DNA from: Natrinema hispanicum
GTDB lineage: Archaea; Halobacteriota; Halobacteria; Halobacteriales; Natrialbaceae
Assembly (NCBI RefSeq): GCF_900111485.1
Contig: NZ_FOIC01000010.1
Coordinates: forward strand, 62,001 to 126,000
Length of the DNA: 64,000 nt
Reading direction: 5' to 3'
Under the pieces are notes generated by a model that was given only the letters and a program-made list of their open reading frames with translations, was not told where the DNA came from and did no database searches. Below, one piece after another: positions 1-64,000 of the stretch (the stretch's first letter is position 1; every line of letters starts with the position of its first letter). The translations under genes and the position numbers were made by a program.

Positions 1-61
1 CGAGGACGCCGACGTCGATGCCGACGAGATCGTCGAAGAGCTCGAAGGCGCAGAGGAGTAA
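1..61 (+). CDS. C-terminal end of an unidentified acidic protein (partial)
   Basis: Nineteen in-frame codons run into a TAA at 59-61. The residues are almost all Asp, Glu, Val and Ala, an acidic tail of the kind common in haloarchaeal proteins. The rest of the gene lies outside the window, so the product cannot be named. A family 1 intergenic repeat (198-286) follows it. Confidence 0.55.
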   Translation, partial: EDADVDADEIVEELEGAEE

Positions 62-197
62 CACAGCCCGCCAAATTCTGTTGTTTTTCGAAACCGATAC
101 TGACGAGTTCGAACGCGCGTTGGTTCCAGTTTTCACCGCGGGCAAAGAGCGGTGCATCGATGGCGCCCGGCCAGCCGTCGCTGAGTCTCGCTGGGAC

Positions 198-286
198 TGA
201 GAGAGGCAGCCGGACGCCTGTCAGTCTGTGCCAGTGCGACCGCGACCGGCCTGCGGGCCCACCGGGCGGGACACCAGCCCGTCTCA
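198..286. repeat. Family 1 palindromic intergenic repeat, copy 1
   Basis: It contains the CCGGACGCCTGTCAGTC arm, the GC-rich centre and the closing CCCGTCTCAG seen in the other copies. It lies between two genes that converge on it (partial CDS ending at 61 and the RecA-like gene ending at 308). The left end is diverged (TGAGAGAGGCAG), so that border is approximate. Confidence 0.6.
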
Positions 287-307
287 GTTGAAGCCGTTGT
301 CGACGCG

Positions 308-934
308 TTACGCGATGTCGCGGCTCGTGTCGATCGCCACTTCCTCGGTCAACTCGAGTTTGATCGCCTCGGTCGGCTGGCGGCCGCCACGGAACTTCGG
401 TATCGTCAGGTGATTTTCGAGTTCGGTGCCGGCGATCTCGGTCCGGAGATCGAACACGGCATCGACGGCATGGTAGGTCCGCATCCGGTTTGCGGGTTCA
501 TTGTGGCCCTTCAGGCAGTGGAGCATGGCGATGCTGCCGGTCTCGAGCATCGTGGACTTGAGTTCGTTGAGAAAGTCGACGTAGTCGTCCGTGTCGGTCC
601 GTTCTAAGACGTCCAGCGTGTCGATGATGAGGTTGGCACCGTCGGGGAGCGCGCCGATGAGCTGTGTCGCTTCCTCGAGGGGCGTGTCACTGGCGACGTG
701 TCTGACCGTGGGGCTGCCGACCGAGGACGGCGAGGTCTCGATGGCGTGGCGGACGGCATCGTCGGTGCGTTCGGTCGAGAGATACAACGTTCCGCGCGCG
801 GCCGTAAGCTCGTAGAGGAGGAGTTCGGACTGGCTGGCTGGCTCGGCAGCAAACGCGACGAGACACCCCGGCGGCAGTCCACCGTCGAGTTTGCGATCGA
901 GCACGCTGATTCCGGTATCCAGCCGACCGACCAT
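308..934 (-). CDS. RecA/KaiC-superfamily protein with degenerate P-loop
   Basis: The 208-aa product has the KaiC/RAD55 layout: an N-terminal G(I/V)[14 protein letters not shown] lead-in (about residues 8-23), a Walker B-like strand NLIIDTLD, and the terminal [10 protein letters not shown] strand typical of KaiC domains. The Walker A position (about residues 29-37, AAEPASQSE) lacks the GxxxxGK[ST] signature, so ATP hydrolysis is doubtful. Haloarchaea carry many such single-domain RecA-like proteins, usually linked to signalling or transcription control, but the role of this one is unknown. The start at 934 was chosen because the homologous part begins there; the upstream extension to 1087 does not look like this family. 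It is divergent from pyrB. Confidence 0.75.
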
Positions 935-1102
935 ACAATTGTAACCAATTGCTGTAGTGCCTGTATAACTCTTTGCCTTAGTATCATGGTCTCCGTTAAT
1001 AAGGAACATGATATGTCGCGCGCCCGGTTCGCATCTCGTGTCAACTGGCTCGCCGCCTCGAATGGAGAGATTCAAGGGGCACGCCACAGCCTACACGAAC
1101 GA

Positions 1103-2044
1103 ATGCGCCACGATCACCTCATCACGAGCAAACAATTCTCGCGGGCGGACATCGAGACCGTCCTCGATTACGCGGCCGAGATCGACGCCGACCCGTCGGC
1201 CGTCGCCGACCGTCACGCTGGGACGTTGCTCGGGCTGCTCTTTTTCGAGCCGAGCACGCGGACGAAGATGAGCTTCGAGACCGCGATGAAACGCCTCGGC
1301 GGCGATGTCGTCGATATGGGCTCAATCGAGTCCTCGAGCGTCAAGAAGGGGGAAACGCTCGCAGATACCGTCCGCGTCATCGAGGGATACGCCGACGCGT
1401 TGGTCTTGCGCCATCCCAAGGAGGGGGCAGCGACGATGGCCAGCGAGTTCGTCGACGTCCCGCTGGTCAACGCGGGGGACGGTGCGGGCCAGCACCCGAC
1501 TCAGACGATGCTCGATCTCTACACGATCCGGGAGAACGCCGGCTTAGACGATCTGACGATCGGCATCATGGGCGATCTGAAGTACGGCCGGACCGTCCAC
1601 TCGCTGGCCTACGCGCTGACGAACTTCGACGCCCACCAGCACTTCATCAGCCCGGAGAGCCTGCAGTTGCCCCGTGAGGTCGTCTACGACCTCCACCAGC
1701 AGGACGCGCCGGGAATTCGTGAACACGACTCCTTAGAGGAGATCCTGCCATCGCTGGACGTCCTCTATGTCACGCGGATCCAGCGCGAGCGGTTCCCCGA
1801 CGAAAACGAGTACCAGAAAGTCGCCGGCGAGTACCAGATCGATTCCGACACGCTCGAGGCCGCAAGCGACGACCTGACGATCATGCACCCGCTACCCCGC
1901 GTCGACGAGATCGCCCCCGAGATCGACGAGACCGAGCACGCGGCGTACTTCGAGCAGGCCCACAACGGCGTGCCGGTTCGGATGGCGCTGCTGGATCTGC
2001 TGTTGAGCGACGACAAGGCGATCGGAGGTGAGGGAGATGAGTAA
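1103..2044 (+). CDS. pyrB: Aspartate carbamoyltransferase, catalytic chain
   Basis: The 313-aa product catalyses carbamoyl phosphate plus aspartate to N-carbamoylaspartate, the second step of de novo pyrimidine synthesis. The carbamoyl-phosphate loop PSTRT (residues 50-54), the SxxKKGE loop (about 80-84), the HPxxGAA and [10 protein letters not shown] motifs and the late HPLPR motif are all present. The length is normal for the family. The start at 1103 fits the usual archaeal N-terminus; in-frame upstream codons run into the divergent promoter region. The stop overlaps pyrI by 8 nt, so the two chains are translationally coupled and probably assemble into the usual catalytic-regulatory holoenzyme. 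Confidence 0.96.
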
Positions 2045-2525
2045 CGATCACGACCACCACGACGGCAACGACGAGCACGAACTGCGGGTCAGCAAGATTC
2101 GTGACGGGACCGTGATCGATCACGTCCGTGGCGGGCAGGCACTGAACGTGCTCGCGATCTTGGGCATCGACGGCAGCGACGGCGAGGAGGTTTCGGTCGG
2201 GATGAACGTTCCCTCCGATCGGCTCGCGCGCAAGGACATCGTCAAGGTCGAAGGCCGCGAGCTGAGCCAGGACGAAGTCGATGTCCTCTCGCTGATCGCG
2301 CCCGATGCGACCATCAACATCGTCCGTGACTTCGACGTCGTCGAGAAACACCGCGTCGAACGGCCCGACGTCGTCGACGGTGTCCTCTCCTGTCCCAACG
2401 CCGGCTGTATCACGACGAGCGGTGAACCCGTCACCTCTCGATTCGCGGTTCTGGAAGACGGCGTGCGCTGTGGGTACTGTGGGACGATCGTCCGTGAAGA
2501 AATCGCGTCCCTGATCGACACGTAA
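2037..2525 (+). CDS. pyrI: Aspartate carbamoyltransferase, regulatory chain
   Basis: The 162-aa product is the nucleotide-binding regulatory subunit of aspartate carbamoyltransferase. The N-terminal allosteric domain starts near residue 16 ([14 protein letters not shown]). The C-terminal zinc domain holds four cysteines in CPNxxC and CxYC pairs, which bind the structural zinc that contacts PyrB. The first 15 residues are a His/Asp-rich extension ([12 protein letters not shown]). The ATG at 2037 lies inside the end of pyrB, with AGGTGAGGGAG just upstream acting as ribosome binding site. Confidence 0.95.
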
Positions 2526-2607
2526 GCGGCTGTCGACTGTCCTTGGTTTCTCGCCGAGACGATCATCCAGAATACCTAAGTATTTGCCACCCAATCTCCA
2601 CCTGTAC

Positions 2608-2718
2608 ATGTCACGTACTGTCAAGATCGTACTCGCCCTGTTCGTTGTCGCCGTCCTCTACAAAGTCACGTTCGGCGGCTCCGACGACGTCGAAGTCGAC
2701 TACGACCCGGCTGAATAG
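2608..2718 (+). CDS. 36-aa single-span membrane microprotein
   Basis: A short reading frame starts at ATG 2608 and ends at TAG 2716-2718. The product has a basic start (MSRTVK), one hydrophobic helix (about residues 6-20) and an acidic tail (DDVEVDYDPAE), giving an N-in single-pass topology. It starts about 80 bp after pyrI, and a TATA-like AATACCTAAGTATTTG lies roughly 30 nt upstream, so it probably has its own promoter. The function is unknown. The layout resembles conserved haloarchaeal microproteins, but I cannot name a family. Confidence 0.6.
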   Translation: MSRTVKIVLALFVVAVLYKVTFGGSDDVEVDYDPAE

Positions 2719-2832
2719 GCGACTGCTGGACAACCCGATCGAGACTGATCGCACACCTGTTGCGATCGGGTGGAGAGACAGGAGAGCACTCTATTCCGAA
2801 CGGCTTACGGTGACGGCGGCGTACCCTGAATT

Positions 2833-3678
2833 ATGTACGGCGTCGTCACCCGTAACGCCGAAGAAGTACGATGGCCGGAGTTCGAGCGCGGCTTCTACGA
2901 GGTCAAAGACGTGACCGGTCGGTCTTCTGACCCGATCGCCGACGGGGTCAATATGGTCTCTTGTTTCGGCGATAACGCCGCTGCCGACGCCGATCCGTCG
3001 CTGATGCCCGTCGACGACATGGGTCGGCCAGCCGACCGCCAACAGCCCTACTTCGACTGGGCCTACATCTGTCCGTCCCGCGAAGACTACCGGGAGGGTC
3101 TGTTCGAGGTCATCGACGACTGTGTCGCCGAAAACGAGGACGTGCGTCTCGACGATATCGGCTTCCCACGCGCTGAATACTGCCACTGTGGCGTCTGCGA
3201 GCAGGCGTTCGAGGCAAGCGAGTTCGACGACCGCATGGAATGGCGCGCCAGCGTCATCACCGAGTTCGTCGAGGAAGCCGTCGATCGCATTCCTGGGACC
3301 GTCTATATGACCCTTTACCCCGATCCCTACCCCGGCCACCTCTACGAGCGCGCCGGCATCGACCTCGAGGCCATCGAGGAGTATGTCGACGAGTTCGTCG
3401 TCCCGCTGTACGACACGAATTATGGGACGACCTACTGGCTCGAGACGATCGCCAAAGGGTTCGAAAGCGCACTCGAGACGCCGTTTAACATCGAACTGTA
3501 CGCGGTCAACGTCGACATCGACAACCTGATCCACGCGAGCGAAGTCGCCCAGGAGTACGCCAAGGGAGTCTTCTTCGGCTACGATGCGGGCAGCGGCCGC
3601 GCGGCCCTCCGCCGGATGCAGGCCGACGAGCGCGAGGGTGTCACTCACGGTGAACCGGCTTCGGAATCGGATTCCTGA
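2833..3678 (+). CDS. Conserved haloarchaeal protein, possible TIM-barrel fold
   Basis: The 281-aa product has no signal peptide or membrane span. Its alternating beta/alpha pattern (VYMTLYPDPYPGH, FVVPLYDTNYGTT, IELYAVNVDID, GVFFGYDAGSG) suggests a barrel resembling glycoside-hydrolase-like proteins, but no catalytic pair can be assigned. A Cys/His cluster (EYCHCGVC, about residues 115-122) could bind a metal. I do not recognise a named family with certainty. It is transcribed alone, from an ATG directly after TTACGGTGACGG...; the downstream 280 bp have no solid gene. Confidence 0.75.
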   Translation: MYGVVTRNAEEVRWPEFERGFYEVKDVTGRSSDPIADGVNMVSCFGDNAAADADPSLMPVDDMGRPADRQQPYFDWAYICPSREDYREGLFEVIDDCVAENEDVRLDDIGFPRAEYCHCGVCEQAFEASEFDDRMEWRASVITEFVEEAVDRIPGTVYMTLYPDPYPGHLYERAGIDLEAIEEYVDEFVVPLYDTNYGTTYWLETIAKGFESALETPFNIELYAVNVDIDNLIHASEVAQEYAKGVFFGYDAGSGRAALRRMQADEREGVTHGEPASESDS

Positions 3679-3746
3679 TACTGGCGACTATCAGTGCGAA
3701 AGCGGCCATCGCGTGCAGCGTCGCTTTCTGACACGGACCTCCGTCA

Positions 3747-3869
3747 GTGGAGTCCGGAGAGCAGGCGTCGTTCGAGCGGGATTTCGTAGCCGGCTGGCAC
3801 CAGCTGGAACCCGACAACGACCCGGTCGGCATCCGACCAGCGCTCGAGCGAGTGACGGACGCGCTTTAG
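3747..3869 (+). CDS. Possible 40-aa ORF or gene remnant (GTG start)
   Basis: A GTG-initiated frame reads VESGEQASFERDFVAGWHQ... to a TAG at 3867-3869. It has a haloarchaeal-like amino-acid composition (acidic, few Lys, aromatic WHQ) unlike the random frames around it. It may be the surviving 3' end of a lost gene, a short protein, or chance. No promoter is obvious. Confidence 0.25.
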   Translation: MESGEQASFERDFVAGWHQLEPDNDPVGIRPALERVTDAL

Positions 3870-3959
3870 TAACAACTGAAGCGAGTAACACACCGATCGC
3901 ACAGCCCTCGTGCGCTCGCGTGTGCAGTAACGTTCAGTGGCTACTATGGTCTGGCCCAG

Positions 3960-4382
3960 TTAGACTGCCTGAACGGGGATTTCCGTCTGACGCATGACCT
4001 GTTCGGTGACGCTGCCAAGCGAGGTTCGGCGGTCGTCGGTCACACCGCGTCGTCCCATCACGATCAGATCGACATCCTCGCGTTCAGCGAAGGTGACGAT
4101 CTCGTCCCAGGGGTTGCCACGTCGACACTCGTGCTCGACTTCGACGCCGAGGGTGTGGCCACGTTCTTCGATCTCTTTGAGCAGTTCCATGGCCTCGTCT
4201 TCGTGTTTCTCGTGGTCGACCTCGACAGTGCCGAGCGCTGGCGGTCTGCCGTATCGCCGCTCGTCGACGACGTAGAGACACACCACTGTTGCATCGTATT
4301 GCGCCGCGAGGTCGAGTCCATGGTCGATGCCACGGTCGGCTTGTTCGCTCCCGTCGGTTGGAATCAGGATCGTATCGTACAT
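3960..4382 (-). CDS. Universal stress protein, UspA family (ATP-binding type)
   Basis: The 140-aa product is one complete Usp domain, a cytosolic nucleotide-binding alpha/beta fold. The N-terminal strand TILIPTDGS and the C-terminal G-2X-G-9X-G-S motif (MGRRG, nine residues, GS) match the ATP-binding subclass exactly. Usp proteins dimerise and modulate responses to stress, but the target is not predictable from sequence. It is monocistronic and divergent from nothing close; an isolated promoter lies in the AT-rich stretch after 4382. Confidence 0.93.
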   Translation of the reverse strand: MYDTILIPTDGSEQADRGIDHGLDLAAQYDATVVCLYVVDERRYGRPPALGTVEVDHEKHEDEAMELLKEIEERGHTLGVEVEHECRRGNPWDEIVTFAEREDVDLIVMGRRGVTDDRRTSLGSVTEQVMRQTEIPVQAV

Positions 4383-4485
4383 TATTCAGATGATGATTGA
4401 ACCTGCCCCGTGGAAAAACTACTACCGTTTCTCAAAACCTGTTTCCCGTCTTGACGGTCGGCGCGAGCACTCACTGGAGACATCG

Positions 4486-5025
4486 CTACCGGTCTGGATC
4501 AGGTGAGCCGTTCGGGTCCGGGTTCGCTGTGGTCGCAGTCGCTGCCTGTATCGTGTCGTACTCCGAATCGCTGTAGGCGATTAGACGAATGTCCTCAAGC
4601 GTGTCCGGATCGTAGTCGGCGGTCACGTCAGCGATGATTGCTGCTCCCTCCTCGAGATCGAAGCCGGCAACGCCACAGCCAAGTGCCGGAATCACGAGCG
4701 ACCGGCAGCCGAGTTCGTCGGCTTTTGCGAGACTGTGATGGGTCGCGTTCCGAATGCTTTCGGCGGTCGCCTGACCGTCACCGTAGTGGGGCATTGCAGC
4801 CGCGTGGATGACGTATTCGGCGTCGAGGTCGTAGGCGTCGGTGACTGCGACGTCGCCGAGATCGACCGGTCCCTTCGCCATTGCGTCCTCGTTGATCTCC
4901 GCGCCCGCGCCGCGTCGGAGCGCCCCGGCGACACCGGAGCCCATCCGGAGGCTCGTGCCAGCGGCGTTGACGAGCGCGTCGGCTGACTGTGCGGCGATAT
5001 CACCCTGGACGACGTCGTACTCCAT
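4486..5025 (-). CDS. Macro-domain protein (ADP-ribose binding/hydrolysis)
   Basis: The 179-aa product carries one macro domain at about residues 1-155. Visible signatures are QGDI near the start, VNAAGTSLRMGSGVAGALRR (catalytic/phosphate loop), HAAAMPHYGDG, and VIPALGCGVAGF near the end. Macro domains of this type bind or remove ADP-ribose or O-acetyl-ADP-ribose. The last 25 residues are a Pro/Asp/Ala-rich tail without a predicted fold. It is transcribed alone. Confidence 0.9.
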   Translation of the reverse strand: MEYDVVQGDIAAQSADALVNAAGTSLRMGSGVAGALRRGAGAEINEDAMAKGPVDLGDVAVTDAYDLDAEYVIHAAAMPHYGDGQATAESIRNATHHSLAKADELGCRSLVIPALGCGVAGFDLEEGAAIIADVTADYDPDTLEDIRLIAYSDSEYDTIQAATATTANPDPNGSPDPDR

Positions 5026-5097
5026 GTGCGGTCGTTCCGTACCAAGCCCAATGAAGCTACTCGTGAGACCGATCCGTGGGACCCGCTTCGACGCGGC

Positions 5098-5421
5098 TCA
5101 TGCCGTCCGAACCCAGTCGGTGGCGATCAGATTGGGCTCGACATCGGCGCTTGCAACCCCGTAAAACTTCTCGCGACCGACTGGAGTCCGCAGTCGGAGC
5201 ACGCACGTGTAGTCGGTTACCTCGAACGCAGTCACGGAACGGGTAGACCGCTGGTGATCGAATCGAAAGCGCTGGTCTGCATCCGCCTCGGTGGTGATTC
5301 GGTTGCCAAGCGACCAGCTCAGAGATTCGATGCGTTCGATATCGACGTCGAACAGGTGGGCGACCAAATCCCGACCGCGCCGTTCCATTGGCCCCTGTGA
5401 CCTGTTCTCGTGTGAACTCAT
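5098..5421 (-). CDS. Small haloarchaeal protein, possible HalOD1-like domain
   Basis: The 107-aa product begins MSSHENR and has no membrane span. A central alpha/beta stretch (LVAHLFDVDIERIESLSWSL) followed by antiparallel strands (TCVLRLRTPVGREKFYGVASAD) resembles a haloarchaeal output domain, but the match is by eye only. The start at 5421 is preferred over longer upstream in-frame starts because those run through family 1 repeat 5485-5569 and the poly-T promoter tract. The function is unknown. Confidence 0.55.
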   Translation of the reverse strand: MSSHENRSQGPMERRGRDLVAHLFDVDIERIESLSWSLGNRITTEADADQRFRFDHQRSTRSVTAFEVTDYTCVLRLRTPVGREKFYGVASADVEPNLIATDWVRTA

Positions 5422-5484
5422 ATGACGATGAAATCGCTCCGGTACGAAAAAAGGTACTATCTTCGTGTGGTATCCATCAACGAC

Positions 5485-5569
5485 TGATACGGACTCCTCC
5501 CAGTCAGTGCCGGCACACCCGCGACCCGTCATGCGAGTACGCCGGTACACAGTGATAGCAGACCGTATG
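5485..5569. repeat. Family 1 palindromic intergenic repeat, copy 2
   Basis: It runs from TGATACGGACTCC to AGCAGACCGTATGA with the shared CAGTCAGTGCCGGC arm. Unlike most copies it lies between divergent genes, upstream of both the 107-aa protein (5421, minus) and the 57-aa microprotein (5671, plus). Confidence 0.75.
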
Positions 5570-5621
5570 AACCAATCGAACAGGAGACTGGTCGCCGGAC
5601 GCCGTTGTCCAGCACCACGTC

Positions 5622-5661
5622 TTAGGCCGACCAAAACCTTTTTAGAATTAGGCTCGCCTAA
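5622..5661 (+). promoter_or_regulatory. Two DtxR/SirR-like metal boxes upstream of microprotein gene
   Basis: Site 1 is TTAGGCCGACCAAA (5622-5635). Site 2 is TTAGGCTCGCCTAA (5648-5661), a perfect 6-bp inverted repeat with a 2-bp centre. They are 26 bp apart start to start and flank a TATA-like CCTTTTTAGAAT (5637-5648). The start codon of the 57-aa gene is at 5671, so a regulator on site 2 would sit over the transcription start. TTAGGnnnnCCTAA-type sites are typical of DtxR-family iron/manganese regulators; the regulator itself is inferred. Confidence 0.6.
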
Positions 5662-5670
5662 CTCATCGTG

Positions 5671-5844
5671 ATGGACGTGCCCGCTCGCAGGGAAGACACA
5701 GACGCAGCCGATACTCCAGAGTTCGAGGAGCCAGCAGTAGCCGTGACGAGTCACGAAACCCGCCCCGGAAAAGTTGTTTTCACCGAACAAAACAACAGCG
5801 ACGGCTGGATCGCGACGGATCTGATCGTCGACCTCGAGCCCTAA
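5671..5844 (+). CDS. 57-aa microprotein with putative metal-regulated promoter
   Basis: ATG 5671 opens a 58-codon frame ending in TAA at 5842-5844. The N-terminal half is acidic and probably disordered; the C-terminal half (HETRPGKVVFTEQNNSDGW then IATDLIVDLEP) resembles the end of short haloarchaeal proteins with a W-x-x-T/S-D-x-x-V-D-L pattern. There is no membrane span and no cysteine. The start lies only 9 nt after a perfect TTAGGC-GCCTAA palindrome, and dpsA lies 250 bp away with a related box. I infer a role in iron or oxidative stress; the biochemical function is unknown. Confidence 0.65.
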   Translation: MDVPARREDTDAADTPEFEEPAVAVTSHETRPGKVVFTEQNNSDGWIATDLIVDLEP

Positions 5845-6092
5845 GCTCGCTGTCGTTCGAGACGCCCAGCATCTCGCTCGTCGCTACTGCCAGTTACTGC
5901 ACATTCGATCGCGTGGCCGTTATGCGATCGGTGTGACTCGTTGACAGTGCTGTACGCGTCTCGATCGCACCCGGCGCTTCGCTTCTATTGGACTTGGTCA
6001 AAAAGCCGTCTCTGCTGGTCGGCCCTCCGCTCCAACAGCCGTCGACGCGCCGTCGGACCGTGTGTCTGCGTCGGTCGCTGTGAGGGTCGTGC

Positions 6093-6638
6093 TTAGTGTG
6101 TCGCGTCTTTGCTGACCAGCGTGTCGTCTTCGAGGTAGTGTTCGAAGTGGTGGCCGTCTTCCTCGAGGTCGACGAGGATCTCACGCAGGATCTCGCCGGT
6201 CGCCGGGTCGCCCAGGTTCTCGGCGAGTTCGATGCTGTCGCGCATCGATTCGATGATGTCGCCGTATAGTTCGAGGTCGTGTTCGAACATCGTACGGACG
6301 TCGTAGACGTCTTCGCCCTCGAACTCGACGGTGGCGCGTTCTTCTTGGGCTGTCGGGCCCGAGACGGGGACGCCACCGAGCGCCTGTGCGCGCTCAGCGA
6401 TCTCATCTGCGCCGTCCTCGACGTGTTCGTACGCCTCTTCGAGGAACCGGTGGTGTGCAAGGAAGTTGTCTCCCTCGACCACCCAGTGGTGTTTTTTCAA
6501 CTGGTGGTAGAGGACGTAGGCGTTGGCCAACTCCGTGTTTAGCGCGTCGACGATCTGTTCGGCCTTGTCCTGCTCGAGGCGAAGGCTGTTCTCTTTGACG
6601 CTGTCAGCCGACTGGCGGACGGTCTTTTGAGTGCTCAT
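6093..6638 (-). CDS. dpsA: DNA-protecting ferritin-like protein DpsA
   Basis: The 181-aa product is a Dps/ferritin four-helix bundle that oxidises and stores iron as a dodecamer. The intersubunit ferroxidase ligands are visible in KKHHWVVEGDNFLAHH (His near residue 51) and DEIAERAQALGG (Asp near 78, Glu near 82). Length and sequence resemble the well-studied halobacterial DpsA. The start at 6638 is supported by a TATA-like box (TTTTAAG on the minus strand, 6666-6672) about 30 nt upstream, a leaderless arrangement. The upstream region carries a perfect 8-bp inverted repeat around that TATA box and a DtxR-like half box (separate entries). Confidence 0.95.
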   Translation of the reverse strand: MSTQKTVRQSADSVKENSLRLEQDKAEQIVDALNTELANAYVLYHQLKKHHWVVEGDNFLAHHRFLEEAYEHVEDGADEIAERAQALGGVPVSGPTAQEERATVEFEGEDVYDVRTMFEHDLELYGDIIESMRDSIELAENLGDPATGEILREILVDLEEDGHHFEHYLEDDTLVSKDATH

Positions 6639-6648
6639 CCTCTCTATG

Positions 6649-6682
6649 GATAGACTCGCAACTCACTTAAAACCAGTCTATC
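6649..6682 (-). promoter_or_regulatory. dpsA promoter with inverted repeat flanking the TATA box
   Basis: GATAGACT (6649-6656) and AGTCTATC (6675-6682) form a perfect 8-bp inverted repeat with an 18-bp spacer. The spacer holds the dpsA TATA-like element (6666-6672). This is the geometry of an operator that would compete with TBP/TFB, but no regulator is known from the sequence. Confidence 0.5.
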
Positions 6683-6694
6683 AGTAAAGATTTC

Positions 6695-6708
6695 TTTGGT
6701 ATGCCTAA
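6695..6708 (-). promoter_or_regulatory. DtxR-like half box upstream of dpsA
   Basis: On the minus strand this reads TTAGGCATACCAAA. All 12 defined positions match site 1 in front of the 57-aa gene (TTAGGCCGACCAAA, 5622-5635). It lies 57-70 nt upstream of the dpsA start, on the far side of the TATA box. Confidence 0.45.
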
Positions 6709-6821
6709 AGATCTGTTTTCGAGATACTGTATCGAGTTAGTTTCTATTTGAAGAGACCTGTTATCGAATGACACTGCTAGCATACCCTTTATTTTTTCGG
6801 AGCTGAGTAAACATTTTCAAC

Positions 6822-8312
6822 ATGGAGGTCCAAGGGAGGAGTATGGCAACCAGAATTGCACAGCGGCGAGAGCGGCTCTACGTCGATGGCGAGTGGCTCG
6901 AGACCGAAGACGTGCTCTCGGTTTCGGATCTCGCTGAAGGTGGAGCGTTCGCACAGGTCGCCGCTGCGGGACCGGCGGAGGCGCGGGCCGCGCTCGCAGC
7001 TGCCCACGAGAGCAAGCCGACGCTTCGGGAGACGACTGTCGTCGAGCGCGCGACGTGGTGTGAGTCCATCGCCGAGAGACTCCGTGAGCGCACGGAGGAA
7101 CTCACGGAGGTCATCGTCCGCGAGGCCGGCAAACCGATATCGTCGGCTCGCGGCGAGGTCGAGCAGGCGGCCGAGCGGTTCGACCGAGCGGCCGAGGAAG
7201 CACGCACCATCGTCAGCAACGGCGAATACCGCGAGGGGTCGACAGCGGGCCACGAGGGCTGGCAGGCGATCGTCAAGCACGAGCCGATCGGTGCCGTCCT
7301 CTGTATCACGCCGTACAATTATCCGCTCGCGACGACGGCACTGCAGGTCGCGCCCGCGATCGCGGCCGGTAACAGCGTCTTGCTCAAACCCGCGAGCAAG
7401 ACACCGATTTCGTCGGCGATCCTCACCGACATCATCGCCGATGTCGACGGGATTCCGGACGGTGCGTTCAACTTCGTTCCAGGCGAAGCCAGCGAAATCG
7501 GTGACGTCCTCGCCGGCGACGACCGCATCAACGCGATCGCCATGACTGGCTCCTCGGGCGCGGGCAAACACGTCGCCCGCGAGAGTGGCATGGTCAACCT
7601 GCATATGGAACTTGGTGGGAACGCCCCAGCAGTGGTCTTCGACGACGCCGACCTCACGGACGTCGCGGGCAACTGTGCCAAAGGCTCGTTCAAGTACGCC
7701 GGCCAGCGCTGCTCGGCCATCTCGCGCGTGCTCGCCCACGAGTCGGTTCACGACGACCTCGTCGACATACTCGACGGCCAGATGGACGCCTGGCAGGCTG
7801 GCGATCTCTTCGACGAGAACACCGCATTCGGCCCTCTCATCAGCGTGGAGCAAGCCGACTGGGTCGAAGAACTCGTCGACGACGCCGTCGAGAAGGGCGC
7901 GGAGATCGTCCGCGGCGGGGAACGGCGTGCCCCCGAGGGCGTCCCGGACGAACTCGCCGACCAGTTCTTCGAGCCCACGCTGCTCGCAAACGTCCCACAC
8001 GACGCCCGCATCGTCGACGAAGAACAGTTCGGCCCCATTGCAGCGATCACGACGTTCGAGGACGAGGCGGAAGCCCTCGAGATCGCCAACGGCTCCGATC
8101 TCGCACTCGACGCAGCGGTCTTTACAAGCGATTACAAGCGCGCGATGCGGATGGCAGAGCGCATCGACGCCGGTGCGGTCCGCATCAACGGCGCGCCAAG
8201 CCACGGCCTCGGCGACATCCCCTTCGGCGGTAACAAGGACTCGGGCATCGGCCGCGAAGGGCTCGACGCCTCGATCCACGCAATGATGCGCAAGAAGAGT
8301 ATCGTGCTGTAG
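6822..8312 (+). CDS. NAD(P)-dependent aldehyde dehydrogenase
   Basis: The 496-aa product is a full-length ALDH-superfamily enzyme oxidising an aldehyde to an acid. Seen residues are the oxyanion Asn166 (TPYNYP), the coenzyme loop near 242-248 (TGSSGAG), general base Glu263 (HMELGGNAP) and nucleophile Cys297 (GQRCSA). The overall pattern is nearest to non-phosphorylating glyceraldehyde-3-phosphate or lactaldehyde dehydrogenases; the substrate is not fixed by sequence. The ATG at 6822 is chosen because TTATTTTTT (6789-6797) lies about 29 nt upstream, fitting a leaderless mRNA; a second ATG at 6843 follows GGGAGG at a short spacing. Confidence 0.93.
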   Translation: MEVQGRSMATRIAQRRERLYVDGEWLETEDVLSVSDLAEGGAFAQVAAAGPAEARAALAAAHESKPTLRETTVVERATWCESIAERLRERTEELTEVIVREAGKPISSARGEVEQAAERFDRAAEEARTIVSNGEYREGSTAGHEGWQAIVKHEPIGAVLCITPYNYPLATTALQVAPAIAAGNSVLLKPASKTPISSAILTDIIADVDGIPDGAFNFVPGEASEIGDVLAGDDRINAIAMTGSSGAGKHVARESGMVNLHMELGGNAPAVVFDDADLTDVAGNCAKGSFKYAGQRCSAISRVLAHESVHDDLVDILDGQMDAWQAGDLFDENTAFGPLISVEQADWVEELVDDAVEKGAEIVRGGERRAPEGVPDELADQFFEPTLLANVPHDARIVDEEQFGPIAAITTFEDEAEALEIANGSDLALDAAVFTSDYKRAMRMAERIDAGAVRINGAPSHGLGDIPFGGNKDSGIGREGLDASIHAMMRKKSIVL

Positions 8313-8386
8313 GACGGCTGTGTGTTCCGTCAGCAACTATTGATGGGGGTTCGTCGACTCACGCCCCTCGTCCTGCCAGTTTGTTC

Positions 8387-9547
8387 TCAAAACGAGAACG
8401 ATTCCGTGGCAACGACTCTCTCAGTTTCGTCTCCGACGGCAACTGCGGTAATCGTTCCCGACGCCCCTGACTCGTACTCGAGTGTCGTCGCTTGGCCGAC
8501 CTCAGTTAATTCGTCGCGCAAACCGTTTTGATCACGTATCTCGAGTCGATCGACTCCGTCGCTTTTGGCCGTGAACGTCACCGTCACCGTCCGCGCCACT
8601 GAATCGGCGTCGATGGTCACACCCGCCTGCAGTTGTGGCGGTTCGCTGCCACGTTCGGCGAACAGATCACGGTACTCGTAGTCCGCGGTCGGGATAGTTC
8701 TCGTCGCGACACCAACGGTGCCGTCGGTCTCGACCGTCACATCGTCGAATCGGTCTGCCATCGTGTCCTCGAATTCGTCCATCCGCTGGGAGTCGGCAGA
8801 GACGGCGACCATCGACTGCGTCGTCGTCTCCGGTCCGAGCGACCACGCATACGCGGCTCCATAACCATCTGCGTTGGCTTCGTTCTGTCGTTCGTGTTCT
8901 CCCCAAACGAAGGTGCTCAGTCCGATGTGGTCAAGCAGCGGCGCGAAATTCACGTCCGAATCGATGCGGCGATCCGCACCCTCAACACCCGCTGCGAGGA
9001 TGGCCTCGAGTGCCGCGCCGTCGGACGGACTCACGATAAGGGTCTCCGACGAAACAGCAACCGAAACGCCATCACGTTCGAACGTGCCGAAATCGCCGGC
9101 TGCTGGCTCGAGTGCCGCATCAGCTGCGTCAGGATCGAACGAGCCGGCAACGACGACGTTCCCGGCGACGCCTTTTGACCCGAACCTACAAACCGAATCC
9201 ACCGCCGACTCACCGTCCGCAAACTGTTCGACGAACGTGGCACTTTCCCCGTCGGGTAGCGTCGAAACGGCCTCGGTCACAGCCGGTTGCAGCGTGTCCT
9301 CGAGCTGTCGGACTGTCGTGAGGTCCCGGTAGTGAAAGAGGAGTTCCGCGCTTCCAGTGGCAGGGACCCATCGCTCGAGCGGTGTGAGCTCAGCCGCTCC
9401 CTCGTCCGTCTCACTGGTCGTATCGTCGGGTTCACCATTGTTGCCGGCACTTGATGTGGGATCGCCGAGACATCCTGCACCGGCCACAACGAGGCCCGTG
9501 CTCGCTCCCGTGGCCGCGAGTAGTTTGCGCCTCGAAATGTCTTTCAT
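8387..9547 (-). CDS. Tat-exported lipoprotein of unknown function
   Basis: The 386-aa product starts with a Tat signal (SRRKLLAATGAS), a hydrophobic stretch and a lipobox GAGC at about residues 23-26, so it should be lipid-anchored on the outer face of the membrane. A Ser/Asn/Glu/Thr-rich linker follows, then a mixed alpha/beta region (about 50-290) and a C-terminal beta-rich domain (about 300-386) of DUF-like or Ig-like character. No enzyme motif is visible. The start at 9547 puts the Tat motif at the N-terminus; a TATA-like TATAATATATG lies 25-35 nt upstream. Confidence 0.85.
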   Translation of the reverse strand: MKDISRRKLLAATGASTGLVVAGAGCLGDPTSSAGNNGEPDDTTSETDEGAAELTPLERWVPATGSAELLFHYRDLTTVRQLEDTLQPAVTEAVSTLPDGESATFVEQFADGESAVDSVCRFGSKGVAGNVVVAGSFDPDAADAALEPAAGDFGTFERDGVSVAVSSETLIVSPSDGAALEAILAAGVEGADRRIDSDVNFAPLLDHIGLSTFVWGEHERQNEANADGYGAAYAWSLGPETTTQSMVAVSADSQRMDEFEDTMADRFDDVTVETDGTVGVATRTIPTADYEYRDLFAERGSEPPQLQAGVTIDADSVARTVTVTFTAKSDGVDRLEIRDQNGLRDELTEVGQATTLEYESGASGTITAVAVGDETERVVATESFSF

Positions 9548-9674
9548 AGCGATACTAGCTGCTTGCAACCACTATAATATATGCCGATCCCGTTTCGATC
9601 GCCGTCTCTGAATCGGTGTTTGGCCCCCAATCATCGCCGAAGGACCTACCCACCTCGACAGTGGAGCATCGGCC

Positions 9675-10631
9675 ATGATTCACGACGTGCTCGTCGCCGG
9701 TGAAACACTGATCGACTTCATCCCCGAGCGAGCGGGGCCGCTCGAGGACGTCGCCGGTTTCGAGCGCCGTCCCGGTGGTGCGCCCGCGAACGTCGCCGTC
9801 GCACTCGCCCGCCTCGATGAGCCGCCGCTGTTCTGGACCCGCGTCGGCGACGATCCGTTCGGTCGCTACCTCGAGCGGACGCTCGCCGACGATGGCCTCC
9901 CCACCCGATTCATCGCCCGTGACACCGAGGCGAAGACGACGCTCGCGTTCGTCACACACGACAAGACTGGCGACCGCGAGTTCAGTTTCTACCGCGACGG
10001 GACCGCCGACACACGCCTCGAGCCTGGCCGGATCGACGACCAAACGCTCGCCGACTGCGAGTGGGTCCACGCCGGTGGTGTGACCCTCTCGAACGGCCCG
10101 TCGCGCGCGGCAACGCTGGACCTGCTCGAGCGGGCCGCTACCGCGGGCTGTACGGTATCGTTCGATCCGAACTGGCGGCCGGAACTGTGGCCAGACGAGG
10201 AGGCGTTCGCGAGTACGGTGGGCGACGCACTCGCCCACGTCGACGTCTGTTTTGCGACAGTCACCGAACTCGAGACGTTGGGTGTGTCGGGCGAGTCGCC
10301 GACCGAAATCGCTCGCGCGGCGATCGACGGCGGGGCGGCCCACACGGTCTTTGTGACGCGCGGGAGCGAGGGAGCGGTCGCCGTCGCGAGCGACGACGCG
10401 CCGTGGTCAGCAGCCACAGTTGCACATCGGGGATTCGCGGTCGATACCGTCGATACGACGGGTGCTGGCGACGCGTTCGTCGCCGGCGCGATCGACGCCC
10501 TGCGGGACGGTCGTGATCTCGCGGAGACGATAGCGTTCGCGAACGCGGTCGCGGCGACGACGACCACTGCTCGTGGCGCGATGGCGGCACTCCCGACTCG
10601 CGACGCGGTAGTCGAGTTGCTCGAGGAGTAG
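9675..10631 (+). CDS. PfkB-family sugar kinase (fructokinase/KDG kinase-like)
   Basis: The 318-aa product is a ribokinase-fold ATP-dependent sugar kinase. It has the N-terminal GETLIDFIPE strand, the RRPGGAPANVAVALARL substrate loop, FDPNWRPELW in the middle, and the C-terminal signature DTTGAGDAF with the catalytic Asp. GETLIDFIP and FDPNxRPxLW are usual in fructokinase-like members; 2-keto-3-deoxygluconate kinase is an alternative. It is divergent from the lipoprotein gene and about 70 bp before the YihY gene, with which it may not be co-transcribed. Confidence 0.9.
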   Translation: MIHDVLVAGETLIDFIPERAGPLEDVAGFERRPGGAPANVAVALARLDEPPLFWTRVGDDPFGRYLERTLADDGLPTRFIARDTEAKTTLAFVTHDKTGDREFSFYRDGTADTRLEPGRIDDQTLADCEWVHAGGVTLSNGPSRAATLDLLERAATAGCTVSFDPNWRPELWPDEEAFASTVGDALAHVDVCFATVTELETLGVSGESPTEIARAAIDGGAAHTVFVTRGSEGAVAVASDDAPWSAATVAHRGFAVDTVDTTGAGDAFVAGAIDALRDGRDLAETIAFANAVAATTTTARGAMAALPTRDAVVELLEE

Positions 10632-10703
10632 GTCAAACACCGGTCATAACCGTCTCAAACGGCCCGTGGCTGCAAGCCAGATCGGTATCCGACCCCGTGA
10701 CGG

Positions 10704-11885
10704 ATGGAAGGTATGGATCGCAACGTTCGCGGAGCGGTTCCGTTCGCGAAATCGGTCGTGACCGGGATTCAGGAGAAGAACGTGACGTTTATGGCCGCCA
10801 GCATCGCCTATCAGGCGTTCGTCTCACTGATTCCGTTGCTCGTGTTGCTGTTCTTTCTGGTGTCGTTCGTCGGTAACGAGGGGCTCGCAACGCAGGTGTC
10901 GTCGATGACCGAGGGGTTCCTGCCCGAGAGCGGTCAGGTCATGCTCGAGCAAGGGCTCGAAGGCTCGACCGGTAGTGTCGGTACCTCTCTCATCGGACTG
11001 GTCGCGCTCGTTTGGGGGTCGTTGAAGATATTCCGCGGGCTGGACACTGCATTCTCAGAGATCTATACGTCGACCGCGGAGAACTCGCTGCTCGATCAGG
11101 TGCGTGATGGGGCCGTCGTCTTCGGGGCGATCATCGTCGCGCTGATCGCCGCTGCAGCGACCACCGTCGTCTTCGCGTTCTTCCCGGAGAGTCTATTTAT
11201 CGGGCTCCTGAACCCGCTGTTGCTCGTGGTCGGCCTGACGATCGCCTTCCTCCCGATGTTCTACTTTTTCCCGGACATCGATCTCTCGGTTCGCGAGGTG
11301 CTGCCGGGCGTCGTCGTCGCCGCCGTCGGCTGGGCGGCCCTCCAGTCGTTATTTCAGGTCTACGTTGCAATCTCGAGTAGCTCCGACTCGGCGGGACCGA
11401 TCGGCGCAATCATTCTCTTGTTGACCTGGCTGTATTTCGGCGGCCTGATACTACTCGTCGGAGCCGTCGTCAATGCCACTCACTCGGGCCACATCGAGAT
11501 CAAATCCGACGACGCGGCTACCGACACCCCGTCGCTCGAGGGGATTCCAGCGGACGACGACCGCGCCCCGTTCCTCGATTCGGCCGTCCGCGAACGTGAG
11601 CGATTCGAGCGGGAACTGGCTGCGCTCCGGCGCGAACGTGATCAACTGCGAAACGATCGCGCGGCACAGCGCAGCCGTCGGTACCGACTCGAGGATCAGG
11701 TCGACACGCTCGAGGCGCGACTCGATGAACTCGAGACGGCAAATCGAGATCTCGAGACCGAAACCGAACGGCTCCGGCGCGAGCGTTCGGCCCGGCACGG
11801 ATCGTCGTGGCGACAGCGGTTTCGCGGCGTCCTAACGTACGTTCGGACGCTGAACATCGGTGTTTTCAAAACCCAGCGTGAGTAG
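10704..11885 (+). CDS. YihY/BrkB-family membrane protein with C-terminal coiled coil
   Basis: The 393-aa product has the YihY/UPF0761 core of six hydrophobic segments at about residues 35-265, including the family features FMAASIAYQAFVSLIPLL and GPIGAIILLLTWLYFGG. After the last span a long charged helix (about 300-375, ELAALRRERDQLRNDRAAQ...) predicts a coiled coil, an addition not found in the bacterial proteins. The molecular role of the family is unsettled. The start may be 10704 or the in-frame ATG at 10713. Confidence 0.88.
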   Translation: MEGMDRNVRGAVPFAKSVVTGIQEKNVTFMAASIAYQAFVSLIPLLVLLFFLVSFVGNEGLATQVSSMTEGFLPESGQVMLEQGLEGSTGSVGTSLIGLVALVWGSLKIFRGLDTAFSEIYTSTAENSLLDQVRDGAVVFGAIIVALIAAAATTVVFAFFPESLFIGLLNPLLLVVGLTIAFLPMFYFFPDIDLSVREVLPGVVVAAVGWAALQSLFQVYVAISSSSDSAGPIGAIILLLTWLYFGGLILLVGAVVNATHSGHIEIKSDDAATDTPSLEGIPADDDRAPFLDSAVRERERFERELAALRRERDQLRNDRAAQRSRRYRLEDQVDTLEARLDELETANRDLETETERLRRERSARHGSSWRQRFRGVLTYVRTLNIGVFKTQRE

Positions 11886-11942
11886 CTCGGCGAGCCGGCT
11901 CGAGTCGTGACGCCTTAGTACGTGCCCGTTCCACCAGAATTC

Positions 11943-12365
11943 ATGTCCCACCCAGTCCGTGACGCGCGGCGTCGGATCCGGACGGCACACGCGTCGATCG
12001 TCGATGGGATCGACGCCTGTGCCGACGCGGTCGCTGCCCCCTGGGATACCGCGCGAACGACCGACAGGAAGACGGTCGCGGACGGGCTCCACCGGACACT
12101 CGCAGACGCCGGAGTTCTCGAGGCCCTGCCGAGAGTGCTCGCAGACGCGGTCGACGCAACTGGGTACGAACTTCGGGCAACCCCCGTCCCTGCACCGCCC
12201 TACGTCGTCGTGACCAGCCGGGGTCCCATACTCCGGGCGACGATCGATCCGGGCCGGCTCGTGATCCGGTTCGACACGTTCGAGGTGGTTCGCGACCCAG
12301 TTCCGGATCGGCCACCGGCTTACCGGCGGCTCGATGGCACCCGACTCGAGGTTTCCCTCGAGTAG
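11943..12365 (+). CDS. Conserved haloarchaeal protein of unknown function
   Basis: The 140-aa product starts MSHPVRDARRR and has an N-terminal helical half and a C-terminal beta half (YELRATPVPAPPYVVVTSRGP ... LVIRFDTFEVV). There is no signal, membrane segment or metal motif. It looks like one of the conserved haloarchaeal DUFs. The ATG at 11943 is preferred to the in-frame ATG at 11922. Confidence 0.7.
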   Translation: MSHPVRDARRRIRTAHASIVDGIDACADAVAAPWDTARTTDRKTVADGLHRTLADAGVLEALPRVLADAVDATGYELRATPVPAPPYVVVTSRGPILRATIDPGRLVIRFDTFEVVRDPVPDRPPAYRRLDGTRLEVSLE

Positions 12366-12531
12366 GGCAATTGCGCTCGCTGCGTTACTTTCTCGCTCCC
12401 TCGCCAAGCCGCCCGCCGCTGCGTGACGATCCGATGGCATAACAACTCAGTTCGCTATACGGGCGGTGGTTATTAACAGAAGGCACAGCTGATGGCGATA
12501 ATTAACAAAACTGCAACACTGGATATTAATA

Positions 12532-12538
12532 CTTATAC
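12532..12538 (+). promoter_or_regulatory. TATA box of the znuACB operon
   Basis: CTTATAC is centred 26 nt before the znuA ATG, the spacing of a leaderless haloarchaeal promoter. Three ATTAA-containing motifs (12471, 12500 and 12524) precede or abut it in an AT-rich stretch and may be part of a regulator site; no clean palindrome is visible. Confidence 0.6.
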
Positions 12539-12560
12539 TCGGCTAGCACTAACCTCGAGT

Positions 12561-13628
12561 ATGAAACTGACACGACGGACGCTGCTGCAGACGGCTGCCG
12601 GCACAGCCGCCGCGAGTACCGTCGCCGGCTGTCTCGATGATATCAGCGCGGCGGATGCGAACCTCGACGCCGGCTACGCCGCCTTCTTTACCCTGTGGGA
12701 CTGGGCCGAGCAGGTCAGCGGCGACGCGATCGACTTCGAGAACCCGGTCGGGACCGGACAGGCCGGTCACGGCTGGTCGCCAAGCGGCGACCTCACCCGG
12801 GACATCGCCGACGCCGGCGTCTTCGTCTACTTCGATACGCCCGCGTTTTCGTGGGCACAGGACGTCGCGGCAACGCTCGAGTCCGACTACGACACCGTCG
12901 CCGTAATCGATGGGCTCGAGGGACTGGACGACCAGCTGTTGGGCTGGGACCACGAAACCGACAGCCACGGCCACGGGAACGAGGACAATCATAGCACCGA
13001 GACTCACGATGGCCATGACCACGAAAGCGAGGGCGATCAGCACACCGAGACCCACGACGGTCACGATCACGGCGAAGCGTCGATCGATCCACACGTCTGG
13101 CTCGACCCCGTGCTTGCAGGGGAGATCGTCGAGACGATCGCGTCGGGACTGGCCGACGCCGATCCGGACAACGCCGAGACCTACGAGGAGAACGCCGCAT
13201 CGTATACGACCGACCTCGAGTCTATCGACCAGCAGTTTACAGACCTGCTCGAGACGGCAGATCAACATGTCGCCGTCTTCGCCGGTCACGACTCGTTTAC
13301 CTATCTGCAGGACCGCTACGGGTTCGATATTCATACGCCGGTCGGCGTCTCCCCGCAGGAAGAGCCGAGTGCCAGCGACATCTCCGAGACGATCGAACTC
13401 GTCGATTCGGAGGGCATCGAGACGATCCTCTATGACCCCTTCGAGGATCCCGACGGCGCGTACCCACTCGTCGAGACGATCCTCGCGGAGAGCGACGCGA
13501 CCGACACGATGCCGATTACGCACCTCTCGGGGACGCTTGCGACGTGGCAGGACGAGGGCTGGGGGTACCTCGAGCAAATGGAAGAAATAAACATCCCCGC
13601 GTTCAGAGAGGTACTAGACGCACAGTGA
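12561..13628 (+). CDS. znuA: Zinc/manganese ABC transporter, solute-binding lipoprotein
   Basis: The 355-aa product is a cluster 9 (ZnuA/TroA) metal-binding protein. The N-terminus has a Tat signal (LTRRTLLQ) and lipobox (VAGC near residue 24). A His/Asp/Glu-rich loop (about residues 133-174) contains the nonapeptide TETHDGHDH twice. It is followed by the metal-ligand motif DPHVWLDP. AGHDSFTYL and a later Asp/Glu segment supply the remaining ligands. Such loops are characteristic of zinc-binding ZnuA proteins. The TGA overlaps the GTG start of znuC (GTGA), so the genes are coupled. Confidence 0.93.
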   Translation: MKLTRRTLLQTAAGTAAASTVAGCLDDISAADANLDAGYAAFFTLWDWAEQVSGDAIDFENPVGTGQAGHGWSPSGDLTRDIADAGVFVYFDTPAFSWAQDVAATLESDYDTVAVIDGLEGLDDQLLGWDHETDSHGHGNEDNHSTETHDGHDHESEGDQHTETHDGHDHGEASIDPHVWLDPVLAGEIVETIASGLADADPDNAETYEENAASYTTDLESIDQQFTDLLETADQHVAVFAGHDSFTYLQDRYGFDIHTPVGVSPQEEPSASDISETIELVDSEGIETILYDPFEDPDGAYPLVETILAESDATDTMPITHLSGTLATWQDEGWGYLEQMEEINIPAFREVLDAQ

Positions 13629-14362
13629 CCGTCGTCGCGCTCGAGGACGTGACGTTTGCCTACGGCGAACAGCCAGCGGTCAAGGACGTCACGCTGCGGG
13701 TTGATGAGGGGGATTTTCTGGGCCTGATCGGCCCCAATGGCTCGGGAAAGACCACGCTCTTGCATCTCATGCTCGGATTGCGCACGCCCGACAGCGGGAC
13801 GATCGAGCTGTTCGGTGAACCCGTCTCGGCGTTCGACGACGGCGAGCGCATCGGCTACGTCTCCCAACAGGCTACCAGTGGCGGCGGTTCGATGCCGGTT
13901 ACCGTCCGCGAAGCGGTGACGATGGGCCGGTTCGCCCACGCGGGCCACCGCCGGCTGACCGCCGACGATCACGCGATCGTCGACGACGCACTCGAGACCG
14001 TCGGCATCACCGACCTCGCAGATCGACAGGTCAACCAGCTTTCGGGCGGCCAGCGCCAGCGGGCCTACATCGCCCGCGCACTGGCTTCCGAGGCCGACCT
14101 GCTGGCACTCGACGAGCCGACCGTCGGCGTCGACGCCGAATCTCGAGATGCGTTCTACCAGTTGCTCGAGTCGCTCAACGACGATGGGATCACGATCATC
14201 CTGATCGAACACGACATCGGCGTCGTCACCGATCGGGCGAACCGAATCGCCTGTATTAACACGGAGCTGTACCACCACGGTGATACCGAATCGTTCGTCG
14301 AAAGCGATGCCCTGACCGAGGCCTACGGCGCGACGGGCCAGGTCGTCCACCACCATCACTGA
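13625..14362 (+). CDS. znuC: Zinc/manganese ABC transporter, ATP-binding protein
   Basis: The 245-aa product is an ABC ATPase. Walker A is GPNGSGKTTL, Q-loop SQQAT, ABC signature LSGGQRQRAYIARAL, Walker B LLALDEP, and the switch His is in LIEHDIG. It ends in a His-run (VVHHHH), unusual and possibly metal-sensing. The GTG at 13625 is chosen because the conserved VALEDVTFAYG strand begins four codons later and the GTG overlaps the znuA stop. Its own stop overlaps znuB by one base (TGATG). Confidence 0.95.
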   Translation: MTVVALEDVTFAYGEQPAVKDVTLRVDEGDFLGLIGPNGSGKTTLLHLMLGLRTPDSGTIELFGEPVSAFDDGERIGYVSQQATSGGGSMPVTVREAVTMGRFAHAGHRRLTADDHAIVDDALETVGITDLADRQVNQLSGGQRQRAYIARALASEADLLALDEPTVGVDAESRDAFYQLLESLNDDGITIILIEHDIGVVTDRANRIACINTELYHHGDTESFVESDALTEAYGATGQVVHHHH

Positions 14363-15381
14363 TGACTGCAACCGGCTCCCTTCGTCGGCGGCTCGAGCAC
14401 GTCGGGATCGCCGTGACCGCTGTCCTCGCGATTGCGATGATCGGGCTGCTCACTATCGACGCGTTTCGTAGTGTTCCCGGTATCGGCGTCCTCTATGAGC
14501 AGGCCCGCATCGCGGGCTGGTGGGCCGATCACTACCTCGGGACGAGCGTCTTCTATCATCCGTTCATGTGGCGTTCGATCGCGACAGGAATCCTGATCGG
14601 CGTCGTCGCGCCGCTGGTCGGCACCTACCTCGTCCACCGCGAGATGGCGCTGATCGGCGAGACGCTGGCGCATACGGCCTTCGCCGGGGTCGCGGTCGGC
14701 CTGCTGGTGAGTTCGATCACCGGCTGGAACGGCTCGCTGATGGTCGTTGCGCTCGTTGTCGGGGTGTTGGGTGCACTTGCCGTCCAGTGGCTCGCCGAGC
14801 GTACTGACACCTACGGCGACGTGCCGATCGCGATTATGCTGACCGGCAGCTTTGCCGTCGGGACGCTGATCATCAGCTACGGCCGCGGGATGACCGGCAT
14901 CAACGTCCAGGACTTCATCTTCGGCAGCATCTCGGTCGTCACGCCCTCGGGCGCGCGGCTGATGGCCGTTATTACCGTCGTCGTCGTCGCCGTCACGGTC
15001 GCGACCTACAAGCAACTGCTCTTCATTACGTTCGACGAGCAGGCCGCTCGCGTCGCGCGGCTCAACGTTACGTGGTACAACACCCTGCTGATCGTGATGA
15101 CAGCCGTCGTCGTCGTCGGCGCGATGCAGATCCTCGGCGTGATCCTCGTCGCCGCGATGTTGGTCGTCCCCGTCGCCGCGGGCACCCAGCTCGCTCAGAG
15201 CTTCCGGGAGACGATCTATCTCTCGATCCTCTTCGGGCAGGTGGCCGTCATCGGTGGCTTCGTCCTCTCGATCTCACAGAGCCTGCCCACCGGCGGCTCG
15301 ATCGTCGTCGTCGCCATCGCCTGCTACCTGCTTGCGGTCTTCGCCTCGAGTCGCTCGTCGCCGGCGATCTCGATGCATTGA
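14362..15381 (+). CDS. znuB: Zinc/manganese ABC transporter, permease
   Basis: The 339-aa product is the membrane subunit of the ABC-3 (ZnuB/MntB) family with about eight spans. The cytoplasmic coupling region LVHREMALIGETLAHTAFAGVAVG is clearly that of the family. A Ser-rich tail ends the protein. It is translationally coupled to znuC. Confidence 0.94.
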   Translation: MTATGSLRRRLEHVGIAVTAVLAIAMIGLLTIDAFRSVPGIGVLYEQARIAGWWADHYLGTSVFYHPFMWRSIATGILIGVVAPLVGTYLVHREMALIGETLAHTAFAGVAVGLLVSSITGWNGSLMVVALVVGVLGALAVQWLAERTDTYGDVPIAIMLTGSFAVGTLIISYGRGMTGINVQDFIFGSISVVTPSGARLMAVITVVVVAVTVATYKQLLFITFDEQAARVARLNVTWYNTLLIVMTAVVVVGAMQILGVILVAAMLVVPVAAGTQLAQSFRETIYLSILFGQVAVIGGFVLSISQSLPTGGSIVVVAIACYLLAVFASSRSSPAISMH

Positions 15382-15470
15382 GACGGTCAATTGGACGTCA
15401 GTTCCAGCGCAATTACCAACGCCATGTGGCTGCGCTGGAACACAATGACACCAGCCCGACCGACGGCCGG

Positions 15471-15932
15471 TTACGTTCTGGCTCGCGTCCGCACGTGCTC
15501 GACGAGATGGAGAGCGAGACCGAGCGCGGTCGAGCCGATCCCGACCGGGACGAGCACGAGTCCGATCTCGAGGGCGTTGCCAACCGGGACGAGCCGACCG
15601 AATAGGGTTGCGGCGAGTCGGCTCACAAGGAGGGGACCGACCAGCAGAACGACGGCAAGTCCGCCAGCGGCGGCCCCGCCCATGAGCAGCCGACGCGGCC
15701 ACTCGGCCGGCTCCCACAGCCGCGTTACGAGACCCAATACCCCCGCTTCCACGAGTGCGAGCAGTCCCACGACTGCGTATAGTAACACGAAAATACCGGT
15801 AAGGCCGGCCGCAAACCCGGTTCCGGGCGGGTTTTCAGGAATCGTCGTCAACAACACCACTGCAGTCAGAAGACTGACCGCACCCAGTAGTGCGGTGCCG
15901 AGGGCGACGGAGCGGGGACGGAAGTCGACCAT
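15471..15932 (-). CDS. Four-span membrane protein of unknown function
   Basis: The 153-aa product has four hydrophobic segments (about residues 8-28, 38-62, 78-100 and 112-142) joined by short loops. No motif identifies a family. The start at 15932 fits a TATA-like ATATATGT (minus strand, 15956-15963) about 28 nt upstream. It converges with znuB. Confidence 0.75.
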   Translation of the reverse strand: MVDFRPRSVALGTALLGAVSLLTAVVLLTTIPENPPGTGFAAGLTGIFVLLYAVVGLLALVEAGVLGLVTRLWEPAEWPRRLLMGGAAAGGLAVVLLVGPLLVSRLAATLFGRLVPVGNALEIGLVLVPVGIGSTALGLALHLVEHVRTRART

Positions 15933-16103
15933 CACCCGATTGGTTTCTATACTAACATATATGCCTTCCACGTTGGCTGCCGGCGCAGTTGGGAACCGGC
16001 ACCGATCTGCCGACTGCTCGAGACGACACCCCGCCCGCCCTGATCTCCCCGACGGCTGGAACACGCCATACGCTTAACTCGCTACTTAGCGAACGCTCGA
16101 GTG

Positions 16104-18215
16104 ATGGGACGGTTATCCGCACTCTTCGATCCCGAGACCGTCGGCGTGGTCGGTGCAACCGACCGCGAGGGCGCGGTCGGCCGGGCGATTCTCGAGAACC
16201 TGCGTGGTGGGTTCGACGGTGAGGTCGTCCCGATCAATCCCTCGCGCGAGACGGTGCTCGGGCTCGAGTGTTATCCGGACGCGAAGAGCGCCCCGCCGAT
16301 CGATCTAGCGGTGGTCGTCGTACCGCCCGACATCGTCATCGAATCAATTCGGGAACTCGCCGAGACAGGCACCGAGAATATCGTCGTTATCACCGCTGGG
16401 TTCGCCGAGACCGGCAGCGAGGGCGCGAAACGCGAACGTCGACTGCGCGAGATTGCCGCCGAACACGACCTCAACGTCGTTGGCCCCAACAGTCTCGGCA
16501 TCATGGCGACGCCGAATGGGATGAACGGTTCCTTTGCCCCACAAACCCCGCTCGAGGGGTCGATTTCCTTTCTGAGCCAGTCAGGTGCGTTCATCACTGC
16601 CGTCCTCGACTGGGCGACCGACGAGGGGATCGGCTTTCAGGACGTCGTCTCGCTTGGCAACAAGGCCGTCCTCGACGAGACCGATTTCATCCGCGAGTGG
16701 GACGACGATCCGGCAACGGACGTCATCATCGGCTATCTCGAGGACATCGACGACGGGCAGACGTTCCTCGAGACCGCTCGCGAGGTGACCGACGAGACGC
16801 CGATCGTCCTCGTCAAATCCGGCCGAACGGACGCCGGTGCGAAGGCGGCCTCCTCGCACACTGGCGCGATCGCCGGCAGCGAACGGGCCTACGAAGCCGG
16901 CCTCGAGCAGGCAGGGGTCCTGCGGGCCCACTCTGTCCAGGAGTTGTTCGACTACGCGCGGGCACTCGCAGGACTGCCCGAACCCGACACCGACGGCGTC
17001 GCCGTCGTGACGAACGCGGGCGGCCCTGGCGTGTTAACGACTGACGCGGTCGGCGATTCACGCCTCGAGATCGCCGACTTCACTGACGAGACGGTCGGGG
17101 CGTTGACTGAGGCACTGCCCGACGAAGCCAACGTCTACAACCCGATCGACGCGATCGGCGACGCCGACGTCGACCGCTTCGGCGAGGCGTTAGATATCGC
17201 ACTCGCTGACTCCAACGTCGGCAGCGCGGTCGTCGTTGCCGCGCCGACGGCGGTCCTGTCGTACGACGACCTCGCCGAGACAGTGATCGAGATCCGCGAG
17301 ATACACGAGACGCCGGTCGTGACCTGCCTGATGGGCGGAAAACGCGCTCGTGATGCCGACACAACGTTGCGCGAGGCAGGGATTCCGAACTATTTCGATC
17401 CCTCACGGGCGGTGTCGGGACTCGACGCGCTCGCTCGGTTCCGCGATATTCACGAGCAACCGACCGACGAACCCGAGACGTTCGACGTCGACCGAGAGCA
17501 CGCCCACGAGATCCTCTCGCGAGCGACGCGACGCGACAACAACCGGCTCGGCGTCGAGTCGATGGACCTCCTCGAGGCCTACGGGATTTCGACGCCGAGC
17601 GGCGAGATCGTCGACGATCCCGAGCGCGCCCGCGAGGTGGCCAAGTCGATCGAGGGCGACGTCGTCATGAAGATCGTCAGCCCCGAGATCTCACACAAAT
17701 CCGACATCGGTGGCGTCAAAGTCGGCGTCGCGACCGACGACGTCTACGACGCCTACGAGGACATCGTCGCCCGGGCACGCAACTACCAGCCCGACGCGAG
17801 GATCGTCGGCGTGCAGGTCCAGGAACTGATTGACCTCGAGGCCGCGACCGAGACGATCGTCGGGATGAACCGCGATCCACAGTTCGGCCCGCTGTTGTTG
17901 TTCGGACTCGGTGGCATCTTCGTCGAGATCATCGAAGATACGTCGGTTCGTATCGCGCCGATCGGCGAGCGCGAGGCCCGCGAGATGATCGACGAGATTC
18001 AGGCCGCACCGCTGTTGCGCGGTGCTCGCGGCCGCGAGCCCGCAGACGTCGAGGGAATCGTCGAGACGATCCAACGACTCTCACAGCTGGTGACTGACTT
18101 CCCGTCGATCCTCGAACTCGACATCAACCCGCTCGTGGCGGGCCCCGACGGCGTCCAAGCGATCGATCTCCGACTGACCGTCGACACCGACGAACTCGAT
18201 ACGGAGAACCCATGA
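16104..18215 (+). CDS. ADP-forming acetyl/acyl-CoA synthetase, fused alpha-beta
   Basis: The 703-aa product joins the two subunits of ADP-forming acyl-CoA synthetase: CoA-binding Rossmann domain (about 1-130), succinyl-CoA-ligase-like domain with the phospho-His motif SSHTGAIAGSE (about 245-260), then an ATP-grasp domain (about 470-703). It makes ATP from acetyl-CoA or branched acyl-CoAs, the archaeal route to acetate, and can run in reverse. The ATG at 16104 directly follows an in-frame GTG. The TGA overlaps the next gene by ATGA. Confidence 0.94.
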   Translation: MGRLSALFDPETVGVVGATDREGAVGRAILENLRGGFDGEVVPINPSRETVLGLECYPDAKSAPPIDLAVVVVPPDIVIESIRELAETGTENIVVITAGFAETGSEGAKRERRLREIAAEHDLNVVGPNSLGIMATPNGMNGSFAPQTPLEGSISFLSQSGAFITAVLDWATDEGIGFQDVVSLGNKAVLDETDFIREWDDDPATDVIIGYLEDIDDGQTFLETAREVTDETPIVLVKSGRTDAGAKAASSHTGAIAGSERAYEAGLEQAGVLRAHSVQELFDYARALAGLPEPDTDGVAVVTNAGGPGVLTTDAVGDSRLEIADFTDETVGALTEALPDEANVYNPIDAIGDADVDRFGEALDIALADSNVGSAVVVAAPTAVLSYDDLAETVIEIREIHETPVVTCLMGGKRARDADTTLREAGIPNYFDPSRAVSGLDALARFRDIHEQPTDEPETFDVDREHAHEILSRATRRDNNRLGVESMDLLEAYGISTPSGEIVDDPERAREVAKSIEGDVVMKIVSPEISHKSDIGGVKVGVATDDVYDAYEDIVARARNYQPDARIVGVQVQELIDLEAATETIVGMNRDPQFGPLLLFGLGGIFVEIIEDTSVRIAPIGEREAREMIDEIQAAPLLRGARGREPADVEGIVETIQRLSQLVTDFPSILELDINPLVAGPDGVQAIDLRLTVDTDELDTENP

Positions 18216-19348
18216 CCGACATCGATTCAGACCCCGAATCCACGGAGACCGACAGTGACACAGACACGACGACCACCGAGACCGTCCCTGACGACACCGA
18301 CACGCTCCTCGTCAGTTCGCTCGCGGAGAGCTCCGGCAAGACGGCCATCACGCTGGCGCTTGCCCGCCTCGCACGAAGTGCGGGCGACAGCGTCGGCTAT
18401 ATGAAACCCAAGGGCACCCGCCTCCAGAGCAACGTCGGCAAAACGTTAGACGAGGACCCGCTACTCGCCCGCGAACTGCTCGAGTTGGAGGCGGAGATCC
18501 ACGATCTCGAGCCGGTTGTCTACTCGCCGACGTTCATCGAGCAGGTGATCCGCGGCCGCGAGGACCCGGACGACCTCCGCGAGCGCGTCCGCGAGGCGTT
18601 CGAGACGCTTGCGGCGGACCACGATCGACTGTTCGTCGAGGGTGGCGGCAGCTACGACATCGGCCAGATCGTCGATCTCACCGATGCCGACATCGCGGCC
18701 CTGTTCGACGCTCGTGTCCTGCTGGTCGCCTCGTACGAAATCCCGGCAGACATCGACGACGTGCTCGCCGCAGCCGATCAGTTCGGCACCCGGCTTGCTG
18801 GCGTCGTCTTCAACGACGTCCCCGACGCAGCCTACGACCAACTCGAGACCGACGTGGTGCCGTTTCTCGAGGGGCAGGGGATTCCGGTCCACGGCGTTCT
18901 CCCGAGCGAACGGGAACTCTCGGGCGTGACGGTCGCCGACCTCGCCGACGAACTCGGCGCGACGATGCTCGTCGACGAGGGACAGGACAGCTACGTCGAG
19001 CGGTTTTCAGTTGGAGCGATGGGTGCCGACAGCGCCCTGCGACGCTTCCGCCGGACGAAAGACGCCGCCGTCATCACCGGCGGCGACCGAGCCGAAATTC
19101 ATACTGCCGCGCTCGAGGCACCCGGTATCCGCTGTCTCATCCTGACCGGTGGCCACCGCCCATCGGGAACGATCCTCGGGCAGGCAAGCGAGAAAGGTGT
19201 CCCGATCCTCTCCGTGCAGACGGATACGCTCGCAACCGTCGAGCGCGCTGAGGACGTGATTCGGAGCGGGCGGACGCGAGATGCGGAGACGGTTGACCGA
19301 ATGGAGCAGCTCCTGTCCGATCACGCCGCCGTCGACGAGATTCTGTGA
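18212..19348 (+). CDS. Phosphotransacetylase N-domain-like / DRTGG protein
   Basis: The 378-aa product has an acidic Thr/Asp-rich start (about 1-30), a dethiobiotin-synthetase-like P-loop domain (SSLAESSGKTAITLALAR, about 34-51; VEGGGSYDIG) and a C-terminal DRTGG domain (about 235-345). This is the layout of the regulatory N-terminal half of Pta, without the catalytic acetyltransferase. The ATGA overlap with the acyl-CoA synthetase gene implies a role in sensing or controlling acetate/acetyl-CoA flux; that is inference from context. Confidence 0.88.
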   Translation: MTDIDSDPESTETDSDTDTTTTETVPDDTDTLLVSSLAESSGKTAITLALARLARSAGDSVGYMKPKGTRLQSNVGKTLDEDPLLARELLELEAEIHDLEPVVYSPTFIEQVIRGREDPDDLRERVREAFETLAADHDRLFVEGGGSYDIGQIVDLTDADIAALFDARVLLVASYEIPADIDDVLAAADQFGTRLAGVVFNDVPDAAYDQLETDVVPFLEGQGIPVHGVLPSERELSGVTVADLADELGATMLVDEGQDSYVERFSVGAMGADSALRRFRRTKDAAVITGGDRAEIHTAALEAPGIRCLILTGGHRPSGTILGQASEKGVPILSVQTDTLATVERAEDVIRSGRTRDAETVDRMEQLLSDHAAVDEIL

Positions 19349-19547
19349 GAACCCGGCAGACACACCGTTATGGCGGTTTGGCGTTTCCTTCCTCTGGCTG
19401 CCACTACAGGGCACACCGATCGCACTGCAGCGCTCGCCGCCGTAGCGACGGCTGTCCGTGTACGATCGCCCTTGATCAATTGGTGTCCAACAGTCTGACT
19501 GTCACGTCTAACCAAAAGTTAAGAGTCCACCACGCATGAACCCAGAC

Positions 19548-19841
19548 ATGGACGACACACCCCAAGAGATCACCTCTCTCGTCGGCCGCGAGGTCTATTC
19601 GAACAACGGCGTCTTCGTGGGCGAAGTCGAGGATCTCAGACTGAACATCGACGGCCAGGTCGTCTCCGGTCTCGCACTCGCGAACTTAAACAGCGAACTG
19701 TTCGCCGAAGAAGCCCGCAGCGGCCAGGGCATCATCGTCCCCTACCGCTGGGTCCGCTCTGTCGGTGATATCATCCTGATCAACGACGTCGTCGAGCGCG
19801 TCCGCGACCCCGACGAAGAAGAAGACGAACTCGTCGTGTAG
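19548..19841 (+). CDS. PRC-barrel domain protein
   Basis: The 97-aa product is a single PRC-barrel: ITSLVGREVYSNNGVFVGEVEDLRL at the start and IIVPYRWVRSVGDIILI at the end, with a Glu/Asp tail. Archaeal PRC-barrels are implicated in RNA metabolism and cell division. The ATG at 19548 is preferred over 19536 because the TATA-like AGTTAAG (19517-19523) is 28 nt before it. Confidence 0.88.
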   Translation: MDDTPQEITSLVGREVYSNNGVFVGEVEDLRLNIDGQVVSGLALANLNSELFAEEARSGQGIIVPYRWVRSVGDIILINDVVERVRDPDEEEDELVV

Positions 19842-19914
19842 GCCCTTCCACGCGTCGACAGCGGGTCGAACCGGCAGCTGCGAGTTCGACCCATAATTCT
19901 GGCGTGGAACGCCA

Positions 19915-21372
19915 CTAGCTCCCGTTCGAGCCTTCGCTGCTTCCCTCGACGCCCATCGCGTCGAACAGCGTCCGTTTGACCGCCTCTTCGGTCAACTCGA
20001 GCAGCGTGTCCCGCGTGCCATCCGATATTTCGATGCCGGTGAAAATGCCCAGCGGAATCTCCGCGCTGGCCTGCGTGGAGTGGCCGGCCGTCTCGCCGAT
20101 CTCGCCGTAGGCGTCGTCTAACACCTTCCCGATGTTGATGCGGATGTCCTTCGAGCGACCGGCGAGGAAGATCGTCTCGTCAGCGATACCGAAGACCGCC
20201 GTCGTGGTGACGCCCTCGAGATTTAAGAGGTGGCTGGCGGCCTGGGTCAGTGCCTCGCGGTCGCGGACGATGCCAGCGTTGGAGATGAGATGACTGCCTT
20301 GGACATCGCGATTGGTGATCGCCTCCGCGAGCACGTCTAGCGTCTCGGGGGACATCGACGGCGACTCGACCTGCTCTAAGGTGTCGTGATTTGCGAAAGG
20401 ATACAGATAGGCCGCGGCCGTCAGATCGGCGGGGGTCGTGTCGCGTTTGAAATCCAGGGTCTCCGCGCGGATACCATAGAGTAAGGCCGTCGCGACCTCC
20501 TCGGAGACGTTCATGTCGAACTCCTGGATGTACTTCGTCATGATCGTCGATGTCGAGGACATGTTCGGCCGGATGTCGACGAACTCGGGCTCGACGCCCT
20601 CCTCGGTCTCCGCCTCGTGGTGATCGATGACGATGTCGACGGGGAGCTCCATCTCGCCTGCGGTCCCGTGATCGACCAGCGCGACGGTGTCGTAGATCGA
20701 GTGGTCTTCGATCTCGTCCCACTGAACGAGGTCGATCCCCAGCAGATTGACGAACGCACGGTTCTCCTGATGGCCGACGTCGCCCAGATAGATGATATCG
20801 GACTCGACGCCGAGGTGGCCGGCGATCGCCTGCAACGCCGCCGCGCTGGCGATCGAGTCCGGATCGGGACTGTCCTGGGTGACGATCGCCAGTTGCGTCC
20901 CGGTCTCCTCGACGATCCCGGCGAGTTGGCCCGCGTTGTACTCGAGTTCGCCGGACTCGAGCGCTCGCAGCGCAGACTCAGCGATGACCGAGGACGGATT
21001 GATCACGATGTCGGCCCCGAGCTCGGAGAGTTCGTCGCCGGAGACGGGGTCGCTCGCACGGGCGACGACGAACTGGTCATCGTTTGCCTCACGGATGTGC
21101 TCGAGGGCCTGCTTGTTCGATTCGACGTCCGACGCGAGGATGAGGACGACATCACGGTCGGCGACGAGATCGGCGATCTCGGCGTCACGGATATCTGCCG
21201 AACGGGCATCCAGATCCTGATCGCGAAGCGATTCGACCCGGCTCTCGTCGCGATCGATGATGGAAACGTCCTTGCCCTGTTCGACGAGTTCCTCTGCGAC
21301 GGCGTACCCTACGCTGCCACAGCCCAAGATAGCGTAGTCAGAAATCGACGAAATCGTAACCCCCGTACTCAT
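19915..21372 (-). CDS. RCK (TrkA-N) plus DHH/DHHA1 phosphoesterase fusion
   Basis: The 485-aa product has an N-terminal Rossmann RCK domain (GCGSVGYAVAEEL, about residues 18-30) and a DHH phosphoesterase domain from about 150, with TQDSPDPDSIASAAAL, VDHG and the DHH triplet (IDHHEAE). A DHHA1 substrate-binding domain ends it (GRSKDIRINIGKVL and a Gly/His segment). The expected activity is hydrolysis of a small phosphodiester (oligo- or cyclic dinucleotide), gated by nucleotide binding to the RCK part. The start at 21372 is the ATG nearest to the conserved core. Confidence 0.88.
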   Translation of the reverse strand: MSTGVTISSISDYAILGCGSVGYAVAEELVEQGKDVSIIDRDESRVESLRDQDLDARSADIRDAEIADLVADRDVVLILASDVESNKQALEHIREANDDQFVVARASDPVSGDELSELGADIVINPSSVIAESALRALESGELEYNAGQLAGIVEETGTQLAIVTQDSPDPDSIASAAALQAIAGHLGVESDIIYLGDVGHQENRAFVNLLGIDLVQWDEIEDHSIYDTVALVDHGTAGEMELPVDIVIDHHEAETEEGVEPEFVDIRPNMSSTSTIMTKYIQEFDMNVSEEVATALLYGIRAETLDFKRDTTPADLTAAAYLYPFANHDTLEQVESPSMSPETLDVLAEAITNRDVQGSHLISNAGIVRDREALTQAASHLLNLEGVTTTAVFGIADETIFLAGRSKDIRINIGKVLDDAYGEIGETAGHSTQASAEIPLGIFTGIEISDGTRDTLLELTEEAVKRTLFDAMGVEGSSEGSNGS

Positions 21373-21529
21373 TGCCCGTGTGGTCGGACCCACCGCACTT
21401 AATGGTCCCGAAGCGTGGCATCGCCTGACGTTTCGCGCCGGTGGCTCGAGGGCAATTGCGCGTGGATGGCTGTCACAGCGCCTCCCAAGGGAAACGTATT
21501 TGAACGACCGAGCGAAAGTCGGAGGTACA

Positions 21530-21603
21530 GGGCCGGTAGCTCAGTCCGGCAGAGCGTCTGACTCTTAATCAGACGGTCGCGTGTTCAAATCGCGCCCGGC
21601 CCG
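21530..21603 (+). tRNA. tRNA-Lys (anticodon CTT)
   Basis: The acceptor stem GGGCCGG pairs with CCGGCCC (21596-21602), discriminator G at 21603. The D arm GCTC-GAGC, anticodon arm TCTGA-CTCTTAA-TCAGA and T arm GCGTG-TTCAAAT-CGCGC all pair. The anticodon CTT reads AAG (lysine). There is no intron and CCA is not encoded. A T-run CTTTT follows at once. Confidence 0.96.
21582..21600 (+). repeat. tRNA-Lys 3' direct repeat, copy 1 (within tRNA)
   Basis: The 19-bp TGTTCAAATCGCGCCCGGC covers the T loop and 3' acceptor strand of tRNA-Lys and recurs exactly at 21698-21716. Such duplications mark integrase attachment sites. Confidence 0.7.
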
Positions 21604-21697
21604 CTTTTGCGACGAACAACTTCGTGCGGAGCAACGCGGCCAGCGTGATGTGAACGCAGGGAGGGCGCGCGCAACGCAGTGAACACGTCCGACCGTA

Positions 21698-21716
21698 TGT
21701 TCAAATCGCGCCCGGC
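21698..21716 (+). repeat. tRNA-Lys 3' direct repeat, copy 2 (att-like scar)
   Basis: It repeats TGTTCAAATCGCGCCCGGC exactly, 116 bp downstream of copy 1, without the rest of a tRNA. The 97 bp in between hold no gene. This looks like the right-hand scar of a lost or decayed integrated element. Confidence 0.6.
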
Positions 21717-21791
21717 TTGCGTCTGCTCGGGACGACATCTCGAGCGAACGACCGACCTATAAGACGACCCATTCCGTACTTTCGAGCCACC

Positions 21792-22457
21792 ATGTCCGTC
21801 GATTACGAGGGCCTGACGTTCGAACGGCTTGGCCACGCGAGTAAGCGTCTCGAGACCACGGATGGCACGATCATCTATATCGATCCATGGAGCGAGGTGC
21901 TCGAGGACGAACCGGGTGATGGCGACGTGATTTTCGTCACCCACGACGACTTCGACCACTACGATCCAGAGGCGATCGCGGCCGTCGCAGGGCCGGATGT
22001 CACCATCGCGACCTACGAGGCGATCGACACCAGCGACCTCGCGTTCGATGTCGTCGACCTCCCCTATGAAGGCGAGACGACAGTCGCGGGAATCGACGTG
22101 CAGACGATCCCCGCCTACAACGATCCCGATGGAAACCACGTCGACGAGGACGGAGAGCCATTTCATGCCGACGGCGAGGTAATCGGTCTGCTGTTGGCGC
22201 TCGAGGGAACGACTGTCCTGTGTCCCTCGGATACGGACTTTCTCCCCCATCACGAGTCGCTTGCGGCGGACGTGCTCGTCCCGCCGATCGGCGGCCACTT
22301 CACGATGAACCGCGCCGAGGCTGCCGACCTCGCTCGAAGCGTCGACGCCGAGTTGGTCTTACCGGAGCACTACGACACGTTCGAGCCGATCGAAACCGAT
22401 GCCGAGGCGTTCGCGGCCGACCTCGAGGCCGACGGGATCCGCGTCGAACTGTTTTGA
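21792..22457 (+). CDS. Metallo-beta-lactamase-fold hydrolase (UlaG-like)
   Basis: The 221-aa product is a single MBL domain. The metal motif reads THDDFDHYD (residues about 47-55), equivalent to HxHxDH with the second His replaced by Phe-preceded Asp, as in UlaG/YhfI-like members. Later ligands are in CPSDTD and EHYDTF. The substrate is unknown. The start at 21792 follows a typical CCACC context. Confidence 0.87.
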   Translation: MSVDYEGLTFERLGHASKRLETTDGTIIYIDPWSEVLEDEPGDGDVIFVTHDDFDHYDPEAIAAVAGPDVTIATYEAIDTSDLAFDVVDLPYEGETTVAGIDVQTIPAYNDPDGNHVDEDGEPFHADGEVIGLLLALEGTTVLCPSDTDFLPHHESLAADVLVPPIGGHFTMNRAEAADLARSVDAELVLPEHYDTFEPIETDAEAFAADLEADGIRVELF

Positions 22458-22577
22458 CACTGTCGTCGTGGGCGCTCCGGGAGGCGGATGATCGGATGTC
22501 GGCCGGCGCGATGCTGGTGACCGTCGTCGGCCATGACACGCCGATCGGGTCTGCCGCCGCGGCGGTCGGGACGTCTC

Positions 22578-22682
22578 GCCGATACTGAGACGACGACGCC
22601 GGTCGCAGACAGACGCCCATCGCCTGTAGGGACGGCCGCGAATTCGCGAGCGGTGGCACGTCGTTCTGTCCGGCAGTATGAC
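22578..22682. mobile_element. Family 2 MITE-like element, degenerate copy
   Basis: The right end TTCTGTCCGGCAGTATGA matches the ends at 46812-46828 and 38589-38605. The left end is weak (CGATACTGAGACGAC), so that border is uncertain. It lies in the 346-bp gap between the MBL hydrolase and the Bat-type regulator, upstream of the latter's promoter. The rest of the gap contains nothing I can identify. Confidence 0.45.
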
Positions 22683-22803
22683 TCCCCGGTGTGCAGTGGG
22701 CCGCCAGCCAATCAATCAACAGAGCTGTAATTCGCTCGAATCTCTTCTAAGTGGTTTGGAAGTGGGGTTATGGACATCGTCGCTGTATCCCTGGGTGAGA
22801 CTT

Positions 22804-23472
22804 ATGACATCCATCGCAGACATCGAGATTCAGGCCGACGGCACCGGAACTGGCGAGCTATTCGAAGCCGTTCCGTCGCTGACGTGCGAGATGGAGCGAG
22901 TGATCGCCTCGAGCGGCCACGGACTCTGGCTCTCGGGGCCGTCCCAGTCGGACGTCGAAGACGCGCTTGAGGAGGCGACCGCGATCGGAGCGTACACGCA
23001 GATCAGCAGCGACGAGGACCGCTGGCTGTACGACATCGAGTTCGAACCGGACACCATCGACCCCTTCGAGCTCATCCTTGAGGAGGGCGGGACGGTACTG
23101 AGTGCGTCGGCTTCGAACGGGACGTGGCTGCTCAGCGTCCGCGTCGTCGACCGCGAAAGCGTTAGCTCGCTGTACGACCGCTTCGACGATGCCGACGTCA
23201 CGCCGACGATCGTCCGGCTGTTCGACCTGGCAGCGGAGACACACTCCCAGTGCGGGCTGACGGCCCGCCAGTACGAGACGCTGGTTGCAGCGATCGATCA
23301 CGGCTACTTCGAGATCCCGCGCGAAGTCTCGATGCAGGAACTCTCTGAAGAGCTGGACATCTCCCACCAGGCGCTCTCCGAGCGCTTGCGCCGAGCCTAT
23401 CGCGCACTCGTCACGTCTGAACTCAACGTGACTGAAGAGGAGACTGTCGCCCCGCCGATCCCGACGAACTGA
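22804..23472 (+). CDS. Bat-type transcription regulator (HTH_10 domain)
   Basis: The 222-aa product has the haloarchaeal bacterio-opsin-activator layout: an N-terminal ligand domain (about 1-155) and a C-terminal HTH_10 domain with LTARQYETLVAAIDHGYFEIPR followed by the helix-turn-helix ELSEELDISHQALSERLRRA. Many paralogues exist per genome, and the targets are unknown. The start at 22804 is preferred because upstream codons run through the MITE remnant. Confidence 0.9.
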   Translation: MTSIADIEIQADGTGTGELFEAVPSLTCEMERVIASSGHGLWLSGPSQSDVEDALEEATAIGAYTQISSDEDRWLYDIEFEPDTIDPFELILEEGGTVLSASASNGTWLLSVRVVDRESVSSLYDRFDDADVTPTIVRLFDLAAETHSQCGLTARQYETLVAAIDHGYFEIPREVSMQELSEELDISHQALSERLRRAYRALVTSELNVTEEETVAPPIPTN

Positions 23473-23613
23473 TCGCAGACCGCCCGAAGCCACAGTCCCG
23501 ATCGACGGCCATCTCGGTGATTTTTGCGACCGCTCGACCCGTCGAGTACCAACTCCTGAACGGAAACGGGATCGAAACCCGCGTTTAATAGCCGGGCGCA
23601 CAACGGTCGTGGT

Positions 23614-24378
23614 ATGAAAATCCATCACGATGATGGCGTGTTACGATTGACGTTCGACCGGCCGGACGCGCACAACGCGCTCACGACCGAGACGGCCACC
23701 GAGCTGGCCGACGCTATCGACGCCGCCACGCCCGAAGAGAACGACGCGATCGTCATCACCGGTGCGGGCGACACCTTCAGTGCCGGTGGCGATCTCGAGG
23801 CGCTCGCCGAGATTCCCGATTCGTCACAGGCGGCTTACGAACAGGTCACTGCGACGTTCGGCCGCATCGTCGAGGCGATGCTCGCGTCTCCCGTCCCGAT
23901 CGTCGCGAAGGTAAACGGCGACGCCATCGGCGCGGGGCTGTCGATCGTCGCGCTCGCGGATATCGCGGTTGCCGCCGCCGACGCCCGCTTTTCCTGTGCG
24001 TTCGTCAGGCTCGGGCTGCTTCCCGATACCGGCGGCACCGTCATGCTCCCCCACATCATCGGACTCCGTGCCGCCAAGCGGCTCGCGTTTACCGGCGAGT
24101 TCATCGACGCTGACCGCGCGGCCGACCTCGAGTTAGTCAACGAGGTGGTCCCTGCCGACGAACTCGACGATCAAGTCGCAGCTATCGTCGCACAGCTCGC
24201 AGCTGGTCCGACGGCTACGATCGGACTGATGAAACAAGCCATGCACAAGAACCTGGGTCGATCGTGGAACGACGGACTGGACTACGAGAACCTGCTGCAG
24301 GCACAGGCCCGCACGTCAGCGGCCCACGAAGAGGGTGTCACCGCGTTTCTCGAGGACAGAGACCCGGCGTTCGAGTAA
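23614..24378 (+). CDS. Enoyl-CoA hydratase/isomerase family protein
   Basis: The 254-aa product is a crotonase-fold enzyme acting on acyl-CoA thioesters. The oxyanion-hole motifs are DTFSAGGDLEAL (about 50-61) and GDAIGAGLSIVALADI (about 91-106). The catalytic Glu region reads LGLLPDTGGTVMLP, with Asp-Thr in the place of the usual Glu-Thr. It probably takes part in beta-oxidation or related CoA chemistry, but its reaction is not fixed. It is monocistronic. Confidence 0.9.
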   Translation: MKIHHDDGVLRLTFDRPDAHNALTTETATELADAIDAATPEENDAIVITGAGDTFSAGGDLEALAEIPDSSQAAYEQVTATFGRIVEAMLASPVPIVAKVNGDAIGAGLSIVALADIAVAAADARFSCAFVRLGLLPDTGGTVMLPHIIGLRAAKRLAFTGEFIDADRAADLELVNEVVPADELDDQVAAIVAQLAAGPTATIGLMKQAMHKNLGRSWNDGLDYENLLQAQARTSAAHEEGVTAFLEDRDPAFE

Positions 24379-24520
24379 CCGGATTCGAGCCGCGAGGCGC
24401 TATCGAATGGCAGCCAGTGACCGTCGATTGCGTCCCGGGATCGTCGCCGGCGGCGACACCCGGTCGCAAGCGCCAGCAAGCACCACGACCTTGCACGGCT
24501 CGCCCCTTACTCCGAGTGCA

Positions 24521-24817
24521 ATGTCTCAACAGTTTACCGACGACGACATCGGCAAGCGCGTCGTCAACGCCGACGGTGACGAAGTCGGAATGGTCGCAGA
24601 TGTCGAACACGGCACCGCTCACGTCGAACCGGATCCCGGAATCACGGACTCGATCAAAGCGAGACTCGGCTGGAGCGAGAGCGGCGAAGACACGTATCCA
24701 CTGCAGGAAGAGGCGGTCGGCCGGGTGACTGACGACGAAATTCGCCTCAGTCGGGACCCGTCCGGTGGCGACATGACTGGCGGGACAGCGACCGGCCGTG
24801 ACGACCGAACCCGATAG
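24521..24817 (+). CDS. Small PRC-barrel-like haloarchaeal protein
   Basis: The 98-aa product opens FTDDDIGKRVVNADGDEVGMVADVEHGTAHVEPDPG, a PRC-barrel-like start, and includes a loop with Trp (ARLGWSESGEDTYPLQEEAVGRV). The last 20 residues are Gly/Asp/Arg-rich and disordered. The same type is common in haloarchaea, with unknown function. Family 1 repeat follows it. Confidence 0.78.
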   Translation: MSQQFTDDDIGKRVVNADGDEVGMVADVEHGTAHVEPDPGITDSIKARLGWSESGEDTYPLQEEAVGRVTDDEIRLSRDPSGGDMTGGTATGRDDRTR

Positions 24818-24904
24818 CAACGTTCTCCCCGCTGTCTCGAGCTCAGTGCCCGCAGTCGGTCACATACGTTCGCGTTCGCGGGATTCCCGTCGTTTCGAAA
24901 TGGC

Positions 24905-24995
24905 TCATACGGGCTGCTGTCTCGAGTTCCCCGGTGGCCCGCAGGGCGGTCGCGGGTGGCGGGCCCACCGAACTGACTGACAGGAGTCCGTATCA
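24905..24995. repeat. Family 1 palindromic intergenic repeat, copy 3
   Basis: It runs from TCATACGGGCTGCTGTC to ACTGACTGACAGGAGTCCGTATCA. It sits between convergent genes. Its last three bases TCA (24993-24995) are the stop codon of purM on the minus strand. Confidence 0.85.
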
Positions 24996-25976
24996 GGACA
25001 GCGAGAAGCCGCGAATCTCGACCGAGTCGCCGTCTGCGACGTGGCCGATGAGCTGCCCATCGGTTTCTGCGACGAGTTCTGCGGCGCGATCCTCGGGGAG
25101 CGCGACGACGAAGCCGGTCCCCATGTTGAACGTCCGGTGCATCTCCGAGTCGGTGACGTTGCCTTCCTCCTGGATGAACTCGAAGATCGGTTGCGCAGGC
25201 AGCGGGTCGTCGATTACGTACTCGTGTTCGCCCATTCGCAGCAGGTTCGTCCAGCCACCGCCCGTGACGTGGGCTGCCGCGCGGACGCCGTACTCGCGCA
25301 TCGGCTCGAGCAAATCAGTATAAATCCGAGTCGGTCGCAGCAGTTCCTCGCCGATCGTTCGCTCGGGGTCCAGCGGGAACGTGTCAGTGTACTCGTAGTT
25401 GCGAGTCACTGCTTCGCGGGCTAGGGTTAGCCCGTTCGAGTGGATGCCGTTCGAGGGGAAGCCAACGAGCGCGTCGCCGACCTCGGCCTCACCCGCGAAG
25501 ATGTCGTCTTTCTCGGCCAGCCCCGCACAGGTGCCCGCGAGGTCGAACCCTTTCACGACATCGGGCATGACCGCCGTTTCGCCGCCGAGCATGGTGAGAT
25601 CGGCCTGCTCTAGGCCCACCGCGAGCCCTTCACCGATCTGATTCGTGAGTTCCTCGTCGGGTTCGTCGATCGCCAGATAGTCGACGAATCCGACGGGCTC
25701 GACACCTGCCGCGACGAGATCGTTGACGTTCATCGCGATACAGTCGATGCCGATCGTCGAGAAGTCCTCGATCGCTTCCGCGACCATGAGCTTCGTGCCG
25801 ACGCCGTCGGTCGCCAGCGCCAGATACCGGTCGCCGATGTCGATCAGGCCGGCGTACTCGGTCGTCAGATCGCTGCCGAAGGCCTTGAGCAGTGCCGCGG
25901 TCGCGTCTTCGCTTGCCTCGATGTCGACGCCGGTCTCGGCGTAGGTGAGTCGGTCCGCATCGTCCGTGTCGGTCAT
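24993..25976 (-). CDS. purM: Phosphoribosylformylglycinamidine cyclo-ligase (AIR synthetase)
   Basis: The 327-aa product closes the imidazole ring in purine synthesis (FGAM plus ATP to AIR). It has the family features LALATDGVGTKLMVAEA, the IGIDCIAMNVNDLVAAGVEP segment and GGETAVMPDVV. The start at 25976 gives MTDTDDADRLTYAETGVDIEA, the normal N-terminus. The stop codon lies in the terminus of a family 1 repeat. purL lies elsewhere in the window. Confidence 0.96.
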   Translation of the reverse strand: MTDTDDADRLTYAETGVDIEASEDATAALLKAFGSDLTTEYAGLIDIGDRYLALATDGVGTKLMVAEAIEDFSTIGIDCIAMNVNDLVAAGVEPVGFVDYLAIDEPDEELTNQIGEGLAVGLEQADLTMLGGETAVMPDVVKGFDLAGTCAGLAEKDDIFAGEAEVGDALVGFPSNGIHSNGLTLAREAVTRNYEYTDTFPLDPERTIGEELLRPTRIYTDLLEPMREYGVRAAAHVTGGGWTNLLRMGEHEYVIDDPLPAQPIFEFIQEEGNVTDSEMHRTFNMGTGFVVALPEDRAAELVAETDGQLIGHVADGDSVEIRGFSLS

Positions 25977-26057
25977 ACTCGAACGACCTCTCGGGGCGAG
26001 CAAAAGGTCACCGGTCCGGCGGAGCCATCACGGTCGGCACGGGAGTTTCGTGGGGGC

Positions 26058-26711
26058 TCAAAAGAGCCCGACGAAGAAGAGAACGTAGCCAGCAAGCACC
26101 ACGCTCGGCACGAACACCATCGCAAAGACGCCCTTGTGCCACGCGAGGACGGATTTCCCGTCCAGCGGGCCGAAGGGGATCATGTTGAACGCGGCCAGAA
26201 AGAGGTTGATCCCAACCCCCATTTGCCCGATCGCTGTCAGCAGGCTCGGCAGGAAGCCGGGCGTCGCAGCGAACATCAGCAACGGGACGAAGAGTGCGGC
26301 GAGCAAGAGATTCGTCACCGGGCCGGCGACGGCGATGAGTCCGTTCTCTCGCGTCGTGATCTGGCCCCGGTGGTAGACAGCGCCGGGTGCAGCAAAGAGG
26401 AACCCCGCGACTGCACCGACCAGTGCCAGAAAGAGCATCTGGTAGTCTGCGCGGAACTCTGCGATCTGACCGTGTTCGATCGCGACGACCTTGTGTGCGA
26501 GTTCGTGCAGCAGGAAGCCGACGCCGACGGTCAGGAAGCTGATGCCGACCGAGATTGTGAACATCTCGAAGCTGGCGAGCCCGCGATGAAACGGCGCGCG
26601 AACCAGCGCGAACGCCACGCTGAGCGCGACCCAGGCTACAGCGAGATCGCGCAGTTCCCTGTCGCTAAACGTCAGCTCGTGCTCTTGGGCGTGCGTCGTG
26701 CGATGGCTCAT
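26058..26711 (-). CDS. M50-family site-2-type metalloprotease
   Basis: The 217-aa product is an intramembrane zinc protease-like protein with about five spans. The zinc motif HELAH (about residues 69-73) and the second ligand motif NMIPFGPLDG (about 176-185) are intact. The start overlaps the TraB-family stop (TAATG), so the two are coupled and may act together at the membrane. Confidence 0.9.
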   Translation of the reverse strand: MSHRTTHAQEHELTFSDRELRDLAVAWVALSVAFALVRAPFHRGLASFEMFTISVGISFLTVGVGFLLHELAHKVVAIEHGQIAEFRADYQMLFLALVGAVAGFLFAAPGAVYHRGQITTRENGLIAVAGPVTNLLLAALFVPLLMFAATPGFLPSLLTAIGQMGVGINLFLAAFNMIPFGPLDGKSVLAWHKGVFAMVFVPSVVLAGYVLFFVGLF

Positions 26712-28480
26712 TAGAGGAGTCCCCGAAGTAGCTCGAGGCTGTTTTTGGCCCCTTGGAGGAGCTGCCCCATCAACGCATCGACACCGCCGATCTCAGGAGC
26801 CAGCCACGGCAGTACCACGAACGGGAACAGGAACGTCGCGATCATGCTCCCGATGTTCGTCAGCGCGACGATCATGATCAGCCGAAACAGCGGGACGTCG
26901 AACATCGCCGAGAGGGCCTCGTCGATCGGCCGTTCGGTGTCGTCGACGATCTCGTTTAACGTCTGGATGTCCCGGACGTTGACCGGACGGTGCCTGAGCT
27001 CGACGTAACCGGCGAACCAGCCCGGCGCGAGCAACGGATTGATGCTCGTCAGCCAGGCGATCGCACCGCCGACACCCGCGCTGGTCCAGCGCGCGCCAGC
27101 CAGCCGCGCCAGCCCAAAGGCGAAGACGCCGTTGAACAGGAACCAGGCGGCGAACAGCTTCAGCAGGAATGTGTTCCTGACTCCCGCCATGATCAGCAGG
27201 AAGAAGAAGGCCAGAAAGCCCACCATAATCAGGTAGCCACCGATCTTCAACGGCGAAAATCGGCTGCTCGAGGCGGTGCCCGAAATCGACTCGAGCGCCG
27301 GCAGCGCGTCGGGATTTCGCAGGTAGTGTTCGATGCCGGCTTTGTGGCCAGCACCGACGACAGCGAGGACATCGTAGCCCTGCTCGCGCAGATCGTGGAG
27401 ATTGTGTGCGATGTAGGCGTCGCGTTCGTCGATCAGGGCGTTTGCGCCGCCCGGGCTGAACTGACGAAACTCCTCCATCATCGCGTCGACGACGTTGCCG
27501 TCGGTCATCTCCTCGATGGCGATTTCGTCGATGTCGTCGACGTCACCGCTTACTGCGTCGAGGGTGAGCCCGAGCAGGATACCGACCGTCACGCCAACAC
27601 CGAGTCCGGCGAGGGTCCCGGTCGTACCGCGAACCGCGTAGAGACCGACGCTCTCGAGAGTCACAGCCGAGAACGGGCCAACGAACGTGCCGGTTGCGAC
27701 CAGCGTGAGCCCGCCAGCGATGCCGAGGCCGATCCCGGCGAGAATCCGTATCGTGAATCCCGAGAGATAGCCGCCGGCGTACCGGCCTGCAGACTCGAGA
27801 GAGGGGAGCGCTGCGAGGCCGACGAACGCACCGATGAGCGCGCCGACCGCGCCGCCGCCGGCATACTGCAGCAGTGTGGGACCGGACAAGCCGACCAATA
27901 GCAGATCACCGATACCGAGCAGTGGAGCGAGAAACGCGCCGATGACGAATCCAGCGAGCGCACCGCCAACTGCACCGAACGTGAACCCGAGCGTCCGCGG
28001 TTCGGTGATCCCGAGTGCGAGTCCGCCGACCATCTTCAGCTTCTCGACACCGGACAGCCGACTCCAGAACCGCTGGATCGTCACCTGAATGTCGCGGTCG
28101 ACCAGTGCGACGCCGCTGCCGTTTGCCTCGGCGGCTTCGATGCCGGCTCGCATGTCGGCACCGGGCTCGATGTCGAACTGATCGCCCAGCCGCGACTGGA
28201 CGTACGAGAGCATCCAGTAGGCCAAAAATTGGAAGACGGTGTTGCCCGACAGGAGGTCTTCGGCTTCGATGTCGTCCGGCGTGCCGCCTTGCATCTGGCG
28301 GTACCGTCCTTCGTCGAGTTCGACGGCGACGACATCGGGATCCTCCCGGTCGATCGTTTCGCGCACTTCGTCGACACTCGCTTGCGAGACGTGTGCTGTC
28401 CCGAGGACTTCGACGGAGCCGCTGTCGCCATCGGGTGGTGCTGGCGGCTCCGGCACGTCGGCCTCGCCTGCATCGCTCAT
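26711..28480 (-). CDS. TraB/PrgY-family membrane protein
   Basis: The 589-aa product has an N-terminal TraB domain with LGTAHVSQASVDEVRE and VVAVELDEGRYRQM (residues about 20-65), then a long hydrophobic region of about eight spans rich in Gly/Ala. TraB-type proteins shut off peptide pheromone in Enterococcus, and the domain is related to Tiki-type metalloproteases; the archaeal function is unknown. The ATG at 28480 is preferred to 28522 because CTGGTAAAAG lies about 26-31 nt upstream as a weak TATA box. Confidence 0.87.
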   Translation of the reverse strand: MSDAGEADVPEPPAPPDGDSGSVEVLGTAHVSQASVDEVRETIDREDPDVVAVELDEGRYRQMQGGTPDDIEAEDLLSGNTVFQFLAYWMLSYVQSRLGDQFDIEPGADMRAGIEAAEANGSGVALVDRDIQVTIQRFWSRLSGVEKLKMVGGLALGITEPRTLGFTFGAVGGALAGFVIGAFLAPLLGIGDLLLVGLSGPTLLQYAGGGAVGALIGAFVGLAALPSLESAGRYAGGYLSGFTIRILAGIGLGIAGGLTLVATGTFVGPFSAVTLESVGLYAVRGTTGTLAGLGVGVTVGILLGLTLDAVSGDVDDIDEIAIEEMTDGNVVDAMMEEFRQFSPGGANALIDERDAYIAHNLHDLREQGYDVLAVVGAGHKAGIEHYLRNPDALPALESISGTASSSRFSPLKIGGYLIMVGFLAFFFLLIMAGVRNTFLLKLFAAWFLFNGVFAFGLARLAGARWTSAGVGGAIAWLTSINPLLAPGWFAGYVELRHRPVNVRDIQTLNEIVDDTERPIDEALSAMFDVPLFRLIMIVALTNIGSMIATFLFPFVVLPWLAPEIGGVDALMGQLLQGAKNSLELLRGLL

Positions 28481-28619
28481 TACAGGCTCAACTCGGCGGC
28501 GACTTTTACCAGTATCGGACATGGAGTCGAACCAATCAGTGACTGTCAAACAGACTGTTAGCAATCGATCGCTGGCAGTGCTGGCGTCCCCGCGATCCAC
28601 CGCGTGGACGCGCCGGGAG

Positions 28620-28701
28620 TCAGACGGACTACTGTCAGTCCCGGCGCACCCGCGACTCGTCATGCGGGCCTACCGGGACATCGGGACAGCAGACGATATT
28701 A
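28620..28701. repeat. Family 1 palindromic intergenic repeat, copy 4
   Basis: It runs from TCAGACGGACTACTGTC to GGGACAGCAGACGATATT. It lies between the divergently transcribed TraB gene and the small zinc-ribbon gene at 28775, upstream of both promoters. Confidence 0.8.
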
Positions 28702-28774
28702 CTGATGGATCCCGTTTCGGTCGTAGCGTGGGCCGGGAACCACACTTATGAAAATGGACGTACAACTTTCCCGT

Positions 28775-28930
28775 ATGCCTCACGACCAAGACGTCGAAGG
28801 TGCGAACGATCCGGACTCCGCGTCGACATACGAATGTCTCCAGTGTGGGACTGTCGTCAAAGCCACGACCAATCCGGGGACATGTGAGTGTGGTGGCGAA
28901 TTCCACAATCGAGCAAAATCGCTCGAGTAA
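28775..28930 (+). CDS. 51-aa rubrerythrin-like zinc-ribbon protein
   Basis: The product MPHDQDVEG... carries a one-sided zinc ribbon: YECLQCGTVV, then GTCECGGEFHNR, with four cysteines (CxxC and CxC). The start at 28775 is chosen over 28748 because CTTATGA (28745-28751) is 27 nt upstream and acts as the TATA box of a leaderless mRNA; the 28748 ATG is part of it. Such minimal ribbons are abundant in haloarchaea and probably mediate protein or nucleic-acid contacts. Confidence 0.82.
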   Translation: MPHDQDVEGANDPDSASTYECLQCGTVVKATTNPGTCECGGEFHNRAKSLE

Positions 28931-28945
28931 CCGCGCGGTCGACCG

Positions 28946-29173
28946 TTACTCCGTGTCAGCCGTTTTAGACCGCGGATCGTACTCCTCGACAGTCTCGAGC
29001 AGGTCCTCGATGGTTCCACGGGTGTCGGCAGCGGTTGCGCCGACGAGGCCGCCGATCGCACCGCCAGTACTCGCGGCGTTCCGGCTGAAGACGCTGCCGA
29101 TCGCCGCACCGATCGCTGCACCAATGGCTGCATATCGCGCACGCAGCAACACTTCGCTGAGACGTTCTCTCAT
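28946..29173 (-). CDS. 75-aa glycine-zipper protein
   Basis: The product has an N-terminal amphipathic helix (MRERLSEVLLRARYA), a Gly/Ala-rich zipper (AAIGAAIGAAIGSVFS and GGAIGGLVGATAA) and an acidic tail. The glycine spacing suggests helix packing in or at the membrane. A TATA-like AAATATAT (29201-29208) lies about 31 nt before ATG. The function is unknown. Confidence 0.78.
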   Translation of the reverse strand: MRERLSEVLLRARYAAIGAAIGAAIGSVFSRNAASTGGAIGGLVGATAADTRGTIEDLLETVEEYDPRSKTADTE

Positions 29174-29268
29174 GTGTCGTACGTTGTGACTGTCGGTGAT
29201 AAATATATCTCTCGAGTGCGCGCAATGCCGAAGGTAACAGGGTCAACGAGCAGCATCGGCAGAGAGGC

Positions 29269-30048
29269 CTACAGGAGCGTGTCGACTGCGGCGAGCGACT
29301 CGAGGACGTGGTCAGGTTCGATCGACGAACTGGCCAGCGCCGCCCGGTCGGTGACGCCGGTGAGTACCAGAGCCGTTTCCATACCGGCACGGTTCCCGAG
29401 TGCGATATCGGTGTTGAGCCGGTCGCCGACGACGAGCGTGTTCGCGGGATCGGCGTCCAGCCGATCTCTCGCCGCTGTGGCCGCGATCGAGGACGGTTTC
29501 CCAAGAATCGCATCCGGTTCGCGGCCAGCGACAGCCTCCATCGCAGCAAGGATCGCCCCCGTCCCCGGAATTTCGCCCTCGTCGACCGGGATCGTCACGT
29601 CGGGATCGGTACCATAAAAGGGAATTGCGTCCTCGAGCGCTCGGAGCGACTCCCAGAGCGTTTTAAATGAAAACTCCCTGTCGAACGATCCCAAGACGAC
29701 CTCAGCCGCGTCGGGATCGCTCGTCAACTCGACGGCTGCGTCCTCGAGGATCGCCTCGAGTCGCCCGTCGCCGACGAGAAAGACGCGTTCGTCGGGGTGG
29801 GTCGCTGCAAGATACTCCGCCGAGACGGTCGCGGAGGTGAGGACAGCCTCCGGATCGATGTCGATCCCGTGAGGGATGAGTTTCTCCCGGTAGTGGGCGG
29901 GCCCACGCGTTGGATTGTTCGAGAACAGTAGTCGCGAACAGCCCGCCGCCTCGAGCGCTCGCAGGCCGTCGATCACACCGGGGAGTAACTCCTCGCCCCG
30001 GACGATCGTTCCATCGACATCGAGGACCACCGCCTCGTACGCTGTCAT
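29269..30048 (-). CDS. HAD-superfamily hydrolase, NagD/IIA-like
   Basis: The 259-aa product is a HAD phosphatase with motif I DVDGT (about residues 9-13), motif II LLFSNNPTRGP, a C2 cap (about 75-175) and motifs III-IV GKPSS and VVGDRLNTDIALG. NagD-like members dephosphorylate nucleotides or sugar phosphates. The neighbours do not indicate a substrate. Confidence 0.9.
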   Translation of the reverse strand: MTAYEAVVLDVDGTIVRGEELLPGVIDGLRALEAAGCSRLLFSNNPTRGPAHYREKLIPHGIDIDPEAVLTSATVSAEYLAATHPDERVFLVGDGRLEAILEDAAVELTSDPDAAEVVLGSFDREFSFKTLWESLRALEDAIPFYGTDPDVTIPVDEGEIPGTGAILAAMEAVAGREPDAILGKPSSIAATAARDRLDADPANTLVVGDRLNTDIALGNRAGMETALVLTGVTDRAALASSSIEPDHVLESLAAVDTLL

Positions 30049-30191
30049 TGCTCGACAGTAAGAGCGGCTGGCGATTGAGTGTTTGGTTGAGAGACGGCCG
30101 TCGATAGGACACGGCGGGACAGCACACCCAACTCGGCCTGCCGGTACGACCGGTGGGAATTCTTATCCGATGACCCGACCTACGGCCGCGT

Positions 30192-30662
30192 ATGACACTC
30201 GAGGTCGAACCCCCCGAGCCACCGACGCTGGAGTTCGTCGATCCGAACGAGTACGAGGACGCGACGATTAGCGCCGACGGGACCGACGAGATCGACTACC
30301 GTCGCGAGGAACTGCAGGCGTTTCTCGAAGAGGGAGCGTGGACGGAAGCGTTCGACGAGTGGCGCGCGGATACCGATCTCACGGAGCGTGAGTACGAAAT
30401 CGCCCGCGACCTCGAGCTTTTCGGAGGGTTCGATTTCTTTTGGGACGACTTTGCCGACCGCGTCGGCTATCACGCGCCGGGGATTCCCGAGGACTGGCAA
30501 GCACGGGAATATCATCCCGACCTCGACACCTGGGGGACAGTCTCGGCGATCAATGCCGAACTGACGGAGTTCGGGCAGATCGTCTCGGTGACACTCAAAG
30601 AGGAGTACGTCGACTGGGAAGCCGAGTACGAGCCACCTGAAGATCTGCCCGATTTCGACTGA
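30192..30662 (+). CDS. Conserved haloarchaeal protein of unknown function
   Basis: The 156-aa product is acidic and rich in Trp, Tyr and Phe (DLELFGGFDFFWDDFADR). There is no signal, span or known motif. The TGA at 30660-30662 is also the first triplet of a family 1 repeat. Confidence 0.72.
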   Translation: MTLEVEPPEPPTLEFVDPNEYEDATISADGTDEIDYRREELQAFLEEGAWTEAFDEWRADTDLTEREYEIARDLELFGGFDFFWDDFADRVGYHAPGIPEDWQAREYHPDLDTWGTVSAINAELTEFGQIVSVTLKEEYVDWEAEYEPPEDLPDFD

Positions 30663-30748
30663 GACGGACACCTGTCAGCACAGCAGGGGCCGGTACATCC
30701 GTGCCCGTCCTACGGGCTTACCGGGACATCGGTACAGTAGGCCGTATG
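30660..30748. repeat. Family 1 palindromic intergenic repeat, copy 5
   Basis: It runs from TGAGACGGACACCTGTC to ACAGTAGGCCGTATGC, in the opposite orientation to copies 3, 8 and 9. The opening TGA is the stop codon of the 156-aa gene. It lies between two convergent genes. Confidence 0.85.
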
Positions 30749-30774
30749 CGAGTTCGGCAGACAGGGTGGGTCCG

Positions 30775-30957
30775 TTATCCGGTCCACTCGCCTGCGAGGT
30801 CACCGGCGATGTTCGCTCGCCAGTGTTCAAATCCGTCCTCACAGTCGGCGTTGTCGTCGATGTGATCGACGAACCCGGCACCGGGCGATGTGAGCTCGGC
30901 TCCGCAGAACGGACAGGCGACTGGATCGCTCCAATCTGTGGTCGTGTTAGTTGCCAT
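30775..30957 (-). CDS. 60-aa C2H2/BED-like zinc-finger protein
   Basis: The product contains ACPFCGAELTSPG and FVDHIDDNADC, giving a CxxC...HxxxxxxC zinc site, and ends in a helix with Trp residues. A TATA-like TTATATG (minus strand, 30984-30990) lies about 30 nt before the ATG. It is one of four tiny zinc proteins in this window; a DNA or protein contact role is likely but unproven. Confidence 0.82.
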   Translation of the reverse strand: MATNTTTDWSDPVACPFCGAELTSPGAGFVDHIDDNADCEDGFEHWRANIAGDLAGEWTG

Positions 30958-31032
30958 TCGTACGATAGTCTATCAGGAACCTTCATATAAACTCATCCTG
31001 TTAAGGACTATTACAATATTATGGCATTTAAT

Positions 31033-31048
31033 GACAACATATGTTGTC
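31033..31048. promoter_or_regulatory. Perfect 16-bp palindrome GACAACATATGTTGTC
   Basis: The sequence is its own reverse complement over all 16 bases. It lies in an AT-rich part of the 289-bp gap between the zinc-finger gene (30957, minus) and the zinc-ribbon gene (31247, plus), 76 nt upstream of the former's start. It has the form of a dimeric regulator site. The rest of the gap holds only promoter-like sequence and a doubtful 66-codon frame. Confidence 0.5.
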
Positions 31049-31246
31049 GAGAGTGTCTTCGCACAGCTTGTTGGCGATGCCGACAGGAGCGACACGGGCA
31101 CCGGTCGAAGTCGCAGGTGTGAACTGAAGTCGACGGATTCGCAGACTGGCGGCTACTGCACTGATCACACTCGGCATCTCAATCGTCGCCTCCAGCAGTG
31201 ATTTACCACAGTAAGAGTTAATACACATTGTGAGATATGCTATTGT

Positions 31247-31378
31247 ATGACACAGAAGAGGGAGCGCGAGTACGTCTGCGTTCGGTGTAGCCATCAAGAG
31301 ACTGTCGGTGATGCGCTTCTCAGTACCTGCCAACGGTGTGGGGCCGAAATGCGAAACGCCGACCCGATCCGCGGATAA
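31247..31378 (+). CDS. 43-aa rubrerythrin-like zinc-ribbon protein
   Basis: The product reads MTQKREREYVCVRCSHQE ... TCQRCGAEMRN, a complete CxxC-CxxC ribbon. The frame is ATG 31247 to TAA 31376-31378. A TATA-like GTTAATA (31217-31223) is 27 nt upstream, supporting a leaderless gene. It is related in design to the protein at 28775. Confidence 0.75.
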   Translation: MTQKREREYVCVRCSHQETVGDALLSTCQRCGAEMRNADPIRG

Positions 31379-31400
31379 TCGGGTTCGGCTTTCGCCTCTT

Positions 31401-31562
31401 CATACTGCCGGACAACACGGCTTACACATCGCTCATCTCCCACGTTCGATCGAGCCATCATACGGTCTAGTGTTCCGATGTCCCGCGAGCCCGTAGGGTG
31501 GTCGCGGCCGGCCGGTACTGACCGACAGTCATCCGTCTCACAGACTGTTGTTCGACAGTATG
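31401..31562. mobile_element. Family 2 MITE-like element interrupted by a family 1 repeat
   Basis: The ends are CATACTGCCGGACAACA (31401-31417) and TGTTGTTCGACAGTATG (31546-31562), inverted with two mismatches. A complete family 1 repeat (31458-31540) sits inside it, leaving 79 bp of host element. It occupies the gap upstream of pckA. Confidence 0.7.
31458..31540. repeat. Family 1 palindromic intergenic repeat, copy 6 (nested)
   Basis: It runs from TCATACGGTCTAGTGTTCC to CCGACAGTCATCCGTCTCA, including the GGTCGCGGCCGGCCGG centre. Both termini are intact and lie inside the family 2 element 31401-31562. Confidence 0.8.
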
Positions 31563-31932
31563 CTCTCGGCAACCCAAACCACCCTCTTGTGATTTACCTG
31601 GACTACCAGATGTAGTGCGGTCGGACGGCACGGAGGAGCTGCGAGGCACAATCGCTGACGGCGAGAGATGGCGAGGCGTGAGCGGACGGTCATAGACGGC
31701 TATCGAACAGCACTCGATTCAGAAATCCGGCGGTGTGTCGAGCAGAATTATCTCGAATCTGAATACTTGTGGAGGGGTGTCATGGCAGCTGTATCACAGT
31801 GGCGTGGCAACCAGCGTATTGCCGGCTACTCAGGGTCTACGCACCGTACGTCATCTCGTCACTGGGTACGCCATGCCACACAAAGAGCGAAATCCTCACG
31901 TTTATCTATCAGGCTGGTGGTGGTTTATGTGT
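31563..31932. other. Upstream region of pckA, no gene seen
   Basis: No convincing reading frame or RNA is visible here. The last 35 bp hold the pckA promoter: GTTTATCT (31898-31905) about 30 nt before ATG 31933. Confidence 0.5.
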
Positions 31933-33444
31933 ATGTCTGAAACCGGGACGGAGTCTCGTCCGCTGGTCCGGCAACTTCCCGATCCAGCGGCAGCGTCGAA
32001 CGTCCGGTACAACCCGTCGCTCGAGGAGCTGCGCGAACTTGCCAAACCCGACGAGACGACGACCGAGTTCGGGTCGCCGTCGTACGTCAGCGAGTTTCGC
32101 TCACGGAGTTCCGATCGGACGAAAAACGCCGTCGATGACGAATTCACCGATCACGATCAGGAACTGATCGACGATGCCGTCGATCTGGCTTCCGACGTCG
32201 AACTGGTCTGTGTCGACCGGCTGATGGGCCGTCATCCGGACGCCTCGTTCTGCTGTCGCCTGTTCGTTCCCGTCGAACACGCTCGGATCGCCTACGCGTG
32301 GGCGAACCTCTTCGAGCCCGCCGACGGGGAAGACCCCGACCTCTACACCGTCCAACTCCCCGACTACGACGAGACTGCGATTCGCGTCCTGCCCGACACC
32401 GGCTTTACCGCCGTCCTGGGCAGCGACTACACCGGTGAAGCTAAGAAGTCGTTCCTGCGACTGTTCATGTACCGGATCAAACAGCAGGGCGGCCTCGGTC
32501 TCCACGCGGGCAGCAAACGCGTCCGCGTCCGCAATGACGAGGATGACCTCCAGACCGTCGGGCAGGTGTTCATGGGCCTGTCCGCGACCGGCAAGTCTAC
32601 GCTCACCTCCCACGGCTGCTGGCTCGAGGACCCCGAAGACGCGTCCATGCTGCAAGACGACGTCTGTGGGCTGCTCTCGGACGGCTCCGTCGCTGGTAGC
32701 GAAGGACAGGGGCTGTTCATCAAGACGATCGGCCTCGGCGAAGACGAACAGCCCGAACTCTACGAGGCTGCGACCGACGAGTCGGCCATTCTCGAGAACG
32801 TCGCCGTCGACGACGACGGGACCGTCCACTTCGATGAGGACCGCTATACCGCGAACTCCCGAGCGATCATCCAGCGTGACGAACTCGAGAGCGCCGACGA
32901 AGAGATCGACCTCGGCAGCATGGATCAGGTCTTCTTTATTACGCGCAACCCCCTGATGCCGCCGGTCGCCAAACTAAACGAGGAGCAGGCCGCCGTCGCG
33001 TTCATGCTCGGCGAGTCAATCGAGACAAGCGCGGGCGATCCCTCCCGCGCCGGCGAGTCGATCCGCGTCGTCGGGACCAACCCCTTCATCATCGGCTCCG
33101 AAGGTGAAGAGGGCAACATCTTCCACGAACTGATCGACATCCTCGACGTCGACTGTTACGTGATCAACACGGGCTATCTCGGCCAGAAGTCCCAGGATAT
33201 CGGTGTCACCGAGTCCGTGACAATCCTCACCGAGACCGCTCGCGGCACCATCGAGTGGACCGACGACGAAGAGATGGGGCTGACGATCCCCGAAACCGTT
33301 CCGGGCATCGACATCGAGGAGTTCTACGTACCGGACCACGTCGACGACTACGACGAGGCGCTTGCAGACCTGCGTGCCGAACGCCGAGAGTATCTCGATC
33401 AGTTCGAGCAACTCCGCGACGAGATCAAAGACGCCGTTTACTGA
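31933..33444 (+). CDS. pckA: Phosphoenolpyruvate carboxykinase (ATP)
   Basis: The 503-aa product converts oxaloacetate plus ATP to PEP, the entry to gluconeogenesis. The kinase P-loop GLSATGKSTLTSHG, the metal/ATP motif SMLQDDVCGLL, and the FITRNPLMPPV and NTGYLGQ segments identify the ATP-dependent family. The ATG at 31933 (MSETGTES) is chosen because a TATA-like GTTTATCT is about 30 nt upstream; upstream codons have no haloarchaeal composition. Confidence 0.93.
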   Translation: MSETGTESRPLVRQLPDPAAASNVRYNPSLEELRELAKPDETTTEFGSPSYVSEFRSRSSDRTKNAVDDEFTDHDQELIDDAVDLASDVELVCVDRLMGRHPDASFCCRLFVPVEHARIAYAWANLFEPADGEDPDLYTVQLPDYDETAIRVLPDTGFTAVLGSDYTGEAKKSFLRLFMYRIKQQGGLGLHAGSKRVRVRNDEDDLQTVGQVFMGLSATGKSTLTSHGCWLEDPEDASMLQDDVCGLLSDGSVAGSEGQGLFIKTIGLGEDEQPELYEAATDESAILENVAVDDDGTVHFDEDRYTANSRAIIQRDELESADEEIDLGSMDQVFFITRNPLMPPVAKLNEEQAAVAFMLGESIETSAGDPSRAGESIRVVGTNPFIIGSEGEEGNIFHELIDILDVDCYVINTGYLGQKSQDIGVTESVTILTETARGTIEWTDDEEMGLTIPETVPGIDIEEFYVPDHVDDYDEALADLRAERREYLDQFEQLRDEIKDAVY

Positions 33445-33611
33445 ACTGCTGGGCACTCGGTTATCCGAGCGGAGATGCGTTGCGGAACGTCTTCCGACCT
33501 GCGTGATCGCATGAACTTTGATTTCTGGTGGGATTACCGACCCGCGAGCGACGGATCTGTGCTTGCCGCACACGAATACTGTTATATGTGTCGAGTTCTC
33601 ACGGGTGGGTA

Positions 33612-33803
33612 ATGAGCGCACAGGTACGAACACCGACCGCACGAGTTTGCGAAATCTGCGGCCGCAGCGAAGTATGGGATGACGACCTGGAAGCGTGGCA
33701 ACTTGCCCGCGAAGACGGCGACAAACAGGTTGGCAACCCACACTGCCTCCACGAGTGGGACATCAACGGCACGTTCAACCCGGTCGACGATTCCGATAGC
33801 TAA
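33612..33803 (+). CDS. HEWD-family small zinc-ribbon-like protein
   Basis: The 63-aa product has RVCEICGRSEVW near the start and HCLHEWDINGTFNP near the end, the hallmark HEWD segment of a conserved haloarchaeal family. Two cysteines (CxxC) with HCxH can bind one zinc. GTTATATG (33581-33588) is 28 nt before the ATG. The function is unknown. Confidence 0.88.
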   Translation: MSAQVRTPTARVCEICGRSEVWDDDLEAWQLAREDGDKQVGNPHCLHEWDINGTFNPVDDSDS

Positions 33804-33879
33804 CTGCCGACAACCCACACGACAGCGATAGCCGCGCGACGACAGTGCGTTTTTCTCCGGCTCGAGCGTAGCCCCTGCT

Positions 33880-34182
33880 ATGCCAACCGTCTACATCACG
33901 GCCCCACCAGAGGCGGCCGACGACATCGCCAAACAGCTCGTCGACGCGCGACTTGCCGCCTGCGTCAACCAGTTCGAGACGACATCGACGTACCGCTGGG
34001 AGGGCGACGTCCATCACGACGAGGAAGTGATCCTGCTGGCGAAGACGACTGGCGACGCCTCCGACGACCTCGTCGCACGCGTTCAGGAGCTGCATCCGTA
34101 CGACGTCCCCTGCATCGAGCGATTCGATGAGTGTGATGTCCTCGAGTCGTTTGCGGCGTGGCGAGCAGACAGCGTCGAGTAG
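33880..34182 (+). CDS. cutA: Divalent-cation tolerance protein CutA
   Basis: The 100-aa product is a complete CutA1 fold: PTVYITAPPEAADDIAKQLV at the start, AACVNQFETTSTYRWEG with the conserved Cys-Val-Asn, and HPYDVPCIERF. CutA1 trimers resemble PII proteins; a role in metal tolerance is traditional but weakly supported. Confidence 0.94.
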   Translation: MPTVYITAPPEAADDIAKQLVDARLAACVNQFETTSTYRWEGDVHHDEEVILLAKTTGDASDDLVARVQELHPYDVPCIERFDECDVLESFAAWRADSVE

Positions 34183-34264
34183 TCACGCGGGTGCGACAGA
34201 CGGTCACAGACGATGATTGGCTGAATTAGCAACCCTTAAAACTCGCGCACGGGTTGTGATGGGT

Positions 34265-34747
34265 ATGGCTGGAACCATCGAAGTGCTCGTTCCGGGTGGC
34301 CAGGCCAACCCTGGCCCACCGCTCGGTCCCGAGCTCGGACCGACCCCCGTCGACGTGCAGGCTGTCGTACAGGAGATCAACGATCAGACCGAGGCGTTCG
34401 ACGGGACCGAAGTCCCCGTCACCGTCGACTACGAGGACGACGGTTCCTTCGAGATCGACGTCGGTGTCCCACCGACGGCGGCGCTTGTCAAGGACGAGGC
34501 CGGCTTCGAGACCGGCAGCGGCGAGCCCCAGGAGGACTTCGTCGCTGATCTCTCCGTCGATCAGGTCAAGAAGATCGCCGAGCAGAAACACCCCGACCTG
34601 CTCGCCTACGATACGATCAACGCCGCGAAGGAGGTCGTCGGTACCTGTGCCTCGATGGGCGTCACCATCGAGGGCAACGACGCTCGCGAGTTCAAAGAGC
34701 GCGTCGACAGCGGCGAGTACGACGACGTGCTTGCAGCTGACGCCTAA
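34265..34747 (+). CDS. rpl11: Large-subunit ribosomal protein L11
   Basis: The 160-aa product binds the GTPase-associated region of 23S rRNA. IEVLVPGGQANPGPPLGPELGP (first lines) and the C-terminal rRNA-binding domain (DLLAYDTINAAKEVVGTCASMG) are characteristic. CTTAAAAC (34236-34242) is 26 nt before ATG 34265, fitting leaderless initiation at MAGTIEV rather than at 34259. In most haloarchaea rpl1 follows directly; here about 4.8 kb intervenes. Confidence 0.97.
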   Translation: MAGTIEVLVPGGQANPGPPLGPELGPTPVDVQAVVQEINDQTEAFDGTEVPVTVDYEDDGSFEIDVGVPPTAALVKDEAGFETGSGEPQEDFVADLSVDQVKKIAEQKHPDLLAYDTINAAKEVVGTCASMGVTIEGNDAREFKERVDSGEYDDVLAADA

Positions 34748-34761
34748 TCACGGCCCCGTTC

Positions 34762-34785
34762 GGCACGCGGGTGCCTGCTTCTCTT
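34762..34785 (+). terminator. Candidate terminator of rpl11
   Basis: GGCAC-GCGG-GTGCC forms a 5-bp hairpin 15 bp after the stop codon, followed by TGCTTCTCTT. The hairpin is short, so the call is tentative. Confidence 0.4.
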
Positions 34786-35236
34786 GTGATGGTACCCGTA
34801 CAGTCGACCGACCATCGACGGTGGATACCTCGCACGTCGCAGCGTCTTTGCACGTGCGGACACATCACGTTGAACACACTCTCGAGTTCACAACGTGTTT
34901 TCACAGTGCTCGACGACCGAGCGTGTCGCCTGTAGAGCCCACCGCGATGGTGAGAGGTTCGGTTTGCGTCGTGACTACATCCGGCTGTAAGGGACTCAAT
35001 CGTCGTGTTCGTGTTGCTAGGCGTCAACTAGCCACGAGTACCTGTTCCGCTCGATAGACAGGTCGAACGCACGAGACCTAAAGCAGCAGGCCGCCAACTC
35101 GGCATCGCGTTCGTCTTCATTCTGCCATGTTCAGCGACGGTGAACGCGATTGAGCCGCTTTGGAAAGGGGTCAGTCCGCCCGGTTTGACCTGCTAGGAAA
35201 GTGATTCGGTGGCTAGGAGGAGAAGCTGTGACGAAT
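34786..35236. other. About 450 bp without a recognisable gene at the L11 side of the insert
   Basis: No frame here has a good start, haloarchaeal composition and length together. A small hairpin GCTAG-GCGTCAA-CTAGC lies near 35020. The region may contain remains of the junction of the insert between rpl11 and rpl1. Confidence 0.4.
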
Positions 35237-35659
35237 CTATTCCTGTTGTCCCTCGACGTGAAGGTCCTGTTCGACGACAGCGCGAACGCTTGGCCCTTCG
35301 AGACCGATCGTGACGGTATCAGTGACGACACCAGATTCCGCGTCAGTGAGCATGACCTCCACGGAGACTGGCTCCTCGAGCGAAATTGGCGGAGCCGGAT
35401 CAAATGCGAACGCGTCGGCGTCAAGTGTCGTTACCGTCATGTCTTCGAGTTGGGAATCCATCGTCACCGTCGCCTCCGATTCGGCGACCGGCTCCTGCAG
35501 GGCGGCACCCGCAACGGAGAGGTACGATTCGCTCTCAGACGTGTCGATGCTGGCCGTGTGGCCGGCACCGACACGGGAGACGCTGCCGGTCCCGACGAGA
35601 AGTGGAATCGATGACCCGGCCGCAAGCGCAGCGAACAGCCGCCGTCGTGTTAGGTTCAT
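35237..35659 (-). CDS. Tat-exported TasA/DUF1102-like surface protein
   Basis: The 140-aa product has a Tat-type signal (MNLTRRRLFAALAAGSSIPLLV), then a compact beta-rich domain with Thr/Val/Glu alternation (ATVTMDSQLEDMTVTTLDAD; VSVEVMLTDAESGVVTDTV). This is the outline of short camelysin/TasA- or DUF1102-type fibre subunits; the match is by pattern only. It is divergent from the NosL fusion gene and may share its 235-bp AT-rich control region. ATG at 35659 or 35662. Confidence 0.65.
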   Translation of the reverse strand: MNLTRRRLFAALAAGSSIPLLVGTGSVSRVGAGHTASIDTSESESYLSVAGAALQEPVAESEATVTMDSQLEDMTVTTLDADAFAFDPAPPISLEEPVSVEVMLTDAESGVVTDTVTIGLEGPSVRAVVEQDLHVEGQQE

Positions 35660-35893
35660 CATTCTGAAGTGAGCCGCTTCGTCTATTATGATCGTTGTGG
35701 TCCAACCGTCGAACAATCATTTGAAGAACCAGATATTTTCACAATAAAGTCTACTCATTCGAGATATACACCACAAATTGTTAATCAATATGGGCTGAAC
35801 CGCTCAATTACAGCATGGCGACAAACGACAGTCAACGGGCGATTCAGGCTCGACCGACGGAACGCTGCGGACGATCGACCGGGGGGATCTAGC

Positions 35894-37279
35894 ATGAAAC
35901 GACGTCTGTTCCTGTTTGGGTCGGCGACTGGTGGCGCTGGACTGCTGTTCGGCACAAGTGCATTCAGTGCGTCCGGTGTCGGCCACACCGTTTCGATCGG
36001 GACCGGAGACGGCCACTTTCACGTCGAACTAAACGACGACTATGCGGGAGACGCAAGCGAGTACGTCGTGGACACCAATCCAATCAGGCTGATTCTCGAC
36101 GACCTTCACAAGCACGGTTGGATTCGATTCGACGACCTGCTTCGGGTGACGAACACGGAAACGCAGCCGATCAACGTCCACGTCAAGGATCAGGACTGGC
36201 TCGGCGACGATACGGACGCTGTTCTCGATTATCGGTACGACGGCAGTTCGATCGTTGGCAAGGAAAACAGTGTCCCGCTCGAAGGTGTCTCGGGCGACAA
36301 CAGCATGCCGATCACTGTTCGCGCCGACACGACCGATCACGACGATCTTCAACAGGCCTTACCTGACGCTGAAGCCGACGATGGGGATCGAACTGTAATG
36401 TTCGTTGCCTCGCCCGGTGACGCTAACGGAGGAACTGGAGACGAGAGCGATGAAGAGGAGGTTACCAAAGGTGGCGAGAATCTCTCTGTCAGCGCGCCCG
36501 GTCAAGTCACCGTCGGCTCGGACAATCACTTCACCGCCACGGCGACCGTCTCCGACGGCGACTACAGCGGCGAGGCGACCGTGACCCTCAATGTGGAAGA
36601 CGAGCTTGTCGATGAACAGACCGTTACGGTACCCGAAGACGGACCAGCGGAAGCGACATTCGATGTCCCGACAGTCTATAACGATCTGGAGGAGGGGAAC
36701 ATCGTGACCGGCCGCCACGGTCCACTGCGCTTCGACGGAACCGACTGGTCGGCTGGGGTCGAATACGGCGAGTCGACGGCGGAGGCCAGCGGGACTCTGG
36801 AAGTTGAGGACGCGCCAATCACGTTCGGCAACGCAAAGTGTGCCGTCTGCGGAATGGATACGAAAATGTGGGATACTGCCCACGCGCAACTAACCCACGT
36901 GAACGGCGACCGGATGGAGTTTTGCTCCACTGGCTGTCTGGTTACCTACGCTGTCGACCCCATGAAGTACGACGGCAACCATGTTGATGTCCCCGATGAA
37001 CCAATTGAAGGGGCTTGGGTCGTCGACTACACCGACCTTGACAGCAGTGGCGAGCGCGCCGGCGACGGGACTGATCTCATCAACGCACACGAGGCGTACT
37101 TCGTCCTCGACTATGACACCTCATACGGGGCGATGGGCGGAAATCCACGTGCGTTTACTACCAACGACGACGCCGTCGGCTACGTCAACAGCGACGATGA
37201 CCTCGGTGAGGAAGCTATAATCACGTTCGACAACTTCGACGCCGGCATCGCTGAAAAATATCGCCCTAGATTCAACTAA
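35894..37279 (+). CDS. Surface protein with C-terminal NosL copper-binding domain
   Basis: The 461-aa product starts with a Tat-like signal (MKRRLFLFGSATGG, FGTSAFS). Residues about 30-175 form a DUF1102/TasA-like beta domain (FDDLLRVTNTETQPINVHVKD). An acidic linker (about 176-197) leads to an Ig-like domain (about 198-305), and residues 310-461 are a NosL domain: C316-x-x-C319-G-M321, C344/C348, M357, AYFVLDYD and the YGAMGG Met414. NosL is a copper(I) chaperone for nitrous-oxide reductase, normally a small lipoprotein; here it is joined to surface-type domains and has no nos genes nearby. Signal peptidase gene follows after 77 bp. Confidence 0.85.
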   Translation: MKRRLFLFGSATGGAGLLFGTSAFSASGVGHTVSIGTGDGHFHVELNDDYAGDASEYVVDTNPIRLILDDLHKHGWIRFDDLLRVTNTETQPINVHVKDQDWLGDDTDAVLDYRYDGSSIVGKENSVPLEGVSGDNSMPITVRADTTDHDDLQQALPDAEADDGDRTVMFVASPGDANGGTGDESDEEEVTKGGENLSVSAPGQVTVGSDNHFTATATVSDGDYSGEATVTLNVEDELVDEQTVTVPEDGPAEATFDVPTVYNDLEEGNIVTGRHGPLRFDGTDWSAGVEYGESTAEASGTLEVEDAPITFGNAKCAVCGMDTKMWDTAHAQLTHVNGDRMEFCSTGCLVTYAVDPMKYDGNHVDVPDEPIEGAWVVDYTDLDSSGERAGDGTDLINAHEAYFVLDYDTSYGAMGGNPRAFTTNDDAVGYVNSDDDLGEEAIITFDNFDAGIAEKYRPRFN

Positions 37280-37356
37280 GCATACCTGCTCCAGCACCGC
37301 GAGCCGCGCCGACCGCCGCTCGTCGGCGGCTGGCCGCTCTCGTAGACCGACACACC

Positions 37357-38442
37357 ATGATACTCCGAACTACCACACGGCTGCTCAAGATAATCTTGAT
37401 TCTCGCAGTTGCGGCGCTCCTTGTCGGCCAGTTACTCGGCCAGCCGATCCTGCTCGGCTACGTCACCAGCGACAGTATGGAGCCAACAATCGACGCCAAC
37501 GACGGCTTTGTCGCTGTTCCGGCCGCCGTCACAGGGGACCCGAGTCCGGGTGATGTCATCGTCTACGAGGCAACCGACGGCCAACTAGTAACCCATCGTG
37601 TTGTCAATGAGACCGCAGCCGGCTACGTAACACGTGGCGATGCGAACCCAGTGACCGATCAAGACCAGGGTGATCCACCCGTCACCGAGGATCGAATCGT
37701 TGCGAGGGCTATGCAACTCGGCGGAACGGTTCTCACGATCCCTGCGTTAGGAGCGGCAGCGGCCAACCTGGATGCGGCTGTGATTACCGCACAGCAATGG
37801 GTGTGGAACATGCCCGGCAGCCAGCTCAATGGTATCAACGGCGTCGCCACTGCGCTTCTCGTAATCTCGATCGTCGGGTACGCCGTCGAAACCGTCCGCG
37901 ACAGGGATCAGTCGGCGCTTGACACGCGAGAGCGAATCGACGAGCTGGATCCCAGTTTCCATCAGCTAGTTATCGCGTTCACACTCGTTATGATGGTCGG
38001 TGCGGCGGCAGCGATGCTTGTTCCCGCAGGAGCGCAATCGATGACACTCGTAAGCTCACAGCCGGCACCCGACGGTGATCTGATTGTTGAGCCCGGTGGG
38101 ACTACCGAGACGACGTATCGCATCTCGAATACCGGATTCACGCCGATCGTCGTCTACCTCGAGTCGAGCGAGGGAGTCACCCTCGAACGAGAGACAGTGG
38201 TCGTGTCGGGGAAAGATAGCACGGCCGTTGAGGCAACGCTCGAGGCACCTGAAGAAACGGGCCACTTCGAGCGATCGATCTACGAGCGACGGTATATCCA
38301 CGTGTTGCCGCGATCCGTGATCGGCTGGTTCTACGACGTTCACCCATGGCTGCCATACGGTATGATCGTCGCCTCGCTTGGCGGTGGCGCATACGTCTTC
38401 GGTCGCCTCCTCGTCATTGAGCAGATCCGTGATCGTGACTGA
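37357..38442 (+). CDS. Signal peptidase I (S26B, archaeal/ER type) with long C-terminal region
   Basis: The 361-aa product has an N-terminal anchor (about 9-32), nucleophile Ser40 in TSDSMEPTI, His80 in VTHRV replacing the bacterial Lys, and GDAN with Asp95. After the catalytic domain (to about 160) come two further spans, an external Ig-like domain (about 225-310) and a last span (about 335-355). The extension is unlike housekeeping signal peptidases. Location after two exported surface-type proteins suggests a dedicated processing enzyme, like SipW for TasA in Bacillus; that link is inference. Confidence 0.87.
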   Translation: MILRTTTRLLKIILILAVAALLVGQLLGQPILLGYVTSDSMEPTIDANDGFVAVPAAVTGDPSPGDVIVYEATDGQLVTHRVVNETAAGYVTRGDANPVTDQDQGDPPVTEDRIVARAMQLGGTVLTIPALGAAAANLDAAVITAQQWVWNMPGSQLNGINGVATALLVISIVGYAVETVRDRDQSALDTRERIDELDPSFHQLVIAFTLVMMVGAAAAMLVPAGAQSMTLVSSQPAPDGDLIVEPGGTTETTYRISNTGFTPIVVYLESSEGVTLERETVVVSGKDSTAVEATLEAPEETGHFERSIYERRYIHVLPRSVIGWFYDVHPWLPYGMIVASLGGGAYVFGRLLVIEQIRDRD

Positions 38443-38490
38443 ACCACCCGCTTACTAGATTCAACATTCGTCTGCGAACCGAATACAAGG

Positions 38491-38605
38491 CTTATACTGT
38501 CGGACAGCAGTCAGTGAGAAGTCGCTCGCGAAAACCGGCTGTTGCCGGCGATGACGGCCGAATATGAGCGAGCGATCTTCAAATAGTTCTGTCCGACAGT
38601 ATTAG
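38491..38605. mobile_element. Family 2 MITE-like element, intact copy
   Basis: The ends CTTATACTGTCGGACAG and CTGTCCGACAGTATTAG form 17-bp terminal inverted repeats with one mismatch. It is 115 bp long with no coding capacity. It lies between convergent genes at the L1 side of the insert. Confidence 0.82.
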
Positions 38606-38666
38606 AAAGAGTACCAAAGCAACAGCAACGGAGTGCGTCAGTGCTGCCTCGCGATTCACGAGAGCC

Positions 38667-39197
38667 TTATATTTTGTTCGCGGGCGGGACGGTTCGCTCG
38701 TCGGGTCGTGCCGTCCCAGCACTGCCAAACAGCACGCGAATGCTCGCACCGAGCCCGAGCGCGCCGGCGAGGCCAGCAACCGCGACAGTCGCCGGGAGCG
38801 CCAGCCCGGCGACCCCGCTTACGAGCGAGCCGACGACGATGCCGGCCCACAGCCGGTCGGTTCCGAACCGTGAGGCGATCGTCCGGCCGATCGCGGTGAG
38901 CCCGATCGCAAGCACCACCGGAATGACCGCCGCTCCGAGAATGACCAGCGGGATGCCGAAGAACACCCCGATACTGGTGTCGACGATGAGATAGCCCGTC
39001 CCCGCGAGAGCGCTGACGACGAGCAGACTCGGGCCCCCAATCCCGATCGAGATGACGGGACTCCGTCGCGATTTCCGTACCGCTTTGCTCCCGTAACGAT
39101 GGAGCAACCCGAGCACGATCGTCGTGACGAGCACAGCGACGGCGAACTGGATTCCAACCCGAACGAACGGCTCGAGCGATCGATACGCTGTGATCAT
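38667..39197 (-). CDS. Multi-span membrane protein of unknown function
   Basis: The 176-aa product has four or five hydrophobic segments rich in Gly, Ala, Ile and Val, with a short cytosolic basic loop (GSKAVRKSRRS, about residues 36-46). No family motif is seen. The ATG at 39197 is preferred; ATAGTATATAAG (39250-39261) lies about 55-65 nt upstream, giving a short leader. The remaining 39198-39420 contains only this promoter and AT-rich sequence. Confidence 0.72.
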   Translation of the reverse strand: MITAYRSLEPFVRVGIQFAVAVLVTTIVLGLLHRYGSKAVRKSRRSPVISIGIGGPSLLVVSALAGTGYLIVDTSIGVFFGIPLVILGAAVIPVVLAIGLTAIGRTIASRFGTDRLWAGIVVGSLVSGVAGLALPATVAVAGLAGALGLGASIRVLFGSAGTARPDERTVPPANKI

Positions 39198-39431
39198 GCT
39201 ACCCGCGCCGGACAGCGAGACGGCCGACCCCAGCCCCGGGCGCCCACCGATAGTATATAAGTCTAATGGCCACATCGACGTATATTACACGGGATCTTAT
39301 AATAGAACTTTTGATTGTCAGGATGACATTCCGTTTGACATCGAGACGGTCGTCCGTATCGGTCCGCCTTCACTTGGGGGACGATCGTGATGAGACGCGG
39401 TCACACCCGAGCACGCGGGTAGTTCGACGGG

Positions 39432-39524
39432 TTTAAGTCTGCGATGACACTTGGTTCAACGGAGACAGGCATCGCCTGTTTCACTGACCCGTAGGAGCAC
39501 TCCTGCGTACTACGGAGGTGAACG
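39432..39524 (+). promoter_or_regulatory. Promoter and leader of rpl1-rpl10-rpl12, candidate L1 autoregulatory site
   Basis: TATA box TTTAAGT (39432-39438) predicts a start near 39461 and a leader of about 65 nt, long for a haloarchaeal mRNA. The leader has two hairpins: ACAGGC-ATC-GCCTGT (39465-39479) and CCGTAG...CTACGG (39489-39515, with GAG/CTC inside). SD GGAGGTG (39514-39520) follows before ATG 39525. Archaeal L1 is known to repress its own mRNA through a leader mimic of its 23S rRNA site; the second hairpin partly covers the SD. Confidence 0.6.
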
Positions 39525-40157
39525 ATGGCAGATTCGGATATCGAAACAGCAGTAGCCCGCGCACTCGAGGATTCGCCCGATCGGAACTTTACCGAGACGG
39601 TCGACCTCGCGATTAATCTGCGCGACTTAGACCTGAACGAACCGTCGAACCGCGTTGACGAGTCGATCGTCCTTCCGTCCGGAACCGGACAGGAAACTCG
39701 CATCGTCGTCATCGCCGAGGGAGAAACCGCAGTCCGCGCCGAAGAGGCAGCGGACGAGGTCCTCTCGGGAGACGACGTGGCCGATCTGGACGACGACGAG
39801 GCCAAGGACATGGCCGACGAGACGGACTTCTTCATCGCCGAAGAGGCGATGATGCAAGACATCGCCCGGCACCTGGGTACCATTCTCGGTCCCCGTGGGA
39901 AGATGCCGGACCCGCTCGCACCCGACGACGACGTCGTCGAAACCGTCAACCGGCTCAAAAACACCGTGCAGCTTCGCTCCGGTGACCGACGAACCTTCCA
40001 CACCCTCGTCGGTGCCGAAGACATGGATGCCGAAGCGATCGCCGACAACATCGACGTCATCCTGCGTCGCCTGCACGCCGACCTCGAAAAGGGGCCCCAG
40101 AACATCGACGCCGTCTACGTGAAGACGACGATGGGGCCGTCCGTGGAGGTGGCCTAG
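39525..40157 (+). CDS. rpl1: Large-subunit ribosomal protein L1
   Basis: The 210-aa product forms the L1 stalk with 23S rRNA. Family signatures are present: [15 protein letters not shown] and [13 protein letters not shown]. Strong SD GGAGGTG precedes the start. One base separates it from rpl10. Confidence 0.97.
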
Positions 40158-40158
40158 A

Positions 40159-41199
40159 ATGAGCGCACAGGCTGAACGCAAAACCGAGAACCTTCCCCAG
40201 TGGAAGAAAGAGGAAGTCGACGAACTCGCCGAGATCATCAGCGAGTACGAGAGCGTCGGCATCGTCGGCATCGCCGGCATTCCTTCGAAGCAGCTTCAGG
40301 ACATGCGCCGCGACCTGCACGGCACCGCCGAGTTGCGCGTCAGCCGCAACACCCTGCAGACGCGTGCGCTCGAGGACGCCGGTCTTGGCGACCTCGTCGA
40401 GCACATCGAGGGACAGGTCGGCATCGTCGGCACGAACGAGAACCCGTTCTCGCTGTACAAGGAGCTCGAGGCGTCGAAGACGCCCGCTCCGATCAACGAG
40501 GGCGAGGTCGCTCCGAACGACATCGTGATCCCCGAAGGGGACACCGGTGTCGACCCGGGGCCGTTCGTCGGCGAACTCCAGAGCATCGGCGCGAACGCAC
40601 GCATCGAAGAGGGGTCGATCCAGGTCATGGAGGACTCGACGGTCTTAGAGGCCGGCGAGGAAGTCTCTGCGGATCTATCGAACGTCCTCAACGAGTTGGG
40701 TATCGAGCCCAAGGAAGTCGGACTCGACCTGCGCGCCGTCATCGCTGACGGTGTCCTGTTCGACCCCGCGGACCTCGACATCGACGTCGAGGCCTACCAG
40801 AGCGACGTGTCGACGGCCGCTGCTCGCGCCCAGAACCTCTCGATCAACGCGAGCTTCCCGACCGCGGCGACCGCACCGACGCTCATCGCCAAAGCCACGG
40901 GCGAGGCCAAGAGCCTCGGCCTGCAGGCCGCGATCGAGGACGAAGCCCTCATGCCCGACCTCGTCAGCAAGGCCGACGCACAGCTGCGTGCGCTTGCGAC
41001 TCAGATCGACGACGAGGAGGCACTCCCTGAGGAGCTTCAGGACGTCGAGGCGGCCGCTCCGGCGGCAGCCGACGACGAGGACGAATCGGCAGACGACCAG
41101 ACCGAAGACGAGGCTGAGACCGAGGACGCCGACGCCGACGATGATGACGACGAAGACGACGGCGACGGCGCGGCCGGTCTCGGCGAAATGTTCGGATAA
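40159..41199 (+). CDS. rpl10: Ribosomal stalk protein L10 (P0)
   Basis: The 346-aa product is the archaeal P0, anchoring L12 dimers. The N-terminal rRNA-binding domain (about 1-105, with [18 protein letters not shown]) and insertion domain are followed by stalk helices and a very acidic Ala/Asp/Glu linker, ending GLGEMFG, the conserved factor-binding tail. It is cotranscribed with rpl1 and rpl12. Confidence 0.97.
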
Positions 41200-41220
41200 C
41201 AACTAACGGAGGATACACCA

Positions 41221-41565
41221 ATGGAATACGTATACGCTGCACTCATCCTGAACGAATCGGGCGAAGAGATCAACGAAGACAACCTCACGAACGTGCTCGA
41301 CGCTGCCGGCGTCGACGTCGAAGAGTCCCGCGTCAAGGCGCTCGTCGCCGCGCTCGAGGACGTCGACATCGACGAGGCTGTCGAGGAAGCCGCTGCCGTT
41401 CCCGCTGGCGGAGCCGCCGCAGGCGGTGCCGCAGCCGCGGAAGGTGGCGACGATGACGGCGACGAGGCTGAAGAGACCAGCGACGTGCCGGACACGGCGG
41501 ACGAAGACGAAGAAGAAGAGGACGAAGAGGCCAGCGGCGAGGGCCTCGGCGAACTCTTCGGATAA
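41221..41565 (+). CDS. rpl12: Ribosomal stalk protein L12 (P1)
   Basis: The 114-aa product has the helical dimerisation domain ([20 protein letters not shown]), an Ala/Gly hinge and an acidic tail ending GLGELFG, like L10. SD GGAGGATAC lies just before the ATG. Confidence 0.97.
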
Positions 41566-41600
41566 CGTCTCCGTCGACCCGGTTTCGACGAGTTGCACAC

Positions 41601-41614
41601 ACCGATTTTTTCTT
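41601..41614 (+). terminator. T-run terminator of the L1-L10-L12 operon
   Basis: ACCGATTTTTTCTT lies 36 bp after the rpl12 stop. No strong stem precedes it; oligo-T alone terminates archaeal transcription. Confidence 0.6.
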
Positions 41615-41712
41615 GGACTCGCGGATGAGTGGCGACACCCGCGGCTGGAGGCACTGACCCGCGGCTCCGCGTGGCCGAGTACTTATACGTGAAGGCGCGG
41701 CCAGAGTCAGCG

Positions 41713-42951
41713 ATGCCTGCCCCGGTCGAGGTCATCGTCAAGCCGGCGCTGACACTGCAGTTGCTCGCGTGGGTGCTCGCCGGATCGCTGTGTGGGACCT
41801 GTAGCGGACTCGTTCCGGGACTTCATGCCAACAACTTCGCACTCCTGCTGGCGGGAATCGCACCGTCAGTCCCCGGCCCACCGCTGTTCGTCGGCTGTGC
41901 GATGCTCTCCGCCGGTGTCGTCCACACCTTCCTGAACGCCGTGCCGGCGATGGCACTCGGCGTTCCCGATGCGGAGATGGCCGTCACTGCGCTGCCGGGT
42001 CATCGGCTGGTCCTCGAGGGACGGGGCTACGAGGCGATCAGGCTCTCTGCGCTCGGCAGTCTGCTCGCTGTCCTCGCCGCGGTGCCGCTTGCTGTTCCCG
42101 TAACCCGGGTGATAACGGCCGTCTACCCGACGATACGGGCACAGCTGTCACTGGTACTTGCGATGATCGTGACCGCGCTGGTCGCGTCGGAGCCGACATG
42201 GCGACGCCGCCTTGGCGGCCTACTCTCGTTTGCGCTGGCTGCCGGACTCGGTGCGCTCACGCTGAATCTGTCGCCAGCGGCCCCGCTCAAGGCCGGCGGC
42301 ACCCTCGCGCCGCTGTTTGCCGGCCTCTTCGGCGCACCGGTGTTGATCGACGCCGTTCGTGGGAGCGGGCTTCCCCGTCAGAACGGCTGCGAGATCACGA
42401 TGTCGCGCGGGCTCGTCGGGATAACGGCGCTTGCCGGGACGCTCGCGGGTGCCGCAGTCGGCTATCTGCCTGGTATCACGGCGGCGATCGCGGCCGTTGC
42501 GGTTCTCGTCGTCGTTCCGGACGGAGCCACCGATCGAGGGTATATCGTCGCGACCAGCGGCGTCGACACTGCAAACACGATTTTCGCGCTCTTTGCGCTG
42601 GTTGCCATCGGCCAGCCCCGGACCGGCGTGTTGGTCGCCGTCGACAGTCTGGGCGTGCCACTCGAGATACCGATCCTGCTTGCCGCGGTCGTGCTCGCGG
42701 GACTCGCCGGTTTCGCGCTCGTGCTCGTCGTTGGGGATGCCTATCTCGAGTTCGTCGGTCGACTTCCCTACTGGCAGCTATCGGTAGCCGTTCTCGCGCT
42801 GTTGCTCGTCCTTTCGTATCTGTTTACCGGCGTGGTGGGCATCGCGATCTTCCTCGCTGCGACCGCGGTTGGGATGGTGCCGGTTCAACTGGGGGCCCGT
42901 CGCGTTCATCTGATGGGGGTCTTGATCGGCCCGCTACTGCTCGGGCTCTGA
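41713..42951 (+). CDS. Tripartite tricarboxylate transporter-like permease (TctA/DUF112)
   Basis: The 412-aa product has about ten spans and the TctA signature GLVPGLHANNFALLL near the N-terminus, repeated in diverged form (YLPGITAAIAAVAV) in the second half. Archaeal members often stand alone without TctB or TctC, as here; substrate unknown. CTTATAC (41682-41688) is 28 nt before ATG 41713. The 3' end overlaps the convergent btpA gene by 18 bp. Confidence 0.87.
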   Translation: MPAPVEVIVKPALTLQLLAWVLAGSLCGTCSGLVPGLHANNFALLLAGIAPSVPGPPLFVGCAMLSAGVVHTFLNAVPAMALGVPDAEMAVTALPGHRLVLEGRGYEAIRLSALGSLLAVLAAVPLAVPVTRVITAVYPTIRAQLSLVLAMIVTALVASEPTWRRRLGGLLSFALAAGLGALTLNLSPAAPLKAGGTLAPLFAGLFGAPVLIDAVRGSGLPRQNGCEITMSRGLVGITALAGTLAGAAVGYLPGITAAIAAVAVLVVVPDGATDRGYIVATSGVDTANTIFALFALVAIGQPRTGVLVAVDSLGVPLEIPILLAAVVLAGLAGFALVLVVGDAYLEFVGRLPYWQLSVAVLALLLVLSYLFTGVVGIAIFLAATAVGMVPVQLGARRVHLMGVLIGPLLLGL

Positions 42952-43773
42952 GTTCCGAGCCGCAGCGACGAGGTCCGCGACGCGCTCGCTGGCGACCGGT
43001 GCAGTCGTCTCCCCGCCCGCTTTGAGCGCGGTCCCCACGATGACGCCGTCCGCGCCCGCCGCGAGACAGTCACCGACCGTTTCACTCGTCACACCGCTGC
43101 CGACGAACACCGGGACCCGGTCGTGACCGTGTGCTGCGAGTCCGTCGACGACACGTTCGACGTCTGCAAGCGGCGTTTCGACGCTGGTCCCCGGCCCGGA
43201 GACGATCACACCGTCTGCCTTGCCGCGGTCGACCGTCTCGAGCGCTGCCCGGTCGATCGGTTGTTCGCCGACTGGCGTCGCGTGTTTGACGTGGACGTCC
43301 GCAAGGATCGCGACGTCGGTTGCGAGCTGATCACGGAGCCGAAGCGTTTCGTGGGCGCGGCCCTCGATGACCCCCTGGTCCGTCGCAGCGGTGCCGACGT
43401 GGACGTTGACACGGACGAACGCGGCATCAACGGCTGCGGCGATCGACAGCGCTGCCTCAGCGTCGTTGCGAAGTACGTTGATGCCGACCGGCACGTCGAC
43501 AGCGTCGGTCAGGTCCGTCGCGATCGCCGTCATTTCGGCGACGACGTGTTTCGGCACGTTATCCGGATAGAACGGTGCATCTCCGAAGTTCTCGAGGACG
43601 ATTCCGTCGATGCCGCCAGCTGCGAGTCGGCGTGCATCCGCAAGCGCACGGGCTCGCACGGCATCGCGGTCGCCGTCGAACTCCGGTGCGCCGGGCAGTG
43701 CCGGCAGGTGAACCATGCCGACGGCGGGCCGGTGGGTATCGAAGCGCTCGAGCAGTGCTGTCCGCGTGGTCAT
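42934..43773 (-). CDS. BtpA/SgcQ-family protein
   Basis: The 279-aa product is a TIM-barrel of the BtpA family: VGMVHLPALPGAP, GIDGIVLENFGDAPF, VPVGINVLRNDAEAAL, ADVHVKHATPV, PVFVGSGVTSE and ADGVIVGTALKAGG. In cyanobacteria BtpA affects photosystem I stability; archaeal function is unknown. Its end overlaps the convergent permease gene. Confidence 0.92.
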   Translation of the reverse strand: MTTRTALLERFDTHRPAVGMVHLPALPGAPEFDGDRDAVRARALADARRLAAGGIDGIVLENFGDAPFYPDNVPKHVVAEMTAIATDLTDAVDVPVGINVLRNDAEAALSIAAAVDAAFVRVNVHVGTAATDQGVIEGRAHETLRLRDQLATDVAILADVHVKHATPVGEQPIDRAALETVDRGKADGVIVSGPGTSVETPLADVERVVDGLAAHGHDRVPVFVGSGVTSETVGDCLAAGADGVIVGTALKAGGETTAPVASERVADLVAAARNSEPEQ

Positions 43774-43891
43774 ACCAGTGCTGAGAGCGCGAGCAGGGTA
43801 ACGTGCTATGGTAGCGAGACCGATTGGCTCGAGCCGGCAATCTCCTCCCCCACCACGGCTGTTTTCTCTCCGCCGTGGCTATCTCTTTCCG

Positions 43892-44992
43892 ATGGCCGAC
43901 TTGCTCTCCACGTTATCGCTGCGCGAAACGGAGATCCCGAATCGCATCGCCGTCTCTCCGATGTGTCAGTACTCCTGTGAGCCCGACGGGCTGGCGACCG
44001 ACTGGCATCAGGTTCATCTCGGGAGCCGCGCTGTCGGCGGTGCTGGCATCGTCATGACTGAGGCAACTGCAGTCGAACCACGCGGTCGCATCACGCCCCA
44101 CGACCTCGGGATCTGGAGCGACGAGCACGCGGCAGCGCTCAAGCCGATCACCGAGTTCATCCGCAATCAGGGTTCCGTGCCGGGGATCCAGCTCGCCCAT
44201 GCAGGCCACAAGGCGAGCAAAACGCGGCCGTGGGAGGGTAACGTGCCGAAACAGCTCGACGAAGGTGGGTGGGAAGTGCTCTCGCCGTCGCCGAGTGCCT
44301 ATCCACCGTTCGATGGCGATCGGCCGGCACTGTGCAAGGCCGACGCCGACGACATTCAGGGCGTGATCGACGCCTACCGCGCCGCGGCCGAGCGCTCGCT
44401 CGAGGCTGGCTTCGAGATCGCCGAGGTTCATGCAGCCCACGGCTACTTGCTCCACGAGTTCCTTTCGCCGGTCACGAACCGCCGGACGGACGACTACGGC
44501 GGCAGTTTCGAGAACCGCACCCGACTGCTCCGCGAGGTCGTCAGCGCAGTCCGCGAGGTCTGGCCCGAAGAGAAGCCGCTTTTCGTCCGCATTTCCGGCA
44601 CCGACTGGCTCGAGGTTCGAGAGTCATGGAATATCGAACAGTCCATGCGGCTGGCCGACGATCTTGCTCGCCTCGGCGTCGATCTGATTGACGTTAGCTC
44701 GGGCGGACTTCACCCCGAACAGGAGGCTCCTGGCGGTCCAAACTTCCAGGTGCCACTGGCTGAACGCGTCCGCAGGGGGACCGACGTCGCCGTCGGCGCG
44801 GTCGGCGGGATCACCGAGCCCGAACAGGCCGACGCGCTGGTTCGCAACGGTCGCGCCGACGTTGTGCTCGTCGGACGGGAGTTCCTGCGCGATCCGTACT
44901 TCGGGCTCCGTGCTGTCGGCGATCTCGAGCGCGACCCGGACGACATCACAGAACAGTGGCCGGTTCAGTACCGGCGGGCCGTCCACAAATAG
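43892..44992 (+). CDS. NADH:flavin oxidoreductase, old yellow enzyme family (YqjM-like)
   Basis: The 366-aa product is an FMN TIM-barrel ene-reductase-like enzyme. IAVSPMCQYSC (with the thermophilic-type Cys near residue 24), AHAGHKASK, AEVHAAHGYLLHEFLSP with the His/His pair, and VGREFLRDP in the FMN phosphate loop are visible. The ATG at 43892 is the family-normal start. A family 1 repeat follows. Confidence 0.93.
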   Translation: MADLLSTLSLRETEIPNRIAVSPMCQYSCEPDGLATDWHQVHLGSRAVGGAGIVMTEATAVEPRGRITPHDLGIWSDEHAAALKPITEFIRNQGSVPGIQLAHAGHKASKTRPWEGNVPKQLDEGGWEVLSPSPSAYPPFDGDRPALCKADADDIQGVIDAYRAAAERSLEAGFEIAEVHAAHGYLLHEFLSPVTNRRTDDYGGSFENRTRLLREVVSAVREVWPEEKPLFVRISGTDWLEVRESWNIEQSMRLADDLARLGVDLIDVSSGGLHPEQEAPGGPNFQVPLAERVRRGTDVAVGAVGGITEPEQADALVRNGRADVVLVGREFLRDPYFGLRAVGDLERDPDDITEQWPVQYRRAVHK

Positions 44993-45064
44993 CTCGGTAC
45001 TCGCTTGCCGTCGTCGAACGCTACAACGGATCCCGACAGGACAGCTGTCGAGACGGTCGGTGAC

Positions 45065-45147
45065 TGAGACGGGCTGCTGTCTCGCTGTCCCGGCCCGACC
45101 GCAGGACGATCGCGGCCGGCCGGCACTGATAGACAGGGGTCCGTATG
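45065..45147. repeat. Family 1 palindromic intergenic repeat, copy 7
   Basis: It runs from TGAGACGGGCTGCTGTC to AGACAGGGGTCCGTATG and includes GATCGCGGCCGGCCGG. It is located between convergent genes, a few bp from the redoxin stop codon. Confidence 0.88.
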
Positions 45148-45154
45148 CTATCCC

Positions 45155-45718
45155 TTAGTCGTCTTTCCACTTGATCGAACAGCCCTGTGACGGCTGCCAC
45201 TCGAGGTCGACTTCCTCGCCGGCCAGTACGGCATCGATCGCCTCCCGAATGTGGAACCTGGTTGGCTCGTCGTCGGGATTCAGCGCGTCGTCGAGGCGGC
45301 CGTGATAGACCAGCTGGAACTCGCCGTCCGAACGAGCAAAGAGGAACGGATCCGGCGTACAGACTGCACCGTACGCCCGGGCAACCGCCTGACTCTCGTC
45401 ACGGAGATAGGCGTCGTAGTCGATTGTTCCGTCGTCGACGTACGTTTGCATCGCCTCGAACGAGTCGTCGGGATATTCCTCGGCATCGTTGGGGTTGATT
45501 CCGACAATCGCAACGTCGTCGTACTCCGTCGAGAGGTCGTTCAACAGGTCGAACTTCGCTTGTGCGTATGGACAGTGATTGCACGTAAAGACGACCAACA
45601 GCGCCTCGTTGTCGGCAAACGACTCGAGCGAGTAGGTGGTTCCGTCGACACCCTCGAGTTCGAAGTCTGGCGCGGCGTCGCCGGCCTCGAGTTCGGATTC
45701 GGATTCCGTCAGTACCAT
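45155..45718 (-). CDS. Thioredoxin-fold redoxin (AhpC/TSA-like)
   Basis: The 187-aa product has a thioredoxin fold with the active-site CNHCPYAQ (about residues 46-53) after LLVVFT, and VGINPNDAEEYPDDS, GAVCTPDPFLF later. CxxCPY redoxins of this type are disulfide reductases or peroxidase-like proteins. It has no signal peptide, so it is cytosolic. Confidence 0.9.
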   Translation of the reverse strand: MVLTESESELEAGDAAPDFELEGVDGTTYSLESFADNEALLVVFTCNHCPYAQAKFDLLNDLSTEYDDVAIVGINPNDAEEYPDDSFEAMQTYVDDGTIDYDAYLRDESQAVARAYGAVCTPDPFLFARSDGEFQLVYHGRLDDALNPDDEPTRFHIREAIDAVLAGEEVDLEWQPSQGCSIKWKDD

Positions 45719-45920
45719 GCCAGATTGTTCGGGTCGTTCGTCCTTAACGCTCCCGCTCGGCTTGGCTGGCTCGAGTAACTAGTCGGTGACGGAGGCACGT
45801 GACTGGCTGCTCGTTACTGATCGGGGCCGTCGTCTGGGTGGCAGCCGGATCGACAGCCTGTGCTGACTGTCAGGCTTGTCGTGACAACCTCTTTTCTTCG
45901 CTCGCATCGTCAACCGGGAT

Positions 45921-46370
45921 ATGCAAGGGTTGCGCTGGCTCCAGATGAGCGATGACGAGATCGCTGACTTCCTCGGTCGTGGTGGGACAGGCGTCCTTTC
46001 GTTTGCCCCCGGGTCAGACGAGCCGCCGGTTTCGATACCGGTGTCCTACGGCTACAACGCGGATGAGAAACGGTTGTACTATCAGCTGTCGACGCCCGAA
46101 GACAGCCGGAAGAGTGATCTCATCGACCAGCCCGTCTCTTTTGTCGTCTACGGCAGATCCGACGGCAAGTGGGAAAGTGTCATCGCGACGGGCACGCTCG
46201 ACGATATCGAGGAGAAACCGTACGAATCCAGTGCGGTACAGGGGATGTGGGCGATTCAGATCCCACACGTCGACATCTTCGAACGGCCGCGAGACGAGGT
46301 CACGTTCCACTTTTTCAGCCTCGATCCCGACACGCTGACGGGACGGAAAGAGGTACCATCTCGGTCCTGA
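45921..46370 (+). CDS. Pyridoxamine 5'-phosphate oxidase-like flavin protein
   Basis: The 149-aa product is a split-barrel FMN-binding domain (GTGVLSFAPGSDEPPVSIPVSYGYN; LYYQLSTPEDSRKSDLI). Haloarchaea have many such proteins, some F420- or FMN-dependent; the substrate is unknown. Confidence 0.87.
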   Translation: MQGLRWLQMSDDEIADFLGRGGTGVLSFAPGSDEPPVSIPVSYGYNADEKRLYYQLSTPEDSRKSDLIDQPVSFVVYGRSDGKWESVIATGTLDDIEEKPYESSAVQGMWAIQIPHVDIFERPRDEVTFHFFSLDPDTLTGRKEVPSRS

Positions 46371-46433
46371 TCGATCTGCGATAGCTCCCGAACCGGAACT
46401 CGACGCAGTAGCCGACGAGTCGGCAGCCCGGTG

Positions 46434-46661
46434 CTAGCCGAACAGTTCAGCGATCGAGAGCAGGACGCTTGGAACGACGAGCAAGGCGATCCCGACGACG
46501 ATTAGGATGAGCGGCAAGACGAGTATCCCCATGTCGGTCAGCAGCCAGAGTCCAAGGCCGGCTACCACCGCAACCAATCCGACCAGCCGAAGCAGCCAGA
46601 CGAATACGCCTTCGAGTTCCGAATCGGCGACGAGATCGACGAGTTCGAGCACATCGTCCAT
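46434..46661 (-). CDS. 75-aa two-span membrane protein
   Basis: Two hydrophobic segments (about residues 20-42 and 46-68) follow an acidic start (MDDVLELVDLVADSELEG). No family is recognised. The MITE at 46713-46828 lies immediately upstream of its start. Confidence 0.7.
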   Translation of the reverse strand: MDDVLELVDLVADSELEGVFVWLLRLVGLVAVVAGLGLWLLTDMGILVLPLILIVVGIALLVVPSVLLSIAELFG

Positions 46662-46712
46662 AGCCGACTGAATATGTCAACTCACATCACTTGAATCCAG
46701 TGCTCGACCATT

Positions 46713-46828
46713 CTGATACTACCGGACAACAGTCAGTGACTACTCGATCGCGTCTCGACGGCTGTCGCCGTCGGCGACAGCGTCTTGGGTGCGATCGAGG
46801 TCTGAACCGTTTTGTCCGGCAGTATGAG
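46713..46828. mobile_element. Family 2 MITE-like element
   Basis: The ends are CTGATACTACCGGACAA and TTGTCCGGCAGTATGAG, inverted with two mismatches. It is 116 bp long, sharing the inner CAGTCAGTGA with the copy at 38491. It sits between divergent genes, so may carry or disturb promoters. Confidence 0.8.
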
Positions 46829-46927
46829 CCGTGGCAACGCAGCTATCGTCTCGAGATCGATCTACTGACACCGACCCACAGGTTGCGACGACTCACATAT
46901 TTGTACCTTCAGGGTCATCAACGGGGT

Positions 46928-47623
46928 ATGAAGACACTCGAGGTCACCGACGAACAGTACGCCTGCATTCAGTATCTCCGTGAGGAAATCTCCGAATCCG
47001 TCGTTGGCAAGTACGGCTTCGTCCGCGAACGCGACGCCGTCCAGTTCCTGATCGACAATCTCGACGGCGAGATCGAACTCGATGCCGACGAGTTCGACTC
47101 CTCGGCGACCGACGACGTCGCAGCCTCCGTCGGCGCTGCCATCGACGGTGACGACGATCCCCACGAACTCGAGGAAGTCTCCTACATCGAAGATGAGGCG
47201 ACGGGCGACGAGCAACCGGACGACGACGCCGACCGCGAGTCCGGGGTGACTGACGCGACGGCGACCGACGACGAATCCGTAGAGGACGACTCGGAGACGG
47301 ACGACGGAGACGACGAATTGGGTATTGGATCGGACGCAGCCGACAGAATCGAGACGGATGTCGACACAGGCGCGACTACGGACAGCACTGATGATGACAC
47401 TGATGCGAGCGGCTCGACCGACGACGACAGCGGCGGGAATGGATCGGCCGACGACGACGATATGTTAAACGAGATGATGAGCCTGCTCGAGACCCACGAC
47501 GACAAGTGGCAGGAATCGAGTTCAGCAGACTACCGGTACGCCGTCGACCTCCCCGACGGCTCGACCGAACAGGTCCAGACGAAAGACGACGTGCGGGCGT
47601 TACTGTTCAAGAATTACCGCTGA
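46928..47623 (+). CDS. Acidic haloarchaeal protein with folded ends and long disordered middle
   Basis: The 231-aa product begins with a ribbon-helix-helix-like segment (MKTLEVTDEQYACIQYLREE; about residues 1-50). A low-complexity Asp/Thr/Ser/Glu stretch (about 60-175) follows, then a folded C-terminus (MLNEMMSLLETHDDKWQES; YRYAVDLPDGS). The ends suggest a DNA- or protein-binding adaptor; no function is known. Confidence 0.8.
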   Translation: MKTLEVTDEQYACIQYLREEISESVVGKYGFVRERDAVQFLIDNLDGEIELDADEFDSSATDDVAASVGAAIDGDDDPHELEEVSYIEDEATGDEQPDDDADRESGVTDATATDDESVEDDSETDDGDDELGIGSDAADRIETDVDTGATTDSTDDDTDASGSTDDDSGGNGSADDDDMLNEMMSLLETHDDKWQESSSADYRYAVDLPDGSTEQVQTKDDVRALLFKNYR

Positions 47624-47756
47624 TACCTCGACCACGAGTACTGTCCGGTCTTCGTCTCACCCGGGCGGGCAGTCACGCGGGAACGCAGCCTGTCGTCGGC
47701 GCGACGAACGCGAGAAGAACGTTAGACCTTTACTCACGCTCGCGCTTCGAAGGGAT

Positions 47757-48242
47757 ATGAGCGAACGCGAGGTGCTCGAGTTGCTTCGTGAGAACGCGCG
47801 ATACTCGGCGGCCGATATCGCGCGAATGACCGACCTCGAGGAAGACGAGGTCGAGGCAGCCATCGAGGAACTCGAGGCAGCAGGTCTGGTACGTGGCTAC
47901 CAGGCGGTCGTCGACTGGGATCGGCTCGAGGACGAGCGCGTCCGCGCCGAGGTCGAGTTGAACGTCCGTCTCGACCGCGAGACGGGCTACGACGACATCG
48001 CAGAGCGCCTCGCACGGTTCCCGCAGGTCACGGCCTTGCGGCTGGTCAGTGGCGACTACGACTTCGATATGGAAGTCGAAGGCGACTCCATCCGCGAGGT
48101 TTCCCAATTCATCAGCGAGAAGGTCGCGCCCGTCCCCGAGATCACCCAGACGGTCACCCACTACGTGATGACCTCCTACAAGGAAAACGGGATCGAACTC
48201 GGTGATGGCGAGGACGACGACCGCCTTTCGTTCTCACCCTGA
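47757..48242 (+). CDS. Lrp/AsnC-family transcription regulator
   Basis: The 161-aa product has an N-terminal winged HTH (EVLELLRENARYSAADIARMT) and a RAM/AsnC effector domain. The gene ends 2 bp before the aminotransferase ATG; the pair is usual in haloarchaea, so the regulator probably controls or senses amino acids made by its partner. Confidence 0.92.
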   Translation: MSEREVLELLRENARYSAADIARMTDLEEDEVEAAIEELEAAGLVRGYQAVVDWDRLEDERVRAEVELNVRLDRETGYDDIAERLARFPQVTALRLVSGDYDFDMEVEGDSIREVSQFISEKVAPVPEITQTVTHYVMTSYKENGIELGDGEDDDRLSFSP

Positions 48243-48244
48243 CC

Positions 48245-49402
48245 ATGACGTTCGAACTGTCAGACCGGGTGCAGGCGGTCCCACCGTCGGGCATCCGCCG
48301 GTTTTTCGAAATCGCCGAGGAACGCGACGATGTCATTTCGCTTGGCGTCGGCGAACCCGACTTCGCGACGCCGTGGGCGGCCCGCGACGCCGCGATCACC
48401 TCCTTAGAGCAGGGCAAAACCTCGTATACGGCAAACCGTGGCAAGCGAGAACTCCGCGAGGCGATCGCCGACTACGTCGCCGACCGGTTCGAACTGGGCT
48501 ACGATCCCGACGAGGAGATCATCGTCACTGCCGGCGCGAGCGAAGCCGTCGATCTCGCCTTCCGAGCGTTCGTCAACCCCGGTGACACGGTCGCGATCGC
48601 CCAGCCGGCGTACATCTCCTACGAGCCCGGCGTGATCTTCGCCGGCGGCGAGGTGTTGTCGGTCCCAACCAAGGAGGAAGACGACTTCCGGCTCACCGTC
48701 GAGGGCCTCGAGGAAGCCGGTGCGGCCGACGCGGACGTGCTCGTCCTCTGTTATCCCAACAACCCGACGGGGGCGATCATGCCCGAGGAGGACTTAGAGC
48801 CGATCGCCGAGTTCGCGCGCGAACACGACCTGACGGTCTTCTCCGACGAGATCTACGCCGAACTCACCTACGACGGCGAGCACATCTCGATCGCGAGCCT
48901 CGAGGGGATGCGCGAGCGGACCATCGTCTTCAACGGCTTCTCGAAGGCCCACGCGATGACCGGCCTCCGGCTTGGCTACGCGCTCGGGCCGGCCGACGCC
49001 ATCGGCGCGATGAACAAGATCCACCAGTACACGATGCTCTCGGCCCCGACGACGGCCCAGTACGCCGCGCTCGAGGCCCTTGACTCCTGTGACAACGACG
49101 TCTCGGAGATGGTCGAGGAATACGACCGCCGACGTCGGTTCGTCCTCTCGCGGTTTCGTGAGATCGGGATGGACGTCTTCGAGGCCAAGGGGGCGTTCTA
49201 CTGCTTCCCCGAGGTGCCCGAGGGCTTTACCGCCGAGGAGTTCGCCGAGGAAGTCCTGCGCGAGCAGGGCGTCGCGGTCGTCCCCGGCGATGTCTTCGGC
49301 GACGTCGGCGAAGGCCACCTGCGCGTCTCCTATGCGACCGGCCTCGAAGACCTCCGGAAAGCGCTGAACCGGATCGAGGCGTTCGTCGCGGATCACACCT
49401 GA
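48245..49402 (+). CDS. PLP-dependent aminotransferase, class I/II (aspartate type)
   Basis: The 385-aa product is an aspartate-aminotransferase-fold enzyme. PLP-binding features are YPNNPTGA, FSDEIYAELTYDG and the Schiff-base Lys in FNGFSKAHAMTGLRLGY. The exact amino donor cannot be fixed. It is coupled with the Lrp-type regulator. Confidence 0.92.
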   Translation: MTFELSDRVQAVPPSGIRRFFEIAEERDDVISLGVGEPDFATPWAARDAAITSLEQGKTSYTANRGKRELREAIADYVADRFELGYDPDEEIIVTAGASEAVDLAFRAFVNPGDTVAIAQPAYISYEPGVIFAGGEVLSVPTKEEDDFRLTVEGLEEAGAADADVLVLCYPNNPTGAIMPEEDLEPIAEFAREHDLTVFSDEIYAELTYDGEHISIASLEGMRERTIVFNGFSKAHAMTGLRLGYALGPADAIGAMNKIHQYTMLSAPTTAQYAALEALDSCDNDVSEMVEEYDRRRRFVLSRFREIGMDVFEAKGAFYCFPEVPEGFTAEEFAEEVLREQGVAVVPGDVFGDVGEGHLRVSYATGLEDLRKALNRIEAFVADHT

Positions 49403-49646
49403 ATCGCGCTCGAGCGTCGGTCTCTGTTCTCGAACAAGAAAGTCCCGACCGGCGACATCGATGAGCTGCAGCCCGAGTGACAGACACTGTTGGACACACC
49501 CCACAGCGCCGCTCAGTCACGGCACTCAAATAGGGGTTTCACAAACAATGGGCTGACTGTCCGCCGATGATGGGAGCGACCGTGAGTGGTGTGCGCCTCG
49601 AGCGCGCGAGTGAGACGAGCCGATCGGCTTGCGGAGGGACAGCGTC

Positions 49647-51506
49647 GTGACGACGCGCTCCATCCCGATCGTCGATCGCGTCACTGACGCTTTCTTCGCG
49701 CTCGACACTGGCTTTCGGTTTACCTACCTCAACGAGCGGGCCGAGACACTGCTGAAACGCTCCCGCGAGGAGCTGATCGGCCGGGTCATGTGGGACGAAT
49801 TCCCCCAGACCGTCGAGACACAGTTCCCCGACGGGTTCCACCGCGCGATGGACGAGCAGGTACCAGTCTCCTTCGAGATCTATCACACACACCTCGAGAC
49901 GTGGTTCGAGGCCCGCGCCTATCCTTCCGAGACGGGGCTGTCGGTCTACATGCGCGACGTCAGCGAGCGCAAGGCCCAGGAGACGACGCTGGCCCAACAC
50001 GCCGCGGTCGTCGAGGCGATTCGCGACGCTGTCGTCACGTTGGATCGCAACCGTGAGATCGTCACCGTCAACAGCGCGACCGAATCGGTCATTGGCGCGG
50101 ACCGCTCACAGCTCGTCGGCGAGCACGTCGAGACGCTGACCGAGCTGGCGGGCATCGACGACGACGATGCCGTCGAAATCGGGCGGGCGATCACCGACAT
50201 CGACATCGGCACCGCCGAGCGTTGCCAGCTCGACCTGCCGTATATCGGCCCGGACGGCGACGACCGGATGGGCGAGTTCCGATTCGTCCCCATCGAGGAC
50301 CGCGCGGCGACTGTCGCCGCCATCATCCGAGATATTACCGATCAACACGAGTACGATCGCGTCGTCACGTCACTTCACGAGGTTACCCGGTGGCTCCTCG
50401 GGTCCGACGACCCCGAGGAGATTTGTGCGATCGCCGTCCACTCGGGCAGCGACTTGCTCGATTTGCCCATCAGCGGCATTTGGTTGCTCGATCAGGAACA
50501 CGGCTATCTCGAGCCGGTCGCCGGCACTGCCGGTGCCCACGACGAGTTCGGCGGCCTGCCGCGGTTCAACCCCGGTGAGGGTCTCGTCTGGGACGTCTTC
50601 GAGGCCGGCGATGTCGAACTATTCGACGACCTCTCAGAGACCGACGACCTCTACAATCCCGAGACACCGCTTCGCTCGGAGATTATCGCGCCTATCGGTA
50701 CCCACGGCGTGCTCATGACCGGCTCGTTCGATCCTCACCGCTTTGACGAGCGCGACGTCGACCTCGTCTCGACGCTCGTCGAGAACACGCGCGCCGCCCT
50801 CGACCGGGCCGACAGAGAACGAGTCCTCAGAGATCGGACTGCCGAACTCGAGCGCCAGACCGAGCGTCTCGAAGCCGTCGCGGACATCCTCTCGAACGAC
50901 TTGCAGCGCCAACTCGAAGCGGTCGCCGACGCACTCGAGGACGACGACATCGATGAGTGGGAGTTCCCGCTGGCAGAAAACACCGTCGAGACCACGCTCG
51001 ACCGGGCCGAATGCTTAGTCGACGACGTCCGTGAGTTTGCCCGGAACGCCACGGCAGTGGGCACCCGGAGCCGCCTCCGTCTCGAATCGGCGATCGCCGA
51101 TGCTGTCACCGACTCGCAGATCGATGAAGACGCACTCATCGTCGACGCGACGGCCACGCTCCGGGCCGGTCCCGACCGATTCGTTCGCCTCCTCGAGACG
51201 GCCTTCGACAGCGCCGCCGCGCGAGCCGACAACGACGTGACGATCCAGATCGGACTGGTCGGATTCGACGACGGAACACGGGGCTTTTTCATACGTGACG
51301 ATGCCGCCGAAATCCCGCCAACTGCACACGATCGGGTGCTCGATCCGACCGCCGACGATGAGACTGCAATCGACGGGCTTGGCCTCGCGCTCGTCCGTGC
51401 CATCGCTGAAGCCCACGACTGGACGTGTACCGTCACCAACGACGACAACGGCGGCACGCGAGTCGAAATTCGAGAGATTACGACCCTCGAGCGACGGCTC
51501 TCGTAG
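49647..51506 (+). CDS. PAS-PAS-GAF sensor with degenerate histidine-kinase core
   Basis: The 619-aa product has two PAS domains (about residues 5-112 and 120-235), a GAF domain (about 240-390) and a histidine-kinase-like end. The H-box reads ILSNDLQRQLEAV, with Asn (about residue 417) where SHDLRNPL normally has the phospho-His. The N-box (LLETAFDSAAARAD) and G1 box (DDAAEIPP) are also altered. It is probably a sensor scaffold without autokinase activity. GTG 49647 is chosen: SD GGAGG (49633-49637) is nine bases upstream. Confidence 0.88.
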   Translation: MTTRSIPIVDRVTDAFFALDTGFRFTYLNERAETLLKRSREELIGRVMWDEFPQTVETQFPDGFHRAMDEQVPVSFEIYHTHLETWFEARAYPSETGLSVYMRDVSERKAQETTLAQHAAVVEAIRDAVVTLDRNREIVTVNSATESVIGADRSQLVGEHVETLTELAGIDDDDAVEIGRAITDIDIGTAERCQLDLPYIGPDGDDRMGEFRFVPIEDRAATVAAIIRDITDQHEYDRVVTSLHEVTRWLLGSDDPEEICAIAVHSGSDLLDLPISGIWLLDQEHGYLEPVAGTAGAHDEFGGLPRFNPGEGLVWDVFEAGDVELFDDLSETDDLYNPETPLRSEIIAPIGTHGVLMTGSFDPHRFDERDVDLVSTLVENTRAALDRADRERVLRDRTAELERQTERLEAVADILSNDLQRQLEAVADALEDDDIDEWEFPLAENTVETTLDRAECLVDDVREFARNATAVGTRSRLRLESAIADAVTDSQIDEDALIVDATATLRAGPDRFVRLLETAFDSAAARADNDVTIQIGLVGFDDGTRGFFIRDDAAEIPPTAHDRVLDPTADDETAIDGLGLALVRAIAEAHDWTCTVTNDDNGGTRVEIREITTLERRLS

Positions 51507-51569
51507 GCCCCCAACGAGCGAATCGCGGGCGACGTCAATGTCGGACTCGCCATCGAGCGCTCCGAAACT

Positions 51570-51592
51570 GTCGATTCGGTCACCGAATCGAC
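51570..51592. terminator. Hairpin between convergent sensor and purL genes
   Basis: GTCGATTCGG-TCA-CCGAATCGAC is a perfect 10-bp stem with a 3-nt loop, midway between the two stop codons. It could shape the 3' ends of both mRNAs; there is no T-run. Confidence 0.5.
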
Positions 51593-51646
51593 CCGACGAA
51601 TACCAAGAGAAGTACCGCTCGCGGAATCGACCCGTCGATCCAACCG

Positions 51647-53803
51647 TTACTCGAGTTCGCGTTCGATCGTCGCGCGTCGCTCGGCGATTTCGCTCGCGTC
51701 GGTCTCGATCGTCCGGTCGGCGACGGCGATCGTGAGTCGCCCGTCGTCGGTCGCGGAGCCGAGTTCGACGACCGGTGCGACGCCGTCGAACGCTTCGCGG
51801 ACCGCCTCGACCGACTCGGTCTGGATCAGTGCGCGACCGGGCTGTTCGTGGAAGAGTTCACCCGCGGGATCGTCGCCGGGAAGCGACACCTCGAGCCCAG
51901 CGTCGTCAGTGACCATCTCGGCGAGTGCGACCGCGAGGCCACCGTGGCTGATGTCGTGGACGGCAAGTGTCGACTCGTCATTTGCGACCGCCGCCAGCGT
52001 CTCGACGACGCCGGTGGGATCGTCGGGCAGTTCGGGGAACCGGTCGCTGCCGTCGAACTGTGCGAGGTACTCGGAGCCACCCAGTCGGGCGTCGTCGGCC
52101 TCGAGTCCGAGGTCACCGACGAGCACGAGCTCGCCGTCGGTTTCGACCGACAGCGGCGGCGCGTCGTAGCCGTCTTTGGCACCGACCATCGCCAGTGTCG
52201 GCGTCGGTGGGATCGGCCCTGCAACAGAGTCGTTGTACAGCGAGACGTTTCCGCCAACGACCGGCGTCGACAGCGTCTCACACATCTCGGCGAGGCCGTC
52301 GACGATACCGGTGAAGCCGCCGTACACGTCGTCTTTCTCCGGATTGCCACCGTTGAGACAGTCGACTGCAGCCAGCGGCGTCGCGCCCTTGGCCGCGATG
52401 TTCATCGCGTTCTCGAGCGCGACCGCGCGGGCTCCCTCGTAAGGCGCGACGTTGGTCCAGTTGGGTGCCGCACCGGAGGAGATTGCCAGTCCCTGCTCGG
52501 CTTCGCGGACGGCGATGATGGCCGCGTCGTCGCCCGGCCCCACGCTCGTGCGGACGCCGACTTCGTGGTCGTACTGGCGGTAGACCCACCGCTTCGAGGC
52601 CGTGTTCGGACTCGCAACGATGGCGTCGAACGCGTCCTCGAGATCGGCATCTGGGAGGTCGGTTTCGGGTTGTTCGGGTTCCTCGGTCGGGAGGTCGTTC
52701 ATCGGCGCGCCTTCGCCGAGGAAGTAGGCGTCGACGTCGACGACCGTCTCGCCCTCGAACGTACAGACGTAGTTACCGTCGGTGACTTCGCCGATGACCG
52801 AACAGCCGAGATCGAAGCGCTCGACGATCTCGCGTACGCGGTCGACGTTGTCGGGTTCGACCTCGTAGCACATCCGCTCCTGGGATTCGGCGAGCAGGAT
52901 CTCCATGGCGTTCATGTTCGGCTCGCGCTGGTGGACACGCTCGAGGTCGATCTGTGCGCCCAGATCAGCTTTGGCAACCATCTCGCTCGAGGCACCGCCG
53001 AGGCCGGCGGCACCGAGGTCGCGGGCCGATTCGATCAGGTCCTCATCGACGAGTGCCTCGTTCGCTTCGATAAGCAGCTTCTCGGCGTAGGGGTCGCCGA
53101 CCTGCACTGCGGGACGGTCTTCGGTTTCGGCGTCTTCGGCGAGGTCCTCGCTGGCGAAGCTCGCGCCGCCAAGTCCGTCGCGACCGGTAGCGTTACCGAC
53201 GAGGACGAGCTTGTTGCCCGGCTCCTGGGCCTCGGCGGTGACGAGTCGCTCCTCGTTGGTCAGGCCGACACAGGCGACGTTGACCAGCGGGTTGCCCTCG
53301 TATTTGGGATGGAAATCGACGCTGCCGGCGACCGTGGGGACGCCGATACAGTTCCCGTAGTGGCTGATCCCCTCCACGACGCCCTCGAAGAGATACTTCG
53401 AGTGGTCGTCGTCGAACTCGCCGAAGTACAGCGAGTCCGCGAGCGCGATCGGGTACGCACCCATCGAGAGCGTGTCCCGGACGATGCCGCCGACGCCGGT
53501 TGCTGCGCCGTCGAACGGGTCGACGTAGGAGGGGTGGTTGTGGCTCTCGATTCCCATTGTGATGTACGTGTCACTGTTCCCGTCTCCGTCGCCGCTGTCG
53601 GGGAGTGCAACGACTGCCGCGTCGTCGCCCGGTCCGATGACGACTTGGTCACCCTCGCTGTCGAACGCCGACAGCAGCGGTCGCGAGGAGCGGTACGCAC
53701 AGTGCTCGCTCCAGAGGTTCTCGAACAGCGCCGCCTCCGCCCGGGTGGGCTCTCGGTCTAACTCGGAGACGACGAGTTCGCGGTCCGAATCGGCAAGACT
53801 CAT
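51647..53803 (-). CDS. purL: Phosphoribosylformylglycinamidine synthase, large subunit
   Basis: The 718-aa product makes FGAM from FGAR in purine synthesis and works with the glutaminase PurQ and PurS (not in the window). Typical features are [16 protein letters not shown] near the start, [35 protein letters not shown] and, in the second half, CLNGGNPE. The length is normal for a small-type archaeal PurL. Confidence 0.96.
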
Positions 53804-53966
53804 TCATCTAGGTGATGAAAGTCGGCCGGTAAAGGGGTTTCCATATGCACGTTCGTGGATATTGATTTCGGTCGCTCGAGCGGCTGGCTCGCGGTCGAGC
53901 GATCGACGGCAGGAAAACGAAGCAGGAGCTTGACGGTCCTCGACGGCTACGCGCGTCGTGACGTCC

Positions 53967-54515
53967 TTATTCGAAATCGAGATCGAACTCGAGAGACACC
54001 TGGTTCGTCACGTTGTCGTACAGCGGTGACGTCTCGAGGACTTCCTCGTGTAACGCCTCGAGTTCCTCATCCGACGCGTCGGCGTCGATATGGGCCGTGG
54101 CACGAATCTCTTCGTACCCTGCCCGGACGTCGTCGCTCAACCCGAGGAAGCCCCGCAGGTCGATGTCGCCCTCGAATTCGAAGTGCATATCGTCGATTTC
54201 GATGCCCTTCGCAGCGGCGTGGCCCGCGTAGGTCACGCTGAGACACGAGCCGATGGCAGCCAGGAGGTGTTCGACCGCGTTCGGGCCGTCCCGTTCGCCG
54301 AGCAACGCAGCTGGCTCGTCGCCGGTCACGGTGAACTCCGGCGACTCGATCGTCTCCTCGTTCTGTTCGAAGTCGCTAATGCGTGTCTCGCTTGCGAAGC
54401 CACCCGTCCACTCCGTTTCAGCACGGAACGTGAACGACGCTTGCGCTGGCTCTGCAGCGACTCCTTCGATGAGCGACTCGAGTTCGTCGACGTCGAGTCC
54501 GTTTATACTGGTCAT
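53967..54515 (-). CDS. OsmC-family protein, paralogue 1
   Basis: The 182-aa product is an OsmC/Ohr-fold protein. The peroxidatic Cys lies in AAIGSCLSVTYAG (about residue 90). The usual second Cys (CP motif) is replaced: LETSPLYDN has Ser. It may reduce peroxides with an external thiol or have lost activity. GAGTATTGCAC lies about 25 nt before ATG 54515. It is divergent from a close paralogue at 54858. Confidence 0.87.
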   Translation of the reverse strand: MTSINGLDVDELESLIEGVAAEPAQASFTFRAETEWTGGFASETRISDFEQNEETIESPEFTVTGDEPAALLGERDGPNAVEHLLAAIGSCLSVTYAGHAAAKGIEIDDMHFEFEGDIDLRGFLGLSDDVRAGYEEIRATAHIDADASDEELEALHEEVLETSPLYDNVTNQVSLEFDLDFE

Positions 54516-54857
54516 GAGTAAATTGTGCAATACTCAGTTGCCTGCGGACTGCGATAACCCTTTCGAAGTAGTCACAACATATGGTATCAGATTAGGAAGA
54601 ACTAGCAATATTCATACTTACTTAACACCGACTATTTTGCGTTCCTGGGTCGGGTTGCGGTCGGCACTAGCTACTGAATCCTCTTAAACGAACAGTAACG
54701 GACGTATTACGTCTATTTTCGAGATCAATATGCTCAACAGCACATCTTAGAACGAGGTGCACGTCGGGTATAGTTATCTCATCGCATTCGGAAATAATGT
54801 CTATTTCCGCCGGGTTTACAACCGGGCCAGCGCTACCTGGTATTGGATAGTATCTGC
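54516..54857. promoter_or_regulatory. AT-rich control region between the two OsmC genes
   Basis: The 342-bp gap has no gene. CGGAAATA-ATGTC-TATTTCCG (54789-54809) is a perfect 8-bp inverted repeat with a 5-bp spacer, 49-69 nt before the start of paralogue 2 and next to its TATA-like GTTTACAAC. It is the best operator candidate in the gap. Confidence 0.55.
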
Positions 54858-55397
54858 ATGACTCTGAAGAACGGAATCGATATGGAGAAGTTCGAACAGC
54901 TCACCGCCGCTGCCGAGGACGACCCGGAAAACGCTGCATTCCGGTTTTTCGCAGAAACGGAGTGGACGGGCGACACGACGTGTGAAACAACCGTCAGTGA
55001 GATCGAAAAAGGGGGCACACTCGTCGACTCGCCCGAGTTCACCATGGAAGGTGCGTTGTTCGGCCATCGTGACGCACCGAACGCACTCGAGCAGTTGCTG
55101 TCCTCGCTCGGCACCTGTCTGACGATTACCTACGCCGCCCACGGCGCAAAGCGAGATCTCGAGATTTCCGAGATCCGCCTCGAGTTCGAAGGTCGTGCTG
55201 ACATGCGCGGCCTCCTCGGACTCGCCGACGACGTCCGGCCCGGCTTCGATCACATCGAGTGTACCGCACACATCGAGTCGCCCGCGTCGACGGCCGAACT
55301 CGAAGCGGTACAGGAGGCGGCACACGCGAGTTCGCCTATCCTCGATAACCTCGAGAACGAAGTGACGGTCGACATTCACCACGCAACAGCGGAGTAA
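54858..55397 (+). CDS. OsmC-family protein, paralogue 2
   Basis: The 179-aa product is clearly related to paralogue 1 (FRFFAETEWTG versus FTFRAETEWTG; LSSLGTCLTITYAAHGA). The first Cys is present (about residue 88); the second is Ser in HASSPILDN, as in paralogue 1. The ATG at 54858 is chosen by alignment with the paralogue. Confidence 0.87.
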   Translation: MTLKNGIDMEKFEQLTAAAEDDPENAAFRFFAETEWTGDTTCETTVSEIEKGGTLVDSPEFTMEGALFGHRDAPNALEQLLSSLGTCLTITYAAHGAKRDLEISEIRLEFEGRADMRGLLGLADDVRPGFDHIECTAHIESPASTAELEAVQEAAHASSPILDNLENEVTVDIHHATAE

Positions 55398-55587
55398 CGC
55401 GGCGTCGCGTTCGATCCGTGCATACTCACTCTGGCCTCGACTTCGACTGATCGAACGCTCGAGTTCCGCTGTCGCTTCCGAGCCGCCTCAAGTTCACTCG
55501 TTTTCCGTCTCGACGCGTGCCGTAATCGCGACGCGAGTCGCACGGCTAATCGAGGCGCTTTTGGTCAGGCCGTCTAAACGTACGTTC

Positions 55588-56271
55588 GTGCTGTCGGTCG
55601 AACTCCACACGCACTCGGCGCTGTCTTACGACGGCCGGGATCCGGTCGAACTCATCTTGGAGCAGGCCGAGGCGATCGGTCTCGATGCGATCGCAGTGAC
55701 CGATCACGACGAGATCGACGCGAGTCTCGAGGCCGCCCAGCGTGCCCCCGAGTACGGCCTCGTCGGCATTCCGGGGATGGAAATCTCGAGTCAGGCGGGG
55801 CACATACTGGGACTGGGCCTCGAGGAAGCGGTACCACCCGGTTTGTCCTTCGAGTCGACGCTCGAGGCAATTCACGATCAGGACGGACTGGCGGTCATTC
55901 CGCATCCCTTTCAGGAGGCTCGCCACGGCGTCATGGCCCGGGTCTCTCGCGAGCAACTCGCAGCAGGCGACGCCATCGAGGTCTACAATTCGCGGCTGTT
56001 TACCGGTCGGGCGAACCGACAGGCAGAACGCTACGCCCGATCACGAGGGCTGCCAATGACTGCCGGCAGCGACGCCCACATCAGCGAGATGGTCGGGCAA
56101 GCAGTTACCCGCGTCGACGCCACCGAACGCTCCGCAGAGGCGATCCTTGCAGCGATCGCGGACGGGCGGACGACCGTCGAAGGAAAGCGCACGCCCTGGC
56201 GGATCAGCGTCCAGCAGTTCGCCGGCGGCGTCACGAGACGAGTTGGCCGCGTTTTGAACCTTCTCCGATGA
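55588..56271 (+). CDS. PHP-domain metal-dependent phosphoesterase
   Basis: The 227-aa product has all PHP metal motifs: ELHTHSALSYDG at the start, AVTDHDE, the GMEIS segment, VIPHPF and TAGSDAH near residue 160. PHP enzymes cleave phosphate mono- or diesters (histidinol phosphate, nucleotides, RNA); the substrate is open. The GTG start at 55588 is preferred; a TTG at 55561 is in frame. The ATGA overlap couples it to the next gene. Confidence 0.88.
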   Translation: MLSVELHTHSALSYDGRDPVELILEQAEAIGLDAIAVTDHDEIDASLEAAQRAPEYGLVGIPGMEISSQAGHILGLGLEEAVPPGLSFESTLEAIHDQDGLAVIPHPFQEARHGVMARVSREQLAAGDAIEVYNSRLFTGRANRQAERYARSRGLPMTAGSDAHISEMVGQAVTRVDATERSAEAILAAIADGRTTVEGKRTPWRISVQQFAGGVTRRVGRVLNLLR

Positions 56272-57404
56272 CTGAACCAACGATTCGCGGTGCCGATCCA
56301 GCGACTGTTCGCGGCGCACTCGCCGACGCCGAATCACTCCCGGGAACGACCGGCTTCGCCGGCGAGCTCGACGGCCGTCTGGTTCGTGACGTCCTCGGCC
56401 GGGTCCCGCTGTACGTCGACACCGACCCCGACACCGAACGCCAGACTGCGGCGTGGGCATTCGAGCCGAGCGCACTCGAGGATCCGACGCTTTTCCCGGC
56501 CGGCGCGGTCGCACCTGTCGGTGAGTCACTGCCCGAGCCGGAATCACACTGGCGTCTTCCCGAACCGACGCCCGAGACGGACCCCGCGGCCGCCATCAAC
56601 GCCCTCGAGCGTGCCGTTCGGACGGCCAGCGAGGCCGTCACTCAGGACGATCGAGACGTTGCTGTCGCCTTCTCCGGCGGTGTCGATTCGGCGCTGGTCG
56701 CCGAACTACTCGACGCGCCGCTGTACGTCGTCGGCTTTCCCGACAGCCACGACGTCGAGGCCGCGCGGACAGCCGCCGACGCGATGGGTCGCGACCTCAC
56801 GGTTGTCGATCTCGAGCCGGCAGACCTCGAGCGGGCCGTCCCCGAGGTTGCACGGGCGATCGGGCGGACGAACGCGATGGACGTCCAGATCGCTCTGCCG
56901 CTGTATCTGGTGGGCGAACGCGTCGCCGCCGACGGATTTGACGCGCTCGCGGTCGGACAGGGAGCCGACGAACTGTTCGGCGGCTACGAGAAGGTCGTCC
57001 ACCTCGACCATCGGGTCGACGCCGAAACAGTCCGCGGAGCCGTCCGTGAGGGAATTCGGAGCCTTCCCGACCAACTGCCGCGGGACGTGCTGACGATCGA
57101 AGCGACGGGACTCGAGCCGGTCGCGCCGCTGCTGCACGACGCCGTCGTCGCGGCGGCGCTTCGCCTGCCGGACGAGTTGCTAGCCGACGAGGACGAACGA
57201 AAACGTGGCTTCCGACGCGTGGCAGCCCGCTATCTGCCCGCCGAGGTCGCCAACAGGGACAAAAAGGCCGTCCAGTACGGCAGCCTCGTCGCCCGCGAAC
57301 TCGACCGGCTCGCCCGCCAAGCCGGCTACAAGCGCCGAATGGACGATCACGTCACGAAATACGTCGCGTCGCTGCTCGAGGATGCGGAGACGGCTGCCGA
57401 GTAA
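56268..57404 (+). CDS. Asparagine-synthase-like PP-loop protein without glutaminase domain
   Basis: The 378-aa product contains the AMP-forming synthetase domain of asparagine synthetases: PP-loop VAFSGGVDSALVAELL (about residues 131-146) and AVGQGADELFGGY (about 225-237). The N-terminus lacks the Cys2 nucleophile and the glutaminase fold, so it must use ammonia or another amine, or act on another substrate. ATGA overlap with the PHP gene suggests a joint pathway. Confidence 0.88.
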   Translation: MTEPTIRGADPATVRGALADAESLPGTTGFAGELDGRLVRDVLGRVPLYVDTDPDTERQTAAWAFEPSALEDPTLFPAGAVAPVGESLPEPESHWRLPEPTPETDPAAAINALERAVRTASEAVTQDDRDVAVAFSGGVDSALVAELLDAPLYVVGFPDSHDVEAARTAADAMGRDLTVVDLEPADLERAVPEVARAIGRTNAMDVQIALPLYLVGERVAADGFDALAVGQGADELFGGYEKVVHLDHRVDAETVRGAVREGIRSLPDQLPRDVLTIEATGLEPVAPLLHDAVVAAALRLPDELLADEDERKRGFRRVAARYLPAEVANRDKKAVQYGSLVARELDRLARQAGYKRRMDDHVTKYVASLLEDAETAAE

Positions 57405-57418
57405 GGACGCGCTTCGTC

Positions 57419-57502
57419 TCAGACGGTCTGCTGTCCCGCTGTCCCGGCCCGCCCGCAGGACGGTCGCGGCCGGCCGGCACTGACTGACAGGCGTCCGTCT
57501 CA
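57419..57502. repeat. Family 1 palindromic intergenic repeat, copy 8
   Basis: This is one of the best-preserved copies: TCAGACGGTCTGCTGTCCC to ACTGACAGGCGTCCGTCTCA, 84 bp. Its last TCA (57500-57502) is the stop codon of the cupin gene on the minus strand. It lies between convergent genes. Confidence 0.9.
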
Positions 57503-57826
57503 GGACGGCATCGGGCAGAGACTCGCGGTAAAGACGACCGTCTCGTCGGTGTCGTTTCTCGCACCGTGGACGACGCCCCGGTCGTGGTGGACGACCCCGG
57601 GCGCATCGATTTCGTCGTGCTCGTCGCCCTGGATGACTGTTACCGTCCCCTCGAGGACGTGAAAGACGTTCGTACTATCACCGTGGTCGTGTGCCTCGAG
57701 TTCCGCGCCCGGCCCGAGCGCGAACGCTTTCACGAGCACGTCGTCGCTGACGACCAGTTCCGTACTTTCGACAGCGCCGTCAGCTGGCTCGAGGTCGGCG
57801 ATCGCGTTGGCGTATTCGTCTCGCAT
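57500..57826 (-). CDS. Cupin-domain protein
   Basis: The 108-aa product is a single cupin with metal motif AHDHGDSTNVFHVLEG (two His and Glu) and a second His segment (VVHHDRGVVHGA). Single-domain cupins bind a metal and act as small dioxygenases or isomerases. Its stop codon is part of a family 1 repeat. Confidence 0.9.
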   Translation of the reverse strand: MRDEYANAIADLEPADGAVESTELVVSDDVLVKAFALGPGAELEAHDHGDSTNVFHVLEGTVTVIQGDEHDEIDAPGVVHHDRGVVHGARNDTDETVVFTASLCPMPS

Positions 57827-57896
57827 ATCGAGTCAGTTCGACGGGCGAGCCCATAACGGCAGGGGAGAACTGCAGGTCAGAACGAGCCGTGTGCGC

Positions 57897-57975
57897 TCAT
57901 ACGGGCGCTATCGCTGTGTCCCGGTGCACCTTCGATCCGTGGTGTGCCGGCACTGACTGGGAGGTGTCGGTCTCA
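57897..57975. repeat. Family 1 palindromic intergenic repeat, copy 9
   Basis: A diverged copy: TCATACGGGCGCTATCG, GTGCCGGCACTGACTGGG and GGTCTCA. The closing TCA (57973-57975) is the stop codon of the Mrp gene. It lies between two minus-strand genes, so it also is upstream of nothing but the Mrp 3' end. Confidence 0.72.
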
Positions 57976-59064
57976 GTCTTCCGTCTCAGTCGGCAGCTTG
58001 TTCGCCGGTTCTTGCGTGATGTTTTCCGAGACCGTCCGGCGGTTGGCCTCGCCGACGCGGTCGGCGACCTCGCCGACGACGTCCTCGAGATGACTCTGGA
58101 CCTCGCTGTCGTCGTTTTTGACGAGTGCGCCTTGGCTGCCGTCGGCCCCGAAGTCGGGATGGATCGGGATCCGGCCCAGCAACGGCACATCGTACTTGTC
58201 GACGATGGTGTCCGCTCCGCCGGTGCCGAACAGGCCGTGCTGGTCGCCACAGGACGGGCAGATGAAGGAACTCATGTTCTCGACGACGCCCAGGACGGGG
58301 GTGTCGTGTTTGTTGAACATCTGGATCCCCTTGCGGGTGTCGTCGAGTGCCATCTCCTGGGGCGTCGTGACGACAACGGCACCGGTGACGGGCATCGACT
58401 GCAGCAGGTTCAGCGTCGCGTCGCCGGTTCCCGGCGGCAGGTCGACGATCAGGTAGTCGAGTCGGCCCCACTCGACGCCCTCTAAGAACTTCATCATGAA
58501 CTTGTTGACCATCGGGCCGCGAAGGATCGCGGGATCGTCCTCGTTTTCCATCATCATGCCCATGCTGATGATGCGAACACCGTCCGAGCGCGGCGGCACG
58601 ATTTCCTCGTTGGGCGTGACGCCAGGGTCGCTCTCGGCCGGGAGGATCTGGGGAACGTTTGGCCCGTGAATGTCGGCGTCAAGAAGCCCGACCATCGCAC
58701 CGCGTTTCTCGAGTCCGGCTGCGAGGTTGGCCGCGACCGTCGTCTTGCCGACCCCACCTTTGCCCGAGGAGACGGCGATGACGTTGCGAACGCGGGGGAG
58801 AACCTCGTCGTCGAAGCCGTGTTCCTCATCGACGTGTGCTCGCAGGTCGGCCTCGAGACCGGCGTCTTCGATGACGTCGCGGATCTGGTTGCCGATCTCC
58901 ATCTCGGAGGGCGCGTATGGCGCGTTAAACGCAAGCGAGATGCGAGCCGTCTCGTCGTCGATCGTGACGTCGTTGACCAACCCAAGCGAGACGATATCCT
59001 CGCCGATGTCCGGATCCTCGACCTCCTCGAGTTTGATTTCGAGCTCGTGTGCAGTGATGGTCAT
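57973..59064 (-). CDS. Mrp/ApbC-family Fe-S cluster carrier ATPase
   Basis: The 363-aa product has an N-terminal MIP18/DUF59 domain (about 1-85) and a ParA/Mrp P-loop ATPase with deviant Walker A SSGKGGVGKTT (about 95-105). The CPSC pair (FICPSCGDQ) near residue 275 binds the bridging Fe-S cluster of the dimer. It delivers clusters to apo-proteins; it may serve the ferredoxin/NrfD complex encoded nearby, although it is separated by a 238-bp gap. Confidence 0.93.
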   Translation of the reverse strand: MTITAHELEIKLEEVEDPDIGEDIVSLGLVNDVTIDDETARISLAFNAPYAPSEMEIGNQIRDVIEDAGLEADLRAHVDEEHGFDDEVLPRVRNVIAVSSGKGGVGKTTVAANLAAGLEKRGAMVGLLDADIHGPNVPQILPAESDPGVTPNEEIVPPRSDGVRIISMGMMMENEDDPAILRGPMVNKFMMKFLEGVEWGRLDYLIVDLPPGTGDATLNLLQSMPVTGAVVVTTPQEMALDDTRKGIQMFNKHDTPVLGVVENMSSFICPSCGDQHGLFGTGGADTIVDKYDVPLLGRIPIHPDFGADGSQGALVKNDDSEVQSHLEDVVGEVADRVGEANRRTVSENITQEPANKLPTETED

Positions 59065-59251
59065 AGTGTCGATGTACTAGCCGTACGAAGGGCCCGGAAC
59101 GGGATACGTGTGATGGTTCGGGCGTGGAGAATGATATACGGAGTGGGGACTATCGTAGCTACTGAAACGCAGTGTCCACCTGATCGCACGACAGCTGTGC
59201 GAATACTGTCGAACTCGTTTCAGGTGTTACTATAGCAGTCTCGACTGTGAC

Positions 59252-59274
59252 TGTGATCGCAAAAAAACGAAATC
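59252..59274 (-). terminator. T-rich terminator after the NrfD operon
   Basis: Read on the minus strand, CGATTTCGTTTTTTTGCG lies 29-51 nt after the stop codon of the 103-aa gene. The remainder of 59065-59302 has no gene. Confidence 0.55.
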
Positions 59275-59302
59275 GGTGTTCGGAATTCGATACGGACGTC
59301 GG

Positions 59303-59614
59303 TTACGGTGGGCCGACGCTGCTGATTGGCTCCGGCGGACCGCCGTAGAAGACGACACCGATCAGGACGGTCAGGATGAACATCCCGACCCACATCGAGG
59401 TCGTCAGGCCGACGAGATAGCCAACGCCGAGCAGTCCGGTCGACGTGTCTCGCGGCTTTCCAAGGAACCATGCTGCGAGCATGATGTAGACCGGGACCAG
59501 GATGATCGCGAAGATGACCCAGGTCCCCTCATTGGGGAAGCCGGTGAAACCGCTAGTGCCGTCGTAGCCGTGATACAGGAGTTCCGATGCGAATGTTGTC
59601 AGTGCTGGACTCAT
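59303..59614 (-). CDS. Small membrane subunit of the ferredoxin-NrfD complex
   Basis: The 103-aa product has two hydrophobic segments (about residues 31-51 and 60-91) and a Gly/Pro-rich end. It overlaps the NrfD stop codon (ATGA), so it is translated with it and probably belongs to the same membrane complex. I do not recognise a named family. Confidence 0.75.
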   Translation of the reverse strand: MSPALTTFASELLYHGYDGTSGFTGFPNEGTWVIFAIILVPVYIMLAAWFLGKPRDTSTGLLGVGYLVGLTTSMWVGMFILTVLIGVVFYGGPPEPISSVGPP

Positions 59615-60963
59615 GCTTCCACCTCGGGTTCGGTCGCCTCGTCACCGTGTGCGTGGTCGCCACGCATGTGCTCGACCGCGTGGAGCTCGACCACTGGGAC
59701 GAGCTTCGAGAGGTTGAGGAATAAAAGTGCCACCAGTCCGGCCGTCCCAGCGAGCGACGCCCACTCGATCAGGCTCGGGAAGTAGGTCCCGGGCGTGTTG
59801 GCGTAGATGTCGAACACCGGGTGCTTGAATCCTTCGACGACGAACAGGACCTTCTCGGTCAGTGTTCCCGTGAGGATGATCCCGCTGGCGAGGAGCGCTC
59901 GCTTCTTGCTGAACAGCGACGGACGGATCGTCTGCAGGAAGATGTACACGAGCGTACTGAAGATCAGGAACATCGCACCCTGATAGAGCGGGTGCGCGAG
60001 CTTCGCTTCGGCCGAGACTGCTTTCGCGTTCGGTCCAAGGAAGACACCGTTGAGGACGAACTGGAGCTGGAACCAGAGGAACAGCAGGGTGAAGAACCCG
60101 AGCCACAGGAGCAGCCCGCGGAAGATGTCGTCAGTGATGATGTGATCCCAGTCGTAGGCGCGTCGGAACGCATACGAGATGATGGTCACACCACCGATTG
60201 CCGACATCAGCGCGATGCTCAGGAACATCGGGCCCTGAATGCCGCCAGTCCAGGCAGGCATCGCCGGGAGCAGCGCGAACAGCCACGGGATGACGCCGCC
60301 GTGGAGCAGGAGCGGGGCCATGATGATGACTGCGGCTGCGAGCCACCAGACCATCCGCTCGATGATCTCGTCTTCTTGCTTGGTGTAGCCAAGCGTCATG
60401 ATCTTGTAGATCGGCTCGAAGCGGTCAGGGAGCTGGTCGCGCAGTCGGCTGACGTCGTATCGGAGCGTGAGCCCGAGATAGGTCGCCGACAGCACGAAGT
60501 AGGCCGTAATGACCGTCACGTCCCACACCAGCGGCGAGTTGTTGACCGTAATGTGGTAGTGACCGATGACGCTCGTGACCATCCGGTCCGGCCGGCCCAT
60601 GTGGACCAGAATGTAGAAACCGGCGGCCGAGAGGCCACCGATAGTCGTCATCTCTGCGAGTCGGGCGATCGGCATGTACCGATCCATCCCGAGCAGCCGG
60701 ACAGCCGCCGAGAGGATGATCCCGCCGTGAGCGACACCGACCCACCAGATGAACGCGCCGATATACAGTCCCCACGTCGAACCGCCACCGGAGCCCCAGT
60801 CACCGAGCCCGGTGACGACAAGCCCTTCCTGGAGCTGGTAGGCCCAGCCTGCGAGGAAGACCAGAAGGGCAAGCGTCGCGATACCGTACAGAACGAAGTA
60901 CTTCTTCGTGAGCGTGTTGATCGGACGAAGGATGTCCGCTTCGGTTGGCTCCTTCGTGCTCAT
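59611..60963 (-). CDS. NrfD/PsrC-type quinone-interacting membrane subunit
   Basis: The 450-aa product has about ten spans in the pattern of NrfD/PsrC/ActC. HGGIILSAAVRLLGMDRYMPI, the GFYILVHMGRPDRM turn and the later HPLYQGAMFLIF segment are typical. It should exchange electrons between menaquinone and the ferredoxin partner encoded upstream; ATGA overlaps on both sides tie the three genes together. A His-rich tail (EHMRGDHAHGDE) ends the protein. Confidence 0.92.
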   Translation of the reverse strand: MSTKEPTEADILRPINTLTKKYFVLYGIATLALLVFLAGWAYQLQEGLVVTGLGDWGSGGGSTWGLYIGAFIWWVGVAHGGIILSAAVRLLGMDRYMPIARLAEMTTIGGLSAAGFYILVHMGRPDRMVTSVIGHYHITVNNSPLVWDVTVITAYFVLSATYLGLTLRYDVSRLRDQLPDRFEPIYKIMTLGYTKQEDEIIERMVWWLAAAVIIMAPLLLHGGVIPWLFALLPAMPAWTGGIQGPMFLSIALMSAIGGVTIISYAFRRAYDWDHIITDDIFRGLLLWLGFFTLLFLWFQLQFVLNGVFLGPNAKAVSAEAKLAHPLYQGAMFLIFSTLVYIFLQTIRPSLFSKKRALLASGIILTGTLTEKVLFVVEGFKHPVFDIYANTPGTYFPSLIEWASLAGTAGLVALLFLNLSKLVPVVELHAVEHMRGDHAHGDEATEPEVEA

Positions 60964-62648
60964 AGCGACACCCCGTCAATGTGACCGACGGTCTCATTAT
61001 CGAGTTTTTCCTGCCGCCTGTCGAGGAGCCCGGCATCTTCGTACTTGGTCGGGCCTTCGACCTGATAGGCGTCCGATCCAGGCTCCGCACCGAGGTACGT
61101 GACGTTCGGGTTCGTCCCGATGTGGTCGAGCAGGTTGAACGAGCTCGGATTGCCCACGTACTGCTGGAGCTGGAACCGTGCGCTCTCTTCGCTGCCGTCG
61201 TCAAGGTTCAGCGTATCGAGGGCGTCCTCGCTCTCGAGGTCGACGTACCCTTCGATGGCATCGAGGGACTCGAGAATGGTCCGTTCGTTCTGGATCATGG
61301 TGGTGTTTTTGTTGTCACCAGGCTCGAGTCGCTCGCTGACGATGTCGATCGCTTTCATCATCGACAGCACCTCCTCATCGAAGGTCCGGCTCTCGTTGGC
61401 GGCGTCGAGCGCCGCGATCGCGGACTCGATGTCGTCGCTCTCGCTGAGCGTTTCGTTGACCGTCTCCGGACCGGGAACGTACCGATTGCTGCTGATGTGG
61501 TCGCCGCTCAGGTGGGCGACGGCTCGGCTCTTGACCGGGTGCTCGCGGTGCTGGTACGAGTCGCTCTTCTCGTCGTTGACGTCACCGAACTGGATCGCGT
61601 TCGGCGGACAGGCCGATTCACAGGCGGTCGTCCCGACCATGTCATCGCCCTGTTTGCCGTCCTGCATGGACGGACAGAACGTACACTTGCTCATGACGCC
61701 ACGCGGGGCACGACTGTCGACCCACCGCTCGCCGTGTTCGTACTCGGCGTGCGTGATCTCGTCGGGGTCTTCAGGGTTCTCGAGGCCGTCGATGTCCTCG
61801 TATTCGACGCTTGGGTCCTCCCACTGGAAGTAGTTGACACCGTACGGGCAGGCAACCTGACAGTATCGGCAGCCGATACAGACGTCGTAGTCGGTCAACA
61901 CGATGCCGTCCTTGTCACGGGTGTGACGGGCCGTCGTCGGACAGACCTTCTCACAGGGAGCGTCCGTGCAGTGCTGGCACGGTCGCACGAGCATGTTGAA
62001 GTCGCTCCCCATGTTGAAGTCGGTGTAAGCACCGGAGTCGACCAGACCTTGCCCACCATCGGGCGAGGAGTGATTGCGGTCTTCCCAGGCCATGACGTAC
62101 ATCCAGTTGACGCCCTGGTCGAGGTCGTTCTCCTGCTGGCAGGCCGTCATGCAGGTCAGACAGCCGTCACAGCGTTCCAGGTCGATCGTCATCCCCCACT
62201 GGGTATCGGGGTGTTCGTGAGTCTCGGTGCCCCCACCGTGGCCACCTTCGGCGACGCTGGCCTCGGGACCGTCGTCGACGGTGCCCCACGCACCGACGCC
62301 GACGGCTGCCGCGCCGACACCCATCTTCTTCATCGCTTCACGACGGGTCTGTTCGCCGTCACCGTCGAACTTGTCGAGCATCCGGGAGACCGTGCCCTTG
62401 GTCTCTTCTTGGGCCTTCTCGTAGGCCTCCTTGGTCGGGCGCTCGTCCTCGCCGAACTCCTCCATCACGTCGTCGTGATATTTCTCGTGGAATTCGGCCT
62501 CGGAAAGCTCGCCTTCGGTGACCCGCATCGCGTCACGGGCCATGTCCATACCGAGTTGGCTATCGTACTCGGTATCATCGAGCATCGACTCGAGTTCGCC
62601 TTCCCACTCGTTTCCGAGTGGATGGAATGATTCGTCATCCGTACTCAT
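60960..62648 (-). CDS. Four-cluster ferredoxin-like Fe-S subunit with internal Tat-like anchor
   Basis: The 562-aa product has an unusual 100-residue acidic N-terminal domain, then a Tat-like RREAMKKMG plus hydrophobic stretch at about residues 102-122, then a NrfC/PsrB/ActB-type ferredoxin domain (about 150-365) with repeated CxxCxxC motifs (CDGCLTCMTAC, CQHCTDAPC, CIGCRYCQVACPYG, CTFC). An acidic domain (about 390-562) follows. The Fe-S part would be outside if the Tat-like segment works. No catalytic subunit or cytochrome is present in the window. SD GAGGTG lies ten bases before the ATG. Confidence 0.92.
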   Translation of the reverse strand: MSTDDESFHPLGNEWEGELESMLDDTEYDSQLGMDMARDAMRVTEGELSEAEFHEKYHDDVMEEFGEDERPTKEAYEKAQEETKGTVSRMLDKFDGDGEQTRREAMKKMGVGAAAVGVGAWGTVDDGPEASVAEGGHGGGTETHEHPDTQWGMTIDLERCDGCLTCMTACQQENDLDQGVNWMYVMAWEDRNHSSPDGGQGLVDSGAYTDFNMGSDFNMLVRPCQHCTDAPCEKVCPTTARHTRDKDGIVLTDYDVCIGCRYCQVACPYGVNYFQWEDPSVEYEDIDGLENPEDPDEITHAEYEHGERWVDSRAPRGVMSKCTFCPSMQDGKQGDDMVGTTACESACPPNAIQFGDVNDEKSDSYQHREHPVKSRAVAHLSGDHISSNRYVPGPETVNETLSESDDIESAIAALDAANESRTFDEEVLSMMKAIDIVSERLEPGDNKNTTMIQNERTILESLDAIEGYVDLESEDALDTLNLDDGSEESARFQLQQYVGNPSSFNLLDHIGTNPNVTYLGAEPGSDAYQVEGPTKYEDAGLLDRRQEKLDNETVGHIDGVSL

Positions 62649-62669
62649 CAGATCAGAACACCTCTGAAT

Positions 62670-62707
62670 ATGACACTGGTGTCATGCCGAGAGTACTCGA
62701 CGGCATG
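62670..62707 (-). promoter_or_regulatory. Stacked palindromes just upstream of the ferredoxin SD
   Basis: ATGACAC-TG-GTGTCAT (62670-62685) is a perfect 7-bp inverted repeat. CATGCCG...CGGCATG (62683-62707) overlaps it and encloses the 8-bp palindrome GAGTACTC. They lie 22-59 nt before the start codon, directly 5' to the SD. They may be operators or mRNA hairpins. Confidence 0.5.
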
Positions 62708-63053
62708 CACTTCAAATCGTTCATTTGTGGATCCTCATCCCTCGCTCACAACCCAAATTGGATGAAGTATAGAGCTGATTTCCAGCACGTGAGAATCGGG
62801 CCGACTATGTTCGTATATATAAGTTAACGGCTGTCAACGTGGACCAGCGACGCGCTCGAGCGCGGATACTCGGGCGTCAACACTCGAGGTTCGATCTCAA
62901 AGCGTCGGCTCGACACCCGAGAAACGACAGTTCGGTATCACCTCGCCCGGAACACGGTTCAACGTGCCGGTTCGGTGATCGTTTTTTTACGGCGACAACT
63001 CCTGCACTGGGATCGATGTGTCTCAACGCAGTGGCCGACAATACAGAACGGTC
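62708..63053. other. Intergenic region with distant TATA box
   Basis: No gene is seen. CGTATATATAAG (62811-62822) is the only strong TATA-like element for the minus strand and would give a leader of about 135-140 nt for the ferredoxin operon. A T-run GTTTTTTTAC (62981-62990) lies nearer the Bat-type gene end. Confidence 0.45.
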
Positions 63054-63728
63054 TCATGCGCTCGTCGGTCGATCCTCGACTTCCACATGCTCGGCAGCAC
63101 CCGGAAGCTCTGCAACGAACTGTTTGATAATCGCTTCTTCGGCTCGGTGAAGCGTCTCGCTACACGTCGATTTGGCGATGTCGAGATGGGCCGCGAGGTC
63201 GGTCAGTGAACAGCGCCGTGGGGTGTCGTAGTAGCCTGCGTCGACGGCAGCGACGACGACTTCGAGTTGCCGCTCCGAGAGCAGTTGCCGTTCGTGGAGT
63301 CGCTCGCGGACGTTGTCGATCCGGTACTGGAACCCAAACCGCTCGAGTTGGTCGGCGAGTTTCGCCAGCCGCTCTCGGGAGCCGGTGACCTCGACAGTTG
63401 CCTCGCCATCGACGATTTCGATCGGGAGTTCGATCGGGACACCGGACTCTCGCGAGGACACCAACAGCAGTGGCGTTGTCGCTTCGAAGTGAACTGTCGC
63501 CTCGTGAATATCCTGTTGGGCGACCGTCAGTTCTGTGAGCTGTGGATGCTCGGCCATCGCCTCGATCACTGCCGAAACCGTCGGACCAGTGATCCGAACG
63601 AGGGCAAACCCGGATTCAGGCCCGGGAACGGCCGCGAGCACCCGAAAGGTCGACTCGGGGTAGGCCGTCGATAGCTGATGAATCCAGACCTCCTCGGGCA
63701 TCGTGATCGTGAGTGTCGCGTGGGCCAT
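63054..63728 (-). CDS. Bat-type transcription regulator (HTH_10 domain)
   Basis: The 224-aa product has an N-terminal sensor domain (about 1-155, MAHATLTITMPEEVW) and a C-terminal HTH_10 with LSERQLEVVVAAVDAGYYDTPRR and the HTH DLAAHLDIAKSTCSETLHRA. The two-domain layout matches the regulator at 22804. It faces the ferredoxin operon in tandem, and may regulate it. The ATG at 63728 is preferred because further upstream is repeat DNA. Confidence 0.9.
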   Translation of the reverse strand: MAHATLTITMPEEVWIHQLSTAYPESTFRVLAAVPGPESGFALVRITGPTVSAVIEAMAEHPQLTELTVAQQDIHEATVHFEATTPLLLVSSRESGVPIELPIEIVDGEATVEVTGSRERLAKLADQLERFGFQYRIDNVRERLHERQLLSERQLEVVVAAVDAGYYDTPRRCSLTDLAAHLDIAKSTCSETLHRAEEAIIKQFVAELPGAAEHVEVEDRPTSA

Positions 63729-63783
63729 ACGAGCGCGTTCAGTGTACCTCTGTCCCGTGGCCACGAATATGTTCGCAATCTTT

Positions 63784-63868
63784 TCATACCGACTACTGTC
63801 AGTCATTTCCGGTGGGACCGCGACCGTTCTGCAGTCGGGCCGGGACAGCGGGACAGCAGACCGTCTCA
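63784..63868. repeat. Family 1 palindromic intergenic repeat, copy 10
   Basis: It runs from TCATACCGACTACTGTCAG to GGGACAGCAGACCGTCTCA, 85 bp, in the same orientation as copies 4 and 5. It lies between two minus-strand genes, upstream of the Bat-type regulator. Confidence 0.85.
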
Positions 63869-63948
63869 GCCGTGGTGAGGTGCTACGAGCAAGCGTTGCC
63901 ACTTCTCCGATCGGGTAAAGATGGGTCCCGGGGCCGCGTGCAGACCGA

Positions 63949-64000
63949 TCACCCTCCGAGGTGGTCGATGAGGTGGTTACAGAGTCGGTCGGGCGCTTCG
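63949..64000 (-). CDS. C-terminal end of an unidentified protein (partial)
   Basis: Sixteen codons (EAPDRLCNHLIDHLGG) run to a TGA read as TCA at 63949-63951. The remainder lies beyond the window; no family can be named. Confidence 0.4.
   Translation of the reverse strand, partial: EAPDRLCNHLIDHLGG

Follow-up and report, generated by a model that had tools for sequence, protein, structure and literature searches.

NosL and NosD are commonly counted among the factors of nitrous-oxide reductase, yet both occur in haloarchaeal genomes that lack this enzyme, where they have no known role. TasA and SipW of Bacillus make up a matrix fibre system. In Paracoccus, the CuZ site of NosZ has a dedicated chaperone in NosL, and Cu(I) binding by NosL is tied to a C-X-M motif, which in clade II proteins takes the form CXXCXM together with one more conserved Met (PMC6530538). 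Among haloarchaea, nosFY without nosZ was described in H. volcanii, and a NosD with an N-terminal NosL domain is annotated in Haloferax mediterranei (PMC9240420). TafA is the core component of haloarchaeal Tat-fimbriae (Galeva et al. 2025, iScience 28:111793, as cited in PMC12687288).

The DNA analysed here, a stretch of 64,000 nucleotides from Natrinema hispanicum (the window), carries a gene in which a NosL domain is fused to an exported N-terminal part, next to a divergent gene for a small exported protein and a signal peptidase gene. The coordinates, lengths and motifs given in the original prediction, including the 461-aa fusion ORF and the 77-bp gap, were all correct on re-checking, and the features are as follows.

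35237–35662, minus strand: small Tat-type exported protein (tat_small), 141 aa, divergent partner, conserved beside the fusion
35770–35783, plus strand: promoter-like element ACCACAAATTGTTA, conserved, some 125 nt ahead of the start of the fusion, from aligned divergent intergenic regions
35815–35892, plus strand: 25-codon upstream ORF with its stop 1 nt before the fusion start, conserved in position
35894–37279, plus strand: TafE-like/Ig-like/NosL fusion protein, 461 aa, from profile and alignment evidence
35894–36418, plus strand: Tat-type signal (MKRR...GTSAFSA) and TafE-like N-domain, residues 1–175, from NCBIfam TafE and a PDB 9p0a profile match
36476–36808, plus strand: Ig/CARDB-like linker domain, residues about 195–305, from Foldseek
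36830–37273, plus strand: NosL domain, residues about 313–460, from Pfam NosL and Foldseek
36839–36856, plus strand: CAVCGM, Cu-site motif with C316, C319 and M321, from alignment
36923–36937, plus strand: CSTGC, with C344 and C348, from alignment
37133–37135, plus strand: Met414, the second NosL methionine, from alignment
37357–38442, plus strand: archaeal/SipW-type S26 signal peptidase, 361 aa, with an outer Ig-like domain and a C-terminal TM, from TIGR02228

Domains of the fusion protein and its partners

The C-terminal domain, which makes up a third of the fusion, was assigned by profile and by predicted fold. Residues 313–432 match NosL (PF05573, Pfam) at E 9e-12, with 45.9 bits against a gathering cut-off of 24, and the best Foldseek match of the AlphaFold model of the fusion (mean pLDDT 67.7, moderate confidence) was 7osg_H, the NosL chain of the NosDFYL complex (E 4.5e-5, prob 1.0, TM-score on target 0.72). 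Residues C316, C319, M321, C344 and C348 are invariant in an alignment of 18 fusions and lipoproteins, all of which have a Met at or beside the M414 position. By profile and by comparison of the predicted model, the domain is a NosL domain, complete in its copper-site residues as had been predicted (CxxCGM, C344/C348, Met414), and the prediction thus came through the profile and structure searches that had been set in advance as a way to refute it.

The N-terminus bears a twin-arginine, GTSAFSA-type signal (Tat-type), in agreement with the Tat-like signal originally proposed. The domain that follows had been called DUF1102/TasA-like; neither family gave a Pfam or NCBIfam match at E ≤ 1, and the domain is best described instead as related to TafE of the haloarchaeal tafi system. 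It matches NCBIfam TafE (NF052522, 'fimbrial adapter protein') at E 3e-13, with 49.9 bits against an equivalog cut-off of 155, and is therefore a relative of TafE, not TafE itself. After removal of the signal peptide the match remained (E 6.6e-10 for the window's fusion, E 1.8e-7 to 6e-13 across five divergent fusions), which argues for homology of the mature domain and not of the signal alone. A profile built from 18 sequences matched the solved 'Pilin' chain 9p0a_C (PDB) at E 4e-4 over the signal and N-domain, and a paralogue encoded in the window's own genome matched this chain at E 4e-12. No TafA above cut-off was found in any of the 12 fusion genomes, where TafA matches were sub-threshold and mostly confined to the signal region. 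Between the N-domain and NosL, Foldseek with the AlphaFold model matched the linker to the CARDB Ig-like domains 3idu and 2kl6 (prob 1.0), as expected from the Ig-like domain first proposed, and by alignment this domain is common to the fusion and to NosL lipoproteins.

The peptidase gene begins 77 bp after the fusion, and its product scores 59.9 against TIGR02228 (archaeal signal peptidase I), above the cut-off of 51.85, and 39.8 against SipW (NF046067, E 3e-10), below the equivalog cut-off of 190, with Ser40, His80 and Asp95/Asp101 invariant in an alignment of 9 homologues. Its earlier description as an archaeal signal peptidase is upheld by the TIGR02228 score, and the second small Tat-exported protein was likewise located divergently upstream, where it had been placed. 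The mature start of the latter, GHTASIDT, resembles GHTVSIGT of the fusion; searches gave no Pfam or NCBIfam family and no convincing PDB relative for tat_small, and its AlphaFold model (pLDDT 34) offered no usable fold.

Upstream of most fusion genes, and also of a second copy in L073, the element ACCAnAAnTTGTTA keeps a fixed spacing of about 125 nt from the start. A role in a shared copper regulon was rejected, since ACCANAANTTGTTA has one exact match in the genome, namely the element before the fusion. A half-site, TTGTGGT, is present in the opposite orientation, towards the divergent gene. In 9 of 13 fusion genes, one of them in another family, the upstream ORF opens with an ATG at −79 and has its stop at −1. 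The few differences among close relatives show no preference for third codon positions, so that the place of this ORF is conserved and its peptide apparently is not; a conserved peptide was rejected on these grounds, and the arrangement perhaps reflects a leaderless start with translational coupling.

Distribution, mobility and nos genes

Searches covering 125 Natrialbaceae genomes and 392 genomes of the order identified the full fusion in 11 further genomes, comprising 10 other Natrialbaceae (3 from the same genus as the window and the others from genera g12, g14, g15, g17 and g21) and one member of another family (G185). At 12 of 12 loci the fusion is flanked by tat_small and S26, so that both the proposed co-occurrence of this domain order with an adjacent S26 peptidase across haloarchaea and the neighbourhood of the three genes, a further preset test, held in every fusion genome. 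A DUF5305 gene, identified by Pfam in L073, is present at 8 of the 12. Genes for nosL and nosD adjoin the module at 6 of 12 loci, accompanied by nosF and nosY at 1 of the 6, and no nos genes were seen beside it in the window or at the 5 other loci; the earlier remark that no nos genes are near is thus right for the window and wrong for half of its relatives. Most nos-linked loci also encode one or two further NosL proteins that share this Ig-NosL head; those aligned have a lipobox-like Cys. In G098, a NosD protein with a NosL-like N-domain stands on either side of the fusion cluster (L073:5625-7544 and L073:16544-18439). In G097 (L072:7578-10261), gaps with repeated sequence fall inside two NosL genes, and the exact gene structure there is unsure. 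Elsewhere in the window's genome, at loci L079 and L080, TafE-like proteins without NosL are accompanied by a DUF5305-like protein and by an S26 whose outer domain is similar, which makes the fusion locus look like a tafi-type locus to which a copper head has been added.

The position of the trio points to its movement between sites. In the window and in L044 and L045 it lies between rpl11 and a gene for a 202-aa membrane protein, followed by rpl1-rpl10-rpl12, and in five module-free Natrinema the membrane gene directly adjoins both rpl11 and rpl1. In Haloterrigena sp. H1 (G021) the rpl11 site is empty and the trio is on another contig. Insertion at the rpl11 site, together with presence elsewhere in a genome whose rpl11 site is empty, indicates that the three genes move as a unit. 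A MITE-like inverted-repeat element of about 110 bp, at 38490–38605 just after S26 (TIR ACTGTCGGACAG, TTA duplicated at the ends), is one of roughly a dozen such related elements in this genome; its absence from the same site in L045 marks it as a recent insertion. It was ruled out as the carrier of the module, because L045 has the module without the element. In a tree of the NosL heads, lipoprotein and TafE carriers are intermixed, with at least 2 carrier changes forced by well-supported branches and with long-branch placements unsure; as judged from this tree, Ig-NosL heads have been swapped between fimbrial-adapter and lipid-anchored carriers.

NosZ (PF18764) was found in 40 of 125 Natrialbaceae genomes and in 0 of the 11 Natrialbaceae fusion carriers, the window genome included (hypergeometric P 0.012, ignoring kinship). 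A protein search of these 11 with Natrinema NosZ, run with 3 positive controls, returned short cupredoxin-like partial matches only; the twelfth carrier, G185, has NosZ by protein search. The window genome, which is without nosZ, holds a nosL, nosY, nosF and nosD set at L081:7625-11888, in which NosD has an N-terminal NosL-like domain. No fusion module was found alongside the canonical nosZ-nosD-nosF-nosY-nosL cluster of a NosZ-bearing Natrinema.

Proposed function and alternative readings

The preferred reading, given a probability of about 0.5, is that these three to four genes form a mobile module which displays a Cu(I) chaperone at the cell surface on a tafi-like adapter and supplies a NosL/NosD route for which nitrous-oxide reductase would not be needed. 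In the steps that we infer (export, S26 cleavage, fimbrial attachment, copper binding, hand-over and fibre formation), the 461-aa fusion would be exported through Tat and cut by the adjacent SipW/archaeal-type S26 peptidase, its TafE-like N-domain would attach it to a tafi-like surface structure or to tat_small, and the Ig-like domain would hold the NosL domain outward. NosL would then bind Cu(I) via C319/M321/M414, aided by C316/C344/C348, and Cu(I) would be handed to NosD and to NosL lipoproteins anchored in the membrane, to serve an extracellular cuproprotein that is not nitrous-oxide reductase.

Sequence evidence strengthens the surface-chaperone reading through the domains (NosL by profile and fold with copper residues kept, the TafE family in five fusions, the pilin match), the intact peptidase residues, the gene set at 12/12 loci, co-mobility, the link to nosL/nosD at 6/12, head exchange and the lack of nosZ in 11 carriers, and it suggests that the cell surface is where copper is captured or handed on, with no dependence on nitrous-oxide reductase. 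The reading is weakened by the TafE score of 50 against 155, by the lack of any TafA over cut-off in the 12 genomes, by nosZ in G185, by the 6/12 loci without adjoining nos genes, by a NosL frameshift in L045 (below) and by the model pLDDT of 67.7. The surface copper-binding fibre or patch with its own peptidase that had originally been envisaged thus keeps its NosL domain and its S26 neighbour, found at 12/12 loci, and loses its TasA basis, which is replaced by the relation to TafE. A more far-reaching form, in which a fimbria-like archaeal filament decorated with NosL captures Cu(I) at the outer surface and passes it between like domains until it reaches NosL lipoproteins and NosD, in the service of cuproenzymes other than NosZ, as a metal-relay appendage, is speculative and rather unlikely.

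The alternative that survives best is compatible with a copper role and rivals the fimbrial part only: the TafE-like domain would be a surface anchor or a partner of tat_small, and the two proteins would make up a soluble or patch-like complex processed by the module's peptidase. Carriers have no TafA above cut-off, the module forms a full set in which no major pilin is recognisable, and tat_small accompanies every one of the 12 loci, all as such a complex would have it, but the domain's family is named for fimbrial adapters and a solved pilin was matched, and the absence of a fibre is regarded as possible, if doubtful.

Copper defence, in which surface NosL heads would scavenge excess Cu(I) outside the cell, draws on a predicted exported protein with a copper-chaperone domain and on several loci at which multiple NosL heads are stacked in tandem, sponge-like. 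It is held to be improbable, since neither an exporter nor a regulator for copper could be recognised next to the inspected loci, where the neighbours are nosL/nosD, assembly factors, and since a promoter element with one exact genome match gives no sign of a shared copper regulon. Equally hard to favour is a NosL domain that takes no part in copper delivery and instead forms the structural or adhesive tip of a tafi-like fimbria or binds a different metal. The two Cys pairs of the fusion NosL recall YHS/FCS zinc fingers, and weak YHS and zf-FCS matches (Pfam, E about 0.2) cover the same residues. In N. hispanicum DSM 18328 (L045:10417-10761), two indels shift the frame in the NosL part of the fusion and leave the N-domain and S26 intact, which could mean either that the NosL part is dispensable or that the sequence is faulty (pseudogene or sequencing error). 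The copper-site residues, however, are kept throughout 18 divergent sequences, with the second Met at or beside M414, and half of the loci adjoin nosL/nosD. That the fusion is one more NosL, a maturation factor loading NosZ at the cell surface, is the least probable reading, because, for all the Paracoccus precedent (PMC6530538), the adjoining nosL and nosD at 6/12 loci and the nosZ of G185, all 11 Natrialbaceae carriers are without NosZ by family and protein search with positive controls found, and the canonical nos cluster of a NosZ-bearing Natrinema has no module beside it.

On the surface-chaperone reading, the module offers a concrete, testable answer to the presence of NosL and NosD without nosZ, namely extracellular copper handling on an archaeal surface without a bacterial-type periplasm, and would, if true, give Tat-fimbriae-like structures a metal-handling function.

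Comparison with known systems

Like Bacillus TasA/SipW, the locus pairs an exported beta protein with an S26 peptidase of the SipW/ER type, but the fusion differs in its Tat-type signal, its metal-chaperone head and the lack of a TasA match. The tafi system (TafA/TafC/TafE) is closer: the fusion has a like Tat-type signal with a GTGAFSA-like end and a TafE-related mature domain, and TafE-family paralogues in the same genome have S26 and DUF5305-like genes as neighbours, an arrangement that the fusion shows in most relatives, although it falls below the TafE equivalog cut-off, its carriers have no TafA over cut-off, and it adds Ig-like and NosL domains that are absent from the 176-position TafE model. 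The NosL of nitrous-oxide reductase (structures 7osf/7osg) provides the same domain, with the clade-II CXXCXM and the second conserved Met, whereas the fusion has a fimbrial-adapter-like domain in place of the lipobox and a second CxxxC pair, and most of its carriers are without nosZ. NosD/NosDFY adjoins the fusion module at 6/12 loci, and haloarchaeal NosD may itself bear an N-terminal NosL domain, but the Natrialbaceae fusion carriers have no NosZ. No report of a NosL/TasA fusion, or of any NosL fusion in archaea, was found in the literature searched, with most subscription journals and preprints outside its reach. All parts of the locus belong to known families; their combination, a fimbrial-adapter-like domain with a NosL head and its own peptidase, in mobile form, was absent from the papers searched.
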